Source: Paludibacteraceae bacterium
GTDB lineage: Bacteria; Bacteroidota; Bacteroidia; Bacteroidales; Paludibacteraceae
DNA length: 42,392 nucleotides
Direction of reading: 5' to 3'
NCBI GenBank assembly: GCA_017417025.1
Contig: JAFPZY010000038.1
Coordinates: forward strand, 1-42,392
In this document: one piece after another, positions 1 through 42,392 of the stretch
How the letters are laid out: each line of letters begins with the position of its first letter
Position numbering within the stretch: the first letter of the stretch is position 1
Position numbers and translations under genes: made by a program
The notes under the pieces: generated by a model
The model's input: only the letters and a program-made list of their open reading frames with translations
Told to the model about the DNA's origin: nothing
Databases searched by the model: none

Positions 1-10
1 GGGGCGGGCG

Positions 11-58
11 GATTTTGTTTGTTTTGCGGCAGGTACCTGCCGCAAAACAAACAAAATC
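11..58. repeat. Perfect 48-bp palindrome
   Basis: Two 24-nt arms (11-34 and 35-58) are exact reverse complements with no spacer. The centre is GCAGGTACCTGC and the outer parts are rich in A and T. As RNA it would form a long hairpin ending in a U-rich stretch in either direction, so a bidirectional terminator is the simplest reading. The gene it would terminate lies outside the window. Confidence 0.8.
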
Positions 59-80
59 TAAAACACAGGTTTAACTTTTA

Positions 81-112
81 TTTGCAGATAACAATTTTAT
101 GTCGTACCTTTG
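81..112 (+). promoter_or_regulatory. Bacteroidetes-type promoter
   Basis: TTTG at 81-84 and TACCTTTG at 105-112 are separated by exactly 20 bp, the canonical -33/-7 arrangement of the Bacteroidetes primary sigma factor. It points rightward into a region with no large plus-strand gene, so its product is either a short ORF (124-231) or a non-coding RNA. Confidence 0.6.
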
Positions 113-123
113 CATCATCTTAA

Positions 124-231
124 ATGGTAAACCTCCTTAGGGAGGGAGTAAACTTTTTCAGTAAACAAGGCAAAAGTTTACGATTTTTAAGATTACAAAT
201 CAGTAAACGAGTCAACCTTTTTCAGGTTTAG
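124..231 (+). CDS. Possible 35-residue ORF of unknown function
   Basis: An ATG 12 nt after the -7 box opens a 35-codon reading frame beginning MVNLLREGVNFF and ending at TAG 229-231. The product would be basic. The same stretch contains several GTAAAC repeats and a CCTCC/GGAGG hairpin just after the ATG, so it may equally be a structured RNA or leader. No family is recognised. Confidence 0.25.
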   Translation: MVNLLREGVNFFSKQGKSLRFLRLQISKRVNLFQV

Positions 232-263
232 TCACTTCGGTGAGACAGGCACTATCATACGGC

Positions 264-296
264 TATCCTTCGGTTATCCTTCGGTTATCCTACGGT
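264..296. repeat. Three 11-bp tandem repeats (TATCCTTCGGT)
   Basis: TATCCTTCGGT occurs at 264 and 275, and a one-base variant (TATCCTACGGT) at 286. The period is exactly 11 bp. The same unit in reverse orientation is found at 8304-8347. Confidence 0.85.
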
Positions 297-371
297 TAGT
301 GTCGCTGTTCTCACGCTGCAGAGGCAGAGTGCCGGATAATATCCGGCACGGAATATAGACACTCGGAGATG

Positions 372-399
372 AACCGCAGGCCTGAAGCCTGCGTACCCG
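372..399. repeat. REP-like palindrome downstream of maf
   Basis: CGCAGGC, a five-base spacer and GCCTGCG form a perfect 7-bp inverted repeat, followed by TACCCGGGG. The element recurs twice at 8094-8201 in opposite orientation with a slightly different spacer (TTCCA). It lies 3' of the maf stop codon, the usual place for repetitive extragenic palindromes. Confidence 0.7.
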
Positions 400-422
400 G
401 GGAGACAAAGACAGCCGCACAT

Positions 423-1040
423 TCAGAGCAGGTTGTGCGTCTTCAGATAGCGGTAAACGGGAGCGACGGGGAACCCCATCACATTGAAGTAGGAGCCGTG
501 CATAGCAGTCACACCTGTATAGCCTATCCACTCCTGCACGCCATACGCACCCGCCTTGTCAAGGGGCCGGTAGCGGTCCACATAGTAAGCAATCTCCTCG
601 TCCGACAAGTTGCCGAAAGTGACATCGGTGACATCAACAAGTGTGTCTGTGCGAAGCAGAGGCATGTCCGGCAAAAGAGCTGCGGAAACGCTGTCTGCAG
701 CATGGCGCAGCCATGTAAAAGACACTGCCGTATATACCTGATGTGTTTGTCCTGCAAGCAGATGCAGCATGCGCCCGGCCTCCTCAGCGTCATGCGGCTT
801 GCCGAGCATCGTGCCGTTGAGCCACACTATGGTGTCGGCTGTAATGAGCAGTTCGTCGGCATGAAGCTTACGCGCATACGCGCGCGCCTTCGCGCGCGAT
901 ATATATATAGGTATTTCCCCGCCCGCAAGAGAGGCGGGGTACGACTCGTCAGCATCTATGCTCACCGGGGTGAAAGGTATGTCAAGACCTGCAAGCAGTT
1001 CGCGGCGGCGGGGACTCTGTGAACCGAGTATGATTTTCAT
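423..1040 (-). CDS. maf: Maf-family nucleotide pyrophosphatase
   Basis: This 205-residue protein has the Maf fold signatures: an N-terminal SQSPRRRELL motif (residues 8-17) and the ADTIVWLNGTMLGKP block near residue 68, followed by the variable Q..Y..V region. Maf proteins cytosolically hydrolyse non-canonical or modified nucleoside triphosphates to monophosphates, keeping them out of nucleic acids. Length is typical of the family. It is the last gene of a leftward cluster and lies 18 bp after the prenyltransferase gene, an arrangement I recall from Bacteroides genomes. Substrate (dTTP/UTP or m7GTP type) cannot be settled from reading alone. Confidence 0.93.
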   Translation of the reverse strand: MKIILGSQSPRRRELLAGLDIPFTPVSIDADESYPASLAGGEIPIYISRAKARAYARKLHADELLITADTIVWLNGTMLGKPHDAEEAGRMLHLLAGQTHQVYTAVSFTWLRHAADSVSAALLPDMPLLRTDTLVDVTDVTFGNLSDEEIAYYVDRYRPLDKAGAYGVQEWIGYTGVTAMHGSYFNVMGFPVAPVYRYLKTHNLL

Positions 1041-1058
1041 AGCACTTCAGTTGGCGGG

Positions 1059-2006
1059 TCAGAGCATACGCCACACCACCGCCGAGTAGAGCACGCCGAG
1101 GAACATGATGAACTTCAGCAGTCCCTGTGCTGTGCGGAAGTCGGAGGGGATATGCGCCGACCATAGCAGAGCCAGTTCGCACGCAAACGGGACAAGCAGC
1201 CCGAAAATCAGGTAGCGCGTTGCCAAGCTGCTGAACGAGCGGTCAAAAGGCAGCACACTCCAATGAAGCCAACAAAGAAGTCCAGCCGTGATGACTATCA
1301 GCACCGTCACCACCGCCTGCGTCCATCTCGTGCCGAGCACGACGGGCAGCGTGTGGCACTCCAGTTCGCGGTCGCCGTTCTGGTCCTGCAGGTCCTTGAC
1401 CGTCTCGCGTATCCAGGTGGTGAGAAATGCAAAGAGTGCAAAGCCGCCGAGCCAGCCGAACAGGCTCCGACCAACAAGGACATACAGCGGGGCATAGTCG
1501 CTGCGGAGCATCAGCGATGCGTCGGTCATGGCAACAAGCAGAGGCACTATTGCCGCGCAGAAAGCCACTATCAGATTGCCCACAAGAAACATCCTCTTGT
1601 AGGACGCGGAGTAGAACCAGAGCAGACCCGGAACAAACATAAACACCGTGGCAAGCTGCCAGCTGCGCACTATCCACGACAGCGCTAACCCGCACACCAA
1701 ACCCAGCCCCGAGCTTATCTGGAACAGGCGCATCGCCTGCTGCTTGCTCACCGACGTTGTCACCACAAGACGGTCGGGCCTGTTGATGCGGTCTATCTTG
1801 ACATCAAAATAGTCGTTTATCACATAGCCCCCCGCTGCGATGAACACCACTGCCGCCATAAGCAGAACCATTATCCACCACGGCATAACCGCAGGCACAC
1901 CGGCGGTGCGGAGTACAGGCACTGCAACCCACTTCTCCATTGTCCACACAATCAGGACAAGGAAAAGCAGGTTCTGCCATCGTATCAGTCTCAATAGGTC
2001 TTTCAT
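1059..2006 (-). CDS. UbiA-family prenyltransferase, probably geranylgeranylglycerol-phosphate geranylgeranyltransferase type
   Basis: The 315-residue polytopic membrane protein has the first UbiA aspartate motif, NDYFDVKIDRINRPDR (about residues 64-79), and a second motif ETVKDLQDQNGDRE near residue 202, which bind the prenyl diphosphate through Mg2+. About eight or nine hydrophobic segments separate and follow these motifs. In Bacteroidales, members beside maf are commonly annotated as geranylgeranylglycerol-phosphate geranylgeranyltransferase; the true acceptor is not proven. The start codon directly follows the stop of the upstream amylase gene with no spacing, which implies translational coupling. 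Confidence 0.85.
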   Translation of the reverse strand: MKDLLRLIRWQNLLFLVLIVWTMEKWVAVPVLRTAGVPAVMPWWIMVLLMAAVVFIAAGGYVINDYFDVKIDRINRPDRLVVTTSVSKQQAMRLFQISSGLGLVCGLALSWIVRSWQLATVFMFVPGLLWFYSASYKRMFLVGNLIVAFCAAIVPLLVAMTDASLMLRSDYAPLYVLVGRSLFGWLGGFALFAFLTTWIRETVKDLQDQNGDRELECHTLPVVLGTRWTQAVVTVLIVITAGLLCWLHWSVLPFDRSFSSLATRYLIFGLLVPFACELALLWSAHIPSDFRTAQGLLKFIMFLGVLYSAVVWRML

Positions 2007-3677
2007 TCAGAGCTTCAGTTTGTAGCGTTTTGTCCGTGCTTCCTCTATACGCAGAGCCACGCCTGTCCATGCGGGCAGCGACAGGGTCACGGGCGTGTCG
2101 TGCTTCAGTTGCAGTGACTTGTATTTCTTGCCTGTAAGCAGGTCGGTCGCCTTTGCCTGCTCCCACTCTGCCTGTCCCAGATAGTCGAATGCCTCCTGCG
2201 GTATGCGGACATTAACATCCACCTGCCTGTCCTTGAAGTTGAGCACAAAGAGCAGTGTCTCGTCCCCGTATTTGCGTATATAGGCGTACTGCTCGTGCTT
2301 GTCGAAGCCTTCGCCCTGCGCATACTCGAGGTCATACATCAGTCCGTCGGTGACTGCCTTGTTGTCCCGCGCGAGCGTAAGCAGGTTCTTGTAGAACGCA
2401 CGCAGCTCTTTCTGTTCTTTCGAGAGGTGCTTGCCGTCGAAATGCCCGTGATTGACCCAGGCCTGCAGCGACTCTATCCCCCAGTAGTCGAAGATGGACG
2501 AGCGCCCGTCCATGCCCGAAAAGCCTTCGGCGTACATGCCCGTCTCACCCAGCTCCTGACCTGCATATACAAGTACAGGGTTCGTGCCGAGCGTCGCCGC
2601 CACTATCATTGCCGGCTCGGCGGCACGGCCGCTGCCGCAGAAGAAGCCTGAAGCAATACGTTGCTCGTCGTGGTTCTCAAGGAAATAGAGCATGCGGTCG
2701 CGGATGTCATCTACTGCCTGCCACTGCGCCGTTATGCCTTCTGCAGGCCACGACTTGCTCGTAACGCCGCGCAGATACTCGTACATCCCCGCCTTGTCGT
2801 ACAAGTAGTCGAAGCCCGCTGCAAGATAAGTGCGGTAAAGCTCGGGCTTGTAGCACTCACCTATAAACTGCACGTCGGGGAAGAACGTCCGCAAACGCCT
2901 GAAGGCCCATGCAAAGAACTCTACAGGCACCATCTCTGCCATATCTACGCGGAAGACATCTATGCCCTTGCGCGCCCAGAAATGAAGTATGTCGAGCATC
3001 TTGGTCCAGGTGGAAGGTATCGGGTCAAACTGCTTCTCCATGCCCCCCTGATAGTGAACGCCGTAGTTCAGCTTCGCTGTCTCATACCAGTCGTCTTTGG
3101 TCGGATGAGCCGAAAAGCAGTCGTTGCCCGTCACTTTGGCGGGAAACTCGCTGTAGCCCTCTACCGGAAAAGCGGGACTGAAAGCCTCCCCCGGCAGATA
3201 GTAGAAGTTATTCAGTGGTGAGAATGCCCAGTCCGTGTTGTCGTCTCGTCCCAAGTCGCGTACACCGCGGGGCTTGCACACCGACTTGTACTCGCGGGAC
3301 ACATGGTTGGGGACGAAGTCCATTATAACCTTCAGACCCGCCTTGTGCGTCCTCCTCACCAGACCCTCGAACTCCGCCATCCGCTTCGACTCGTCCACCG
3401 CAAGGTCGGGGTCCACGTCATAGTAGTCTGTTATGGCGTACGGGCTCCCTGCCTTGCCTTTGGTGATGGCGGGGTTGTTGCGCTCCGCTGTGGCATGACG
3501 GATTACACCGGTGTACCACACATGTGTTACACCCAGGTCCGACAGAGCAGACAGACCTTTTGCTGTTATATCTTCGAATTTGCCGCAGCCGTTCTCTTCG
3601 CGGCTGCCGTTGTGCTTCCGCGTCTCGTTGCTGTTAGTGAAAGTGCGCGGGAAGAGTTGGTATATAATCGGTTTCAA
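2007..3677 (-). CDS. GH13 alpha-amylase-family glycosidase, cytoplasmic
   Basis: The 556-residue enzyme begins directly in the catalytic barrel (MKPIIYQLFPRTF) without a signal peptide. All four GH13 motifs are visible: DFVPNH (120-125), DVFRVDMAE with nucleophile D245, the acid/base glutamate in FIGEC (E274), and ENHDE (334-338). A C-terminal beta-sandwich of about 100 residues follows. It should hydrolyse or rearrange alpha-1,4-glucans or imported maltodextrins in the cytosol. It lies 10 bp after ackA and abuts ubiA, so it probably shares a transcript with acetate-forming genes. The precise specificity is not readable from the motifs. Confidence 0.9.
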   Translation of the reverse strand: MKPIIYQLFPRTFTNSNETRKHNGSREENGCGKFEDITAKGLSALSDLGVTHVWYTGVIRHATAERNNPAITKGKAGSPYAITDYYDVDPDLAVDESKRMAEFEGLVRRTHKAGLKVIMDFVPNHVSREYKSVCKPRGVRDLGRDDNTDWAFSPLNNFYYLPGEAFSPAFPVEGYSEFPAKVTGNDCFSAHPTKDDWYETAKLNYGVHYQGGMEKQFDPIPSTWTKMLDILHFWARKGIDVFRVDMAEMVPVEFFAWAFRRLRTFFPDVQFIGECYKPELYRTYLAAGFDYLYDKAGMYEYLRGVTSKSWPAEGITAQWQAVDDIRDRMLYFLENHDEQRIASGFFCGSGRAAEPAMIVAATLGTNPVLVYAGQELGETGMYAEGFSGMDGRSSIFDYWGIESLQAWVNHGHFDGKHLSKEQKELRAFYKNLLTLARDNKAVTDGLMYDLEYAQGEGFDKHEQYAYIRKYGDETLLFVLNFKDRQVDVNVRIPQEAFDYLGQAEWEQAKATDLLTGKKYKSLQLKHDTPVTLSLPAWTGVALRIEEARTKRYKLKL

Positions 3678-3687
3678 GTCAGCAGTT

Positions 3688-4890
3688 TTACATGTTGGTT
3701 ACTATTCTCTCTGTGTCTGTTGCTATCATCAGCTCCTCGTCTGTGGGGATGACGCAAACGGTCACCTTGCTGTCGGGAGTGGAAATCACCACTTCTTCGC
3801 CACGGCTCTTGCGGCTTTTCTCCTCATCTATCTTCACGCCCATATAGCCGAAGCCTTTGGCTATCTCGGTGCGGATATACGTGTCGTTCTCCCCTATTCC
3901 GCCGGTGAAGACCAGTATGTCCATCCCGTCCATAGCTGCAGCGTATGCGCCTATGTACTTCTTGACGCGGTAGATGAACATCTTGCGGGCGAGGTCCGCG
4001 CGCTTGTTCCCCTGCTGGATAGCGTTCTCTATGTCGCGGGCGTCGCTGCTCACACCGCTAACGCCAAGCAGACCCGACTTCTTGTTCACCAGATTGGAGA
4101 AGCCTGCTGTGTCAAGGTGCTCCTTGTCCATAATATATGTAGCCGCTCCCAAATCCAGATCGCCGGCGCGGGTCCCCATCATCAGACCCTCTATCGGAGT
4201 CAGACCCATACTTGTATCTACCGACTTGCCGTCCATCACGGCAGCGCAGCTGCCTCCGTTGCCTATGTGGGCGGTTACAATCTTCTTGCCTTCCGCCTTT
4301 ACTCCGAGGAACTCGCACACACGTGCACTCACATAGCGGTGACTCGTGCCGTGGAACCCGTAGCGCCTGATTGCATATTTCTCATAGAGCTCGTAAGGCA
4401 GTGCATACATGTATGCATAGTCCGGCATGGTCTGGTGGAAAGCGGTGTCGAACACGCCCACTTGGGGCACGCCGGGCAGAGTCTGCTCTATCGCTGCTAT
4501 GCCCTTCAGGTTGGCGGGGTTGTGCAGAGGGGCAAGCTCCGAGCACTCTACCACCATCTGCTTCACTTCATCGGTGATGAGCACCGACTTGTTGAACTTC
4601 TCCCCGCCGTGCACCACGCGGTGCCCTACTGCGTCTATCTCTTTCAGGTCGCTGATGCAGCCTGTCTTCTTGTCGGTCAGCGCCTCCAGTATAAGACGTA
4701 TGCCTACTGTGTGCTCCGGCATGGGCTTCTCTATCTTGACCTTCTCGCCGTTGGGCAGTTTCACTTGCAGAAAAGCGTCGGGAAGACCAATCTTCTCTAC
4801 TCCGCCTTGAGCCATCACTGTGCGGTTCGTCATGTCAAACAGTTTGTATTTGATGCTGCTGCTGCCGCAGTTAAGAACTAAAATTTTCAT
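3688..4890 (-). CDS. ackA: Acetate kinase
   Basis: The 400-residue protein begins MKILVLNCGSSSIKY, the ASKHA-family phosphate-1 motif, and contains the acetate-kinase blocks GHRVVHGGEKF (about 88-98), GFHGTSHRYVS (about 179-189) and FTGGIGEND. It converts acetyl phosphate and ADP to acetate and ATP in the cytosol. Length matches the family. It lies 77 bp downstream of pta in the same orientation, the classical pta-ackA order for fermentative acetate production, with the amylase gene following 10 bp later. Confidence 0.97.
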   Translation of the reverse strand: MKILVLNCGSSSIKYKLFDMTNRTVMAQGGVEKIGLPDAFLQVKLPNGEKVKIEKPMPEHTVGIRLILEALTDKKTGCISDLKEIDAVGHRVVHGGEKFNKSVLITDEVKQMVVECSELAPLHNPANLKGIAAIEQTLPGVPQVGVFDTAFHQTMPDYAYMYALPYELYEKYAIRRYGFHGTSHRYVSARVCEFLGVKAEGKKIVTAHIGNGGSCAAVMDGKSVDTSMGLTPIEGLMMGTRAGDLDLGAATYIMDKEHLDTAGFSNLVNKKSGLLGVSGVSSDARDIENAIQQGNKRADLARKMFIYRVKKYIGAYAAAMDGMDILVFTGGIGENDTYIRTEIAKGFGYMGVKIDEEKSRKSRGEEVVISTPDSKVTVCVIPTDEELMIATDTERIVTNM

Positions 4891-4967
4891 AACAAATACC
4901 TTTTTTTATGATAATAATGAATATCTATCTCTTCTATGACATCACCTTATAATATATATAATGCCGG

Positions 4968-5966
4968 TTATTTCATTGCCTGGTTGGCGGTTATAATCAC
5001 CATTTGCACAATGTCCTGCACCTTGCATCCCCTGCTCAGGTCGTTCACCGGAGCCGCAATGCCCTGAAGTATAGGACCTACAGCGTCTGCGCCTGCAAAA
5101 CGCTCCACCAGCTTGTAACCTATGTTCCCTGCCTGCAGGTCGGGGAAAACAAGCACGTTGGCCTTGCCTGCCACCGGACTGCCCGGGGCCTTTGACGCAC
5201 CCACTTTCTCTATCAGCGCCGCATCTGCCTGAAGCTCACCGTCTATCATCATGTCCGGAGCCAGTTCTTTGGCCAGACGTGTTGCCTCCGTCACCTTGTC
5301 AATCAGTTCGTGCTTCGCGCTGCCCTTCGTGGAGAACGACAGCATTGCCACGCGAGGCTCTATTCCGGCTATCGTGCGTGCTGTCTCGGCGGTGGACACG
5401 GCTATCTGCGCCAGCTCCTCTGCATTGGGGCACGGATTGACGGCACAGTCTGCGAAAATGAGGAAACCGTCCTCTCCCAGCTGCTTAGCGGGAGTAAACA
5501 TGAGGAAAGCGCCCGACACTATCTTCACACCCGGCTTGGTCTTCAGTATCTGGAATGCCGGACGTATGGTGTCCGCTGTTGTTCCGCGTGCTCCGGCCAA
5601 CTCGCCGTCTGCGTCGCCGTTCTTTATCATCAGACATCCTAAATACAGAGGGTCCTGAGCCTTCTTGGCTGCCTCTTCCTCTGTCATGCCCTTAGCCTTG
5701 CGCAGCTCATAGAGAAGCGACGCATAGTCCTTCATCTTCGGGTCGGTCGCAGGGTCGAATATTGTCGCCTCCTTTATGTGCTCATACCCTTTTTCGGCCG
5801 CCATAGACTCTATCTTGGCCTTCGGGCCGATGAGGATAAGACGCGCCGCCTTATCGCCGAGAAGAATATTGGCGGCTTCAAGTGTGCGGGGTTCGTCGCC
5901 TTCGGGGAGTACTATGCGCTGCGGATTTTGCTTGGCGCGCTCAAGCATCTGTTTCAAAATATCCAT
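4968..5966 (-). CDS. pta: Phosphate acetyltransferase
   Basis: The 332-residue protein is the short form of Pta, without the N-terminal regulatory domains of the E. coli enzyme. Recognisable blocks include RIVLPEGDEPRTLEAA at the N-terminus, GARGTTADTIRPAFQ in the middle and the C-terminal KANVLVFPDLQAGNIGYKL. It exchanges CoA for phosphate on acetyl-CoA to give acetyl phosphate, which AckA uses. It is the first gene of the leftward cluster, with a promoter 60 to 100 bp upstream. Confidence 0.97.
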   Translation of the reverse strand: MDILKQMLERAKQNPQRIVLPEGDEPRTLEAANILLGDKAARLILIGPKAKIESMAAEKGYEHIKEATIFDPATDPKMKDYASLLYELRKAKGMTEEEAAKKAQDPLYLGCLMIKNGDADGELAGARGTTADTIRPAFQILKTKPGVKIVSGAFLMFTPAKQLGEDGFLIFADCAVNPCPNAEELAQIAVSTAETARTIAGIEPRVAMLSFSTKGSAKHELIDKVTEATRLAKELAPDMMIDGELQADAALIEKVGASKAPGSPVAGKANVLVFPDLQAGNIGYKLVERFAGADAVGPILQGIAAPVNDLSRGCKVQDIVQMVIITANQAMK

Positions 5967-6029
5967 ATCTTTTCTGTAATTTTGGTTTGACGGTTATGTG
6001 GTTTTGCATTGAAGGTTAAATAACGGGCG

Positions 6030-6060
6030 CAAAGTTAATAAATTTTATGCACTCGCGCAA
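6030..6060 (-). promoter_or_regulatory. Promoter of pta-ackA cluster
   Basis: On the minus strand TAACTTTG (6030-6037) is preceded 20 bp upstream by TTG (6058-6060). It fits the Bacteroidetes -7/-33 pattern and gives a leader of about 60 nt for pta. It is divergent from the ompA-like promoter at 6097. Confidence 0.6.
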
Positions 6061-6096
6061 CATTTGTGATTTTTTTTTACTTTTTTGCAGAAAAAA

Positions 6097-6128
6097 GTTG
6101 CAAGTATAAAAAAAAACATCTACCTTTG
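6097..6128 (+). promoter_or_regulatory. Promoter of the OmpA-like gene
   Basis: GTTG (6097-6100) and TACCTTTG (6121-6128) are spaced by 20 bp. The ATG of the OmpA-like gene follows about 50 nt later. Confidence 0.65.
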
Positions 6129-6178
6129 CACCCTGAATTGGATTTTGCAGGAAAATCATATAAAACAACAACACTGCC

Positions 6179-7846
6179 ATGCACAAGCGCCTATTTGCTA
6201 TCATCACTCTGTTTATCAGTATTTCCGTGCTCGCTTTCTCTCAGGGCGAGTCACAAGTTCCTGCTGAACAGGTTGATACTATCAAACTTGATTCTGTCGT
6301 CATTAAAGGTGTACACCCCTGGAAAGAAGACGGACCCGTCGAGCCGCAGAAAGCCTACTGGTCGCTTTATCTCCACGGAGGTTTCAACGTCTTTGACGGC
6401 GACTTCACCAGCGAAAAGAAACACGGCGTTTACGCTCCTTCGGTAGGTCTCGGTGGTATGTACCACTTCAACAACACATGGGGCATCGGTGCCGACTATA
6501 TTTTCCGCCTGTACAGGGTTACCGGTAAGGACAATGCCAGCACCGCTCCCATCATGCTCAAGGGTATGGCGCATCAGGCAGACGCTTTCATCACATTCGA
6601 CATCTTCAACGCATGGCGGCCCCAGAACCGCTTCAAACTCTTCGCACTCAATCTCCTCGTCGGAGGCGGTGTAAGCTGGTATAAGAACAGCACTTTCTAT
6701 CCCAACGAATATCACACGGAGATGGACGGAGTTACCATCACGTTGCCGCAACGCTTCAACTACCACACAGCGCAGCAGACCACCATGTCTGACGACAAAT
6801 ACACCTGCCGCAGCCTCTTCATGGCCGGTGCCACCTTCGAGTTCAACGTCACCCGCGGACTGGCCATCGGCTTCCGTGGCGTTTACAACTACTACACCAA
6901 AGACGACATTGACGGACGCGTGCGCGGTAATAATAACGACGGTGTTTTCGATGCCACCCTCATGCTCCGTTACAAGATTCAGGCTACCAAGAAGTCGCAC
7001 GTTGCCAACTTCCGCAGCGAACAAGTGCTGGCACGCAAGGTTTACGAACTTAACCCCGACCACGGAAGAGGAGCGCCTACCGGCAACTCCACCTATGGCG
7101 ACTATCCTGCCACCAATGCTGTTGCTGCTGACAACGGAGAAGCACTCAAAGACACAGTCGTAATCGTTCATCGCGACACTATACTTGCCGTGGACGGCAC
7201 ATCACGCTCCACACAGAGCATGAGCTACGACGAGAAGATATTCTACATCTATTTCGATCCTAACGAGCATACTCTCTACGACTCCGGCCTCAAAGTCATA
7301 CAGCAGGTGGCTGACCGCCTCTCGCAGGACGAGAACCTCTACATCGAAGTCACCGGCTTCTGCGACAACACCGGCACCAGCGAATACAATCTTGACCTCG
7401 GAAAGAGACGCGCACACAGCGTTGCTGAAGAGTTCATCATGGAGTACGGCATTGACAGCACACGCATAAAGGAAATCGGACGAGGCATCATACGCGGCCG
7501 CCGCTCAACAGCAGCCTACAGCCCCAACCGCCGTGCAGTCATCAAACTGATGAGCAAAGACGAGTTCGAGCAGTCGCACGGCAAACGCCCTGCTGCCAAC
7601 CAGCTCATATCAGGCTCCAAAAAGGTCGTGCTTGAGAAGAACAGCACACTCGCCAAACTCGCACGCGAATACTATGGAAATACACACTGCTGGATATATA
7701 TCTTCGAGAACAACCTGAACATACTGCCCACGCCTTCAAGCCTGCAGCCCGGTACGGAAATCACTCTTCCCGTCCTCACTGAAAAACAGATGCTCATCAC
7801 CAAAGAGGAAGCAGCTAAACGGTTCGAGAAGTATAAAATCAAGTAA
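6179..7846 (+). CDS. OmpA-family outer-membrane protein with LysM-like C-terminus
   Basis: The 555-residue protein begins with a signal peptide (MHKRLFAIITLF to about residue 22). Residues about 50-275 alternate aromatic and polar residues as in a beta-barrel (for example YWSLYLHGGFNVFDGDF). An OmpA C-terminal peptidoglycan-binding domain spans about 355-455, with IYFDPNEHTL and the NLDLGKRRAHSV helix. The last 70 residues (KNSTLAKLAREYYGN, then PGTEITLP) resemble a LysM-type module. Together they suggest an envelope anchor tying the outer membrane to murein. It is monocistronic, with its own promoter. The TonB-box-like VVIKGVH near residue 40 is odd but probably fortuitous. Confidence 0.88.
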   Translation: MHKRLFAIITLFISISVLAFSQGESQVPAEQVDTIKLDSVVIKGVHPWKEDGPVEPQKAYWSLYLHGGFNVFDGDFTSEKKHGVYAPSVGLGGMYHFNNTWGIGADYIFRLYRVTGKDNASTAPIMLKGMAHQADAFITFDIFNAWRPQNRFKLFALNLLVGGGVSWYKNSTFYPNEYHTEMDGVTITLPQRFNYHTAQQTTMSDDKYTCRSLFMAGATFEFNVTRGLAIGFRGVYNYYTKDDIDGRVRGNNNDGVFDATLMLRYKIQATKKSHVANFRSEQVLARKVYELNPDHGRGAPTGNSTYGDYPATNAVAADNGEALKDTVVIVHRDTILAVDGTSRSTQSMSYDEKIFYIYFDPNEHTLYDSGLKVIQQVADRLSQDENLYIEVTGFCDNTGTSEYNLDLGKRRAHSVAEEFIMEYGIDSTRIKEIGRGIIRGRRSTAAYSPNRRAVIKLMSKDEFEQSHGKRPAANQLISGSKKVVLEKNSTLAKLAREYYGNTHCWIYIFENNLNILPTPSSLQPGTEITLPVLTEKQMLITKEEAAKRFEKYKIK

Positions 7847-7856
7847 TTTGTAAATT

Positions 7857-7937
7857 GTGCCCCCCGCACACAAAACAGGGGACGTGCCTCCCGCACACAA
7901 AACAAAGGATGTGCCTCCCGCACACAAAACAGGGAAT
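7857..7937. repeat. Three 27-bp tandem repeats before a tRNA
   Basis: Copies start at 7857, 7884 and 7911, each with the core GCACACAAAACA; the copies differ at a few bases. The third copy ends exactly at the base before the tRNA gene, so the array occupies the space between the OmpA-like stop codon and the tRNA. Confidence 0.85.
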
Positions 7938-8012
7938 GGTCTCTTAGCTCAGTTGGTTAGTAGCACCTGACTCATAATCAGGGGGTCCAAGGTTCAAGCC
8001 CTTGAGGGACCA
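7938..8012 (+). tRNA. tRNA with CAU anticodon (Met or lysidine-type Ile)
   Basis: A 7-bp acceptor stem (GGTCTCT with AGGGACC), an anticodon stem CCTGA/TCAGG around loop CTCATAA, and a T arm CAAGG-TTCAAGC-CCTTG are all present, with discriminator A and no encoded CCA. The D arm reads GCTC..GGTTAGTAGC where GGTTAGAGC is usual, so one extra T disrupts the fourth D-stem pair. Elongator Met and Ile(CAU) cannot be separated by eye. Confidence 0.9.
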
Positions 8013-8017
8013 CAAAG

Positions 8018-8050
8018 CACGCATCCGTTCCGGGTGCGTGTTTTGTTTTT
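8018..8050 (+). terminator. Rho-independent terminator of the CAU tRNA
   Basis: CACGCATCC (8018-8026) and GGGTGCGTG (8032-8040) form a 9-bp stem with one wobble pair, a five-base loop, then TTTTGTTTTT. Confidence 0.85.
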
Positions 8051-8093
8051 CCAAGCCCCCTCTCCCTCCCCCATCCAATTATCAATTATCACA

Positions 8094-8201
8094 GGGTACG
8101 CAGGCTTCCAGCCTGCGGTAAGGAAAGCAAAAAGTCAAAAGTCGAAGGTCAGTTATCAATTGTCTATTCCCTCCGGGTACGCAGGCTTCCAGCCTGCGGT
8201 A
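8094..8201. repeat. Two REP-like palindromes
   Basis: GGGTACGCAGGC, TTCCA and GCCTGCGGTA occur at 8094-8120 and again at 8175-8201 in the same orientation. Each forms a CGCAGGC-GCCTGCG hairpin. The copy at 372-399 is the reverse complement with a changed spacer. Short AT-rich spacers such as TTATCAATT flank the copies. No transposase of the RAYT type is in the window. Confidence 0.75.
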
Positions 8202-8303
8202 AACCACATCAGCGTTGAGCGTCAATAGCTCAATTGATACTATCAATTCCCCCCGCGGAAACCGCATCAGCAATGCAATTATCAACTCTCAATCAGCAGT
8301 CTT

Positions 8304-8347
8304 AACCGAAGGATAACCGAAAGATAACCGAAGGATAACCGAAGGAT
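8304..8347. repeat. Four 11-bp tandem repeats (AACCGAAGGAT)
   Basis: Units start at 8304, 8315, 8326 and 8337; the second has one substitution. The unit is the reverse complement of the one at 264-296. About 180 bp of featureless sequence separates it from the next promoter. Confidence 0.85.
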
Positions 8348-8525
8348 AGAGCCGACATCACCGAGGCAAAACCGAGCCTGCACCGCACCAACAAACACCC
8401 CTCCACGTCCTTGCAGTCTCCCCCTATTACACTCTTGTGCCTGCCTTCGTCACATCCCACAAAACTGATGAACAACTTGTTTATACGCTTCTCCCCGCCA
8501 AAAAACCGCATTTTCGCAGAAAAAT

Positions 8526-8557
8526 GTTGCCTGTTTCAAGAAATTATCGTAACTTTG
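8526..8557 (+). promoter_or_regulatory. Promoter of the tsaC-sugar transferase-xseB operon
   Basis: GTTG (8526-8529), 20 bp, TAACTTTG (8550-8557). The inferred start site is about 35 nt before the ATG at 8599. This supports that ATG over the in-frame upstream start at 8437, which precedes the promoter. Confidence 0.6.
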
Positions 8558-8598
8558 CAGACTTTCTTGCACTTCGCAAACAAAAAACATACTCAGAG

Positions 8599-9210
8599 AT
8601 GAAACAGACGGAAATAGCGGCGGACAAATACGAAAAAGAAGACCTTCAGACTGCTCTGAAAGTACTCCGCGAGGGGGGAGTTATTCTTTATCCCACAGAC
8701 ACAGTATGGGGCATAGGCTGTGACGCGACCAACGAAGAGGCTGTAAAACGCATCTACAGCATCAAGCGCCGTGCTGACAACAAAGCCATGCTTGTGCTCA
8801 TTGATGCCCCCGGAAGGCTGCGCACATACGTTGAGGACATACCAGAAACGGCATGGACACTGCTTGAAAACACCGGTCTGTCAGCAGAAGAACGGCCGCT
8901 GACCATCATCTATCCGCGTGCCCGCCAACTCGCGCCGAGCCTCACAGGGGATGACGGCAGCATCGGCATACGCATCACTGCAGAGCCCTTCTCCCATGCC
9001 TTGTGCGCAGGGTTAGGGAAACCGGTAGTCTCAACTTCCGCGAACATTAGCGGAGAGGCAACGGCAAAAACATTCACCTCTATCAGCCCCGAAATAATAA
9101 ACGCAGTTGACTATGTATGCCGCTTCCGCCGCAATGACAACCGCCCCCACAAACCGTCGGCGGTGATAAAAGTCAATGAGGACAACTCCTTTGAAATAAT
9201 CAGAAAATAA
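8599..9210 (+). CDS. L-threonylcarbamoyladenylate synthase (Sua5/YrdC/TsaC family)
   Basis: This 203-residue protein carries the YrdC-fold signatures GGVILYPTDTVWGIGCDA (about residues 26-43), the KRRADNKAM nucleotide-binding segment and the C-terminal PVVSTSANISGE. It makes threonylcarbamoyl-AMP from threonine, bicarbonate and ATP, the first step of t6A modification of ANN-decoding tRNAs. It is the short TsaC-like form without the Sua5 C-terminal domain. The ATG at 8599 was chosen because family N-termini fit and the promoter lies just upstream. The sugar transferase gene starts 11 bp after its stop. Confidence 0.92.
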   Translation: MKQTEIAADKYEKEDLQTALKVLREGGVILYPTDTVWGIGCDATNEEAVKRIYSIKRRADNKAMLVLIDAPGRLRTYVEDIPETAWTLLENTGLSAEERPLTIIYPRARQLAPSLTGDDGSIGIRITAEPFSHALCAGLGKPVVSTSANISGEATAKTFTSISPEIINAVDYVCRFRRNDNRPHKPSAVIKVNEDNSFEIIRK

Positions 9211-9221
9211 GCGCACAAGCG

Positions 9222-10445
9222 ATGAAAACACTCACTGGACACAGAAAACAGCAGTTGCGATATGTGGCGGCGGACACTCTGTCGTCCGTCATTGTGTGGC
9301 TGTGCTTCCTGTTGTTCAGGTGGCTGGTCTTCGAGGGCAAGGTCTTCGGCCTGCACTCGGTGCTTGTTCCGGCCTTCGGTTTCCACCGCCCGCTCCTCGT
9401 CTATCCGGCGGCATGCCTCCTTATTTACTATCTTTCAGGCTATTACCTCCGCCCCTACAAACACTCTCTCACGCGCGAGATGCTGACCACCCTCATCAGC
9501 GCCGCCATCATCTCCATCGGTGCCTTCTTTGTCATCATCATCGACGACAGGGTGAGTGACTATCACAACTATCTCGGCTCGCTCCTTGTCCTCTTCGTCC
9601 TTCAGTTCTTCGTGAGCTGGCTGATGAGGCTTGCCGTCACCTTGTTCACCCGCCGCAATCTTCCTGCCGAAGATGTCATCCTTATCGACCTGCCCGAAGA
9701 TGCCTCGGAAAACGAACTGTTTGCCCGGATAAAAGAGGCATATCCCACAGGAAAAGAGATTGTTGTACGCCCGCGCGTAAAGGATATTCTCACCGGAGCT
9801 GCGCGGATTGCTGACCTACGCGGCGAAGCCATGATACGCATTACCGACCACCATGCCTCCGACTCCGAACTGTGCATCAAACGGGCATTCGACATCTTTG
9901 TTGCCGCATTCACACTGCTCATTCTCAGCCCGCTTTACGCACTTGTAGGCATACTCGTGCGCCTCACATCAGCAGGACCTGCCCTTTATAGGCAAGAGCG
10001 CATCGGCTTGCACGGCATCCCCTTCAACATACTGAAATTCAGGACTATGTACACCAATGCCGAGGACGAGACACCTCGGTTAGCCTCAAACAACGACCCG
10101 CGTATAACCGCACTCGGACACTTCCTGCGCAAATACAGGATAGACGAACTTCCGCAGATGTGGAATGTGCTCAAAGGCGATATGTCTATCGTCGGCCCGC
10201 GCCCAGAAAGAGCATACTTCATCCGCCTTATTGAGGAAAAAGCCCCTTACTACTGCCTCCTCTACAAAATCCGCCCGGGACTGACAAGCTGGGGACCTAT
10301 AAAAGTGGGCTACACCGACACTGTGGACAAAATGGTCAGCCGCCTCAACTACGACATCGCCTACATGGAAAACATGTCCCTCCTCCTTGATATAAAAATA
10401 ATGTTGTACACTATCGCCGTCGTTTTTGGCGGTAAAGGCAAATAA
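9222..10445 (+). CDS. Bacterial sugar transferase (undecaprenyl-phosphate phosphoglycosyltransferase)
   Basis: This 407-residue protein has four N-terminal membrane segments (about residues 15-135), a short degenerate nucleotide-binding-like linker, a fifth hydrophobic segment (about 228-248) and the C-terminal monotopic phosphoglycosyltransferase domain. The catalytic core is clear: ILKFRTMYTNAEDE with its acidic pair, RKYRIDELPQMWNVLKGDMS, IVGPRPER and RPGLTSWGPI. It transfers a sugar-1-phosphate from a UDP-sugar to undecaprenyl phosphate, initiating polysaccharide or glycan assembly at the inner membrane. No other glycan genes are nearby, so this initiator may serve a remote locus or the general protein O-glycosylation pathway; that choice is inference. 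Confidence 0.92.
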   Translation: MKTLTGHRKQQLRYVAADTLSSVIVWLCFLLFRWLVFEGKVFGLHSVLVPAFGFHRPLLVYPAACLLIYYLSGYYLRPYKHSLTREMLTTLISAAIISIGAFFVIIIDDRVSDYHNYLGSLLVLFVLQFFVSWLMRLAVTLFTRRNLPAEDVILIDLPEDASENELFARIKEAYPTGKEIVVRPRVKDILTGAARIADLRGEAMIRITDHHASDSELCIKRAFDIFVAAFTLLILSPLYALVGILVRLTSAGPALYRQERIGLHGIPFNILKFRTMYTNAEDETPRLASNNDPRITALGHFLRKYRIDELPQMWNVLKGDMSIVGPRPERAYFIRLIEEKAPYYCLLYKIRPGLTSWGPIKVGYTDTVDKMVSRLNYDIAYMENMSLLLDIKIMLYTIAVVFGGKGK

Positions 10446-10456
10446 ACCAACCTGTT

Positions 10457-10645
10457 ATGACATACGACGAAGCTATAGCGAAAGCGGAGGATATTGTGTC
10501 CTCGCTTGAGAAGACAGAAGCTCTTGACATGGCCGTTTACCGTGAAAAAGCAGCAGAAGTCAAGCGTCTGCTTGACTTCTGCGAAGGTCAATTGCGCAAT
10601 ACCGCAATCGGGATTGAGAAAGACTCAGTCGAAGATGTTCATTGA
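10457..10645 (+). CDS. xseB: Exodeoxyribonuclease VII small subunit
   Basis: This 62-residue protein starts MTYDEAIAKAEDIVSSLE and continues with the coiled-coil helix typical of XseB, which forms the stalk on the XseA catalytic subunit that degrades single-stranded DNA to oligonucleotides. xseA is not in the window. It follows the sugar transferase gene by 11 bp. Its last 21 bp overlap the convergent cysK 3' end, so both stop codons lie inside the other gene. Confidence 0.88.
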   Translation: MTYDEAIAKAEDIVSSLEKTEALDMAVYREKAAEVKRLLDFCEGQLRNTAIGIEKDSVEDVH

Positions 10646-11539
10646 CAGGTAGCGCTCACCCGTGTCTGGCAGAATAGCCACAATCATCTTGCCTTTGTTT
10701 TCTTCTTCGCGCGCAAGTTGCAATGCTGCTGAAAAAGCCGCTCCTGAGGATATGCCTACAAGCAGTCCCTGTGTTTTTGCCAGAGTGCGCATGCCGTCGA
10801 AAGCTGCCTCGTCCTCTATAGTGACAATCTTGTCCACTACCTTTGCGTCGTAGGTTTCCGGCACAAAGCCTGCACCTATGCCCTGTATGCGGTGCTTTCC
10901 TGCGACACCGGTCGAGAGGACGGCTGAACTGGCAGGCTCCACGGCAACCACCTTCACGCTCTGTTTGTGCTTCTTCAGTGCACGGCCGCTGCCGGAAACA
11001 GTGCCGCCTGTGCCTACGCCTGACACCAGTATATCCACCTGGCCTTCAGTGTCTTTCCATATTTCTTCACCTGTTGTGCGCTCGTGCATGGCAGGGTTGG
11101 CGGGATTGACGAATTGCCCCAATATCACAGCCCCGGGAGTCGCGTCGCGCAGTTCTTCTGCACGCCTTATAGCACCCTTCATGCCCTCTGCCCCGGGAGT
11201 CAGCTCCAGCCGGGCGCCATACGCCTTCAGCAGGTTCCTGCGCTCCACACTCATGGTGTCTGGCATGGTGAGGATGGTTTTGTAGCCTTTTGCAGCACCT
11301 ACCCAAGCCAGGCCGACTCCGGTGTTGCCGCTTGTAGGCTCAATTATGGTCGCTCCGGGTTTCAGAATACCGCGCTGCTCGGCATCTTCAATCATGGCAA
11401 GTGCTATGCGGTCTTTCACGCTGCCGCCTGGATTGAAATACTCCATTTTGACGATGATGCGGGCTTGCTGTCCCTCCATTCCTGTGATTTCCAGCATCGG
11501 TGTGCCGCCGATAAGCTGGGTGAGTTTAGTGTTAATCAT
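10625..11539 (-). CDS. cysK: Cysteine synthase A (O-acetylserine sulfhydrylase)
   Basis: The 304-residue PLP enzyme shows GGTPMLEI near the N-terminus, the lysine motif NPGGSVKDRIA (PLP Schiff base at about residue 42), PTSGNTGVGLA for substrate binding, and GVGTGGTVSG for PLP phosphate. It makes cysteine from O-acetylserine and sulfide. Its leader of about 220 nt contains a cysteine-rich short reading frame followed by a strong terminator hairpin, which suggests transcription attenuation by cysteine supply. It overlaps xseB by 21 bp at the 3' end. Confidence 0.96.
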   Translation of the reverse strand: MINTKLTQLIGGTPMLEITGMEGQQARIIVKMEYFNPGGSVKDRIALAMIEDAEQRGILKPGATIIEPTSGNTGVGLAWVGAAKGYKTILTMPDTMSVERRNLLKAYGARLELTPGAEGMKGAIRRAEELRDATPGAVILGQFVNPANPAMHERTTGEEIWKDTEGQVDILVSGVGTGGTVSGSGRALKKHKQSVKVVAVEPASSAVLSTGVAGKHRIQGIGAGFVPETYDAKVVDKIVTIEDEAAFDGMRTLAKTQGLLVGISSGAAFSAALQLAREEENKGKMIVAILPDTGERYLSMNIFD

Positions 11540-11597
11540 AATTGTAAAAATATTTGGTTAATATATTTGTCTTATCCCATACAGGGTCTTTGGCCGT

Positions 11598-11634
11598 AAA
11601 AAAACGGCTTACCTCTGTCATGGGGTAAGCCGTT
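11598..11634 (-). terminator. Leader terminator (putative attenuator) of cysK
   Basis: On the minus strand an 11-bp perfect stem (arms 11624-11634 and 11603-11613) closes a 10-nt loop and runs directly into a seven-base T tract. It lies between the cysK promoter and the cysK start, 58 nt upstream of the ATG, so unconditional termination would block cysK. It must therefore be regulated or leaky. Confidence 0.8.
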
Positions 11635-11661
11635 GTACGTTGCATCTGCCAGCAGTTTTCC

Positions 11662-11742
11662 TTATATTGCATACGTCATTGAGCCACACCCTGACAAGAG
11701 TGATGCCCGACAACATACATTATTGAAAACCTGCTTGGTCAT
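11662..11742 (-). CDS. Putative cysteine-rich leader peptide of cysK (26 residues)
   Basis: An ATG about 20 nt from the inferred transcription start opens 26 codons ending in TAA at 11662. Its core is NNVCCRASLLSGCGS, giving three cysteine codons with two in tandem (residues 10, 11 and 19). The stop codon is about 28 nt before the terminator hairpin. Position, size and codon content match ribosome-mediated attenuation leaders of amino-acid biosynthesis operons, here for cysteine. This assignment is inferred from layout; no experimental homologue is claimed. Confidence 0.65.
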   Translation of the reverse strand: MTKQVFNNVCCRASLLSGCGSMTYAI

Positions 11743-11763
11743 GTTTTTCTCAAAAATCCGCTG

Positions 11764-11795
11764 CAAAGGTAAGGCAAAAATATTGTCCCTGCAAA
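11764..11795 (-). promoter_or_regulatory. Promoter of the cysK leader transcript
   Basis: On the minus strand TTTG (11792-11795), 20 bp and TACCTTTG (11764-11771) match the Bacteroidetes consensus exactly. The start site falls near 11758, giving a leader of about 220 nt. Confidence 0.75.
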
Positions 11796-11852
11796 TTATT
11801 TCCGCACTTTTTTTCAAAAAAAAGATAAAATATGCTATCTTTGCCTCTCAAA

Positions 11853-11884
11853 ATTGCATATTTGAAAAAAAAGCATTATCTTTG
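11853..11884 (+). promoter_or_regulatory. Promoter of the Nfn-like gene
   Basis: ATTG (11853-11856), 20 bp, TATCTTTG (11877-11884). A second TATCTTTG at 11836-11843 lacks a good -33 element. The ATG follows about 35 nt after the inferred start. Confidence 0.65.
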
Positions 11885-11925
11885 CAGCCTTATTGTGTAT
11901 TTAGATAGAGCCTGACCGGAGTAAC

Positions 11926-14148
11926 ATGAACAGAATAGTATCAAAACGCTTTTTCTCCGCCAACGTAGCCGAGCTGGTAGTTGAAGCACCGCAGATAGCC
12001 CGCAGCAGAAAAGCAGGCCACTTTGTTATTGTTCGCGTGGACTGCCACAGCGAGCGTATGCCGCTAACCATTGCCGCCTCCGACGTGGAGAAAGGAACCG
12101 TCACTCTGGTAGTGCAGCGTGTAGGCGTTTCTTCCGCCAAACTGTGCGCACTTGAAGCCGGCGACAGCGTCCATGACGTAGCCGGACCTCTTGGCCGTGC
12201 TACTGACATCAGGCTCTTCGGCACAGTGGTCTGTGCCTGCGGAGGAGTGGGAGCTGCCCCGATGCTGCCTATCGCACAGGCCCTGAAAGCCGCAGGCAAC
12301 CGCGTTATTACGGTACTGGCTGCAAGGACAAAAGAACTTGTCATCCTGCACGACGAACTTGCCGCCTGCTCCGACGAGGTGATTGTCATGACCGATGACG
12401 GCAGTATGGGCCGGCAGGGGCTGGTCACTGCCGGAGTGGAACAGGTCATCGCCCGTGAGAAAGTGGACAAGTGCATCACCATCGGCCCCGCAATAATGAT
12501 GAAATTCGTTGCGCAGACAACAGCGAAATACAATATCCCCACCGAAGCAAGCCTTAACACCGTGATGGTGGACGGCACCGGCATGTGCGGAGCCTGCCGT
12601 GTTACGGTGGGAGGCAAAACGCGCTTCGTCTGTGTGGACGGCCCCGAGTTTGATGCACATCAGGTGGACTGGGACGAGATGATGGGCCGCATGCGCTCCT
12701 ACAAACAGGAGGAAACTGCCGCCTACGAGCGTTACACCGAAGCGCAGAAGCCGCTGACAGCCAAACAGAGAACCGCCATCCCGAGAGTGAAGATGCCGGA
12801 ACTGCCGCCGGAGATAAGGACAAGAAGCCTGCATGCGGAGGTGAACACCGGACTGACCTACGGGCAGGCGCTGACCGAAGCGCACAGATGCCTCAACTGC
12901 AAGAACCCCGCATGCATGGAAGGCTGCCCCGTAAACATACATATTCCTGCCTTCATCAAGAAAATAGAATCAGGCGACATTGACGGTGCAGCAGCGGTCA
13001 TAGCCGGGTCCTCCACACTGCCTGCTGTCTGCGGACGTGTCTGCCCGCAGGAGAAGCAGTGCGAGTCAAAGTGCATACACCTCAAAATGGGGCATGAGCC
13101 CGTGGCAATAGGCTGGCTTGAGCGCTTTGTGGCGGACAATGCAAAGAAAACGGCACTCCTGACAGAGCCCGCAAAAGACATCAAAGTGGCAGTGGTCGGC
13201 AGCGGTCCTGCAGGACTCGCTTTCGCCGGCGACATGGCGCGCTACGGCTACCGCGTGACGGTCTTCGAGGCACTCCACGAGACAGGTGGCGTACTCAAAT
13301 ACGGCATTCCCGAGTTCCGCCTGCCCAACAGGATTGTGGACGGCGAGATTGACAAACTGCGCGCAGCAGGAGTCGAATTCCTCACCGACACCATAGTAGG
13401 CAAGACCATTTCTGTGGACGAATTGCGCGAACAAGGCTTTGCTGGTATTTTCGTAGGCTCAGGAGCCGGACTGCCGAGGTTTATGAATATAGCAGGCGAA
13501 AACCTCAACGGCGTTATGAGCTGCAACGAATACCTGACGCGCGTAAACCTCATGGAAGCAGCTGATACAGAAAGCGATACACCTCTGCTATATGGCAAGA
13601 ATGTGCTCGTTGTAGGCGGAGGCAACACCGCTATGGACGCAGTGCGGACTGCCAAACGCCTCGGCGCGGAAACGGCTACTGTGGTCTATCGCCGCTCTGA
13701 AGCAGAGATGCCTGCACGCATTGAAGAGGTCAGGCATGCCAAAGAGGAGGGAATACGTTTCCTGACCCTGCACAACCCGCTTGAGTACCACGCTGACGAC
13801 AACGGCCGTGTCAAAGAGGCGGTGCTGCAGGTAATGAGGCTCGGAGAACCTGACGCAAGCGGCAGAAGAAGTCCGGTCGCGGTGGAGGGACAGACGGTGA
13901 CTGTGCCCGCCGACCTGGTTATAGTGGCAGTTGGAGTCAGCCCCAACCCGCTTATTCCGGCGGCAGTCAAAGGACTGGAAGTCTCAGCCAAAGGGACTAT
14001 CGTGGTTGGCGAAGACACCATGCGCTCGTCCCTGCCCGACCTCTTTGCCGGAGGCGACATCGTGCGGGGAGGAGCAACCGTCATTCTCGCCATGTCCGAC
14101 GGCAGACGGGCTGCAGCGGCTATGCATAAACAACTGACAGATAAATAA
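11926..14148 (+). CDS. Fused NfnA/NfnB-type flavoprotein (FNR-like + glutamate synthase beta-like)
   Basis: This 740-residue protein fuses two modules. Residues 1-250 are a ferredoxin-NADP reductase/PyrK-like domain with a [2Fe-2S] site GTGMCGACRV (C221, C224) plus C236. Residues about 300-740 are the glutamate-synthase small-subunit type, with two [4Fe-4S] cysteine groups (C322/C325/C330/C334 and C369/C373/C379/C383), an FAD motif VAVVGSGPAG (421-430) and an NAD(P)H motif VLVVGGGNTAMD. The pair corresponds to the two subunits of the electron-bifurcating NADH-dependent reduced ferredoxin:NADP oxidoreductase, here in one chain. No glutamate-synthase large subunit is adjacent, which favours an Nfn role over glutamate synthesis. 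The role is inferred from domain order. Confidence 0.88.
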   Translation: MNRIVSKRFFSANVAELVVEAPQIARSRKAGHFVIVRVDCHSERMPLTIAASDVEKGTVTLVVQRVGVSSAKLCALEAGDSVHDVAGPLGRATDIRLFGTVVCACGGVGAAPMLPIAQALKAAGNRVITVLAARTKELVILHDELAACSDEVIVMTDDGSMGRQGLVTAGVEQVIAREKVDKCITIGPAIMMKFVAQTTAKYNIPTEASLNTVMVDGTGMCGACRVTVGGKTRFVCVDGPEFDAHQVDWDEMMGRMRSYKQEETAAYERYTEAQKPLTAKQRTAIPRVKMPELPPEIRTRSLHAEVNTGLTYGQALTEAHRCLNCKNPACMEGCPVNIHIPAFIKKIESGDIDGAAAVIAGSSTLPAVCGRVCPQEKQCESKCIHLKMGHEPVAIGWLERFVADNAKKTALLTEPAKDIKVAVVGSGPAGLAFAGDMARYGYRVTVFEALHETGGVLKYGIPEFRLPNRIVDGEIDKLRAAGVEFLTDTIVGKTISVDELREQGFAGIFVGSGAGLPRFMNIAGENLNGVMSCNEYLTRVNLMEAADTESDTPLLYGKNVLVVGGGNTAMDAVRTAKRLGAETATVVYRRSEAEMPARIEEVRHAKEEGIRFLTLHNPLEYHADDNGRVKEAVLQVMRLGEPDASGRRSPVAVEGQTVTVPADLVIVAVGVSPNPLIPAAVKGLEVSAKGTIVVGEDTMRSSLPDLFAGGDIVRGGATVILAMSDGRRAAAAMHKQLTDK

Positions 14149-14204
14149 TAATAATAACAATAATACGAAACCGGACAACTGGTAATTAGTTAAAAAACGC
14201 AGAT

Positions 14205-14528
14205 ATGACAAAAGAATTGTATTTGGCATTGGCGTATGTGATTCTTATCAATCTGACGACCTTCGTGATGTTCTACATTGACAAGCAGGAACATCGCCGC
14301 CACAGGCACCCGCACGGCATCAGTACTCATATTTTTATGACTCTGGCGGTGTTGGGCGGTAGTCTTGGTGAATTGTTGGGCATGTGGGCGTTCCACCACA
14401 AGAGGCATCACAAGGAATATCTGATACTGCTCCCCATCTTCCTGCTTGCCCAGATTATAGTGGCGGCAGTGGTGCTGAACATGTATTTCTCCACCGACGT
14501 GGACGTTCACGACCTCGTTCCCGCCTGA
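14205..14528 (+). CDS. DUF1294 small membrane protein
   Basis: This 107-residue protein has the DUF1294 pattern: a first membrane helix ending in FYIDKQ, a basic stretch (HRRHRHPHG), the second helix LAVLGGSLGELLGMWAF followed by HHKRHHKEY, and a third C-terminal helix. The function of the family is unknown. It follows the Nfn-like gene by 56 bp and precedes the antiporter gene by 7 bp, so these probably share a transcript. The histidine-rich loops could bind metal, but nothing shows this. Confidence 0.8.
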   Translation: MTKELYLALAYVILINLTTFVMFYIDKQEHRRHRHPHGISTHIFMTLAVLGGSLGELLGMWAFHHKRHHKEYLILLPIFLLAQIIVAAVVLNMYFSTDVDVHDLVPA

Positions 14529-14535
14529 ACAGCTG

Positions 14536-16377
14536 ATGCTCCTGCAAATATTCATTGTGCTCGCGGCAGTTCTGCTTGTCCCCATGATCTGCCACAAGAT
14601 CCGCGTCCCTGGCGTGGTGGGGTTTATTTTGGCAGGCATGGCTGTAGGCTCTTATGGAGCAGGGTGGCTTGAAGAAAGCGGCACTATAGGGGTGCTGGGC
14701 AAACTGGGCATGCTGTACATAATGTTCCAGTCCGGCAGCGAAATCGACCTCAACGAACTGCATGTGCTCCGCCGTAAGGCAGGAGAATTCGGACTGATGT
14801 CGTTCCTTTTCCCCATGCTGCCCGGAGTACTGGTGGCTCATTTCGGGCTTGGCATGGACGCTTATGCCTCATGTCTGCTCGGTGCCATGTTCGGCAGCCA
14901 CACTCTGATGACCTACCCGATTGTGTCGCGTTACGGAGTGCAGAAAACACGCGCAGTGAACATCGCCGTAGGCGGCACTATTGTAGCAGTCACGCTGTCA
15001 TTGCTCGTCTTGGCGTTGGTCAAGAACCGCGTCTCAGGTGCCGACTGGCGGATGTCACTGCTGACTGTGCCTCTGTCGCTGATGTGTGTGATGTGGCTGT
15101 TCCCAAAGTTCGCGCAACTCTTTCTCAAACGCTACACCGACCCTGTTGCAGACTTCATGCTGGTCATGGCGCTGCTGGTGCTATCAGCTCTGCTGACCGA
15201 CAAATCCGGACTTGACGGCATACTTGGGGCTTTCTTGTGTGGACTGTCACTTAACAGACTGCTGCCGGGCAACTCGTCACTCATGCGCCGAATCACTTTT
15301 GTGGGCAACAGCATCTTCGTGCCGCTGTTCCTCATCTCGGTTGGCATGCTCATCGATGTGAGGCTCTTCTGGAGCGGCAGCACTACCCTTGTCCTGGCGG
15401 CGGTGATGGTTGTTGTCAAACTGGCAGGCAAATGGTTGGCCTCATTTGTCGCACAGAAGATATGGCACTTTGCTACACTTGAACGCCAACTTATGTTCGG
15501 ACTGACGCACGCCGCCGCTGCCGGCACTCTGGCGGTGGTCTCTATCGGCTATGAAAACGGCATCTTCGGTGCGGAGGTGCTCAGTGCGGCAGTGCTGATG
15601 ATTCTTGTCTTGTGCACCATATCTTCCTTTGTCACCGAGTATGCTGCCAAAGAACTGGCTCTTCAGGAGGAGGCACGCATGGACACCGACAAAGAGCAGC
15701 GCTGGAAACTGCTCTCGCTCGCCACTGACGAACAGCCGTTAGCTGTGCTTGCTGCTATGGCGCAGTTGCAAAATGCAGGGATCTCGGCAGGCGAGACATG
15801 GCACTCTATTGGGCAGATGGCAGAGCGCGAAAGTTGCTCGTTGGCTGTCTATCAGGAGCGTCAGCCGCTCAACACCGTCTCGCGTCTGCTTGTGGCGGTG
15901 CCGCGTTATGCGGAAAAAGAGCGCGACTTCATCACCTGTTTCGGACTTGTGCGCCGACTGGCAGCCGAAACGGGTGCGAAAGTGGTCTTCTACTCCCACC
16001 CTGACACACAAGCTGTCCTGCGTCTGATGTGCCGCCGTCCGGGCAAGACTCTGCTCGCCTCTTTTCGCGAAATGGACAATTGGGAGGACGTGCTCACCGT
16101 AGCAAAGGACATGAGCACCGACGACATGGTCGTCATGCTCTCTTCACGACGCTCAACTGCAAGCTATAACCCGCTCTTTGCGGAGATTCCGCAGATGCTT
16201 GAGCGCTTCTTTGCCGGCTGCAACTGGCTGGTGGTCTATCCCGAGCAGCAGACGGGAGGTGCGGATATCGATGCTATCCTCACAGAGCTGCCGCCGGCAT
16301 CATCCACATGGTCGCTCGTCAGCCACATCAAAGGACTGGTACTGCGCCTGTTGCGCCGCATACAGCTGCGGGGCTGA
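14536..16377 (+). CDS. CPA2-type cation:proton antiporter with C-terminal cytosolic domain
   Basis: The 613-residue protein has about twelve hydrophobic segments (residues 1-375) with KefB/NapA-type features: GVVGFILAGMAVG near residue 28, GSHTLMTYPIV near 121, and LFLISVGMLIDVRLF near 270. A soluble C-terminal half (about 390-600) resembles two Usp-like halves, plausibly a nucleotide-responsive regulatory domain. It should exchange Na+ or K+ for H+ at the inner membrane. The ATG at 14536 lies 7 bp after the DUF1294 stop. Ion specificity cannot be told from sequence alone. Confidence 0.85.
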   Translation: MLLQIFIVLAAVLLVPMICHKIRVPGVVGFILAGMAVGSYGAGWLEESGTIGVLGKLGMLYIMFQSGSEIDLNELHVLRRKAGEFGLMSFLFPMLPGVLVAHFGLGMDAYASCLLGAMFGSHTLMTYPIVSRYGVQKTRAVNIAVGGTIVAVTLSLLVLALVKNRVSGADWRMSLLTVPLSLMCVMWLFPKFAQLFLKRYTDPVADFMLVMALLVLSALLTDKSGLDGILGAFLCGLSLNRLLPGNSSLMRRITFVGNSIFVPLFLISVGMLIDVRLFWSGSTTLVLAAVMVVVKLAGKWLASFVAQKIWHFATLERQLMFGLTHAAAAGTLAVVSIGYENGIFGAEVLSAAVLMILVLCTISSFVTEYAAKELALQEEARMDTDKEQRWKLLSLATDEQPLAVLAAMAQLQNAGISAGETWHSIGQMAERESCSLAVYQERQPLNTVSRLLVAVPRYAEKERDFITCFGLVRRLAAETGAKVVFYSHPDTQAVLRLMCRRPGKTLLASFREMDNWEDVLTVAKDMSTDDMVVMLSSRRSTASYNPLFAEIPQMLERFFAGCNWLVVYPEQQTGGADIDAILTELPPASSTWSLVSHIKGLVLRLLRRIQLRG

Positions 16378-16380
16378 ACA

Positions 16381-16442
16381 AAAAACACTGCCACGCAAAG
16401 ACCGCTCTCCGCATGGCAGTATAAAATCTGTCGTTTTTTTTA
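16381..16442. terminator. Bidirectional terminator between antiporter and efp
   Basis: ACTGCCACGC (16387-16396) pairs with GCATGGCAGT (16411-16420) with a single non-Watson-Crick position. T-rich tracts follow on both strands (GTCGTTTTTTTT rightward, GTTTTTTGTT leftward). It separates the convergent antiporter and efp genes. Confidence 0.75.
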
Positions 16443-16454
16443 ACAAACTCAGTT

Positions 16455-17018
16455 TCAGCGCACGCGCTCACAATAGCTGCCGTCGCGAGTATCAACACGG
16501 ATAATCTCTCCCTCGTTGATGAACAGAGGTACACGTATTTCCGCTCCTGTCTCCAGCTTGGCGGGCTTCAGTGTATTGGTAGCGGTGTCGCCTTTCAGAC
16601 CAGGCTCTGTGTAGGCCACGGCAAGCTCAACCTTGGTCGGGAGTTCCGCAAAGAGGATGGTGTCTGTCGAAGCATCACTCACTACATCGCAGATAAATCC
16701 GTCTTTCAGGTAATCCACACCTGTGATGAGGTCATGTGCAATTGGAACCTGCTCATAGGTCTCCTGGTTCATGAAAATATAGTCTTCGCCTTCCTTGTAG
16801 AGGAACTGATATGGGCGGCGCTCTACACGCACGTCTTCAAGCTTCTCGCCGATATTGAAGCGGCGCTCCAGTACACGACCGTCAACCACGTCTTTGAACT
16901 TGACACGCATAATCGTGTTGCCCTTGCCGGGTTTTACATGAAGGAACTCGATAACAAAATAAAGACGTCCGTCCATGCGGATACATACGCCGTTTTTGAT
17001 GTCTTGTGAATTAATCAT
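16455..17018 (-). CDS. efp: Translation elongation factor P
   Basis: This 187-residue protein has the three-domain EF-P length and the loop LHVKPGKGNT, with the conserved Lys32 at the tip that contacts the P-site tRNA. EF-P relieves ribosome stalling at polyproline stretches. The C-terminal block GAEIRVPLFINEGEIIRVDTRDG is diagnostic. It stands alone, with a canonical promoter 50 to 80 bp upstream. No epmA-like or other lysine-modifying gene is seen nearby. Confidence 0.97.
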   Translation of the reverse strand: MINSQDIKNGVCIRMDGRLYFVIEFLHVKPGKGNTIMRVKFKDVVDGRVLERRFNIGEKLEDVRVERRPYQFLYKEGEDYIFMNQETYEQVPIAHDLITGVDYLKDGFICDVVSDASTDTILFAELPTKVELAVAYTEPGLKGDTATNTLKPAKLETGAEIRVPLFINEGEIIRVDTRDGSYCERVR

Positions 17019-17066
17019 AACAACTCAACGTTTTTATAAAAATTATACAATCTTGATTTCACGGCG

Positions 17067-17098
17067 CAAAGGTATAAAAAAAAACGTAAATACACAAA
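17067..17098 (-). promoter_or_regulatory. Promoter of efp
   Basis: On the minus strand TTTG (17095-17098), 20 bp, TACCTTTG (17067-17074). Its -33 box lies 4 bp from the -33 box of the divergent marC promoter. Confidence 0.75.
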
Positions 17099-17102
17099 AA
17101 AA

Positions 17103-17134
17103 TTTGGATATTTCCGCTTTTTTTTGTATCTTTG
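17103..17134 (+). promoter_or_regulatory. Promoter of marC-queG-rpiB-radical SAM operon
   Basis: TTTG (17103-17106), 20 bp, TATCTTTG (17127-17134). It lies downstream of any longer in-frame start for marC, which supports the ATG at 17179. Confidence 0.75.
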
Positions 17135-17178
17135 CAGCCCGAAAAAAGAAAGCAACAACTTTTAACACAACAACAGCC

Positions 17179-17889
17179 ATGTCTTCACTTCAAAGTTTCT
17201 TCGGGACTTTCGACCTCTGGCAGGTCATTCCCTCGTTCTTTTTCCTGATTGCCATCATCGACCCTATTGGCAACATGCCATTCGTCATGTCGCAGAAGGA
17301 GAAGGGCGCAAAGATACACCCGCCTATGGTCTGCCTTTACTCAATGATTATTCTCATGGTATTCCTCCTTGCGGGCGACATGGTGCTGAAAATCTTCGGA
17401 ATACGTGTCGAGTATTTTGCCATAGCAGGAGGATTTGTCATCTTCCTCATGGCGCTTGAGATGTTGCTGGATGTCGTTATCTTCAAGCCTTCGGAGTTTG
17501 ACTCGGCTGGCGACCTCATACCGCTGGCCTTCCCTGCTTTCGCCGGACCGGGCACTTTCACAGCCCTCGTTTCCATGACGGCTGAATACAGCGTCATCAA
17601 CCTGCTCGTCACCATCATTCTCTGTATATCGGTTGTCTTTGGCGTGCTGGTGGGCACCAACTGGATTATGAAACACATGGGACAAGTCTCCTTATATATA
17701 ATAAGGAAGTTCTTCGGCGTGATTGCTATGGCCATCGCCGTGCAGCTCATGTTCGGCAACCTGGTCAAGGTCTTCCGTCCGCAGGCGGCAGACAACAGCA
17801 CACAGACGGAAACGACACAGACGGAAACAAGCCGCGCCGATGCTGACGCAATCGCTCATACAGACACTTGCGCTTGGCCTGGGGTTTGA
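17179..17889 (+). CDS. MarC-family integral membrane protein
   Basis: The 236-residue protein has six hydrophobic segments and MarC signatures: FFFLIAIIDPIGNMPFV near the N-terminus, PLAFPAFAGPGTFTALV in the middle and FFGVIAMAIAVQLMFGN near the end. The family is named after a gene in the marRAB region but has no firmly established function. The ATG at 17179 follows the promoter by about 40 nt. A hydrophilic threonine-rich tail (about residues 205-236) overlaps the queG start by 50 bp in another frame, so the tail may be shaped by the overlap rather than by function. Confidence 0.88.
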   Translation: MSSLQSFFGTFDLWQVIPSFFFLIAIIDPIGNMPFVMSQKEKGAKIHPPMVCLYSMIILMVFLLAGDMVLKIFGIRVEYFAIAGGFVIFLMALEMLLDVVIFKPSEFDSAGDLIPLAFPAFAGPGTFTALVSMTAEYSVINLLVTIILCISVVFGVLVGTNWIMKHMGQVSLYIIRKFFGVIAMAIAVQLMFGNLVKVFRPQAADNSTQTETTQTETSRADADAIAHTDTCAWPGV

Positions 17890-18523
17890 CGCTTGCGGCA
17901 CTGCCCGGGCGTGCCGGCTTGACGAAGACGCACTCTTCATGGACGGCTGGGTCGGTAGCGGGAACGCAGGCGAAATGACATACCTCGAGCGCAACCGCAG
18001 TCTCAGATACGACATTCGCGAGCTCGTCCCCGGAGCAAAAACAGTGGTGGTATGCCTGCTCTCTTATGCCAAGTCGGGCAAAGACTACCATCGCACCGTC
18101 AAGTCGCTCCTCTACCACCTGCAAGCATCTATAGAGCAGCATCTTACAGAACAGGGGGAGGACATTGCCGGACTGGTAAACCGCGACTGCCAGCACATCT
18201 TCTGCGACTCCGCACCTGTGCTTGAGAGACGCTGGGCTGTAAAAGCAGGGTTGGGCTTTATCGGCCGCAACCACCAGCTCATCAACCCGCACCTGGGGAG
18301 TCTCGTTCATCCGGGCGAACTGGTCCTCAACATCGATGTTCAGGGATGTGACGAGGCAGAGATACTGAACACAAACTGCGGAGACTGCCGCCGGTGCATT
18401 GACGCTTGCCCGGGCAAAGCTCTCGGCCTCGCTGAATGGGACGCACGCCGGTGCATAGCCTACGAAACTCATTATTGTCTTGTTTGTCAAAAATGTTGTC
18501 CATACAATGAAACCTTATTCTGA
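17840..18523 (+). CDS. queG: Epoxyqueuosine reductase, compact form
   Basis: This 227-residue protein shows the QueG core CDSAPVLERRWAVKAGLGFIG with the catalytic aspartate, the first cluster CGDCRRCIDACP and a second CLVCQKCCPYN. It reduces epoxyqueuosine to queuosine in tRNA using cobalamin and two [4Fe-4S] clusters. The protein ends four residues after the second cluster, whereas the QueG proteins I know are over 300 residues, with extra residues between the clusters and a C-terminal extension. Thus it is a compact version or has lost those parts. The ATG at 17840 overlaps marC by 50 bp; the N-terminus MLTQSLIQTLALGLGF fits the family. Confidence 0.85.
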   Translation: MLTQSLIQTLALGLGFDACGTARACRLDEDALFMDGWVGSGNAGEMTYLERNRSLRYDIRELVPGAKTVVVCLLSYAKSGKDYHRTVKSLLYHLQASIEQHLTEQGEDIAGLVNRDCQHIFCDSAPVLERRWAVKAGLGFIGRNHQLINPHLGSLVHPGELVLNIDVQGCDEAEILNTNCGDCRRCIDACPGKALGLAEWDARRCIAYETHYCLVCQKCCPYNETLF

Positions 18524-18524
18524 A

Positions 18525-18953
18525 ATGCGCATTGCAACAGCCTCCGACCACGCTGGCTATAACCTCAAACTCGCTCTCATCAACTGGCTGCAGGAACAGG
18601 GAGCAGAGGTCTTCGACTTCGGCTGCCACTCCACCGAAAGTTGCGACTATCCCGACTTCGCACACCCCATGGCGGCAGCGGTCGAAAAAGGGGACTTTGA
18701 CTTCGGCATCGCCGTCTGCTCTACAGGCAACGGCATCACCATGACATGCAACCACCATCGCGGCATACGCGCTGCACTCTGCTGGGACGTGCCTCTCGCC
18801 GACTTCGCACGCCGCCACAACAACGCCAACATTCTCGGCCTCCCGGCTAACTACGTCTCGCCCGACCTCGCATTGCGCATCACCGCGCAATTCCTCACCA
18901 CTGACTTCGAGGGAGGCCGCCACCAACGCCGCATTGACAAGATTCCGGTTTGA
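18525..18953 (+). CDS. rpiB: Ribose-5-phosphate isomerase B
   Basis: This 142-residue protein begins MRIATASDHAGYNLK, the phosphate-binding start of the RpiB/LacAB family, and contains GIAVCSTGNGITMTCNHHRGIRAALCWD, with the catalytic cysteine (CSTGNG) and the anion-hole glycines. It interconverts ribose 5-phosphate and ribulose 5-phosphate. I chose the ATG at 18525 because family members start two or three residues before the ASDHAG motif; an alternative ATG at 18507 lies inside queG. The stop codon overlaps the TTG start of the next gene, giving tight coupling. Confidence 0.9.
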   Translation: MRIATASDHAGYNLKLALINWLQEQGAEVFDFGCHSTESCDYPDFAHPMAAAVEKGDFDFGIAVCSTGNGITMTCNHHRGIRAALCWDVPLADFARRHNNANILGLPANYVSPDLALRITAQFLTTDFEGGRHQRRIDKIPV

Positions 18954-19924
18954 CACGCCTCATCTTTAATAGGGTGCGCAATATGCTGCAGGCGGAGACT
19001 GACATGCTCCTCTGCAGGTTGGGCATAATGCACTGGAAGCACATGCCGTCTTTCGTCAGCGTGGAGCCTGCCGGTTTTTGTCAGTTGCGGTGTCCCGAAT
19101 GTCCTGTAGGTCAGGCTGCTGCAGCCGGCAGTGCCGCCCAAAGGCAGTTCATGGACTTTGCCCTTTTCAGCCGCATTCTGCACGAACTTGCACCCTATGT
19201 CCACACCATGCAGTTCTATTTTCAAGGCGAGCCTCTACTCAACACACAGCTCCCGCGCATGCTGCAAGCGGCACACGACAAAGGCATCTACACAGTCGTC
19301 TCCACCAACGCACAACTGCTCACACAGGAAACGGCTCTCGCATTGCTCGGGGCAGGGCTTAACCGCATCATCGTATCTGTGGACGGACTGACAGAAGAAG
19401 TATATTCTGCTTACAGACAGGGAGGTAGCCTGCAAAAAGCACTCAACGGACTCAGGTTCCTCCGCGAGGCAAAAACGCAACTAAAAGCACACACATGCAT
19501 CGAATTGCAGTGCCTCCGACTCAAAACCAACGAACATCAGTGGGCGGATTTTCGCCGCAACTACAAGCAGCTTGGAGCCGACCGCCTGACCTTGAAAACA
19601 GCGCAATTGTATGATTATCAACACGGCAACCCTCTCATGCCCACCAACCCGCGCTACAGCCGCTATGTCCGCGGCAGCGACGGACTTTATCATCTGCGGC
19701 ACACAGGCAGAGGCTTGTGCCGAAGGCTTTTGTCAGGCTGCGTCATTGACTCTGCAGGCAATGTCCTCCCTTGCTGCTTTGACAAAGCTCGCGAACACCC
19801 GTTCGGCAACATGGACAAGCAGACATTCGCCGAATGCTGGCTGTCGCCACAGGCATTCGCATTCAGACGTAAAGTATTGGAAAACAGGCAGAACGTGCAT
19901 ATCTGCACCAACTGCACGGAGTAG
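18950..19924 (+). CDS. Radical SAM/SPASM-domain protein
   Basis: The 324-residue protein has the radical SAM cluster motif CQLRCPEC (C44, C48, C51), an FYFQGEPLLN SAM-binding strand, and a C-terminal SPASM-type region with GCVIDSAGNVLPCC and the terminal CTNC for auxiliary Fe-S clusters. Such enzymes generate a 5'-deoxyadenosyl radical for peptide or small-molecule modification. Homologues are common in Bacteroidales but the substrate is unknown to me, and no precursor-peptide gene is adjacent. The start is uncertain: TTG at 18950 overlaps the rpiB stop; GTG at 18974 and ATG at 18983 are alternatives. Its stop abuts that of the next, convergent gene. Confidence 0.85.
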   Translation: MTRLIFNRVRNMLQAETDMLLCRLGIMHWKHMPSFVSVEPAGFCQLRCPECPVGQAAAAGSAAQRQFMDFALFSRILHELAPYVHTMQFYFQGEPLLNTQLPRMLQAAHDKGIYTVVSTNAQLLTQETALALLGAGLNRIIVSVDGLTEEVYSAYRQGGSLQKALNGLRFLREAKTQLKAHTCIELQCLRLKTNEHQWADFRRNYKQLGADRLTLKTAQLYDYQHGNPLMPTNPRYSRYVRGSDGLYHLRHTGRGLCRRLLSGCVIDSAGNVLPCCFDKAREHPFGNMDKQTFAECWLSPQAFAFRRKVLENRQNVHICTNCTE

Positions 19925-20611
19925 TCACTCCGCCGATTCGTCTATCAGTTTCAGCCCCTTGCCGTGAACTGCCACTATGCGCACACCCTCCACCTCTTCA
20001 AGGTAACGGCGCAGCCGGTGCACATACACGGCCATTGAACGGGCGGCAAAACAATCGTCAGTCAGCCATACGCTCTTCAGTATCACTGTCTTGTCCACCA
20101 TCTTGTTCATGTTGCGGCACAAAAGCAGCAGCAGGTCGCTCTCGCGCGAAGATAATTCGCGATCCCCGAGCACCTGCCTCTTCGCATCAAACGTCACCCC
20201 GCCGAGACTGAAAATCTCCTGCCCCTCGTCTTTGTTGCGCCTTACAAGACGAAGCAGAGCCTGTATCCGGCAAACCAGAATGTCAAAAGAGAACGGCTTG
20301 AACACATAGTCGTCGCAGCCTGCTGCATAGCCCGCCAGCACATCCTCTTTCGACGTGCGGTCCGACATCAGCACTACCGGCACTGACACATTACGCAGCC
20401 TCAGTTCGCGCACTATGTCTGTCCCGCTCATGTCGGAGGTGTTCTCCACTATGCACAAATCCGGAGCACGCTGGCACGCGGTATCTATGCAATCGCCCGA
20501 CTTGTCGGCCTGAAAAATGTCATAACCGCGCTCATGTAGGAGGTCGCGCAAAAGCATGCGCAGACTCGAGTCGCTGATGCACAGCAAAATACTTGTTTTG
20601 CAGTCTTTCAT
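19925..20611 (-). CDS. RprY-like response regulator with degenerate receiver domain
   Basis: The 228-residue protein has an OmpR-type receiver and a winged-helix DNA-binding domain (RESDLLLLLCRN, then ARSMAVYVHRLRRYLE and IVAVHGKGLKLID), close in layout to Bacteroidetes RprY. The receiver is unusual. The phosphoacceptor position reads CIVEN, so Asp56 is Glu; the acidic pair usually found at positions 12-13 is Ile-Ser, leaving only D14; K105 (VFKPFS) is retained. It is therefore unlikely to be phosphorylated normally. No histidine kinase is adjacent. It is convergent with the radical SAM gene with no gap. Confidence 0.88.
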   Translation of the reverse strand: MKDCKTSILLCISDSSLRMLLRDLLHERGYDIFQADKSGDCIDTACQRAPDLCIVENTSDMSGTDIVRELRLRNVSVPVVLMSDRTSKEDVLAGYAAGCDDYVFKPFSFDILVCRIQALLRLVRRNKDEGQEIFSLGGVTFDAKRQVLGDRELSSRESDLLLLLCRNMNKMVDKTVILKSVWLTDDCFAARSMAVYVHRLRRYLEEVEGVRIVAVHGKGLKLIDESAE

Positions 20612-20695
20612 ACATCTGTTTACAAAACAAATTTTGTGCCAAACATGTAAAATACACCCGCTGAAGACAAAAAATAAAAAAAATAACTCCTTTTT

Positions 20696-20727
20696 CTTGC
20701 AAATACAGGAAATCTTGCTTATCTTTG
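20696..20727 (+). promoter_or_regulatory. Promoter of ansA-pepD
   Basis: CTTG (20696-20699), 20 bp, TATCTTTG (20720-20727). The ATG follows 27 nt later. Confidence 0.65.
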
Positions 20728-20754
20728 TAGGCGCAAAACAAAGGAGTTGCTATC

Positions 20755-21789
20755 ATGCAAATACTTGTTATCCTCACCGGCGGAACCATAACCATGGTCC
20801 GCAATCCGGAAAACGGGGCGCTGCGTCCCGCTGATACTGAGACATTCAGGGCTTTCGTGCCGGAGCTTTTTGCGTCCGACATACATGTGGACATGCTCAC
20901 CTTCAGCCCGCTCATCGACTCCTCCGATGTGTCGCCTGACGACTGGAGCCGCATGGCGCGGACTGTTTACGAGAACTACAACCGCTACGACGGCTTCGTC
21001 ATCCTCCACGGCACCGATACCATGTCCTATTCCGCAAGTGCTGTCAGCTTCATGCTGCAGAACCTCACCAAGCCCGTCGTCTTCACCGGAAGCCAGCTCC
21101 CAGTCGGGGTGCTCCGCTCCGATGCTAAAGAGAACCTCCTCACCGCAGTCGAAATAGCGGCGGCGAAAGACACTGACGGGCAGTGCCTTGTGCCCGAAGT
21201 ATGCCTTTGCTTCGAGGGGAAAGTCTTCCGCGCCAACCGCACTACAAAAAAGAACGCGGAGCATTTTGAGGCTTTCGAGAGTTACAACTACCCCGCACTC
21301 GCTAAAGCGGGGGTACACATCAACTATCGCCGGCACCTCATACACTACCCCGCCCCTGACACACAATTGCAGCTCCTCGACAAAACCGACCGTCACGTGG
21401 CGCTGCTCAAAATCTTCCCCGGCATCACCGAGGAAGTCGTGCACGCCATTCTCACCACCCCGGGCCTGAAAGGGGTCGTCCTCGAGACTTACGGCTCCGG
21501 CAACGCACCCTCGTCCGAGTGGCTCTATCTGCAACTCAAAGAGGCGGTCGGCAGAGGAATCATCGTCGTCAATAAGACGCAGTGCAGCACAGGCAGTGTC
21601 GAAATGGGGCGATACGAAGTCAGCATCAACCTGCTCAAGGCGGGAGTCCTATCCGGATACGACATCACAACCGAGGCCCTACTCACCAAAATGATGTGGC
21701 TCCTCGGCCAATACCCCGCCGACATGCACACCGTCAAAGACATGCTGCAGCACTCCGTTGCCGGAGAAATGACTGAAGCCGGTGTCTGA
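20755..21789 (+). CDS. ansA: Type I L-asparaginase
   Basis: This 344-residue protein opens MQILVILTGGTITM, carrying the first catalytic threonine, and has the second active-site block VILHGTDTMSYSASA with the Thr-Asp pair. No signal peptide is present, so it is the cytoplasmic type I enzyme that hydrolyses asparagine to aspartate and ammonia. The later motif NKTQCSTGSV is typical of the AnsA group. It precedes pepD by 37 bp in the same direction, suggesting a shared role in amino-acid and dipeptide catabolism. Confidence 0.94.
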   Translation: MQILVILTGGTITMVRNPENGALRPADTETFRAFVPELFASDIHVDMLTFSPLIDSSDVSPDDWSRMARTVYENYNRYDGFVILHGTDTMSYSASAVSFMLQNLTKPVVFTGSQLPVGVLRSDAKENLLTAVEIAAAKDTDGQCLVPEVCLCFEGKVFRANRTTKKNAEHFEAFESYNYPALAKAGVHINYRRHLIHYPAPDTQLQLLDKTDRHVALLKIFPGITEEVVHAILTTPGLKGVVLETYGSGNAPSSEWLYLQLKEAVGRGIIVVNKTQCSTGSVEMGRYEVSINLLKAGVLSGYDITTEALLTKMMWLLGQYPADMHTVKDMLQHSVAGEMTEAGV

Positions 21790-21826
21790 AACAGTAACCT
21801 TATTATAATATAAAAACAATAACAAC

Positions 21827-23272
21827 ATGAAGAACTTGCAGCCGCAGGCTTTGTGGAACCACTTCCACAGCCTCACACAGATTCCCCGTCCATCGGGCAA
21901 AAAAGAAGAAATCTCACGTTTCCTTGCCGACTTCGGCCGCAGCCTCGGTCTGGAGACTGTCACCGACGAAATAGGCAATGTCATCATACGCAAGCCTGCA
22001 ACACCCGGCTACGAGAACCATCCGGGGGTTATCCTGCAAGGGCACATGGACATGGTCCCGCAGAAAAACGGCGACAAAGTCTTTGATTTTGAGAAAGATG
22101 CTATTCAGGCTTATGTCGAGGACAATGGTGAGTGGGTTACAGCCGACGGCACCACCCTCGGAGCCGACAATGGCATCGGCGTTGCCACGGCCATGGCTAT
22201 TCTGGCTGACAAGAATGTTGTACACCCGCCGCTTGAGGCGTTCTTCACCGTGGACGAGGAAACAGGCATGTACGGCGCACAGGCGCTGCAGGGAGGTGTC
22301 CTGAAGGGCAATATCCTCCTCAACCTCGACTCCGAGACTGAGGGCGAACTCTATATCGGCTGCGCAGGAGGCATCGACGGCACGGCACGCTTCCCCTTCA
22401 CACCGGTGGAGACCGAGGAAGGCGACATCGCCCTCAAGGTCACTCTTACAGGACTCAAAGGCGGGCACTCGGGCTGCGATATCCACCTCCAGAGGGCCAA
22501 TGCCAACAAACTCCTCTTCCGCTTCCTCAAAGACGCTGTTGCCAACTACGAGGCACGCCTCGCTTCGGTCGAAGGAGGCTCGCTGCGCAACGCCATTCCG
22601 CGTGAGGCTTGCGCCGTCATCACACTTCCCGCTGATGGCAAAGACGAGATGTTGCAGCTCGTCGCTGACTACGAAGACCTCTTTATCCGCGAGTACGACG
22701 GTGTCGAGGACAACATCCACTTCACTGCCGAAGAAACCGAATGCCCGAAAACCGAAATGCCGGAAGATGTACAGGACTTCCTCATTCATGCCATAACCAT
22801 CTGTCCTCACGGTGTTTACCGCATGATTCCTGAGATGCCCGATGTCGTCGAAACCAGCAACAACCTCTCCACTGTCTCTATGGAAGGCAACTGCGTCAAG
22901 GTCCTCTGCCTCACACGCTCGTCTGTCGAGAGCCGCAAAGAGGAACTCCGCCAGATTATCGAATCCACCTTCGCCATCGCAGGAGCGGAAATAGAGTTTT
23001 CAGGCTCATACCCGGGCTGGAAACCCAACCTCAACAGCCGTATTCTGGGCGTAATGCAGGACATCTACAAAAAGGAATTTGGCAGCGACCCGCGCATCAT
23101 CACCATTCATGCCGGACTCGAGTGTGGCATCATCGGCCGCAACTATCCCGGCATGGACATGATTTCCTTCGGTCCCACCATCGAGCACCCGCACTCACCC
23201 GACGAGCGCGTCAATATCGCCACAGTGCAGAAGTTCTGGCAGTTCCTCCTCGCCACACTCAAAGCCTTGTAA
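21827..23272 (+). CDS. pepD: Aminoacyl-histidine dipeptidase (M20 family)
   Basis: This 481-residue protein matches PepD throughout: VILQGHMDMVPQKN (metal ligand His and catalytic Asp, about residues 67-80), TTLGADNGIGVA, FTVDEETGMYGA (catalytic glutamate) and GLKGGHSGCDIH for the lid domain, ending with HAGLECGIIG and SFGPTIEHPHSPDE. It is a cytosolic Zn-dependent dipeptidase with broad specificity, including Xaa-His. Length is typical. A long hairpin lies just downstream. Confidence 0.95.
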   Translation: MKNLQPQALWNHFHSLTQIPRPSGKKEEISRFLADFGRSLGLETVTDEIGNVIIRKPATPGYENHPGVILQGHMDMVPQKNGDKVFDFEKDAIQAYVEDNGEWVTADGTTLGADNGIGVATAMAILADKNVVHPPLEAFFTVDEETGMYGAQALQGGVLKGNILLNLDSETEGELYIGCAGGIDGTARFPFTPVETEEGDIALKVTLTGLKGGHSGCDIHLQRANANKLLFRFLKDAVANYEARLASVEGGSLRNAIPREACAVITLPADGKDEMLQLVADYEDLFIREYDGVEDNIHFTAEETECPKTEMPEDVQDFLIHAITICPHGVYRMIPEMPDVVETSNNLSTVSMEGNCVKVLCLTRSSVESRKEELRQIIESTFAIAGAEIEFSGSYPGWKPNLNSRILGVMQDIYKKEFGSDPRIITIHAGLECGIIGRNYPGMDMISFGPTIEHPHSPDERVNIATVQKFWQFLLATLKAL

Positions 23273-23305
23273 AAAAAGCAAGGACTTTACATAGCAAGGA
23301 CTTAC

Positions 23306-23341
23306 ACATCAGCAGCCGCCTCAAAGAGCGGCTGTTGATGT
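23306..23341 (+). terminator. Hairpin downstream of pepD
   Basis: ACATCAGCAGCCGC (23306-23319) and GCGGCTGTTGATGT (23328-23341) form a 14-bp stem with one wobble pair. The following tract is only weakly T-rich. It fits a terminator or mRNA 3'-end stabiliser. Confidence 0.6.
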
Positions 23342-23380
23342 ATATTATTCCACAGCGACAAAACGGAAATAACAGTGCCC

Positions 23381-23435
23381 ACCGTCGGTCAACCGTCGGT
23401 CTACTGTCGGGTGACTGTCGGCTCACCGTCGGTAA
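23381..23435. repeat. Five 11-bp repeats (ACYGTCGG core)
   Basis: The core ACCGTCGG or ACTGTCGG starts at 23381, 23392, 23403, 23414 and 23425, exactly every 11 bp, with variable bases between the cores. Some copies are near-palindromic (ACCGTCGGT). Confidence 0.8.
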
Positions 23436-23504
23436 AGATAGCGAGAGAGAATAGAGATGACAAAGCAACAATAGATGAAAACATACATGATATAGAACCT
23501 AACA

Positions 23505-23536
23505 TTTGCAGGTTTCAGAGTTTTTGTGTATCTTTG
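23505..23536 (+). promoter_or_regulatory. Promoter of a putative small RNA
   Basis: TTTG (23505-23508), 20 bp, TATCTTTG (23529-23536) is a full match to the consensus, yet no plus-strand gene longer than 16 codons follows. Confidence 0.7.
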
Positions 23537-23540
23537 CACA

Positions 23541-23693
23541 CAAAAGTTAATACAGCAGAATGACAGCACTATATCCCGCCAGATGCGCACAACCAAGCCG
23601 CTCATGTTGAGACAAGTCCGCAATGTCTGCATAATGCAAATCAACGGGATATAAGTGCTTTGTAAAAGAAGAGGAGAACTCTTTGTCCTCCTC
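23541..23693 (+). ncRNA. Candidate structured small RNA
   Basis: The transcript from the promoter at 23505 would contain a long closing stem: GCACTATATCCCG (23566-23578) pairs with CGGGATATAAGTGC (23645-23658) with one bulged A. Inside are a short AGACA/TGTCT hairpin and about 65 nt of loops. A GAGGAG/CTCCTC hairpin (23671-23693) follows as a possible terminator. A 16-codon ORF (23560-23610) lies within it. No known RNA family is recognised; SRP RNA is excluded because the conserved GGAAGGAAGCAGC loop is absent. Confidence 0.4.
23671..23693 (-). terminator. Terminator of the 34-residue minus-strand gene
   Basis: GAGGAG and CTCCTC form a 6-bp stem; on the minus strand TTCTTTTAC follows. It lies 8 bp after the minus-strand stop at 23701 and may also end the plus-strand RNA. 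Confidence 0.5.
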
Positions 23694-23700
23694 ATCTTGG

Positions 23701-23805
23701 TTAATTCTCGCGAGAGTGCCAATACTCATCGTTGTTGGGATTCAATTGGTCTGCATGATTGTCATAATCAGCATCTTGATGGTCTCTATCTGAATGCCAG
23801 CTCAT
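23701..23805 (-). CDS. Small hydrophilic protein of 34 residues
   Basis: ATG at 23805 opens 34 codons ending TAA at 23701. The product is extremely polar (MSWHSDRDHQDADYDNHADQ and so on), and its second half contains LNPNNDEYWHSRE. Short proteins with a DNHxNQxNPNN-type motif recur in many bacteria as far as I remember, with no known function. It lies 57 bp downstream of, and in the same direction as, the 268-residue gene, with a terminator hairpin following. Composition and context suggest a real gene. Confidence 0.5.
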   Translation of the reverse strand: MSWHSDRDHQDADYDNHADQLNPNNDEYWHSREN

Positions 23806-23862
23806 AGTAAAACAATTTTTGTAATTAAACTTTAATTAACTCTAAAATTATAGGCATTCACA

Positions 23863-24669
23863 TTACTTAAATATGTAAGCCCTATATTTTTTCTCCAGTT
23901 TCTCCTTGAGAGGCAAAAGTATTTCTTTTTGATCTTCGCCCAACATAGAGTAATCTACGTTAGTGAGATAAACGTTCATAGTGAATGGACAGCCTTCTTC
24001 TGTTTTTGTTTTCCCATAGAGGACACTATCTATAGCGACCAGAGTCCATTTTTTAGCTGAACTATCTTGCTGTTGTTCTTCGTAAGAACATGCTTTTTCA
24101 TTATCAGTGTATAAGAGAAACCAGTTCTGCGAAAGAAACAGCCCAATGAAATAATGGAGTGGCTTCATACTTTTTTCCTCCAATCTTTTCTTATTAGAGT
24201 TTTCATAAACTCTGAATTGTTTAAAATCACGTCCCAACTTATATGCCTCATTGGAGAATCTTTCCGCCCTTTTAGCATACTGACGAAAAAAATGTGGAGA
24301 ATACACATCTAATTGACTCTGCTTTAAAGGATCTATGTACACACGCAAAACAAAAGGGGTGTTTCCTACAAAAGGAAGTATAGCAAATATACTTACATTT
24401 GGTTTTTCTAATTCCTCACTATTATGAATTTGGACATGAATCGAAAACCAAATATCGTTTTCATATATTAAAAAACCACGATGATAAGCTTTCCTTTCGC
24501 AGCAGTCTGCTAAAATGTCATTAAGTTTATCCTGCATTTCCTGATAAACTTCTGGTAAAATTTCACTGTTTAGAACAGGAACAACAAACTCGTCAAAAGT
24601 AAGATACACTTCACGAGATACTTCTGCCCAGAATTTGGGAGAGTCAAATTTAGAATCACCTTTTTTCAT
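23863..24669 (-). CDS. Hypothetical protein, 268 residues, probably acquired
   Basis: No family is recognised. The protein is soluble, has no signal peptide or membrane helix, is rich in aromatic residues (YFIGLFLSQNWFLLY), and has a lysine-rich C-terminus. The gene is markedly AT-richer than pepD and pnp on either side and sits beside tRNA-Asp, typical of a transferred gene. A canonical promoter lies about 65 bp upstream, and the 34-residue gene probably shares its transcript. It could be a defence or effector component, but nothing in the sequence shows it. Confidence 0.75.
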   Translation of the reverse strand: MKKGDSKFDSPKFWAEVSREVYLTFDEFVVPVLNSEILPEVYQEMQDKLNDILADCCERKAYHRGFLIYENDIWFSIHVQIHNSEELEKPNVSIFAILPFVGNTPFVLRVYIDPLKQSQLDVYSPHFFRQYAKRAERFSNEAYKLGRDFKQFRVYENSNKKRLEEKSMKPLHYFIGLFLSQNWFLLYTDNEKACSYEEQQQDSSAKKWTLVAIDSVLYGKTKTEEGCPFTMNVYLTNVDYSMLGEDQKEILLPLKEKLEKKYRAYIFK

Positions 24670-24731
24670 ATTTTTTAATTTTATTGATTAATCAGCAATT
24701 GGTATAAAAATATGAAAAACAAAACCGAGAG

Positions 24732-24762
24732 CAAAGGTACTGCATTTTTTTATATTAACAAA
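24732..24762 (-). promoter_or_regulatory. Promoter of the 268-residue hypothetical gene
   Basis: On the minus strand TTTG (24759-24762), 19 bp, TACCTTTG (24732-24739). The remaining AT-rich sequence up to 24960 shows no gene. Confidence 0.6.
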
Positions 24763-24965
24763 ATATTTTTCAATAATAATGCACATCTTTGTGAAAATCA
24801 ATATATTATTTTGCTCAATTTTATATTGTTGTCAATTTGGCAGTTATAACATTGCCTTTTCTACACGACACATCAGCCCATAACTTGCACCAAAAACGAA
24901 GTTACGGACTTTTTTACAATATTTAGCCAACTGTCAAAATACAAACATTTGCTACTACACAAAAT

Positions 24966-24995
24966 AAAAGAGAGTCCCTTTCAGAACTCTCTTTT
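24966..24995 (-). terminator. Terminator of tRNA-Asp
   Basis: AAAAGAGAGT (24966-24975) and ACTCTCTTTT (24986-24995) form a 10-bp stem with a 10-base loop; on the minus strand T-rich sequence (TTATTTTGTG) follows directly. Confidence 0.75.
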
Positions 24996-24996
24996 G

Positions 24997-25070
24997 CGGT
25001 GCGGACGAGACTCGAACTCGCGACCTACGGCGTGACAGGCCGGTATTCTAACCAACTGAACTACCGCACC
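24997..25070 (-). tRNA. tRNA-Asp (GTC anticodon)
   Basis: Reading the minus strand, the 7-bp acceptor stem GGTGCGG/CCGCACC, D arm with GGTTAGAAT, anticodon loop CTGTCAC (anticodon GTC) and T arm GCGAG-TTCGAGT-CTCGT are all regular, with discriminator G. No CCA is encoded. Confidence 0.95.
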
Positions 25071-25099
25071 AGGTTAGTTGCTTTCCTCAAAAGCGGGTG

Positions 25100-25131
25100 C
25101 AAAGGTACTGCTTTTTTTTGAACCCACCAAA
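25100..25131 (-). promoter_or_regulatory. Promoter of tRNA-Asp
   Basis: On the minus strand TTTG (25128-25131), 20 bp, TACCTTTG (25100-25107), placing the start about 25 nt before the tRNA. Confidence 0.7.
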
Positions 25132-25207
25132 TTTTTTTGACTTTTTTTTGCAAAAAATATGCTTTTCTCTCTTAAAATGACATATTTCCGCAAAAAAATC
25201 ATTTGTT

Positions 25208-25239
25208 TTTGGTCAGCTCACTTTTTTTTTGTATCTTTG
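25208..25239 (+). promoter_or_regulatory. Promoter of pnp
   Basis: TTTG (25208-25211), 20 bp, TATCTTTG (25232-25239). The leader of about 75 nt contains a 7-bp hairpin, GGGGTGC-AATTCG-GTGCCCC (25270-25289), upstream of the ATG at 25321. Confidence 0.7.
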
Positions 25240-25320
25240 CAACCGCTTTTTTTAGGAGTAAAAGTAACCGGGGTGCAATTCGGTGCCCCACATTAAGAAC
25301 TAACAACATTTTTAATTGCA

Positions 25321-27603
25321 ATGAACATTGTAAGAAAGGAGATTGCTCTCCCCGACGGACGCGTGATTACGCTCGAAACCGGAAAACTCGCAAAACAAGC
25401 GGACGGTGCGGTCATGGCTACTATCGGAAACACCATGGTGCTTGCCACCGTTTGTAGCGCTAAAGACGCTATGCCGGGCACTGATTTCATGCCCCTCACA
25501 GTTGAGTACAAAGAGAAGTTTGCCAGTGCAGGACGTTTCCCCGGAGGATTCACACGCCGCGAAGGACGGGCCTCCGACTACGAAATCCTCATCGCACGAC
25601 TCATCGACCGTGCACTGCGCCCCCTCTTCCCTGCCAACTACCACGCTGACACTTTTGTCAATGTAACACTCTATTCTGCCGATAATATCGACATGCCCGA
25701 GTCCATCGCCGGACTCGCAGCCTCGGCGGCACTCATGTGCTCCGATATCCCCTTCGAAGGACCTATTTCTGAAGTGCGCGTCGCACGCGTGAACGGGAAG
25801 TTCATCATCAACCCCACCTTCGAGCAGTGCGAACATGCCGACCTCGAACTGGTCGTGGCCGCCACCCTTGACAACATCATGATGGTCGAAGGCGAAATGA
25901 AGGAAGTCCCCGAAAGCGTTATGCTCGATGCCATACGCGCCGCCCACGAAGCTATCAAGCCGCAGTGCGCCGCACAGCTCGAGATGATGAAGGCTTATGG
26001 CAAAGAGACCAAACGCGAGTACTGCCACGAAGTCAATGACGACGAACTGCGCCAGGCTGTCCACGACTACTCTTATGCACGCGCTTATGCCCAGGCCACT
26101 TCTGCCGACACCGACAAGCACCACCGCGAGGCTATGTTCTCGCAAATATGCGAAGACTTCAAAACCGACCGCGCCGACTATATGCAGCAGAGGGCTGACG
26201 CGCTCTCTATCGACCTCGACGAAGTCGCCGCTATGGTTGACCGTTATTACCACGATGTCGAAAAAGAGGCTATGCGCCGCGCTGTCCTCGACGAAGGCAA
26301 ACGCCTCGACGGACGCAAAACTACCGACATCCGCCCCATCTGGTGCGAAGTAAGCCCGCTGCCCGGACCTCACGGCTCCAGCATCTTCACACGAGGCGAA
26401 ACACAGTCGCTCTCCACTGTCACTCTCGGCACTTCGCGCGACGAGAAGCTCGTGGACGAAGCTCTTGTTCAGGGCACCGACCGCTTCCTCCTGCACTACA
26501 ACTTCCCGCCTTTCGCCACAGGCGAAGCAAAAGCGCAAAGAGGTGTAGGACGACGCGAAATAGGCCACGGCAACCTCGCATGCCGCGCACTCAAAAACAT
26601 GATTCCCGAGGACTACCCCTACTGCATACGCGTTGTCAGCGACATTCTTGAGTCCAACGGCTCAAGCTCTATGGCCACTGTCTGCGCAGGCACACTCGCG
26701 CTCATGGATGCCGGTGTCCCCATCAAAAAGCCCGTCAGCGGTATCGCCATGGGACTCATCTCCGAAAACAAAGGCACAAAATATGCCATCCTCAGCGATA
26801 TCCTCGGCGATGAAGACCACCTCGGAGACATGGACTTCAAAACCACCGGCACACGCGACGGACTCACCGCATGCCAGATGGACATCAAAGTGGACGGACT
26901 CAGCTACGAAATCCTTGAGAACGCACTCGCACAGGCACATCAGGCACGCATGTACATCCTCGACAAGATTCTCGAAACCATGCCTGCTCCGCGTCCCGAC
27001 CTCAAACCGCACGCTCCGCGAATCACCACCTTCTATATCCCCAAAGACATGATTGGTGCCGTCATTGGCCCGGGCGGGAAAATCATTCAGGGCATTCAGG
27101 CTGAAACGGGGGCTGTCATCTCCATCGACGAAGACGACCGTGGCGGAAAAGTCGAAATCGCAAGCACAAACGGCGATGCCATGGCTGCCGCTATGGCTAA
27201 AATCAAAGCTATCGTCGCTCTTCCCGAAGTCGGCGAAATATACGAGGCCACTGTCAAGAGCCTCATGCCTTACGGCTGCTTCGTTGAGTTCATGCCCGGC
27301 AAGGAAGGACTCCTGCACATCTCCGAAATCGACTGGAAACGCTACGAGACTATGGAGGAAACCGGCATTCACGAAGGCGACAAGATTCGCATCAAACTGC
27401 TCGAAATTGACGAGAAAACCGGCAAGTTCCGCCTGAGCGCACGTGCACTCAAGGACAAACCTGAAGGATATGTTGAGGCTGAACGTCCCTCACGCCCCAA
27501 TCGCGGAGGACAGCGCCCCGAGAGACGCGCACCGCGCAATGACTCGCGCGACAGAGGTTCCGACTTCTTCGGCGACGGCGCACGCCTTGACAGAAGACAT
27601 TGA
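25321..27603 (+). CDS. pnp: Polyribonucleotide nucleotidyltransferase (PNPase)
   Basis: The 760-residue protein has two RNase PH domains (N-terminal with [14 protein letters not shown] and [10 protein letters not shown]; second with [14 protein letters not shown] and the active-site [12 protein letters not shown]), a KH domain with [11 protein letters not shown] (about 580) and an S1 domain ([20 protein letters not shown]). The tail after about residue 725 is rich in Arg, Pro and Gly. It degrades RNA phosphorolytically 3' to 5' and can add tails. The leader hairpin may be a site for processing or autoregulation, as established for E. coli pnp, though sequence similarity is not evident. Confidence 0.98.
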
Positions 27604-27616
27604 TTATTTACCCTGG

Positions 27617-27652
27617 GAGACTGCCTGTTTGTGTGAACGGCAGTCTCTTTTT
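27617..27652 (+). terminator. Terminator of pnp
   Basis: GAGACTGCC (27617-27625) and GGCAGTCTC (27639-27647) form a perfect 9-bp stem followed by TTTTT, 14 bp after the pnp stop. Confidence 0.85.
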
Positions 27653-27669
27653 GTATCTTTTTTACGCTT

Positions 27670-28284
27670 ATGGACTCACCTGAACTTTGCCGCAATCACC
27701 ACTGCCCCCGCCTCGCAATATGGCTGGTCTTGACTTTTGTCTTCACCGCTTGCTGCAACGACCTCGAGGTCGCCCGACTGCAGCGCGACAGCTCCGAGCA
27801 TGCCGCCGAACTGAGTGAAATACAGGATGCCAGCATCTCCTATGTCTATATCGAGTATGAGCGCCAGCTCGAAAACACGCTCTGGTTTGCCGGACATTTT
27901 TGGGACAAAACGCTCACTCTTGAGGCTTTCCTCCTCCTCCTCGGACTCATGCTCGGCTTCACTCTCCTGGTCAAGCGGGTCCCCTTCATCTACAAGTGGC
28001 TCGACGGCAGCCCCGAGATAGGTCTTAACACCATGTGCCTTGTCTCGGTCGCCTTCATTTTCATGGGCTTGCACGGCAATCCCCTCTCTTTGTGGTACAT
28101 ACCTGCCGTCATCTCCCTTGTCGGGATTGCGCTGATGGTCGTCTCCTTCTTCTTCCCCCAGCAGACGGAGTGGCTCGGAAGCCGCTGGTTCAAGTATCTC
28201 CGCCGCCTCTACATGCTGGCTTTCGCCGCCTTCGTCATTATGTGCTTCTTCTTTGAGCCCGAACTGCCGACGATAGTCGATTAG
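27670..28284 (+). CDS. Hypothetical membrane protein, 204 residues
   Basis: Not recognised as a named family. A hydrophobic segment (about residues 15-28) ends in FTACC, which could be a lipobox or simply a signal anchor. A polar region of about 50 residues follows, then four hydrophobic segments (LEAFLLLLGLMLGFTLLV, NTMCLVSVAFIFMG, IPAVISLVGIALMVVSFFF, LAFAAFVIMCFFF). It lies between the pnp terminator and a bidirectional terminator, so it is probably monocistronic. A TATCTTTT sequence near 27654 is a weak promoter candidate. Confidence 0.7.
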   Translation: MDSPELCRNHHCPRLAIWLVLTFVFTACCNDLEVARLQRDSSEHAAELSEIQDASISYVYIEYERQLENTLWFAGHFWDKTLTLEAFLLLLGLMLGFTLLVKRVPFIYKWLDGSPEIGLNTMCLVSVAFIFMGLHGNPLSLWYIPAVISLVGIALMVVSFFFPQQTEWLGSRWFKYLRRLYMLAFAAFVIMCFFFEPELPTIVD

Positions 28285-28306
28285 GCCTGCACACATCCGG
28301 ACAAAC

Positions 28307-28338
28307 AAAAGCCGCGCCTTTTCTTGAGCGCGGCTTTT
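28307..28338. terminator. Bidirectional terminator
   Basis: AAAAGCCGCGC (28307-28317) and GCGCGGCTTTT (28328-28338) form a perfect 11-bp stem with T-rich ends on both strands, between the convergent membrane-protein and amylase genes. Confidence 0.9.
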
Positions 28339-28340
28339 GT

Positions 28341-30830
28341 TTACTTTACTGTCCGTCCGAGAGCGTCGTACACTCTCCCGTTTCTTATTATCAGCAGTCT
28401 CCCGTTGTCCATTACTTTGGCGGCCTCGTCTCCGCTCCTCTGAATCATAATTTCCGGTATGTCCAATTGCATGTCATACTGGTCGGGCACTTCGGGCAGA
28501 GCCACCTGTTTGCCTGTGAATATCTTTATCTCGCTCGGCTGCAGTGTGTAGCTGCTCCCCGCCTTGCCGCCTGCGTAGTAGTCATACCATGTCCCCGAAG
28601 GCAGTGACACGCTCTGCTCGCTGGTCGCCGAGAAGTTCGCCGCCACAAACACATCGCTGCTCCACTGCACTGTGCGCACTTTCTTCCCCGCCCCTATATC
28701 GGTCGAAGTCGGGTTACCGCTGAACACCTCCGGCATCAGCCGCGTGCGCAGTTGCAAGGCCTGGGCCAGTTTCTGGAAACCCTGCATTCGCGCTCCACGC
28801 TTGAACCAGCCGAGGTTCTCCGGACGCGCTTTCTTCTGCATCTTCACTTCTTCCTGCACTTCCGCCTTGATGCCGTAGTCACACTCCTTGTCGTTGCCCC
28901 ATTTCCCCTGCGCGTTCTGGAACTTCGAGTAGTCGAAGCCAAGTTCCGCAAAGTGGTAGAACAGCTGCGGACCGTTCAGCATGCACTGGAATCCTAACAC
29001 CAACGGGATACGCTGCGCGCGCACTGCCTCGTCGGTCTTCATTGCGCCGTCCCCCCATTGTTTGGCTTTGAAGAAGCAGCGCTCCTCGTCGTGGTTCTCC
29101 GGGTAGCTGACCATGTTGTCCTCGTTGGCGCTTGCCAGACTCTCAATGTCCGTATAGCCCATTGTCAGCTCCTGGAAGGCCTTTGACGTGTTGGCCCAGC
29201 ACATCATGCCGGCATTGCGCAGTGTCGGGCGGTCGCCGTCCGCATATTTGCCCCAGTGCTCAAGCATCAGGTAGCCTCCGTAGGGCTTGACCCCGTTTTC
29301 GTAGTAGTAGGTCAGGTTCTCCACTGCGTCATACTTCGTGCGGCCGCACAAACCGTGCGACAGGTCAAGCCGGTAGCCGTCCACCTTGTACTCCTCCTGC
29401 CAGTATTTCAGCACCCGCGTGAACATGCTCCTTACCGGACCGAAACTGTGGTCCCAGTCCGCATAGAAATATGCATCGTCATGTATCTTCCCCGCCTCCG
29501 AGTTGGGCATGAGCCACGGATTGAGCTTCATGTCCGCACCGCTCGGATAGAGTTTCGCCATCGCGTTGTAGTCCGTCGCATGGTTGAACACCATGTCAAG
29601 CACAACCGCTATGCCGCGCTGGTGGCAGGCGTCCACAAAGGCTTTCAGGTCTTCCGGAGCGCCGTAGGCCTTGTCAAGAGCAAAATAATGGTTGGGCGAG
29701 TACCCCCAGTTGATATTCCCGTCAAACTCGTTCACGGGCATAAGCTCTACGCAGTTGATGCCGAGGTCGCGCAGGTAATCCACGCGCTCCATCAGCCCTT
29801 TCAGCGTGCGCGCGGGCGTGTGGTCATACACCCACAGCTCATATATCAGCAGGTTGTTCTTGTCCGGCTTCTTGAAGTTCTTTGTCGCCTCCGACCACTC
29901 GTATTTCTTCTTCCCCGTCTGCAGCACGCTCACATATCCCCCGTCTGCGCCCGACAAGGGGTAGCCTATCAGGTCCGGATTCACGCTCCGAGGCTCGTAT
30001 GCGTCGTCCGGATGAATAAGTTTCTCCGAATAGAGGTCGCATATCTGCTTCTTCACGCCGTCGGCACGCACCACTGCATACTGGAACCGGTATTCCTTGC
30101 CCGCCTCCAGACCTGTCAGCTCTATCCAGAAATAGTTGCCGTCCCGCTGCATCTGGTACTTGTTGTCCAATTTCCAGTCTGTCATGTCGCCTATCACGAA
30201 CACATGCTGTGCCGGCACCAGCTCTGCCGTATTCAGGGCCGTCTTGTTGGCGGCGGCAAAAGTGCACAGTGTCACTTTTGTCGGGTCTTTCTCGTCGTAG
30301 TATATGCCCATGTCTATGCCTGCAGGACGGGCTTTCTGCACGGCCGCTGCGGGCGTGAAGCCTTCCCAGATGTCGCCCGACACCTCTTTGCCTATATACA
30401 CAAGTATGTCGCTCCCGTTGGAGGCTTTACCCTCCATTATGTCGCTCGTGCCGCCTTTGCCGTTGTGGAACACCATCACTATGGCCGTGATGTTCTCCGA
30501 CTCAGGGCAACCGAAATAGGTGTACATATTGCTTATTTTCAGCTCCCAGTTGCTCCCGTTCTTGGTCCACTTCGGCTCTTTGGTCGTCCCCCAGGCATTG
30601 TCTTTGATGTATTTCCAGTCGTGTATGTCCTTCGACTGCTCGGTTATAAGTCCTATGTGCGAATAGCACTCTGTTGCCTTCGCCATGCCGCCGTTGCCTT
30701 TGGTCGGGTCGAAGGTCAGGGTTATCTCGCCTTTATGTCCCACCGGTATCGGGGACGGGGTCGGAGTCACTTGTGCTGACAGCATGCAGGTCATCAGCAC
30801 TATCACAATCACACTAAAAGTTCTTTTCAT
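28341..30830 (-). CDS. Secreted multidomain GH13 alpha-amylase-family protein
   Basis: The 829-residue protein has a signal peptide (MKRTFSVIVIVLMTCMLSAQ). Two beta-rich N-terminal modules (about 25-160 and 200-310) look like starch-binding and E-set domains. The GH13 barrel runs from about 325 to 690: DMVFNH (412-417), DGYRLDLSH with nucleophile D489, the likely acid/base E524 in LEHWG, and ENHDE (578-582). A C-terminal beta domain follows, ending NGRLLIIRNGRVYDALGR, which resembles the end of T9SS-type or Prevotella exported proteins. It probably degrades starch or glycogen outside the cell or at its surface. No SusC/D pair is adjacent. Its mRNA leader is long and purine-rich. Confidence 0.9.
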   Translation of the reverse strand: MKRTFSVIVIVLMTCMLSAQVTPTPSPIPVGHKGEITLTFDPTKGNGGMAKATECYSHIGLITEQSKDIHDWKYIKDNAWGTTKEPKWTKNGSNWELKISNMYTYFGCPESENITAIVMVFHNGKGGTSDIMEGKASNGSDILVYIGKEVSGDIWEGFTPAAAVQKARPAGIDMGIYYDEKDPTKVTLCTFAAANKTALNTAELVPAQHVFVIGDMTDWKLDNKYQMQRDGNYFWIELTGLEAGKEYRFQYAVVRADGVKKQICDLYSEKLIHPDDAYEPRSVNPDLIGYPLSGADGGYVSVLQTGKKKYEWSEATKNFKKPDKNNLLIYELWVYDHTPARTLKGLMERVDYLRDLGINCVELMPVNEFDGNINWGYSPNHYFALDKAYGAPEDLKAFVDACHQRGIAVVLDMVFNHATDYNAMAKLYPSGADMKLNPWLMPNSEAGKIHDDAYFYADWDHSFGPVRSMFTRVLKYWQEEYKVDGYRLDLSHGLCGRTKYDAVENLTYYYENGVKPYGGYLMLEHWGKYADGDRPTLRNAGMMCWANTSKAFQELTMGYTDIESLASANEDNMVSYPENHDEERCFFKAKQWGDGAMKTDEAVRAQRIPLVLGFQCMLNGPQLFYHFAELGFDYSKFQNAQGKWGNDKECDYGIKAEVQEEVKMQKKARPENLGWFKRGARMQGFQKLAQALQLRTRLMPEVFSGNPTSTDIGAGKKVRTVQWSSDVFVAANFSATSEQSVSLPSGTWYDYYAGGKAGSSYTLQPSEIKIFTGKQVALPEVPDQYDMQLDIPEIMIQRSGDEAAKVMDNGRLLIIRNGRVYDALGRTVK

Positions 30831-30849
30831 AATATTATCGATATTTATA

Positions 30850-31195
30850 TAGTTCTCTCACCTTATCCCCTAATCTCTCACCCTCCTCATCACCCTCACT
30901 ATCACCCTCACTATCAGCCCTCTCACATCATCCTAACCTCACCTTTATCACACATCTTCCCCTTTTCTCAACTCCCATCTCCTCTTTTCTCAACTCCCTT
31001 CTCCCCTTTTCTCAACTCCCTTCTCCTCTTTTCTCAACTCTTCTCCGCCCACATCTCTCCTTTTCTCTCTTCCCGTCTCCATCTTCTCCCTCTTTATCAG
31101 TCTCCCCTTCCCTGTTTTTTCACGTCTCCCCTTCTCCCTCTTTATCAGTCTCTCCTTCCCTGTTTTTTCACGTCTCCCCCCTATATATCCTCCGC
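30850..31195. repeat. Pyrimidine-rich tract with imperfect tandem repeats (amylase leader)
   Basis: For about 345 bp the plus strand is overwhelmingly C and T (purines are 7 of 60 in each of the two lines I counted, 30961-31020 and 31081-31140). It contains several copies of CTTTTCTCAACTCCCTTCTC (30970-31040) and a roughly 50-bp unit repeated twice (CTTTATCAGTCTC.CCTTCCCTG, 31090-31185). The amylase transcript would carry the purine-rich complement as its 5' leader. No gene is supported within it. Confidence 0.8.
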
Positions 31196-31211
31196 TTGTC
31201 AATTCAGCAGG

Positions 31212-31243
31212 CAAAGATATGTTTTTTTTGTCATATCTGCAAA
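31212..31243 (-). promoter_or_regulatory. Promoter of the secreted amylase gene
   Basis: On the minus strand TTTG (31240-31243), 20 bp, TATCTTTG (31212-31219). It predicts a leader of about 375 nt before the ATG at 30830. Sequence from 31244 to 31468 shows no gene on either strand. Confidence 0.7.
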
Positions 31244-31468
31244 CATTCTTCCATTTTTTCTTAATTTGTGCCTATTTAACCTGACTTTATCTTGAATCTT
31301 GTCTGATATTGAATTGCTGCCATATTTTGAATCAAGGAAAATTTCCTCTGCTGAAAAACAACAATGTCCATTGCGCGCCATATCATGCCGCACTGCTCCA
31401 TCCCTCGTGCCGGGATTGCCCTTGCCGTCTCTCTTCCCCCCGCTCTCTGAAAAAAAACTGAACTTTTT

Positions 31469-31500
31469 CTTGCACATGCCGGAATAATGTTATACCTTTG
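31469..31500 (+). promoter_or_regulatory. Promoter of the 110-residue gene
   Basis: CTTG (31469-31472), 20 bp, TACCTTTG (31493-31500). The transcript would begin with the ACGGCAAAA repeats. Confidence 0.6.
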
Positions 31501-31522
31501 CACCGTCTTCCCGCTGTCGATT

Positions 31523-31588
31523 ACGGCAAAAAGACGGCAAAAGGACGGCAAAAGGACGGCAAAAAGACGGCAAAAAGACGGCAAAAGA
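31523..31588. repeat. Six 11-bp tandem repeats (ACGGCAAAARG)
   Basis: ACGGCAAAA starts at 31523, 31534, 31545, 31556, 31567 and 31578, with A or G at the tenth base. The period is exactly 11 bp. The array lies in the leader, between promoter and ATG of the next gene. Confidence 0.9.
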
Positions 31589-31634
31589 TGCCAATCAAAC
31601 TATAACATAACCCTGACAAAAAAACAGCATCACT

Positions 31635-31967
31635 ATGGCAAAAGTAAACCTTGAAGTGCCCTTCGCCGCCATCAATGGCAGGCTCGACCATGCAAACGAA
31701 ACTTATTTCTGCACACGTTTCGGCAGGACGGTCGTCTCGCACTACCCACGGCACAAAAACACGAAGAAAATCACATCACACCAGCGTGACCTCTCTTCCA
31801 AATTCGCAGACGCTGTACGGCAGGCAGAAAACGAACTGGCTGACCCGCAAAGCAAAGCCTGCTGGATGCAGCGCTTTGAAGAGCAGAAACAGACCGCAAA
31901 AAAACCTTACGTCATCCTGCGTAATTTCGTTATTGCGGAAATAATACGGCAAAACACGCAAAATTAA
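31635..31967 (+). CDS. Hypothetical basic protein, 110 residues
   Basis: The protein starts MAKVNLEVPFAAINGRLD and is basic (about 20 Lys/Arg) with a helical second half ending in RNFVIAEIIRQNTQN. Small proteins starting MAKVN and ending in an IR-rich helix are common in Bacteroidales genomes as I recall, without known function; some lie on mobile elements. It has its own promoter and a leader made of 11-bp repeats. No membrane segment or signal peptide is seen. Confidence 0.65.
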   Translation: MAKVNLEVPFAAINGRLDHANETYFCTRFGRTVVSHYPRHKNTKKITSHQRDLSSKFADAVRQAENELADPQSKACWMQRFEEQKQTAKKPYVILRNFVIAEIIRQNTQN

Positions 31968-32062
31968 CACTTGAACTAAGCATACACCGGAAATACGCAG
32001 TTTTTTGCATGCAAAGAAAGCTGCCTGCAAAAAACAAATTTGGCAAAAAAAAGGAAGATTTA

Positions 32063-32094
32063 TTTGCACATATCATAAATTACTGCTATCTTTG
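32063..32094 (+). promoter_or_regulatory. Promoter of the 32.1-kb ncRNA
   Basis: TTTG (32063-32066), 20 bp, TATCTTTG (32087-32094), a full consensus match. The start site would be near 32099. Confidence 0.75.
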
Positions 32095-32098
32095 CACC

Positions 32099-32317
32099 GT
32101 CATTCCTGAATGACCGCTGGCTCCGACAGCGTAAAAAAGCGGTGACATATTGATTTTTTCGCGTTTGCGATTTATTGAGCATCTCGGAATGTGAGAAGTT
32201 TTGTAGTGTGTCAATAAATAAGTTTGCAAACGTCCATATTGTATATGGGCGTTACTTATTGACACATGGGCACTTCTCACAGCCTCGAGATGATGAGGGA
32301 ACGCTCATATTTTTTTG
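32099..32317 (+). ncRNA. Candidate structured ncRNA with long interrupted hairpin
   Basis: About 220 nt lie between a consensus promoter and a terminator (ATGAG 32293-32297, CTCAT 32304-32308, then seven T after one A). The 5' part has hairpins GTCATT/AATGAC (32099-32114), CGCTG/CAGCG (32115-32131) and TCGC/GCGA (32159-32170). The main body is an extended rod: CATCTCG/CGAGATG (32180-32186 with 32286-32292), TGTGAGAAGT/ACTTCTCACA (32190-32199 with 32272-32281), TGTGTCAATAA/TTATTGACACA (32207-32217 with 32256-32266) and ACGTCCATAT/ATATGGGCGT (32230-32239 with 32243-32252). A rod broken by internal loops recalls 6S RNA, but I cannot confirm this family. Confidence 0.6.
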
Positions 32318-32466
32318 TATTCCTTATCTCGTATCTCGCAGACGGCTCTGATAGAGAACCGTCACTCTTCAAACGGGGCAAGTGCAGCAAAGCCGAAAGA
32401 GCTGTAAACTTAATCTTTTTATCCAAAAACCGATGCTCGATGGGATATAAGTGAGCAAAAAAAACA

Positions 32467-32922
32467 ATGAAAAAATCTGCTGTTTTAGTCATTATGAGCA
32501 TGTTAATGCTCCTGCCTTCTTGTATGACAACGAATACCAATGTCAAAAATTATGATGACCTGGACGGGCAGGAGTATTTCTATGCAAAAGGTAAGCAAAA
32601 TTACTTGTTCTGGGGGCTTCTCCCTATAGGCAAGCCGAACATTCAGGTTCCTGAAAACGAGCCCTGCCAAATACGTACGACTACCACATTTGTGGACGGG
32701 CTGGTAAGCGACATTACAGCAGGTATTTTCTGCATGCAATCTGTCCGCGTGCTCACTAAACGCGCCACCCCTCTCAAAGTGGGTGACAATGTGAAATTTT
32801 ACAAAGGTTCAAAAGAAGTGAAAGGCACATTGGAAACTATTATTGATCCCCAAAAAGGTGTAGTACGTACAGAAGACGGCAAAATGAAAAAAGTAAAATT
32901 GATGGATGTGGTAAAAAGATAA
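32467..32922 (+). CDS. Bor-like lipoprotein, 151 residues
   Basis: The N-terminus MKKSAVLVIMSMLMLLPSC is a type II signal peptide with a lipobox ending at Cys19. Residues about 43-100 (YFYAKGKQNYLFWGLLPIGKP, then TTTTFVDGLVSDITAGIFCMQSVRV) follow the pattern of the lambda Bor family of surface lipoproteins. A C-terminal extension of about 45 residues (VGDNVKFYKGSKEVKGTL) looks like a small beta domain. It probably sits in the outer-membrane leaflet. The upstream 150 bp (32318-32466) contains a GACGG/CCGTC hairpin but no clear second promoter, so readthrough from the ncRNA promoter is possible. Confidence 0.7.
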   Translation: MKKSAVLVIMSMLMLLPSCMTTNTNVKNYDDLDGQEYFYAKGKQNYLFWGLLPIGKPNIQVPENEPCQIRTTTTFVDGLVSDITAGIFCMQSVRVLTKRATPLKVGDNVKFYKGSKEVKGTLETIIDPQKGVVRTEDGKMKKVKLMDVVKR

Positions 32923-32943
32923 TGAAAAATTCATCCATCTCCG

Positions 32944-32969
32944 GCCCGAGCTGACCCTCGGGCTTTTTT
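32944..32969 (+). terminator. Terminator of the Bor-like gene
   Basis: GCCCGAG (32944-32950), a six-base loop, CTCGGGC (32957-32963) and TTTTTT. Confidence 0.9.
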
Positions 32970-33001
32970 ATGCCGTATCTTTGCAGCATAAGGAATTCTT
33001 G

Positions 33002-33062
33002 CCTTGCTGCGCTCAAACGATTATTCCTATGCCCTTGCTGCGCTCAAACGATTATTCCTGTG
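33002..33062. repeat. Two-copy 31-bp direct repeat
   Basis: CCTTGCTGCGCTCAAACGAT and the following TATTCCT occur at 33002 and again at 33033, differing in one base. A TATCTTTG motif lies just upstream (32976-32983) without a good -33 box. A CACCGGA/TCCGGTG inverted repeat lies at 33121-33170. No gene is supported in 32970-33200. Confidence 0.75.
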
Positions 33063-33202
33063 TCCGTGCAGCGGAGAAGTCCGTTTCGCACTCGTGTGGC
33101 GCACTTGCTGCTTGACCGCCCACCGGACATTATTAGCTTTTACAATTAATTATTTGCTTATACTCCGGTGAGCCACAAAGAAGAAACAATCTGCATGCAA
33201 CG

Positions 33203-33355
33203 ATGCTAAATCGGATACATCTGAAGGCGAAGCCTCAGAACAAAGAAATCTTATCACGCATGCAGAAACATGTATATTGTAAAAATTTTTGCTACAAAAG
33301 GACTTGGCATCCCATGCCGGTCAACGGACGAAAACAACAGCGAGAGCTGAATTAG
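33203..33355 (+). CDS. Possible 50-residue basic ORF
   Basis: ATG at 33203 opens 50 codons to TAG at 33355. The product is strongly basic (MLNRIHLKAKPQNKEILSRM, later CKNFCYKRTWHPMP). A perfect terminator starts 19 bp after its stop, which supports transcription up to here, but there is no clear promoter or family match. It may be a remnant of a larger gene. Confidence 0.25.
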   Translation: MLNRIHLKAKPQNKEILSRMQKHVYCKNFCYKRTWHPMPVNGRKQQRELN

Positions 33356-33373
33356 AAAAAATCTATTTTCTGA

Positions 33374-33405
33374 GGGTGTGTCAAAACTATTGACACACCC
33401 TTTTT
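33374..33405 (+). terminator. Rho-independent terminator
   Basis: GGGTGTGTCAA (33374-33384), a five-base loop and TTGACACACCC (33390-33400) form an 11-bp perfect stem followed by TTTTT. It marks the left edge of the AT-rich accessory island. Confidence 0.85.
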
Positions 33406-33500
33406 GTGGAAGGGGGTACGAATTGCAAAGGAATACGCGAAACTCGCGTAAGGCGGACGCAACGGCTGGAGAATCCGGATAATCTAGACCGCTACGCTCA

Positions 33501-33686
33501 TTGAGCAAGGACTTACTGTCGGTTCGTCGCGCCTTGGATAAGATTGATACATACCTCCGCAAAGGCTACTGGTATTATAACCAATTCTATGCCAGTTGGT
33601 GTGAAGCACACAAAAATGAGCGGCAGGCACGTGTCGAAAAATGGCACGCAAGCCGTCAGTTGGATATGTTTAAACCTCTAAGTTAG
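33501..33686 (+). CDS. Small helical protein of 61 residues, start uncertain
   Basis: A reading frame opening at TTG 33501 (in-frame stop at 33480-33482, no ATG) gives SKDLLSVRRALDKIDTYL and continues RKGYWYYNQFYASW, ending QLDMFKPLS. It is amphipathic, rich in Arg, Lys and Trp/Tyr. Its stop lies 5 bp before the ATG of the next gene, with an AGGAG between, so the two are probably coupled. Lack of an ATG leaves open that it is the 3' end of a truncated gene. No family is recognised. Confidence 0.45.
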   Translation: MSKDLLSVRRALDKIDTYLRKGYWYYNQFYASWCEAHKNERQARVEKWHASRQLDMFKPLS

Positions 33687-33691
33687 GAGAT

Positions 33692-34579
33692 ATGGAAAAA
33701 ACGATTAATCAGCAACTCGATGGGTTGTTCAGAGACTGGGATAAAGCACTTAGAACGTATGTCGGCTATGAGCCAGATAATTTTACTAGGGATGGTCTGA
33801 TATATAAATATAAACCTAAATGGGGATTTGAAAAAGAATACCCTACATTGGCTGGTACAGATACAGACCTTTTGGTGAATGGCTTATGGAATAAATCTTC
33901 AATTAAGATTGTATTTTTGCTGAAAGATAAGCCTGACGAGTCTGGTGGTGATGTGCGCCAATGGTTATTGTATGAACATAATAATGGAAAGTGTAGCCGA
34001 GAGCTTCAAGGAGGTAAGGTCGGACGTATAGGCTTCTTACCTACTATAGCACGAGTAATATATGGTATTTATAAATCGACTCCGGATAATTTAATTACAT
34101 TTGGTGAGGTCTCGGGAATTGGTATGGGTGATGTACGAGACATGTGGAATTCTCTGGATGGCTATCCATATGCACTTGTTGAGACAAAGAAGATGGCTGG
34201 TATTCCATACGTCAGGCCACAGCAAATCAAGGAGGCACTACTTCGAGACTCTGAATTTCTCAAGAAAGAACTTTCGTATCTAAATCCAAATGTATTTGTT
34301 TGCACACACCCGAGTATTTATAAATTTGTACAAGATTTCTTGGCGGAGAAATATAAGGATGTACAGGATAACCAATTCGTGAAAATTCCGAATGAATCAA
34401 AACCAAGTGGATTTGAAGAAAGTATTCTCCTCCATAGGCCTTCTAAATCTGTAATTTTGTTGGGTTATCATCCGAGTTATTATAGACTATCTCGAAAAGA
34501 AAGGTACATGTCATATATGTCGCATTACCATGCCTTTGTTCAGTCCTCCTATTACAACGAATTTTTCCAACAAAACTAA
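33692..34579 (+). CDS. Hypothetical protein, possible uracil-DNA-glycosylase-like fold
   Basis: The 295-residue soluble protein shows three elements in the order seen in the UDG superfamily: an early strand with loop IKIVFLLKDKPDESGGD (about 72-88), a strand plus helix LNPNVFVCTHPSIYKFV (about 197-213), and a late VILLGYHPSYYRLSRKE (about 250-266) resembling the HPS motif that contacts DNA. The first loop lacks the classic GxxPG, so catalysis is not assured. A strong AGGAG lies 5 bp before the ATG. The gene is AT-rich like the rest of the island. The UDG reading is an inference from short motifs. Confidence 0.6.
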   Translation: MEKTINQQLDGLFRDWDKALRTYVGYEPDNFTRDGLIYKYKPKWGFEKEYPTLAGTDTDLLVNGLWNKSSIKIVFLLKDKPDESGGDVRQWLLYEHNNGKCSRELQGGKVGRIGFLPTIARVIYGIYKSTPDNLITFGEVSGIGMGDVRDMWNSLDGYPYALVETKKMAGIPYVRPQQIKEALLRDSEFLKKELSYLNPNVFVCTHPSIYKFVQDFLAEKYKDVQDNQFVKIPNESKPSGFEESILLHRPSKSVILLGYHPSYYRLSRKERYMSYMSHYHAFVQSSYYNEFFQQN

Positions 34580-34610
34580 AATAAATTTCTCTCCGTTCAT
34601 CTTGTGAAAG

Positions 34611-34689
34611 CATAATGTAGTAATTTTGCAGCGTGATTCCAAAGCGAGTCACGCTGTAACTTTATTAACTACTATATTGCTACATTATG
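34611..34689. repeat. Nested inverted repeats covering a start codon
   Basis: CATAATGTAG (34611-34620) is the exact reverse complement of CTACATTATG (34680-34689), whose last three bases are the ATG at 34687. Inside lies a hairpin CAGCGTGA/TCACGCTG (34629-34636 with 34649-34656). A TAATTTTG at 34621-34628 resembles a -7 box without a convincing -33. Confidence 0.7.
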
Positions 34690-35076
34690 GAACTACTTTG
34701 TGTTGCTGTTGAACCGTACTTGCCGGAAAGTAATACGCATTTTTTCCGTCCAAGCGACAAGTTTAATTTTGAATTAGACTTATGGGAAACTGATTTTGAA
34801 GATCCTGAGGAAACAGCCCTCAAAATCGCCGACCTCCGCTTTGTGCTAGAACGAGGCTTTAACTTGAAGAAACATGTTATGGACTACATGAACTCGCTCC
34901 CGCTTGTTCCTGGATATCAAGAACCTATCCGTTCTGCCTTTAGGCGCTACATTAAGTTCATGCGTACCGGCGTTGGAAAATCCGAGCGTGGTTACAGAGA
35001 TGCGTTTGTTGATGCCCTTGGCACGGATGAAATGGTTGAATTATTTTGCAATGAAGTATTACTCTATAAAAAATGA
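34687..35076 (+). CDS. Hypothetical protein, 129 residues
   Basis: No family is recognised. The protein is acidic in its first half (FELDLWETDFEDPEETALKI) and helical and basic in the second (RSAFRRYIKFMRTGVGKSERGYRDAF), ending LLYKK. Its start codon lies in the right arm of an inverted repeat. Its TGA overlaps the ATG of the next gene by four bases, so the two are coupled, an arrangement often seen for antitoxin-toxin or immunity pairs, but there is no motif to support that. Confidence 0.65.
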   Translation: MELLCVAVEPYLPESNTHFFRPSDKFNFELDLWETDFEDPEETALKIADLRFVLERGFNLKKHVMDYMNSLPLVPGYQEPIRSAFRRYIKFMRTGVGKSERGYRDAFVDALGTDEMVELFCNEVLLYKK

Positions 35077-35807
35077 AAGATATGAAAGCAATAGAAAAAA
35101 TTTTGCAATCGGATGCCTTGAAATTTATTGAAGATGAAATCCTATCTATTGATAGTTTTGGCTATGCCGAAAAGGATATCTATGCGATGGGACACCTGCT
35201 TCGGGCTCGAAAGAAGTTACTTGATTCCGTGTTTGAACTCAATGATGAAACGCTATCTTTATTAAATGATTTTAATGAGCGTTTGACTTTAGAACTCCGT
35301 TCCGCTCATCAAAAGACAGTTGATGCGTTTAATAAAACATGTGCACAATATAAAGATTGTACTATAAAAGTTGAAGGTAGAGTCTATATGTCCAACCGTT
35401 TGCCAACGTTGTACCCTGCTCAATATGGTCGAAATGATACGGTGTGGAAAGCTTTATTGGACGGCAGCTTTCAACCTTTATATAAAGATGGGGTTAATTC
35501 CAATCCTATACTTATTTCAAACTATGGACATAGTGAACCAAAGTCGGTAAATTCTGTTCTTTTTATGAATGATATGGATTCAGAGTTATATTTGCAGGAA
35601 ACAGACCCTACATATTCTGGCGAACCAACAAATAATTGGAATGAGCACTTAGACCAAGAACTCACTAAAGACATGCACCTTGTGTATGCATTTCACAATC
35701 TTTGGGAACATGTGGGAGGTTTTTCTATTGTTGATCTTATCTTCGTTAGAGATTTTGAGACCTCCATTGATATCCATATTGGACAAAAAAATCATAAGTG
35801 CTCATAA
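35073..35807 (+). CDS. Hypothetical protein, 244 residues
   Basis: No family is recognised. Residues about 1-95 are helical (KAIEKILQSDALKFIEDEIL, LNDFNERLTLELRSAHQKT) and the rest mixed, with aromatic and Asn/Asp-rich segments such as NILISNYGHSEPKSVN-like strands and NNWNEHLDQELTKDMHLVYAFHNLWEH. There is no signal peptide or membrane helix. It starts four bases inside the upstream gene. No terminator is obvious before the next promoter at 35855. Confidence 0.65.
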   Translation: MKDMKAIEKILQSDALKFIEDEILSIDSFGYAEKDIYAMGHLLRARKKLLDSVFELNDETLSLLNDFNERLTLELRSAHQKTVDAFNKTCAQYKDCTIKVEGRVYMSNRLPTLYPAQYGRNDTVWKALLDGSFQPLYKDGVNSNPILISNYGHSEPKSVNSVLFMNDMDSELYLQETDPTYSGEPTNNWNEHLDQELTKDMHLVYAFHNLWEHVGGFSIVDLIFVRDFETSIDIHIGQKNHKCS

Positions 35808-35854
35808 AACACTCAACTCGTTCTGCCCATTTTATGCAGTTTAGAACGCTGTTT

Positions 35855-35886
35855 CTTGCATATTTCAAAAAAAAGCACTACCTTTG
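35855..35886 (+). promoter_or_regulatory. Promoter of the exonuclease-DUF262-DUF262 operon
   Basis: CTTG (35855-35858), 20 bp, TACCTTTG (35879-35886). It yields a leader of about 70 nt before the exonuclease ATG and makes the three following genes a separate transcription unit. Confidence 0.7.
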
Positions 35887-35961
35887 CTTCGTTAAATCTC
35901 ATTCCGCACATAGAAACGAAGAAACATTTTAATTCATCTATACAGGAAAGGCACTTGGGGT

Positions 35962-36483
35962 ATGAAAGATTTTGTAGCAATAGACTTTGAGACCGCTAAC
36001 GGCAAGCGCAGCAGTATTTGTTCCGTGGGTGCAGTCGTTGTGAAGAACGGAGAAATAGTTGATTCCTTCTATTCTTTGGTAAAGCCGATGCCGAACTACT
36101 ATGCATGGTTCTGCCAAGAGGTGCACGGCTTGGGTTACTGCGACACGGACGATGCCGACTTCTTTCCTGATGTATGGACCAAGTTGCAGAAAAAAGTTCA
36201 TGCCTATTTCCCTTACATAGAGGATGGCGAAGTGCCTTTTGTTGCGCATAACGCACGATTTGACGAGGGCTGCTTGCGTGCAGTGTTTGCGGCATACGAA
36301 ATCGCGTATCCTTGTTATGAGTTCCGCGATACACTCTATGCCTCGCGGCAGCATTTCGGCAACTCATTGGAAAACCACCAACTGCACACTGTTTCTGCCG
36401 CATGTGGCTACGATTTAACCAATCACCACCACGCACTTGCCGATGCCGAAGCCTGCGCATGGATAGCAAGAGAAATATTATAA
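35962..36483 (+). CDS. DEDDh 3'-5' exonuclease (DnaQ-like)
   Basis: The 173-residue protein is one compact exonuclease domain. Motif I is VAIDFETAN (D8, E10), motif II VAHNARFDEG (D101), and motif III HHALADAEA (H156, D161), so all DEDDh catalytic residues are present. It should cleave DNA or RNA 3' ends with two metal ions. It lacks a polymerase-binding tail and stands as the first gene of a promoter-led unit, 15 bp before the DUF262-HNH gene. That placement suggests a role with that nuclease rather than replication proofreading. Confidence 0.88.
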   Translation: MKDFVAIDFETANGKRSSICSVGAVVVKNGEIVDSFYSLVKPMPNYYAWFCQEVHGLGYCDTDDADFFPDVWTKLQKKVHAYFPYIEDGEVPFVAHNARFDEGCLRAVFAAYEIAYPCYEFRDTLYASRQHFGNSLENHQLHTVSAACGYDLTNHHHALADAEACAWIAREIL

Positions 36484-36498
36484 AAAATTAAACATACT

Positions 36499-38337
36499 AT
36501 GAGTGAACTTGTTTATTCTATCAAACAGATTTTTAATGCAGGGAATAAAAGTGCATTAACGGACAATAAAGCATCTTTCTACTACATTGCTCCTTACCAG
36601 CGAGGCTATAAATGGGAGTCTAATTCTTCATACGCACAAGTGCCCCAAATGCTTATTGATATATACGAAGCATTTGTGTATGGCACTACGGAGTATTTTT
36701 TACAATATATCACCGTAAAAAAGTTAAAACTGGATGACAATGGCGATGTGCTTGAAGTAATTGACGGTCAACAACGGCTAACAACACTTTCCTTATTGCT
36801 TTCGCGAATCGTTGTGAGAAATTCCGATTTGGAAAATATCAGCTATAAGCGCCTTCAGTATTTTCGCTATGATGGCGATATATTCGCATCGCTACAGATT
36901 CCTGATTCAGAAGAGGAGGATGAAAATATCATTCATCAGGATAGGTATTATATGGTGAAAGCAGTTCGCACGATAGATAAATTCTTGAAATTATTAGAGG
37001 AGAATGACAAATTGGAAGCATATTACCATTATTTGTTGGACTCCGTTAAATTGATTTTCAACATAGAGGATGAGAATACCAATTCAGAGGAAGTCTTTGA
37101 GAATCTGAATAATAACAAAGTACCTCTTACCAACCAGTATCTGATAAAAGGCTTATTGCTGACCAAAGCGGTCAATCGGACAACGTCATTTAATCGCACA
37201 CTGTCATACAAGGAGATATTGGATCAACGGACGGTCATGGGGCGGGTATGGGATGAAATCAATGCATGGATTTCCCAGCCGGAAATAGCCCATTTCTTTT
37301 TCGCGACAAAAAAGAAAGAGAATCCCAACGGCATCGAAAAACTGCTCGAAGTGGTACTCCGGAGAATAGAAAATACCCAAACCGATACAGGTGAAATAGA
37401 AGATTCGCTTCTTCAGCAATATCGTCTATTATTTGATCCTCAAAGCCGGAATGTTCAGCCATCGATGTATGAACTTTTCAATAAATTCAACCGCATCATC
37501 CGCGATGAGAAAACGGCGTTCGATGTGCTGAATCTGATCAAACATGCGTATCGGGCATTGTATAACATATGGTATGGAGATATTGATTTCTACAACTTGT
37601 TCGGATATGTCCGCTTTGCGAAATCGCAGCAATACAATATCTCTTGGACCGATGAGGTTATTTGGAAAGACAGAGCCGTGGTAAAAAAGGATTTGGCGAA
37701 GAGGGTGTTGAAGATTATACCGGATTTGAAGCATTCACAAACAGAACTTCGTTATGATAACAACCAAAACAAACTGACAAACTTGTTGTTATCCTTTAAT
37801 GTGTTCCTGGAGCAGGAAGAGAAATTTGATTTTTACCAATATGATAGTGAGAATTGGACTCTGGAGCATTTATCACCCCAGAATCCGAAAGGAGACATCA
37901 AAATCCCTCACAATCTGGTAACCTATGTATTGGGAAAACTGCCGGAGTCATTAGAACAAAGCAAAAGGGCGGACCTGGAAGCCAAACTTCTCAATGGCGA
38001 GGCGATATCGGTGGATGACCTCCCGTTCCTGTACGACTCCGAAATAGATGAGCATGTAATGGGCAATATGGCACTATTGGAAGGCGGAGACAATAGTGCT
38101 GTCAGCAATAACCCGTTTATCGTCAAGCGGAACATTATCATATCCCGGCGAAATAAAGGAAGTTTTGTACCGTATCACACGATTGCGTTGTATGAAAAAT
38201 CATTGGATATGAAAGAAGAAAAAGGGTTCACTCCGGATCTGTTCAGATGGGACATAAACGATATTACTGTTCATGAACAATGGATGAGGCAACGAAACAA
38301 AGAGATTATTGAACAACTGAAAAAACATTTGGCTTAA
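36499..38337 (+). CDS. GmrSD-like protein: DUF262 + DUF1524 (HNH) domains
   Basis: The 612-residue protein has the DUF262 ParB-like NTPase signatures PYQRGYKW (32-39), VIDGQQRLTTLSLLLS (87-102) and FENLNNNKVPLTNQYLIKG (200-218). The C-terminal DUF1524 HNH nuclease shows WTLEHLSPQNP (453-463) and MGNMALLEGGDNSAVSNNPF (521-540) followed by KR. This is the domain order of fused GmrSD, BrxU and SspE enzymes, which use NTP binding to control cleavage of phage DNA with modified bases or in phosphorothioate hosts. It is 15 bp from the exonuclease gene and 2 bp from the second DUF262 gene. Target specificity is unknown. Confidence 0.88.
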   Translation: MSELVYSIKQIFNAGNKSALTDNKASFYYIAPYQRGYKWESNSSYAQVPQMLIDIYEAFVYGTTEYFLQYITVKKLKLDDNGDVLEVIDGQQRLTTLSLLLSRIVVRNSDLENISYKRLQYFRYDGDIFASLQIPDSEEEDENIIHQDRYYMVKAVRTIDKFLKLLEENDKLEAYYHYLLDSVKLIFNIEDENTNSEEVFENLNNNKVPLTNQYLIKGLLLTKAVNRTTSFNRTLSYKEILDQRTVMGRVWDEINAWISQPEIAHFFFATKKKENPNGIEKLLEVVLRRIENTQTDTGEIEDSLLQQYRLLFDPQSRNVQPSMYELFNKFNRIIRDEKTAFDVLNLIKHAYRALYNIWYGDIDFYNLFGYVRFAKSQQYNISWTDEVIWKDRAVVKKDLAKRVLKIIPDLKHSQTELRYDNNQNKLTNLLLSFNVFLEQEEKFDFYQYDSENWTLEHLSPQNPKGDIKIPHNLVTYVLGKLPESLEQSKRADLEAKLLNGEAISVDDLPFLYDSEIDEHVMGNMALLEGGDNSAVSNNPFIVKRNIIISRRNKGSFVPYHTIALYEKSLDMKEEKGFTPDLFRWDINDITVHEQWMRQRNKEIIEQLKKHLA

Positions 38338-38339
38338 CC

Positions 38340-40742
38340 ATGAAAACAGGAAGATATAGTTTGTTTCAATTATTGAACAATCCGGAGATAGAGCAGATTA
38401 TCATTCCGGAAATACAGCGGGACTATGTTTGGGAAAAGCAGAATGTCCGTGGTTTGTTGGAGTCCATCAAAAACAAATACGATGCCAAGGAGAATGTAAC
38501 CTTGACCATTAATGCCGGGGATGCGCCGCTATCTGGCAGCATGAATGCATATCTCTCCAAAGAATATGAGAAACTGGTGTATAGTACCAAAATAGGCATC
38601 ATCTATGCCTATCATGATCCCAATTATCCGGGCAAATTCTTTTTAATAGACGGTCAGCAGCGCATTACTACGTTGTATTTGCTGCTTATTGCACTTTTTA
38701 AAGAACAACCTGATAGATGGAATGAATTTAAGGAGCGGTATTTTGCACAACAGTTGCCGAAACTGGATTATCGCGTCAGGGAAATAACCCATGATTTCTT
38801 GATTCAATTGATAGAGCACGAATTATCACACCAAAACATATCTTTTGATAATAGTGTCAATTACTATAAGGTGATATATGATAAGGACGAAACCACAAAA
38901 AACATGTGGCATAACTACCACATTATTTGTGATTTTGTGCAAACCGTCCATGACATTTCTTCCTTTACGGAGTATCTGGAGCACTTTGTGGAATTTAATT
39001 TCTTTGACACCAATATCAGCGCGCAGGGAGAGCGGTTGTATCTCTATATGAACAGCCGCGGAGAGAATTTGTCCTATCAGGAAACAATCAAGTCCATCAT
39101 CATTGGCAAAGGCAACCAAAAATTGGAATACGGCAGGAAATGGGAAGAATGGCAGGACTTTTTCTGGCAAAATAGAGGAAACGAGAATCCCAATGCAGAT
39201 AAAGGATTCAAGAACTTTCTGAAATGGGCGGTAATACTGCATATTTGTTCTCATAGCGACACGGTCAAAAAAGCACCTAAAATGGTGAATGACAAAAAAC
39301 AATCGGAGGTGGAAATCATCGAAGATTATATTCGTGTGGAGGCGTCGGAGAGTGAAAAATCTACGCAGCAATATCGCGACATCCGCGCATATATTAAAGA
39401 AAACCAATCGTTTGACGCCGTTTGGTTGGAGCAAGTAATGCGGGCTATATACCAACTGAGTTCGTTGTCCGTAAAAGAATTCTTCGTAGATGACTTATGG
39501 CTCTCCAGGGAGAAATCAACGATCGAATATGTCGTATTGCTGCCACTCCTTCGTTACCTTATGCTTTTCTCCGAAAAGGAAACCGTTTATCTCAAGCGGC
39601 TGGCGTATTTCCTGAAAAACAAGAGTTATAATGACACCCACGCCAAGGCTCCTGACAGGGCGGTGTATTTAATGCTTACAATGGTAAACGCCATTCCGGA
39701 AAGCGGAGATGTATTTGAAACGCCGACCGAGAAATTCAAAAATGTGTTTGCCGATATCGACAAGGAAGTCGCAACAATGCTCTTGAATACGCCCCAAAGG
39801 CAGGAATGGGAAAGCCAACTGGCGAAGTTCGTACAGAATGACCTGCTCGAGAAATTTTTGCAGGGCAACTGTAAGTGTCTTTTGAAGATGTCTGAATCCC
39901 CAGATGATTTTGCAACGTATTTAGAGTCTTTTGTAACGGAGATCCTGACGAACAAAGATACTCGTCAATTGAGACAGAAACTGCTCCGATACGGCGCATT
40001 CCCTATCGAATCGGAAGGCGGTTCAGGGAACCTGACCAACAAATGGTTACCTAGGTATAATTTTATATCGAATGATGATGATTGGCGTAAATTACTCAGC
40101 CAGGAAATCTTTATTGAATCGCATTTGAGACCTTTCTTAACAGGACAAACAACTGATTGTGAACCCGATAAGTGGATGGTTCCTTTCTTGGAACACATAG
40201 ATTTGTTTAAAGGTTCCTTTAAGTATTTGTGGGAGGATAGTGATATCTCTCCGCGAATCATACTGCTGGACTCCGTGCAGGCTGGCGAACGCAAATCGTG
40301 GCATGTGGAAAACATACTGCTGAAAAAACGCTTGAAGCAGGAGCTCCTTTACGCTTGGAACTGGAATTATCAAACCACCGTCATCCCGTTTGCGCTTAAT
40401 GCCGATAACGAAATAGAAGAATATAATGAAAAGGGAACGGATGTACCCGAAAACCAAAGAACAAATTATTTTATGGATGTCATCTTTGAATGGCAGCAGG
40501 ATGGCGAGAGCAAGTGGTATGTATCGGTAGGAAAAAGGAATTATATACAGGAGATGCAGCCCGATGAGCATATAAGTGAATTATTCAAACTAACCAAGAA
40601 CAAGCATTATGACTACATAGAACCCATATACACACATGATCCGTTACTTTCAATGGATAAGAACATCGAGCAATTGTGTAAGGAATTGATTTCTTTTAGA
40701 ACAAAGCTTGTTACAGACCATCTTTCCCAGATGTTTGCGTAG
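38340..40742 (+). CDS. Large DUF262-domain protein, no visible HNH
   Basis: The 800-residue protein starts with a DUF262 domain: IPEIQRDYVW (22-31), FFLIDGQQRITTLYLLL (100-116) and LYLYMNSRGENLSYQETIKSI near 232-252, a variant of the family's third motif. The remaining about 500 residues are not recognised; no DUF1524 EHIxP or GNxxLL block is seen, so it probably cannot cut DNA alone. The start follows the upstream stop by 2 bp, so stoichiometric production with the HNH partner is likely. It may be the sensor or regulatory half of the pair. That division of labour is inference. Confidence 0.85.
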   Translation: MKTGRYSLFQLLNNPEIEQIIIPEIQRDYVWEKQNVRGLLESIKNKYDAKENVTLTINAGDAPLSGSMNAYLSKEYEKLVYSTKIGIIYAYHDPNYPGKFFLIDGQQRITTLYLLLIALFKEQPDRWNEFKERYFAQQLPKLDYRVREITHDFLIQLIEHELSHQNISFDNSVNYYKVIYDKDETTKNMWHNYHIICDFVQTVHDISSFTEYLEHFVEFNFFDTNISAQGERLYLYMNSRGENLSYQETIKSIIIGKGNQKLEYGRKWEEWQDFFWQNRGNENPNADKGFKNFLKWAVILHICSHSDTVKKAPKMVNDKKQSEVEIIEDYIRVEASESEKSTQQYRDIRAYIKENQSFDAVWLEQVMRAIYQLSSLSVKEFFVDDLWLSREKSTIEYVVLLPLLRYLMLFSEKETVYLKRLAYFLKNKSYNDTHAKAPDRAVYLMLTMVNAIPESGDVFETPTEKFKNVFADIDKEVATMLLNTPQRQEWESQLAKFVQNDLLEKFLQGNCKCLLKMSESPDDFATYLESFVTEILTNKDTRQLRQKLLRYGAFPIESEGGSGNLTNKWLPRYNFISNDDDWRKLLSQEIFIESHLRPFLTGQTTDCEPDKWMVPFLEHIDLFKGSFKYLWEDSDISPRIILLDSVQAGERKSWHVENILLKKRLKQELLYAWNWNYQTTVIPFALNADNEIEEYNEKGTDVPENQRTNYFMDVIFEWQQDGESKWYVSVGKRNYIQEMQPDEHISELFKLTKNKHYDYIEPIYTHDPLLSMDKNIEQLCKELISFRTKLVTDHLSQMFA

Positions 40743-40800
40743 ATTTACAATAGAATTCGGCGTTTTGCGCGGGTTACAGCCCCAACTACTCATGAAATAA

Positions 40801-41211
40801 TATGTAGAGAAGAAAAGTAGAACAGTAGTTCCGCTACTTCAGATTCTCAATAATCTAGTGAAGAGAGGTGTTGAAGTGCGACTGATTCATGCCAAAGAAC
40901 CCGGACAACCATTCAGGGAAGACTTTGATAAATACCCAGCACTATGGGGAGGCATGGAGCGCCGTTTGTGTCCGCGTGTTCACATGAAGATTATAGTAAT
41001 GGATAGTGAATTGGTATATATTGGTTCTGCCAATCTTACTGGAGCCGGTATGGGTATGAAATCTTCTGCTAATCGCAATTTTGAAGCTGGTATCTTGACT
41101 GACGAGCCGGGATTCATTGATTCTGCTATGAGTCATTTCGACTCTGTGTGGGAGGGCAATCATTGCAAGAAATGCGGACGAAAAGAGTTTTGCGGAGATA
41201 GAATAAAGTAA
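40801..41211 (+). pseudogene. 5'-truncated phospholipase D-like (HKD) protein
   Basis: From about 40804 the frame encodes an uninterrupted PLD C-terminal half: VPLLQILNNLVKRGVEVRL, then HMKIIVMDSELVYIGSANLTGAG (the HxKxxxxD catalytic motif) and NFEAGILTD, ending with a four-cysteine stretch HCKKCGRKEFC. A GTG at 40858 could start a 117-residue product, but recognisable family sequence extends about 18 codons further upstream with no start codon and a stop at 40798. The first HKD motif is missing. I therefore read it as a decayed remnant of a full-length PLD nuclease or helicase-associated protein at the end of the island. Confidence 0.65.
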
Positions 41212-42290
41212 ACCATAGTGTTTTACGGGTTTAACACAAGCAGGTTGCCATAAGTAAGACTTGCTTAATTGCGTTTTGTTTGAGTACCTACGTTGTTGCA
41301 AGGAAAACAAAATAACTATCAAAAATCAACACTTTGCAGATCAAAAATGAATGCAAAATGTCACTGCTCCCATGAGTCATCCGTAAGAATAATCCTTTGT
41401 TCTATTACCCCCGAATCTGATTCGGGTTCAAATGTCTCTTTTCCCTTTCCATAAATTTGAAACTTGAAATCATAAATCATAAAGTTGTCCTGTTGTCATA
41501 CGTGATGTCAAAAAGATAATTTATTATTACATTTTTCTTTAACACGAATAGACAAAATATGCTGACATTGAGCGAGTTTCGCGGATTGTATGCTCCTTTC
41601 TGTTCTTTCGTCCTGTCCTTGTTGTCATTTTCGTTTAATTTGACAACAAAAATAGGCCTTTCCTCCCTACTTATGGAAGCGCAATAATATGCCAACCCAT
41701 CACGCAAAATCAGGCAAGAGACTGAATCATCCCGCATGTCCATTGATGTCCCGCTATTCCCCAACCCGACATTCCCCCGTATCGTATCTTTGCACAAAAT
41801 TTCAGATTCCCGGGAGCCGTCCAAAAAGAAATCGTGAAAAAGCCCGCCTTTCACGTAATAGATTTTACCTCTTGCAAGACTCTTTATGACTAAAAAGGGG
41901 GATAACTTTCCGCTGCGATAGCGGATTTTCAAACGGCATTCAGAATGTGTATTGCTTGCGTTGCCGGCAAACAATACGCAAGGCAGCATCCACTTTGCGG
42001 ATGTCTTCTGTATGCCGTCCTGTGCAAAGCGATTGCCACAACATTGCGCTGCGGGATGTCGGGGCGGAGAGCAGCACTCCGCACAAAAACTGCAAGTGAT
42101 CTTTGACGTATGAAAGGAGCGTAAGGCGAAATTATGATTAAAGGAGCGTAAGGTGAAGTTATGCTTATTTGCATGAATAGTATCCGGCAATCTCAAAAAG
42201 AAGTGCATTGGAGTTCATGGAGAGCAGTGCTGTAGCCGACACAAAAGCAAGATATACAACGCGCAGAACTGCACTGCGTCATGGAAAGAA
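41212..42290. other. Intergenic region between the accessory island and the rRNA operon
   Basis: No convincing gene is seen in about 1 kb. It holds a CCCGAATC-T-GATTCGGG palindrome (41410-41426), a TATCTTTG motif at 41785-41792 without a -33 box, and a direct repeat AAAGGAGCGTAAGGYGAA near 42110-42155. It lies downstream of a 5S gene read on the minus strand, so part is the trailer of the rRNA transcript. Confidence 0.6.
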
Positions 42291-42301
42291 CACAAAAGCA
42301 A

Positions 42302-42331
42302 GAGAACCCGGGGATATATCCTCGAGTTCTC
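42302..42331 (-). terminator. Terminator of the rRNA operon
   Basis: On the minus strand, arms 42319-42331 and 42302-42314 pair over 13 positions with a single mismatch and a TATA loop; CTTGCTTTTGTG follows. It lies a few bases after the 5S 3' end. Confidence 0.7.
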
Positions 42332-42336
42332 GAAAA

Positions 42337-42392
42337 TGGCGGCTACCTACTCTCCCACAACACGCAGTACCATCGGCGATGCTGAGCTTAAC
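42337..42392 (-). rRNA. rrf: 5S ribosomal RNA, 3' half (cut by window edge)
   Basis: Read on the minus strand, the sequence GTTAAGCTCAGCATCGCCGA continues to GGTACTGCGT and GTGGGAGAGTAGGTAGCCGCC, the conserved loop and 3' strand of bacterial 5S rRNA. The 5' half and presumably the 23S and 16S genes lie beyond the right edge. The exact 3' end is uncertain by a few bases. Confidence 0.93.

Follow-up and report, generated by a model that had tools for sequence, protein, structure and literature searches.

Does a run of three tightly packed genes in a Paludibacteraceae bacterium encode one defence system of three parts, or a pair of restriction proteins preceded by an exonuclease gene with a history of its own? 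The genes, here called A, B, and C, are located in contig JAFPZY010000038.1 (assembly GCA_017417025.1), of which the whole stretch of 42,392 nucleotides was analyzed (the window). The reading that we favor as probable is that B and C are a GrwAB-type pair and A an exonuclease header that can be exchanged, and not that the three genes are inherited together as one system.

Layout of the locus and its three products

All three genes were found on the + strand as ATG reading frames with no internal stops, with gaps of 15 bp between A and B and 2 bp between B and C, which bears out the tight same-strand packing noted in a preliminary description of the locus. A promoter had also been proposed ahead of the genes, and a promoter-like box (TACCTTTGC, of the form TAnnTTTG) was located there by motif count (35879..35887, + strand); the motif TANNTTTGC had 32 matches in the window vs. 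7.0 expected. We take the TACCTTTGC/TANNTTTGC box to be the Bacteroidota −7 promoter box. The arrangement looks like one operon, in which A, B, and C would be co-transcribed.

Gene A (35962..36483, + strand) was identified by ORF, Pfam, and alignment as a DEDDh exonuclease gene of 173 aa, matching the Pfam families RNase_T (3.5e-13) and Rv2179c-like (1.4e-17). The active-site set is full, and each of its residues (D8, E10, D101, H156, and D161) was identical in 76/76 aligned sequences, the window's included; the earlier call of a complete DnaQ-like exonuclease stands. The PADLOC matches of A ('PDC-S48' and 'DEDDh, CRISPR-associated') were read as general DEDDh similarity.

Gene B (36499..38337, + strand) encodes a GrwA-like protein of 612 aa, assigned by ORF, Pfam, and residues. 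Its DUF262/GmrSD_N domain (2.3e-23; 36556..37158, + strand) is followed by a His-Me nuclease domain, DUF1524/GmrSD_C (5.4e-7; residues 417–548; 37747..38142, + strand), in accordance with the fused HNH domain described earlier. The motifs QR, DGQQR, and FENLN were present, as were H457, N523, and N532, which were kept in 17/17 aligned B proteins; DGQQR was found in 16 of the 17, the exception (L011) being a protein without its N-terminus. A profile of nine B proteins matched SspE (1.3e-14) and the DUF262 structure 9jfl (3.9e-16), and weakly BrxU 7p9k (0.022).

Gene C (38340..40742, + strand; ORF, Pfam) encodes a GrwB-like protein of 800 aa, in which GmrSD_N was the sole Pfam family (7.8e-27, residues 9–254; domain at 38364..39101, + strand), so both B and C are of the GmrSD type. 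The remaining ~540 residues had no match in Pfam (E up to 1) or NCBIfam (E up to 0.1), in agreement with the unrecognised C-terminal part and lack of HNH reported before. As a single-sequence query, C matched no PDB sequence, and a profile built from 15 C proteins had its best stretches in the DUF262 part, with no fold assignable to the C-terminus. C carries QR, DGQQR (17/17 aligned C proteins), and YLYMN at the place of the expected FxxxN; the intact DGQQR claimed for both DUF262 proteins was thus recovered in each. PADLOC matches of B and C (HEC-05, HEC-06, Orf5, and SspE) lay mainly over the DUF262 part and were not decisive. A phage or plasmid origin was rejected, with no match of C among 50,697 phage records and matches in 5 of 72,556 plasmid records, each covering 31% of C or less.

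B and C as a probable GrwAB-type pair

B directly preceded C in 8/8 named relatives, the closest of which (L006) had 91% identity in B and 92% in C, and in all 15 of the 76 A loci that held both genes. The B and C distances were strongly correlated (Mantel r 0.97, 0/2000 permutations as high, n=16, species history not removed), which argues for a pair. The two DUF262 proteins form one unit, as had been suggested, and a co-divergence test of this kind separates the core of a system from its habitual neighbors. B shares its domain plan with the single-chain enzymes GmrSD, BrxU, and SspE but has a partner whose divergence parallels its own. Of the 29 window ORFs scanned by Pfam, none belonged to a phosphorothioation (sspABCD) or BREX family.

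The preliminary description had put no name to the pairing of two DUF262 proteins with an exonuclease. The plan of the DUF262 pair matches that of GrwAB (accessible part of PMC12137116), and TgvAB, with the opposite gene order, is a second such published pair (accessible part of PMC11411939). As in GrwAB, the first gene combines an N-terminal DUF262 with a C-terminal DUF1524 containing H, N, and N (17/17 B proteins), and the second combines a DUF262 bearing DGQQR with a long C-terminus of unknown domains and no DUF1524. The genes are adjacent in the order GrwA, GrwB, and the NTPase and nuclease residues are present. GrwA needs R81, H431, N521, and N530, and GrwB needs R86; the spacing of the two N residues (9) is identical in GrwA (N521/N530) and B (N523/N532). 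Unlike in GrwAB, C has YxxxN instead of FxxxN. The Vibrio cholerae grwAB genes adjoin a Shedu gene, whereas the window pair, in a Bacteroidota genome, follows a DEDDh gene and precedes an apparently truncated PLD gene. The grounds for membership are the architecture, gene order, and residue pattern, read against the published description of GrwA and GrwB; judged jointly with A as an exchangeable header, it is fairly likely, and the 'unnamed' operon is now placed in a named, testable class.

TgvAB likewise comprises two DUF262 proteins, one with DUF1524, both of which are required, and its genes sit inside a type I RM operon (PMC11411939, accessible part). Its DUF262-only gene comes first, whereas the DUF262-DUF1524 gene is first in the window, and TgvAB membership was rejected on this gene order. 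The type I-embedded setting is present in relatives and absent at the window locus, where no hsd family was seen among the 29 ORFs scanned with Pfam. DEDDh genes also precede pairs arranged in the TgvAB order (L103 and L109), and GrwAB-type pairs adjoin type I RM genes in 9/26 loci examined outside the A-centered set. The settings of GrwAB-type pairs in Bacteroidota are several: next to type I RM genes, after a DEDDh header, or near neither in the stretch seen.

The architecture, residues, and synteny of the pair were observed directly, as were the co-divergence of B with C and its absence between A and B (see below). By analogy with GrwAB and its relatives, the pair probably cuts chemically modified virus DNA. 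Following published work on GrwAB, TgvAB, BrxU, and SspE, the DUF262 domains of B and C would be NTP-binding and NTP-hydrolysing modules that sense modified phage DNA, and this sensing would license B to nick or cut that DNA with its His-Me (HNH) domain. The long C-terminus of C probably provides recognition or assembly.

Association and inheritance of the exonuclease

For the association of A with DUF262 genes, 150 genomes of the host's family were used, with the best 150 GmrSD_N places as the DUF262 set and 150 listed N6_Mtase places as the control. At least 21 of the 76 close A homologues (window included) were within 10 kb of the best 150 GmrSD_N places, vs. 0.77 expected under uniform placement in 2.8 Mb and 0/76 for the type I methylase control, so the exonuclease association exceeds chance, as had been implied. 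In 19 of these 21, A was upstream on the same strand. Among the best 150 GmrSD_N places, a DEDDh gene lay no more than 10 kb from 12/24 tandem DUF262 pairs, in 11 cases upstream and on the same strand; among the matches listed, no A lay within 10 kb of the other 12/24 tandem pairs or of 92/102 single DUF262 places. A DUF262 gene was directly behind A in 8/76 loci, or 7/74 without the two (L166 and L167) picked for nearness to DUF262 genes. Thirteen A homologue places (fragments or matches in longer frames, nine at ≥50% identity) were left out of the neighborhood analysis. C-type genes in the family (profile A3, ≥130 bits) had A within 10 kb at 16/29 places and none at 13, a fraction that is biased because 8/15 profile rows came from A neighborhoods and that was kept out of the argument; A was upstream on the same strand at 14 of the 16 (for G340, the downstream copy of two was kept).

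A dedicated three-component system, with C as the sensor, B as the nicking enzyme, and A as an indispensable effector that widens nicks to lethal gaps, is unlikely. It would agree with the adjacency and short gaps of the three genes, the loci with a DUF262 gene directly behind A, and the five invariant DEDDh residues. A tight AAA-DEDDh-B-C-WYL operon (gaps −1, 1, −11, and 2) was also found in another family (L206), with a DEDDh protein of 39% identity to A, and on this example A may sometimes be a true component. Against such a system, A diverged in step with neither B nor C (A–B distances: Mantel r 0.05, p 0.33; species history not removed). No A homologue was present in the 18 kb of the closest relative or in the stretch fetched for six further named relatives, and another (L009) had a longer one ~3 kb upstream of the pair. 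Outside the family, A adjoined the pair in just 1/8 genomes with C-type genes and was absent near the other 7/8, and 55/76 A loci had no DUF262 gene within six downstream same-strand genes (24/76 stretches end before six genes). According to the accessible part of PMC12137116, V. cholerae GrwAB works with two proteins. The co-inherited three-gene system was rejected as the best reading on two grounds, the lack of co-divergence of A with either B or C and the lack of an A homologue in the 18 kb around the closest relative's pair; of the single system first proposed, the DUF262 pair holds as a unit and the exonuclease is not supported as a co-inherited part.

It is rather improbable that A is a neighbor through island clustering only, with no functional tie to B–C. 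Near-identical A genes carry different cargo, and nine changes of the DUF262 label are needed on the A tree (scored against the 14 WYL-only rows, 41 rows uncounted), at least six of them forced by supported branches. A also adjoins apparent housekeeping genes: a LeuA-like operon (L119 and L121), sugar-epimerase and glycosyltransferase genes (L131), and a PIF1-type helicase gene (L101). The preliminary description had proposed that unrelated neighbors in all homologous loci would speak against one system, and this was found for part of the loci. Clustering alone is opposed by the enrichment over the methylase control (150 listed places each), the one-sided placement of A, and its recurrence in divergent form in the other family.

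With a GrwAB-type pair behind an exchangeable header, A would be a helper in a header often made of a WYL regulator and a DEDDh gene, behind which varied defence cassettes come and go. A seems to be inherited separately from the defence genes that it often accompanies, and most likely trims 3' ends or clears fragments made by B. The header raises the question of whether a helper exonuclease widens or regulates type IV restriction. DEDD diDNases of Gram-positive genomic islands are located near phage-defence genes in many loci, not all (accessible part of PMC11706625). The A gene, also of the DEDD superfamily, is similarly placed but occurs in other hosts, and its product matches PolC/DinG-type DEDDh exonucleases.

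WYL genes and flanking reading frames

A WYL gene was immediately 5' of A in 24/76 loci, with a gap of ≤10 bp in 21 and a 4-bp overlap in 11; 45/76 loci had none within four upstream same-strand genes (14/76 stretches have under four upstream genes). As the window lacks a WYL gene, its header is incomplete. BrxR/CapW-type WYL genes precede defence loci of many kinds, among them type IV enzymes (accessible part of PMC9122601). Those of the host's family, which encode WYL-WCX proteins, are likewise upstream of varied defence genes but differ in often overlapping a DEDDh gene or lying within 10 bp of it, and the window differs in having none. In the part of the literature searched, no link between the WYL-DEDDh pair and DUF262 pairs was found, and the word 'exonuclease' does not occur in the main text of PMC12137116, PMC4619093, or PMC9122601.

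Two WYL factors, PafBC and DriD, are ssDNA-binding proteins, and PafBC loses activity when ssDNA levels drop, as far as the accessible accounts go. It is conceivable, if quite improbable, that WYL-DEDDh is a portable control cassette: ssDNA from infection or restriction would bind WYL and turn the operon on, and the DEDDh enzyme would destroy that ssDNA, finishing the cut phage DNA and ending the alarm, with GrwAB pairs, TgvAB-like pairs, AAA/IetA-like genes, and helicase-YhcG-methylase sets plugging in behind. Similarly doubtful is that A serves the WYL regulator by removing the sensed ssDNA or oligonucleotides and resetting the defence operon, being a leftover after WYL loss in the window: the close WYL-A spacing, the low count of DUF262 genes directly behind A, and the ssDNA binding of PafBC and DriD favor it, but WYL is missing from the window and from upstream of A in the 45 loci.

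The upstream genes at 33692-34579, 34687-35076, and 35073-35807 matched no Pfam family; homologues of the first were present in six fetched loci and of the last in two. The last window bases resembled part of a 5S rRNA gene by eye; the last 1.2 kb had no Rfam match at gathering score, and thus no 5S rRNA gene is claimed. A further ORF (40858..41211, + strand; 117 aa, GTG start), absent from the preliminary description, has a PLD-family nuclease domain by Pfam and homologue alignment. Its start corresponds to about residue 54 of a 170-aa homologue (L123) and same-frame similarity begins at residue 36, so the gene looks 5'-truncated. A PLD gene was found near such DUF262 genes in eight other fetched loci.

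Gene content and identity of the locus

The three genes of the window described as one set were found intact, all on the + strand: the exonuclease gene A at 35962-36483 (RNase_T/Rv2179c-like), B at 36499-38337 (GmrSD_N, i.e. DUF262, plus GmrSD_C, i.e. DUF1524), and C at 38340-40742 (GmrSD_N alone), with gaps of 15 bp (A-B) and 2 bp (B-C). The domains given in the preliminary description, namely a DEDDh exonuclease, a DUF262 protein with a fused DUF1524 domain, and a second DUF262 protein lacking DUF1524, were confirmed with Pfam. The C-terminal part of C, reported as unrecognised, likewise gave no Pfam or NCBIfam match over its C-terminal two thirds at the thresholds applied, and the best stretches in PDB matches of C-type proteins fell within the DUF262 part. 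The promoter-like box TACCTTTGC is located at 35879, and TANNTTTGC was over-represented in the window (32 seen versus 7.0 expected). The GC content (1-kb windows) was about 0.36-0.46 across 31000-42000, with 0.36-0.45 over 32-42 kb, versus 0.56-0.58 at 28-30.5 kb, and the low-GC stretch (~31-42 kb) is consistent with an acquired island.

The view that the two DUF262 proteins match no nameable system was abandoned, since the order and plan of B and C match those of GrwAB (excerpts of PMC12137116; also covered in the review PMC12409362, seen in part). According to these excerpts, GrwA is the first gene (DUF262 and DUF1524), GrwB is the second (DUF262 with several unknown domains behind it), and each is required. 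The reported targets are groups of phages carrying sugar-modified hydroxymethylcytosines or 7-deazaguanines, plus some Markadamsvirinae, and inactive variants are listed for GrwA (R81, H431, N521, N530) and GrwB (R86). The likeness in gene order and domain plan refers to the published description of V. cholerae GrwAB; C of the window carries YLYMN at the expected FxxxN position. Across 17 aligned pairs, H457, N523, and N532 were invariant in B, and the claimed DGQQR motifs were kept in 16/17 B proteins (the exception, L011, is without its N-terminus) and 17/17 C proteins. By these features, the core of the locus is a predicted GrwAB-type pair in a Bacteroidota genome.

B and C were found to travel together. 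Searching with C, 26 stretches matched the pattern, 9 of which encode a relative, giving 8 distinct named loci, and a B homologue was directly upstream of C in all 8, which bears out the expected co-occurrence of the pair. Raw distances, with species history still included, were compared for 16 loci having A, B, and C (15 A-centred loci and L206): B versus C gave r = 0.97 (0/2000 permutations as high), and r = 0.98 (n = 13) when the three divergent A loci were removed.

Association of the exonuclease with the pair

Homologues of A were present in 90/150 Paludibacteraceae genomes. For counting, 99 A places were entered and 13 omitted (mostly fragments); 76/99 had at least 50% identity. Of these close places (window included), 21/76 had one of the best 150 GmrSD_N places within 10 kb, where uniform placement expects 0.77, and A was upstream on the same strand in 19/21. 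Because uniform placement is a weak null, an equally long list (150 places) of a second defence family, N6_Mtase, was used as a control: 0/76 close A places were within 10 kb of the matches listed, and at 25 kb the numbers were 2/76 versus 22/76 for the best 150 GmrSD_N places. Among the latter 150, a DEDDh gene (at least 30% identity) was found within 10 kb of 12/24 tandem DUF262 pairs (11 upstream, same strand) and 10/102 single places (all upstream, same strand), and none within that distance of the other half of the pairs and 92/102 single places.

For neighbourhood analysis, 74 of the 76 close A places, window included, were fetched (partial ones in G319 and G364 omitted), and L166 and L167, with divergent A, were added for their nearness to DUF262 genes, giving 76 A-centred loci. 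As many stretches ended at contig ends (24/76 with fewer than six downstream genes, 14/76 with fewer than four upstream), the DUF262 and WYL neighbour counts are lower bounds: a DUF262 gene was directly next after A in 8/76 loci (7/74 without the two added) and within six same-strand downstream genes in 21/76 (19/74), a C-type gene was among those six in 15/76 (13/74), and a WYL-WCX regulator (assigned by Pfam on two members) was directly upstream of A in 24/76 and within four genes in 31/76. The WYL-A gap was 10 bp or less in 21/24 adjacent cases, with a 4-bp overlap in 11.

Of the single three-gene system, the B-C unit was supported and A as a fixed member was not: no A homologue was seen in the stretch of the closest relative, the distances of A did not follow those of B or C, and its cargo differed. 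In the raw 16-locus distances, species history included, no correlation was seen for A versus B (r = 0.05, p = 0.33; when restricted to the 13 loci with a close A, r = 0.22, p = 0.06) or A versus C (r = 0.15, p = 0.14). At the 12 other close-A loci, identity to the window copies was 61-70% for A, 22-27% for B, and 16-23% for C. L006, which with B at 91% and C at 92% is the closest relative, showed no homologue of A across its 18 kb. On the A tree, separating DUF262 (21 rows) from WYL-only (14 rows) labels required 9 changes, of which well-supported branches force at least 6, near the shuffled mean of 11.0 (71/500 shuffles as low; 41 rows outside the count). Other cargo behind A included AbiE, Fic/RhuM, IetA-like AAA, or PDDEXK_4 genes, and A adjoined apparent housekeeping genes in L101, L119, L121, and L131. 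Placement by unrelated genes, which in all loci would have spoken against one system, was seen in some loci, with DUF262 downstream in the 21/76. The exonuclease header is statistically linked to the DUF262 pair, yet apparently inherited separately.

Outside the family, A was also searched for in eight genomes that carry C-type genes. A homologue was present somewhere in 7/8 and next to the pair in 1/8 (G682: AAA, DEDDh with 39% identity, B, C, WYL; gaps -1, 1, -11, and 2). The order in L166, picked for that nearness, is WYL, DEDDh, B, C. Both pairs come with a divergent A, so the association arose or was retained on more than one occasion.

Mechanistically, by analogy with GrwAB, BrxU, and SspE, the DUF262 domains of B and C would recognise modified DNA while turning over NTP, this recognition by both would license the His-Me nuclease of B, and A may act on the 3' ends produced by B. 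The boldest reading, a proposed WYL-ssDNA link for the header, draws on the WYL factors PafBC and DriD, which are reported to bind ssDNA.

Other neighbours and settings

HsdR-like genes were found in 9/26 examined loci outside the A-centred set (L007, L009, L011, L012, L013, L207-L210), all nine also having an HsdM-like gene, and in none of the A-centred loci. With Pfam, HsdM and HsdR were confirmed in L007, L009, and L210; HsdS was confirmed in the first two of these. An excess of type I RM genes in the vicinity of GmrSD genes has been published (PMC4619093, in excerpt). TgvAB consists of two DUF262 proteins, each required (excerpts of PMC11411939); the GrwAB-like pairs beside hsdM- and hsdR-like genes, placed between hsdS and hsdR in L007 and L009, have a setting resembling that of TgvAB but the opposite DUF262 order. 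A TgvAB-like order behind WYL-DEDDh was seen at L109:8085-12094, where a DUF262 protein with C-terminal DUF7834 lies beside a DUF262-GmrSD_C protein.

Behind C, a PLD-family nuclease ORF (40858-41211) is 5'-truncated in appearance. A same-strand PLD gene plus a DUF262 gene were among the six genes downstream of A in 9/76 loci (the window being one), with PLD behind the DUF262 gene in 8 of the 9; PLD homologues of 170 aa follow DUF262 pairs in L114, L116, L123, and L126. In L105, L111, and L112, the B homologues are 896 aa, with an AbiE pair in front, and in L111 the DUF262 domain begins near residue 290, after a long N-terminal extension. The genes behind the WYL-DEDDh header at L118:1651-11259 encode a PLD-SNF2 helicase, a PDDEXK nuclease of the YhcG type, and a type IIG-like methylase, a candidate further defence cassette.

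A second DEDDh copy of the window's genome (G000:C48:7644-8156, L101), 64% identical to A, lies near a PIF1-type helicase, with no DUF262 gene among its six downstream genes. The same genome has two more GmrSD_N loci, G000:C4:14948 and G000:C16:30974 (open frames of 617 and 417 aa). The window also encodes a 295-aa protein (33692-34579) with no Pfam match, homologues of which were present in six fetched loci (L112, L113, L114, L138, L152, and L154).
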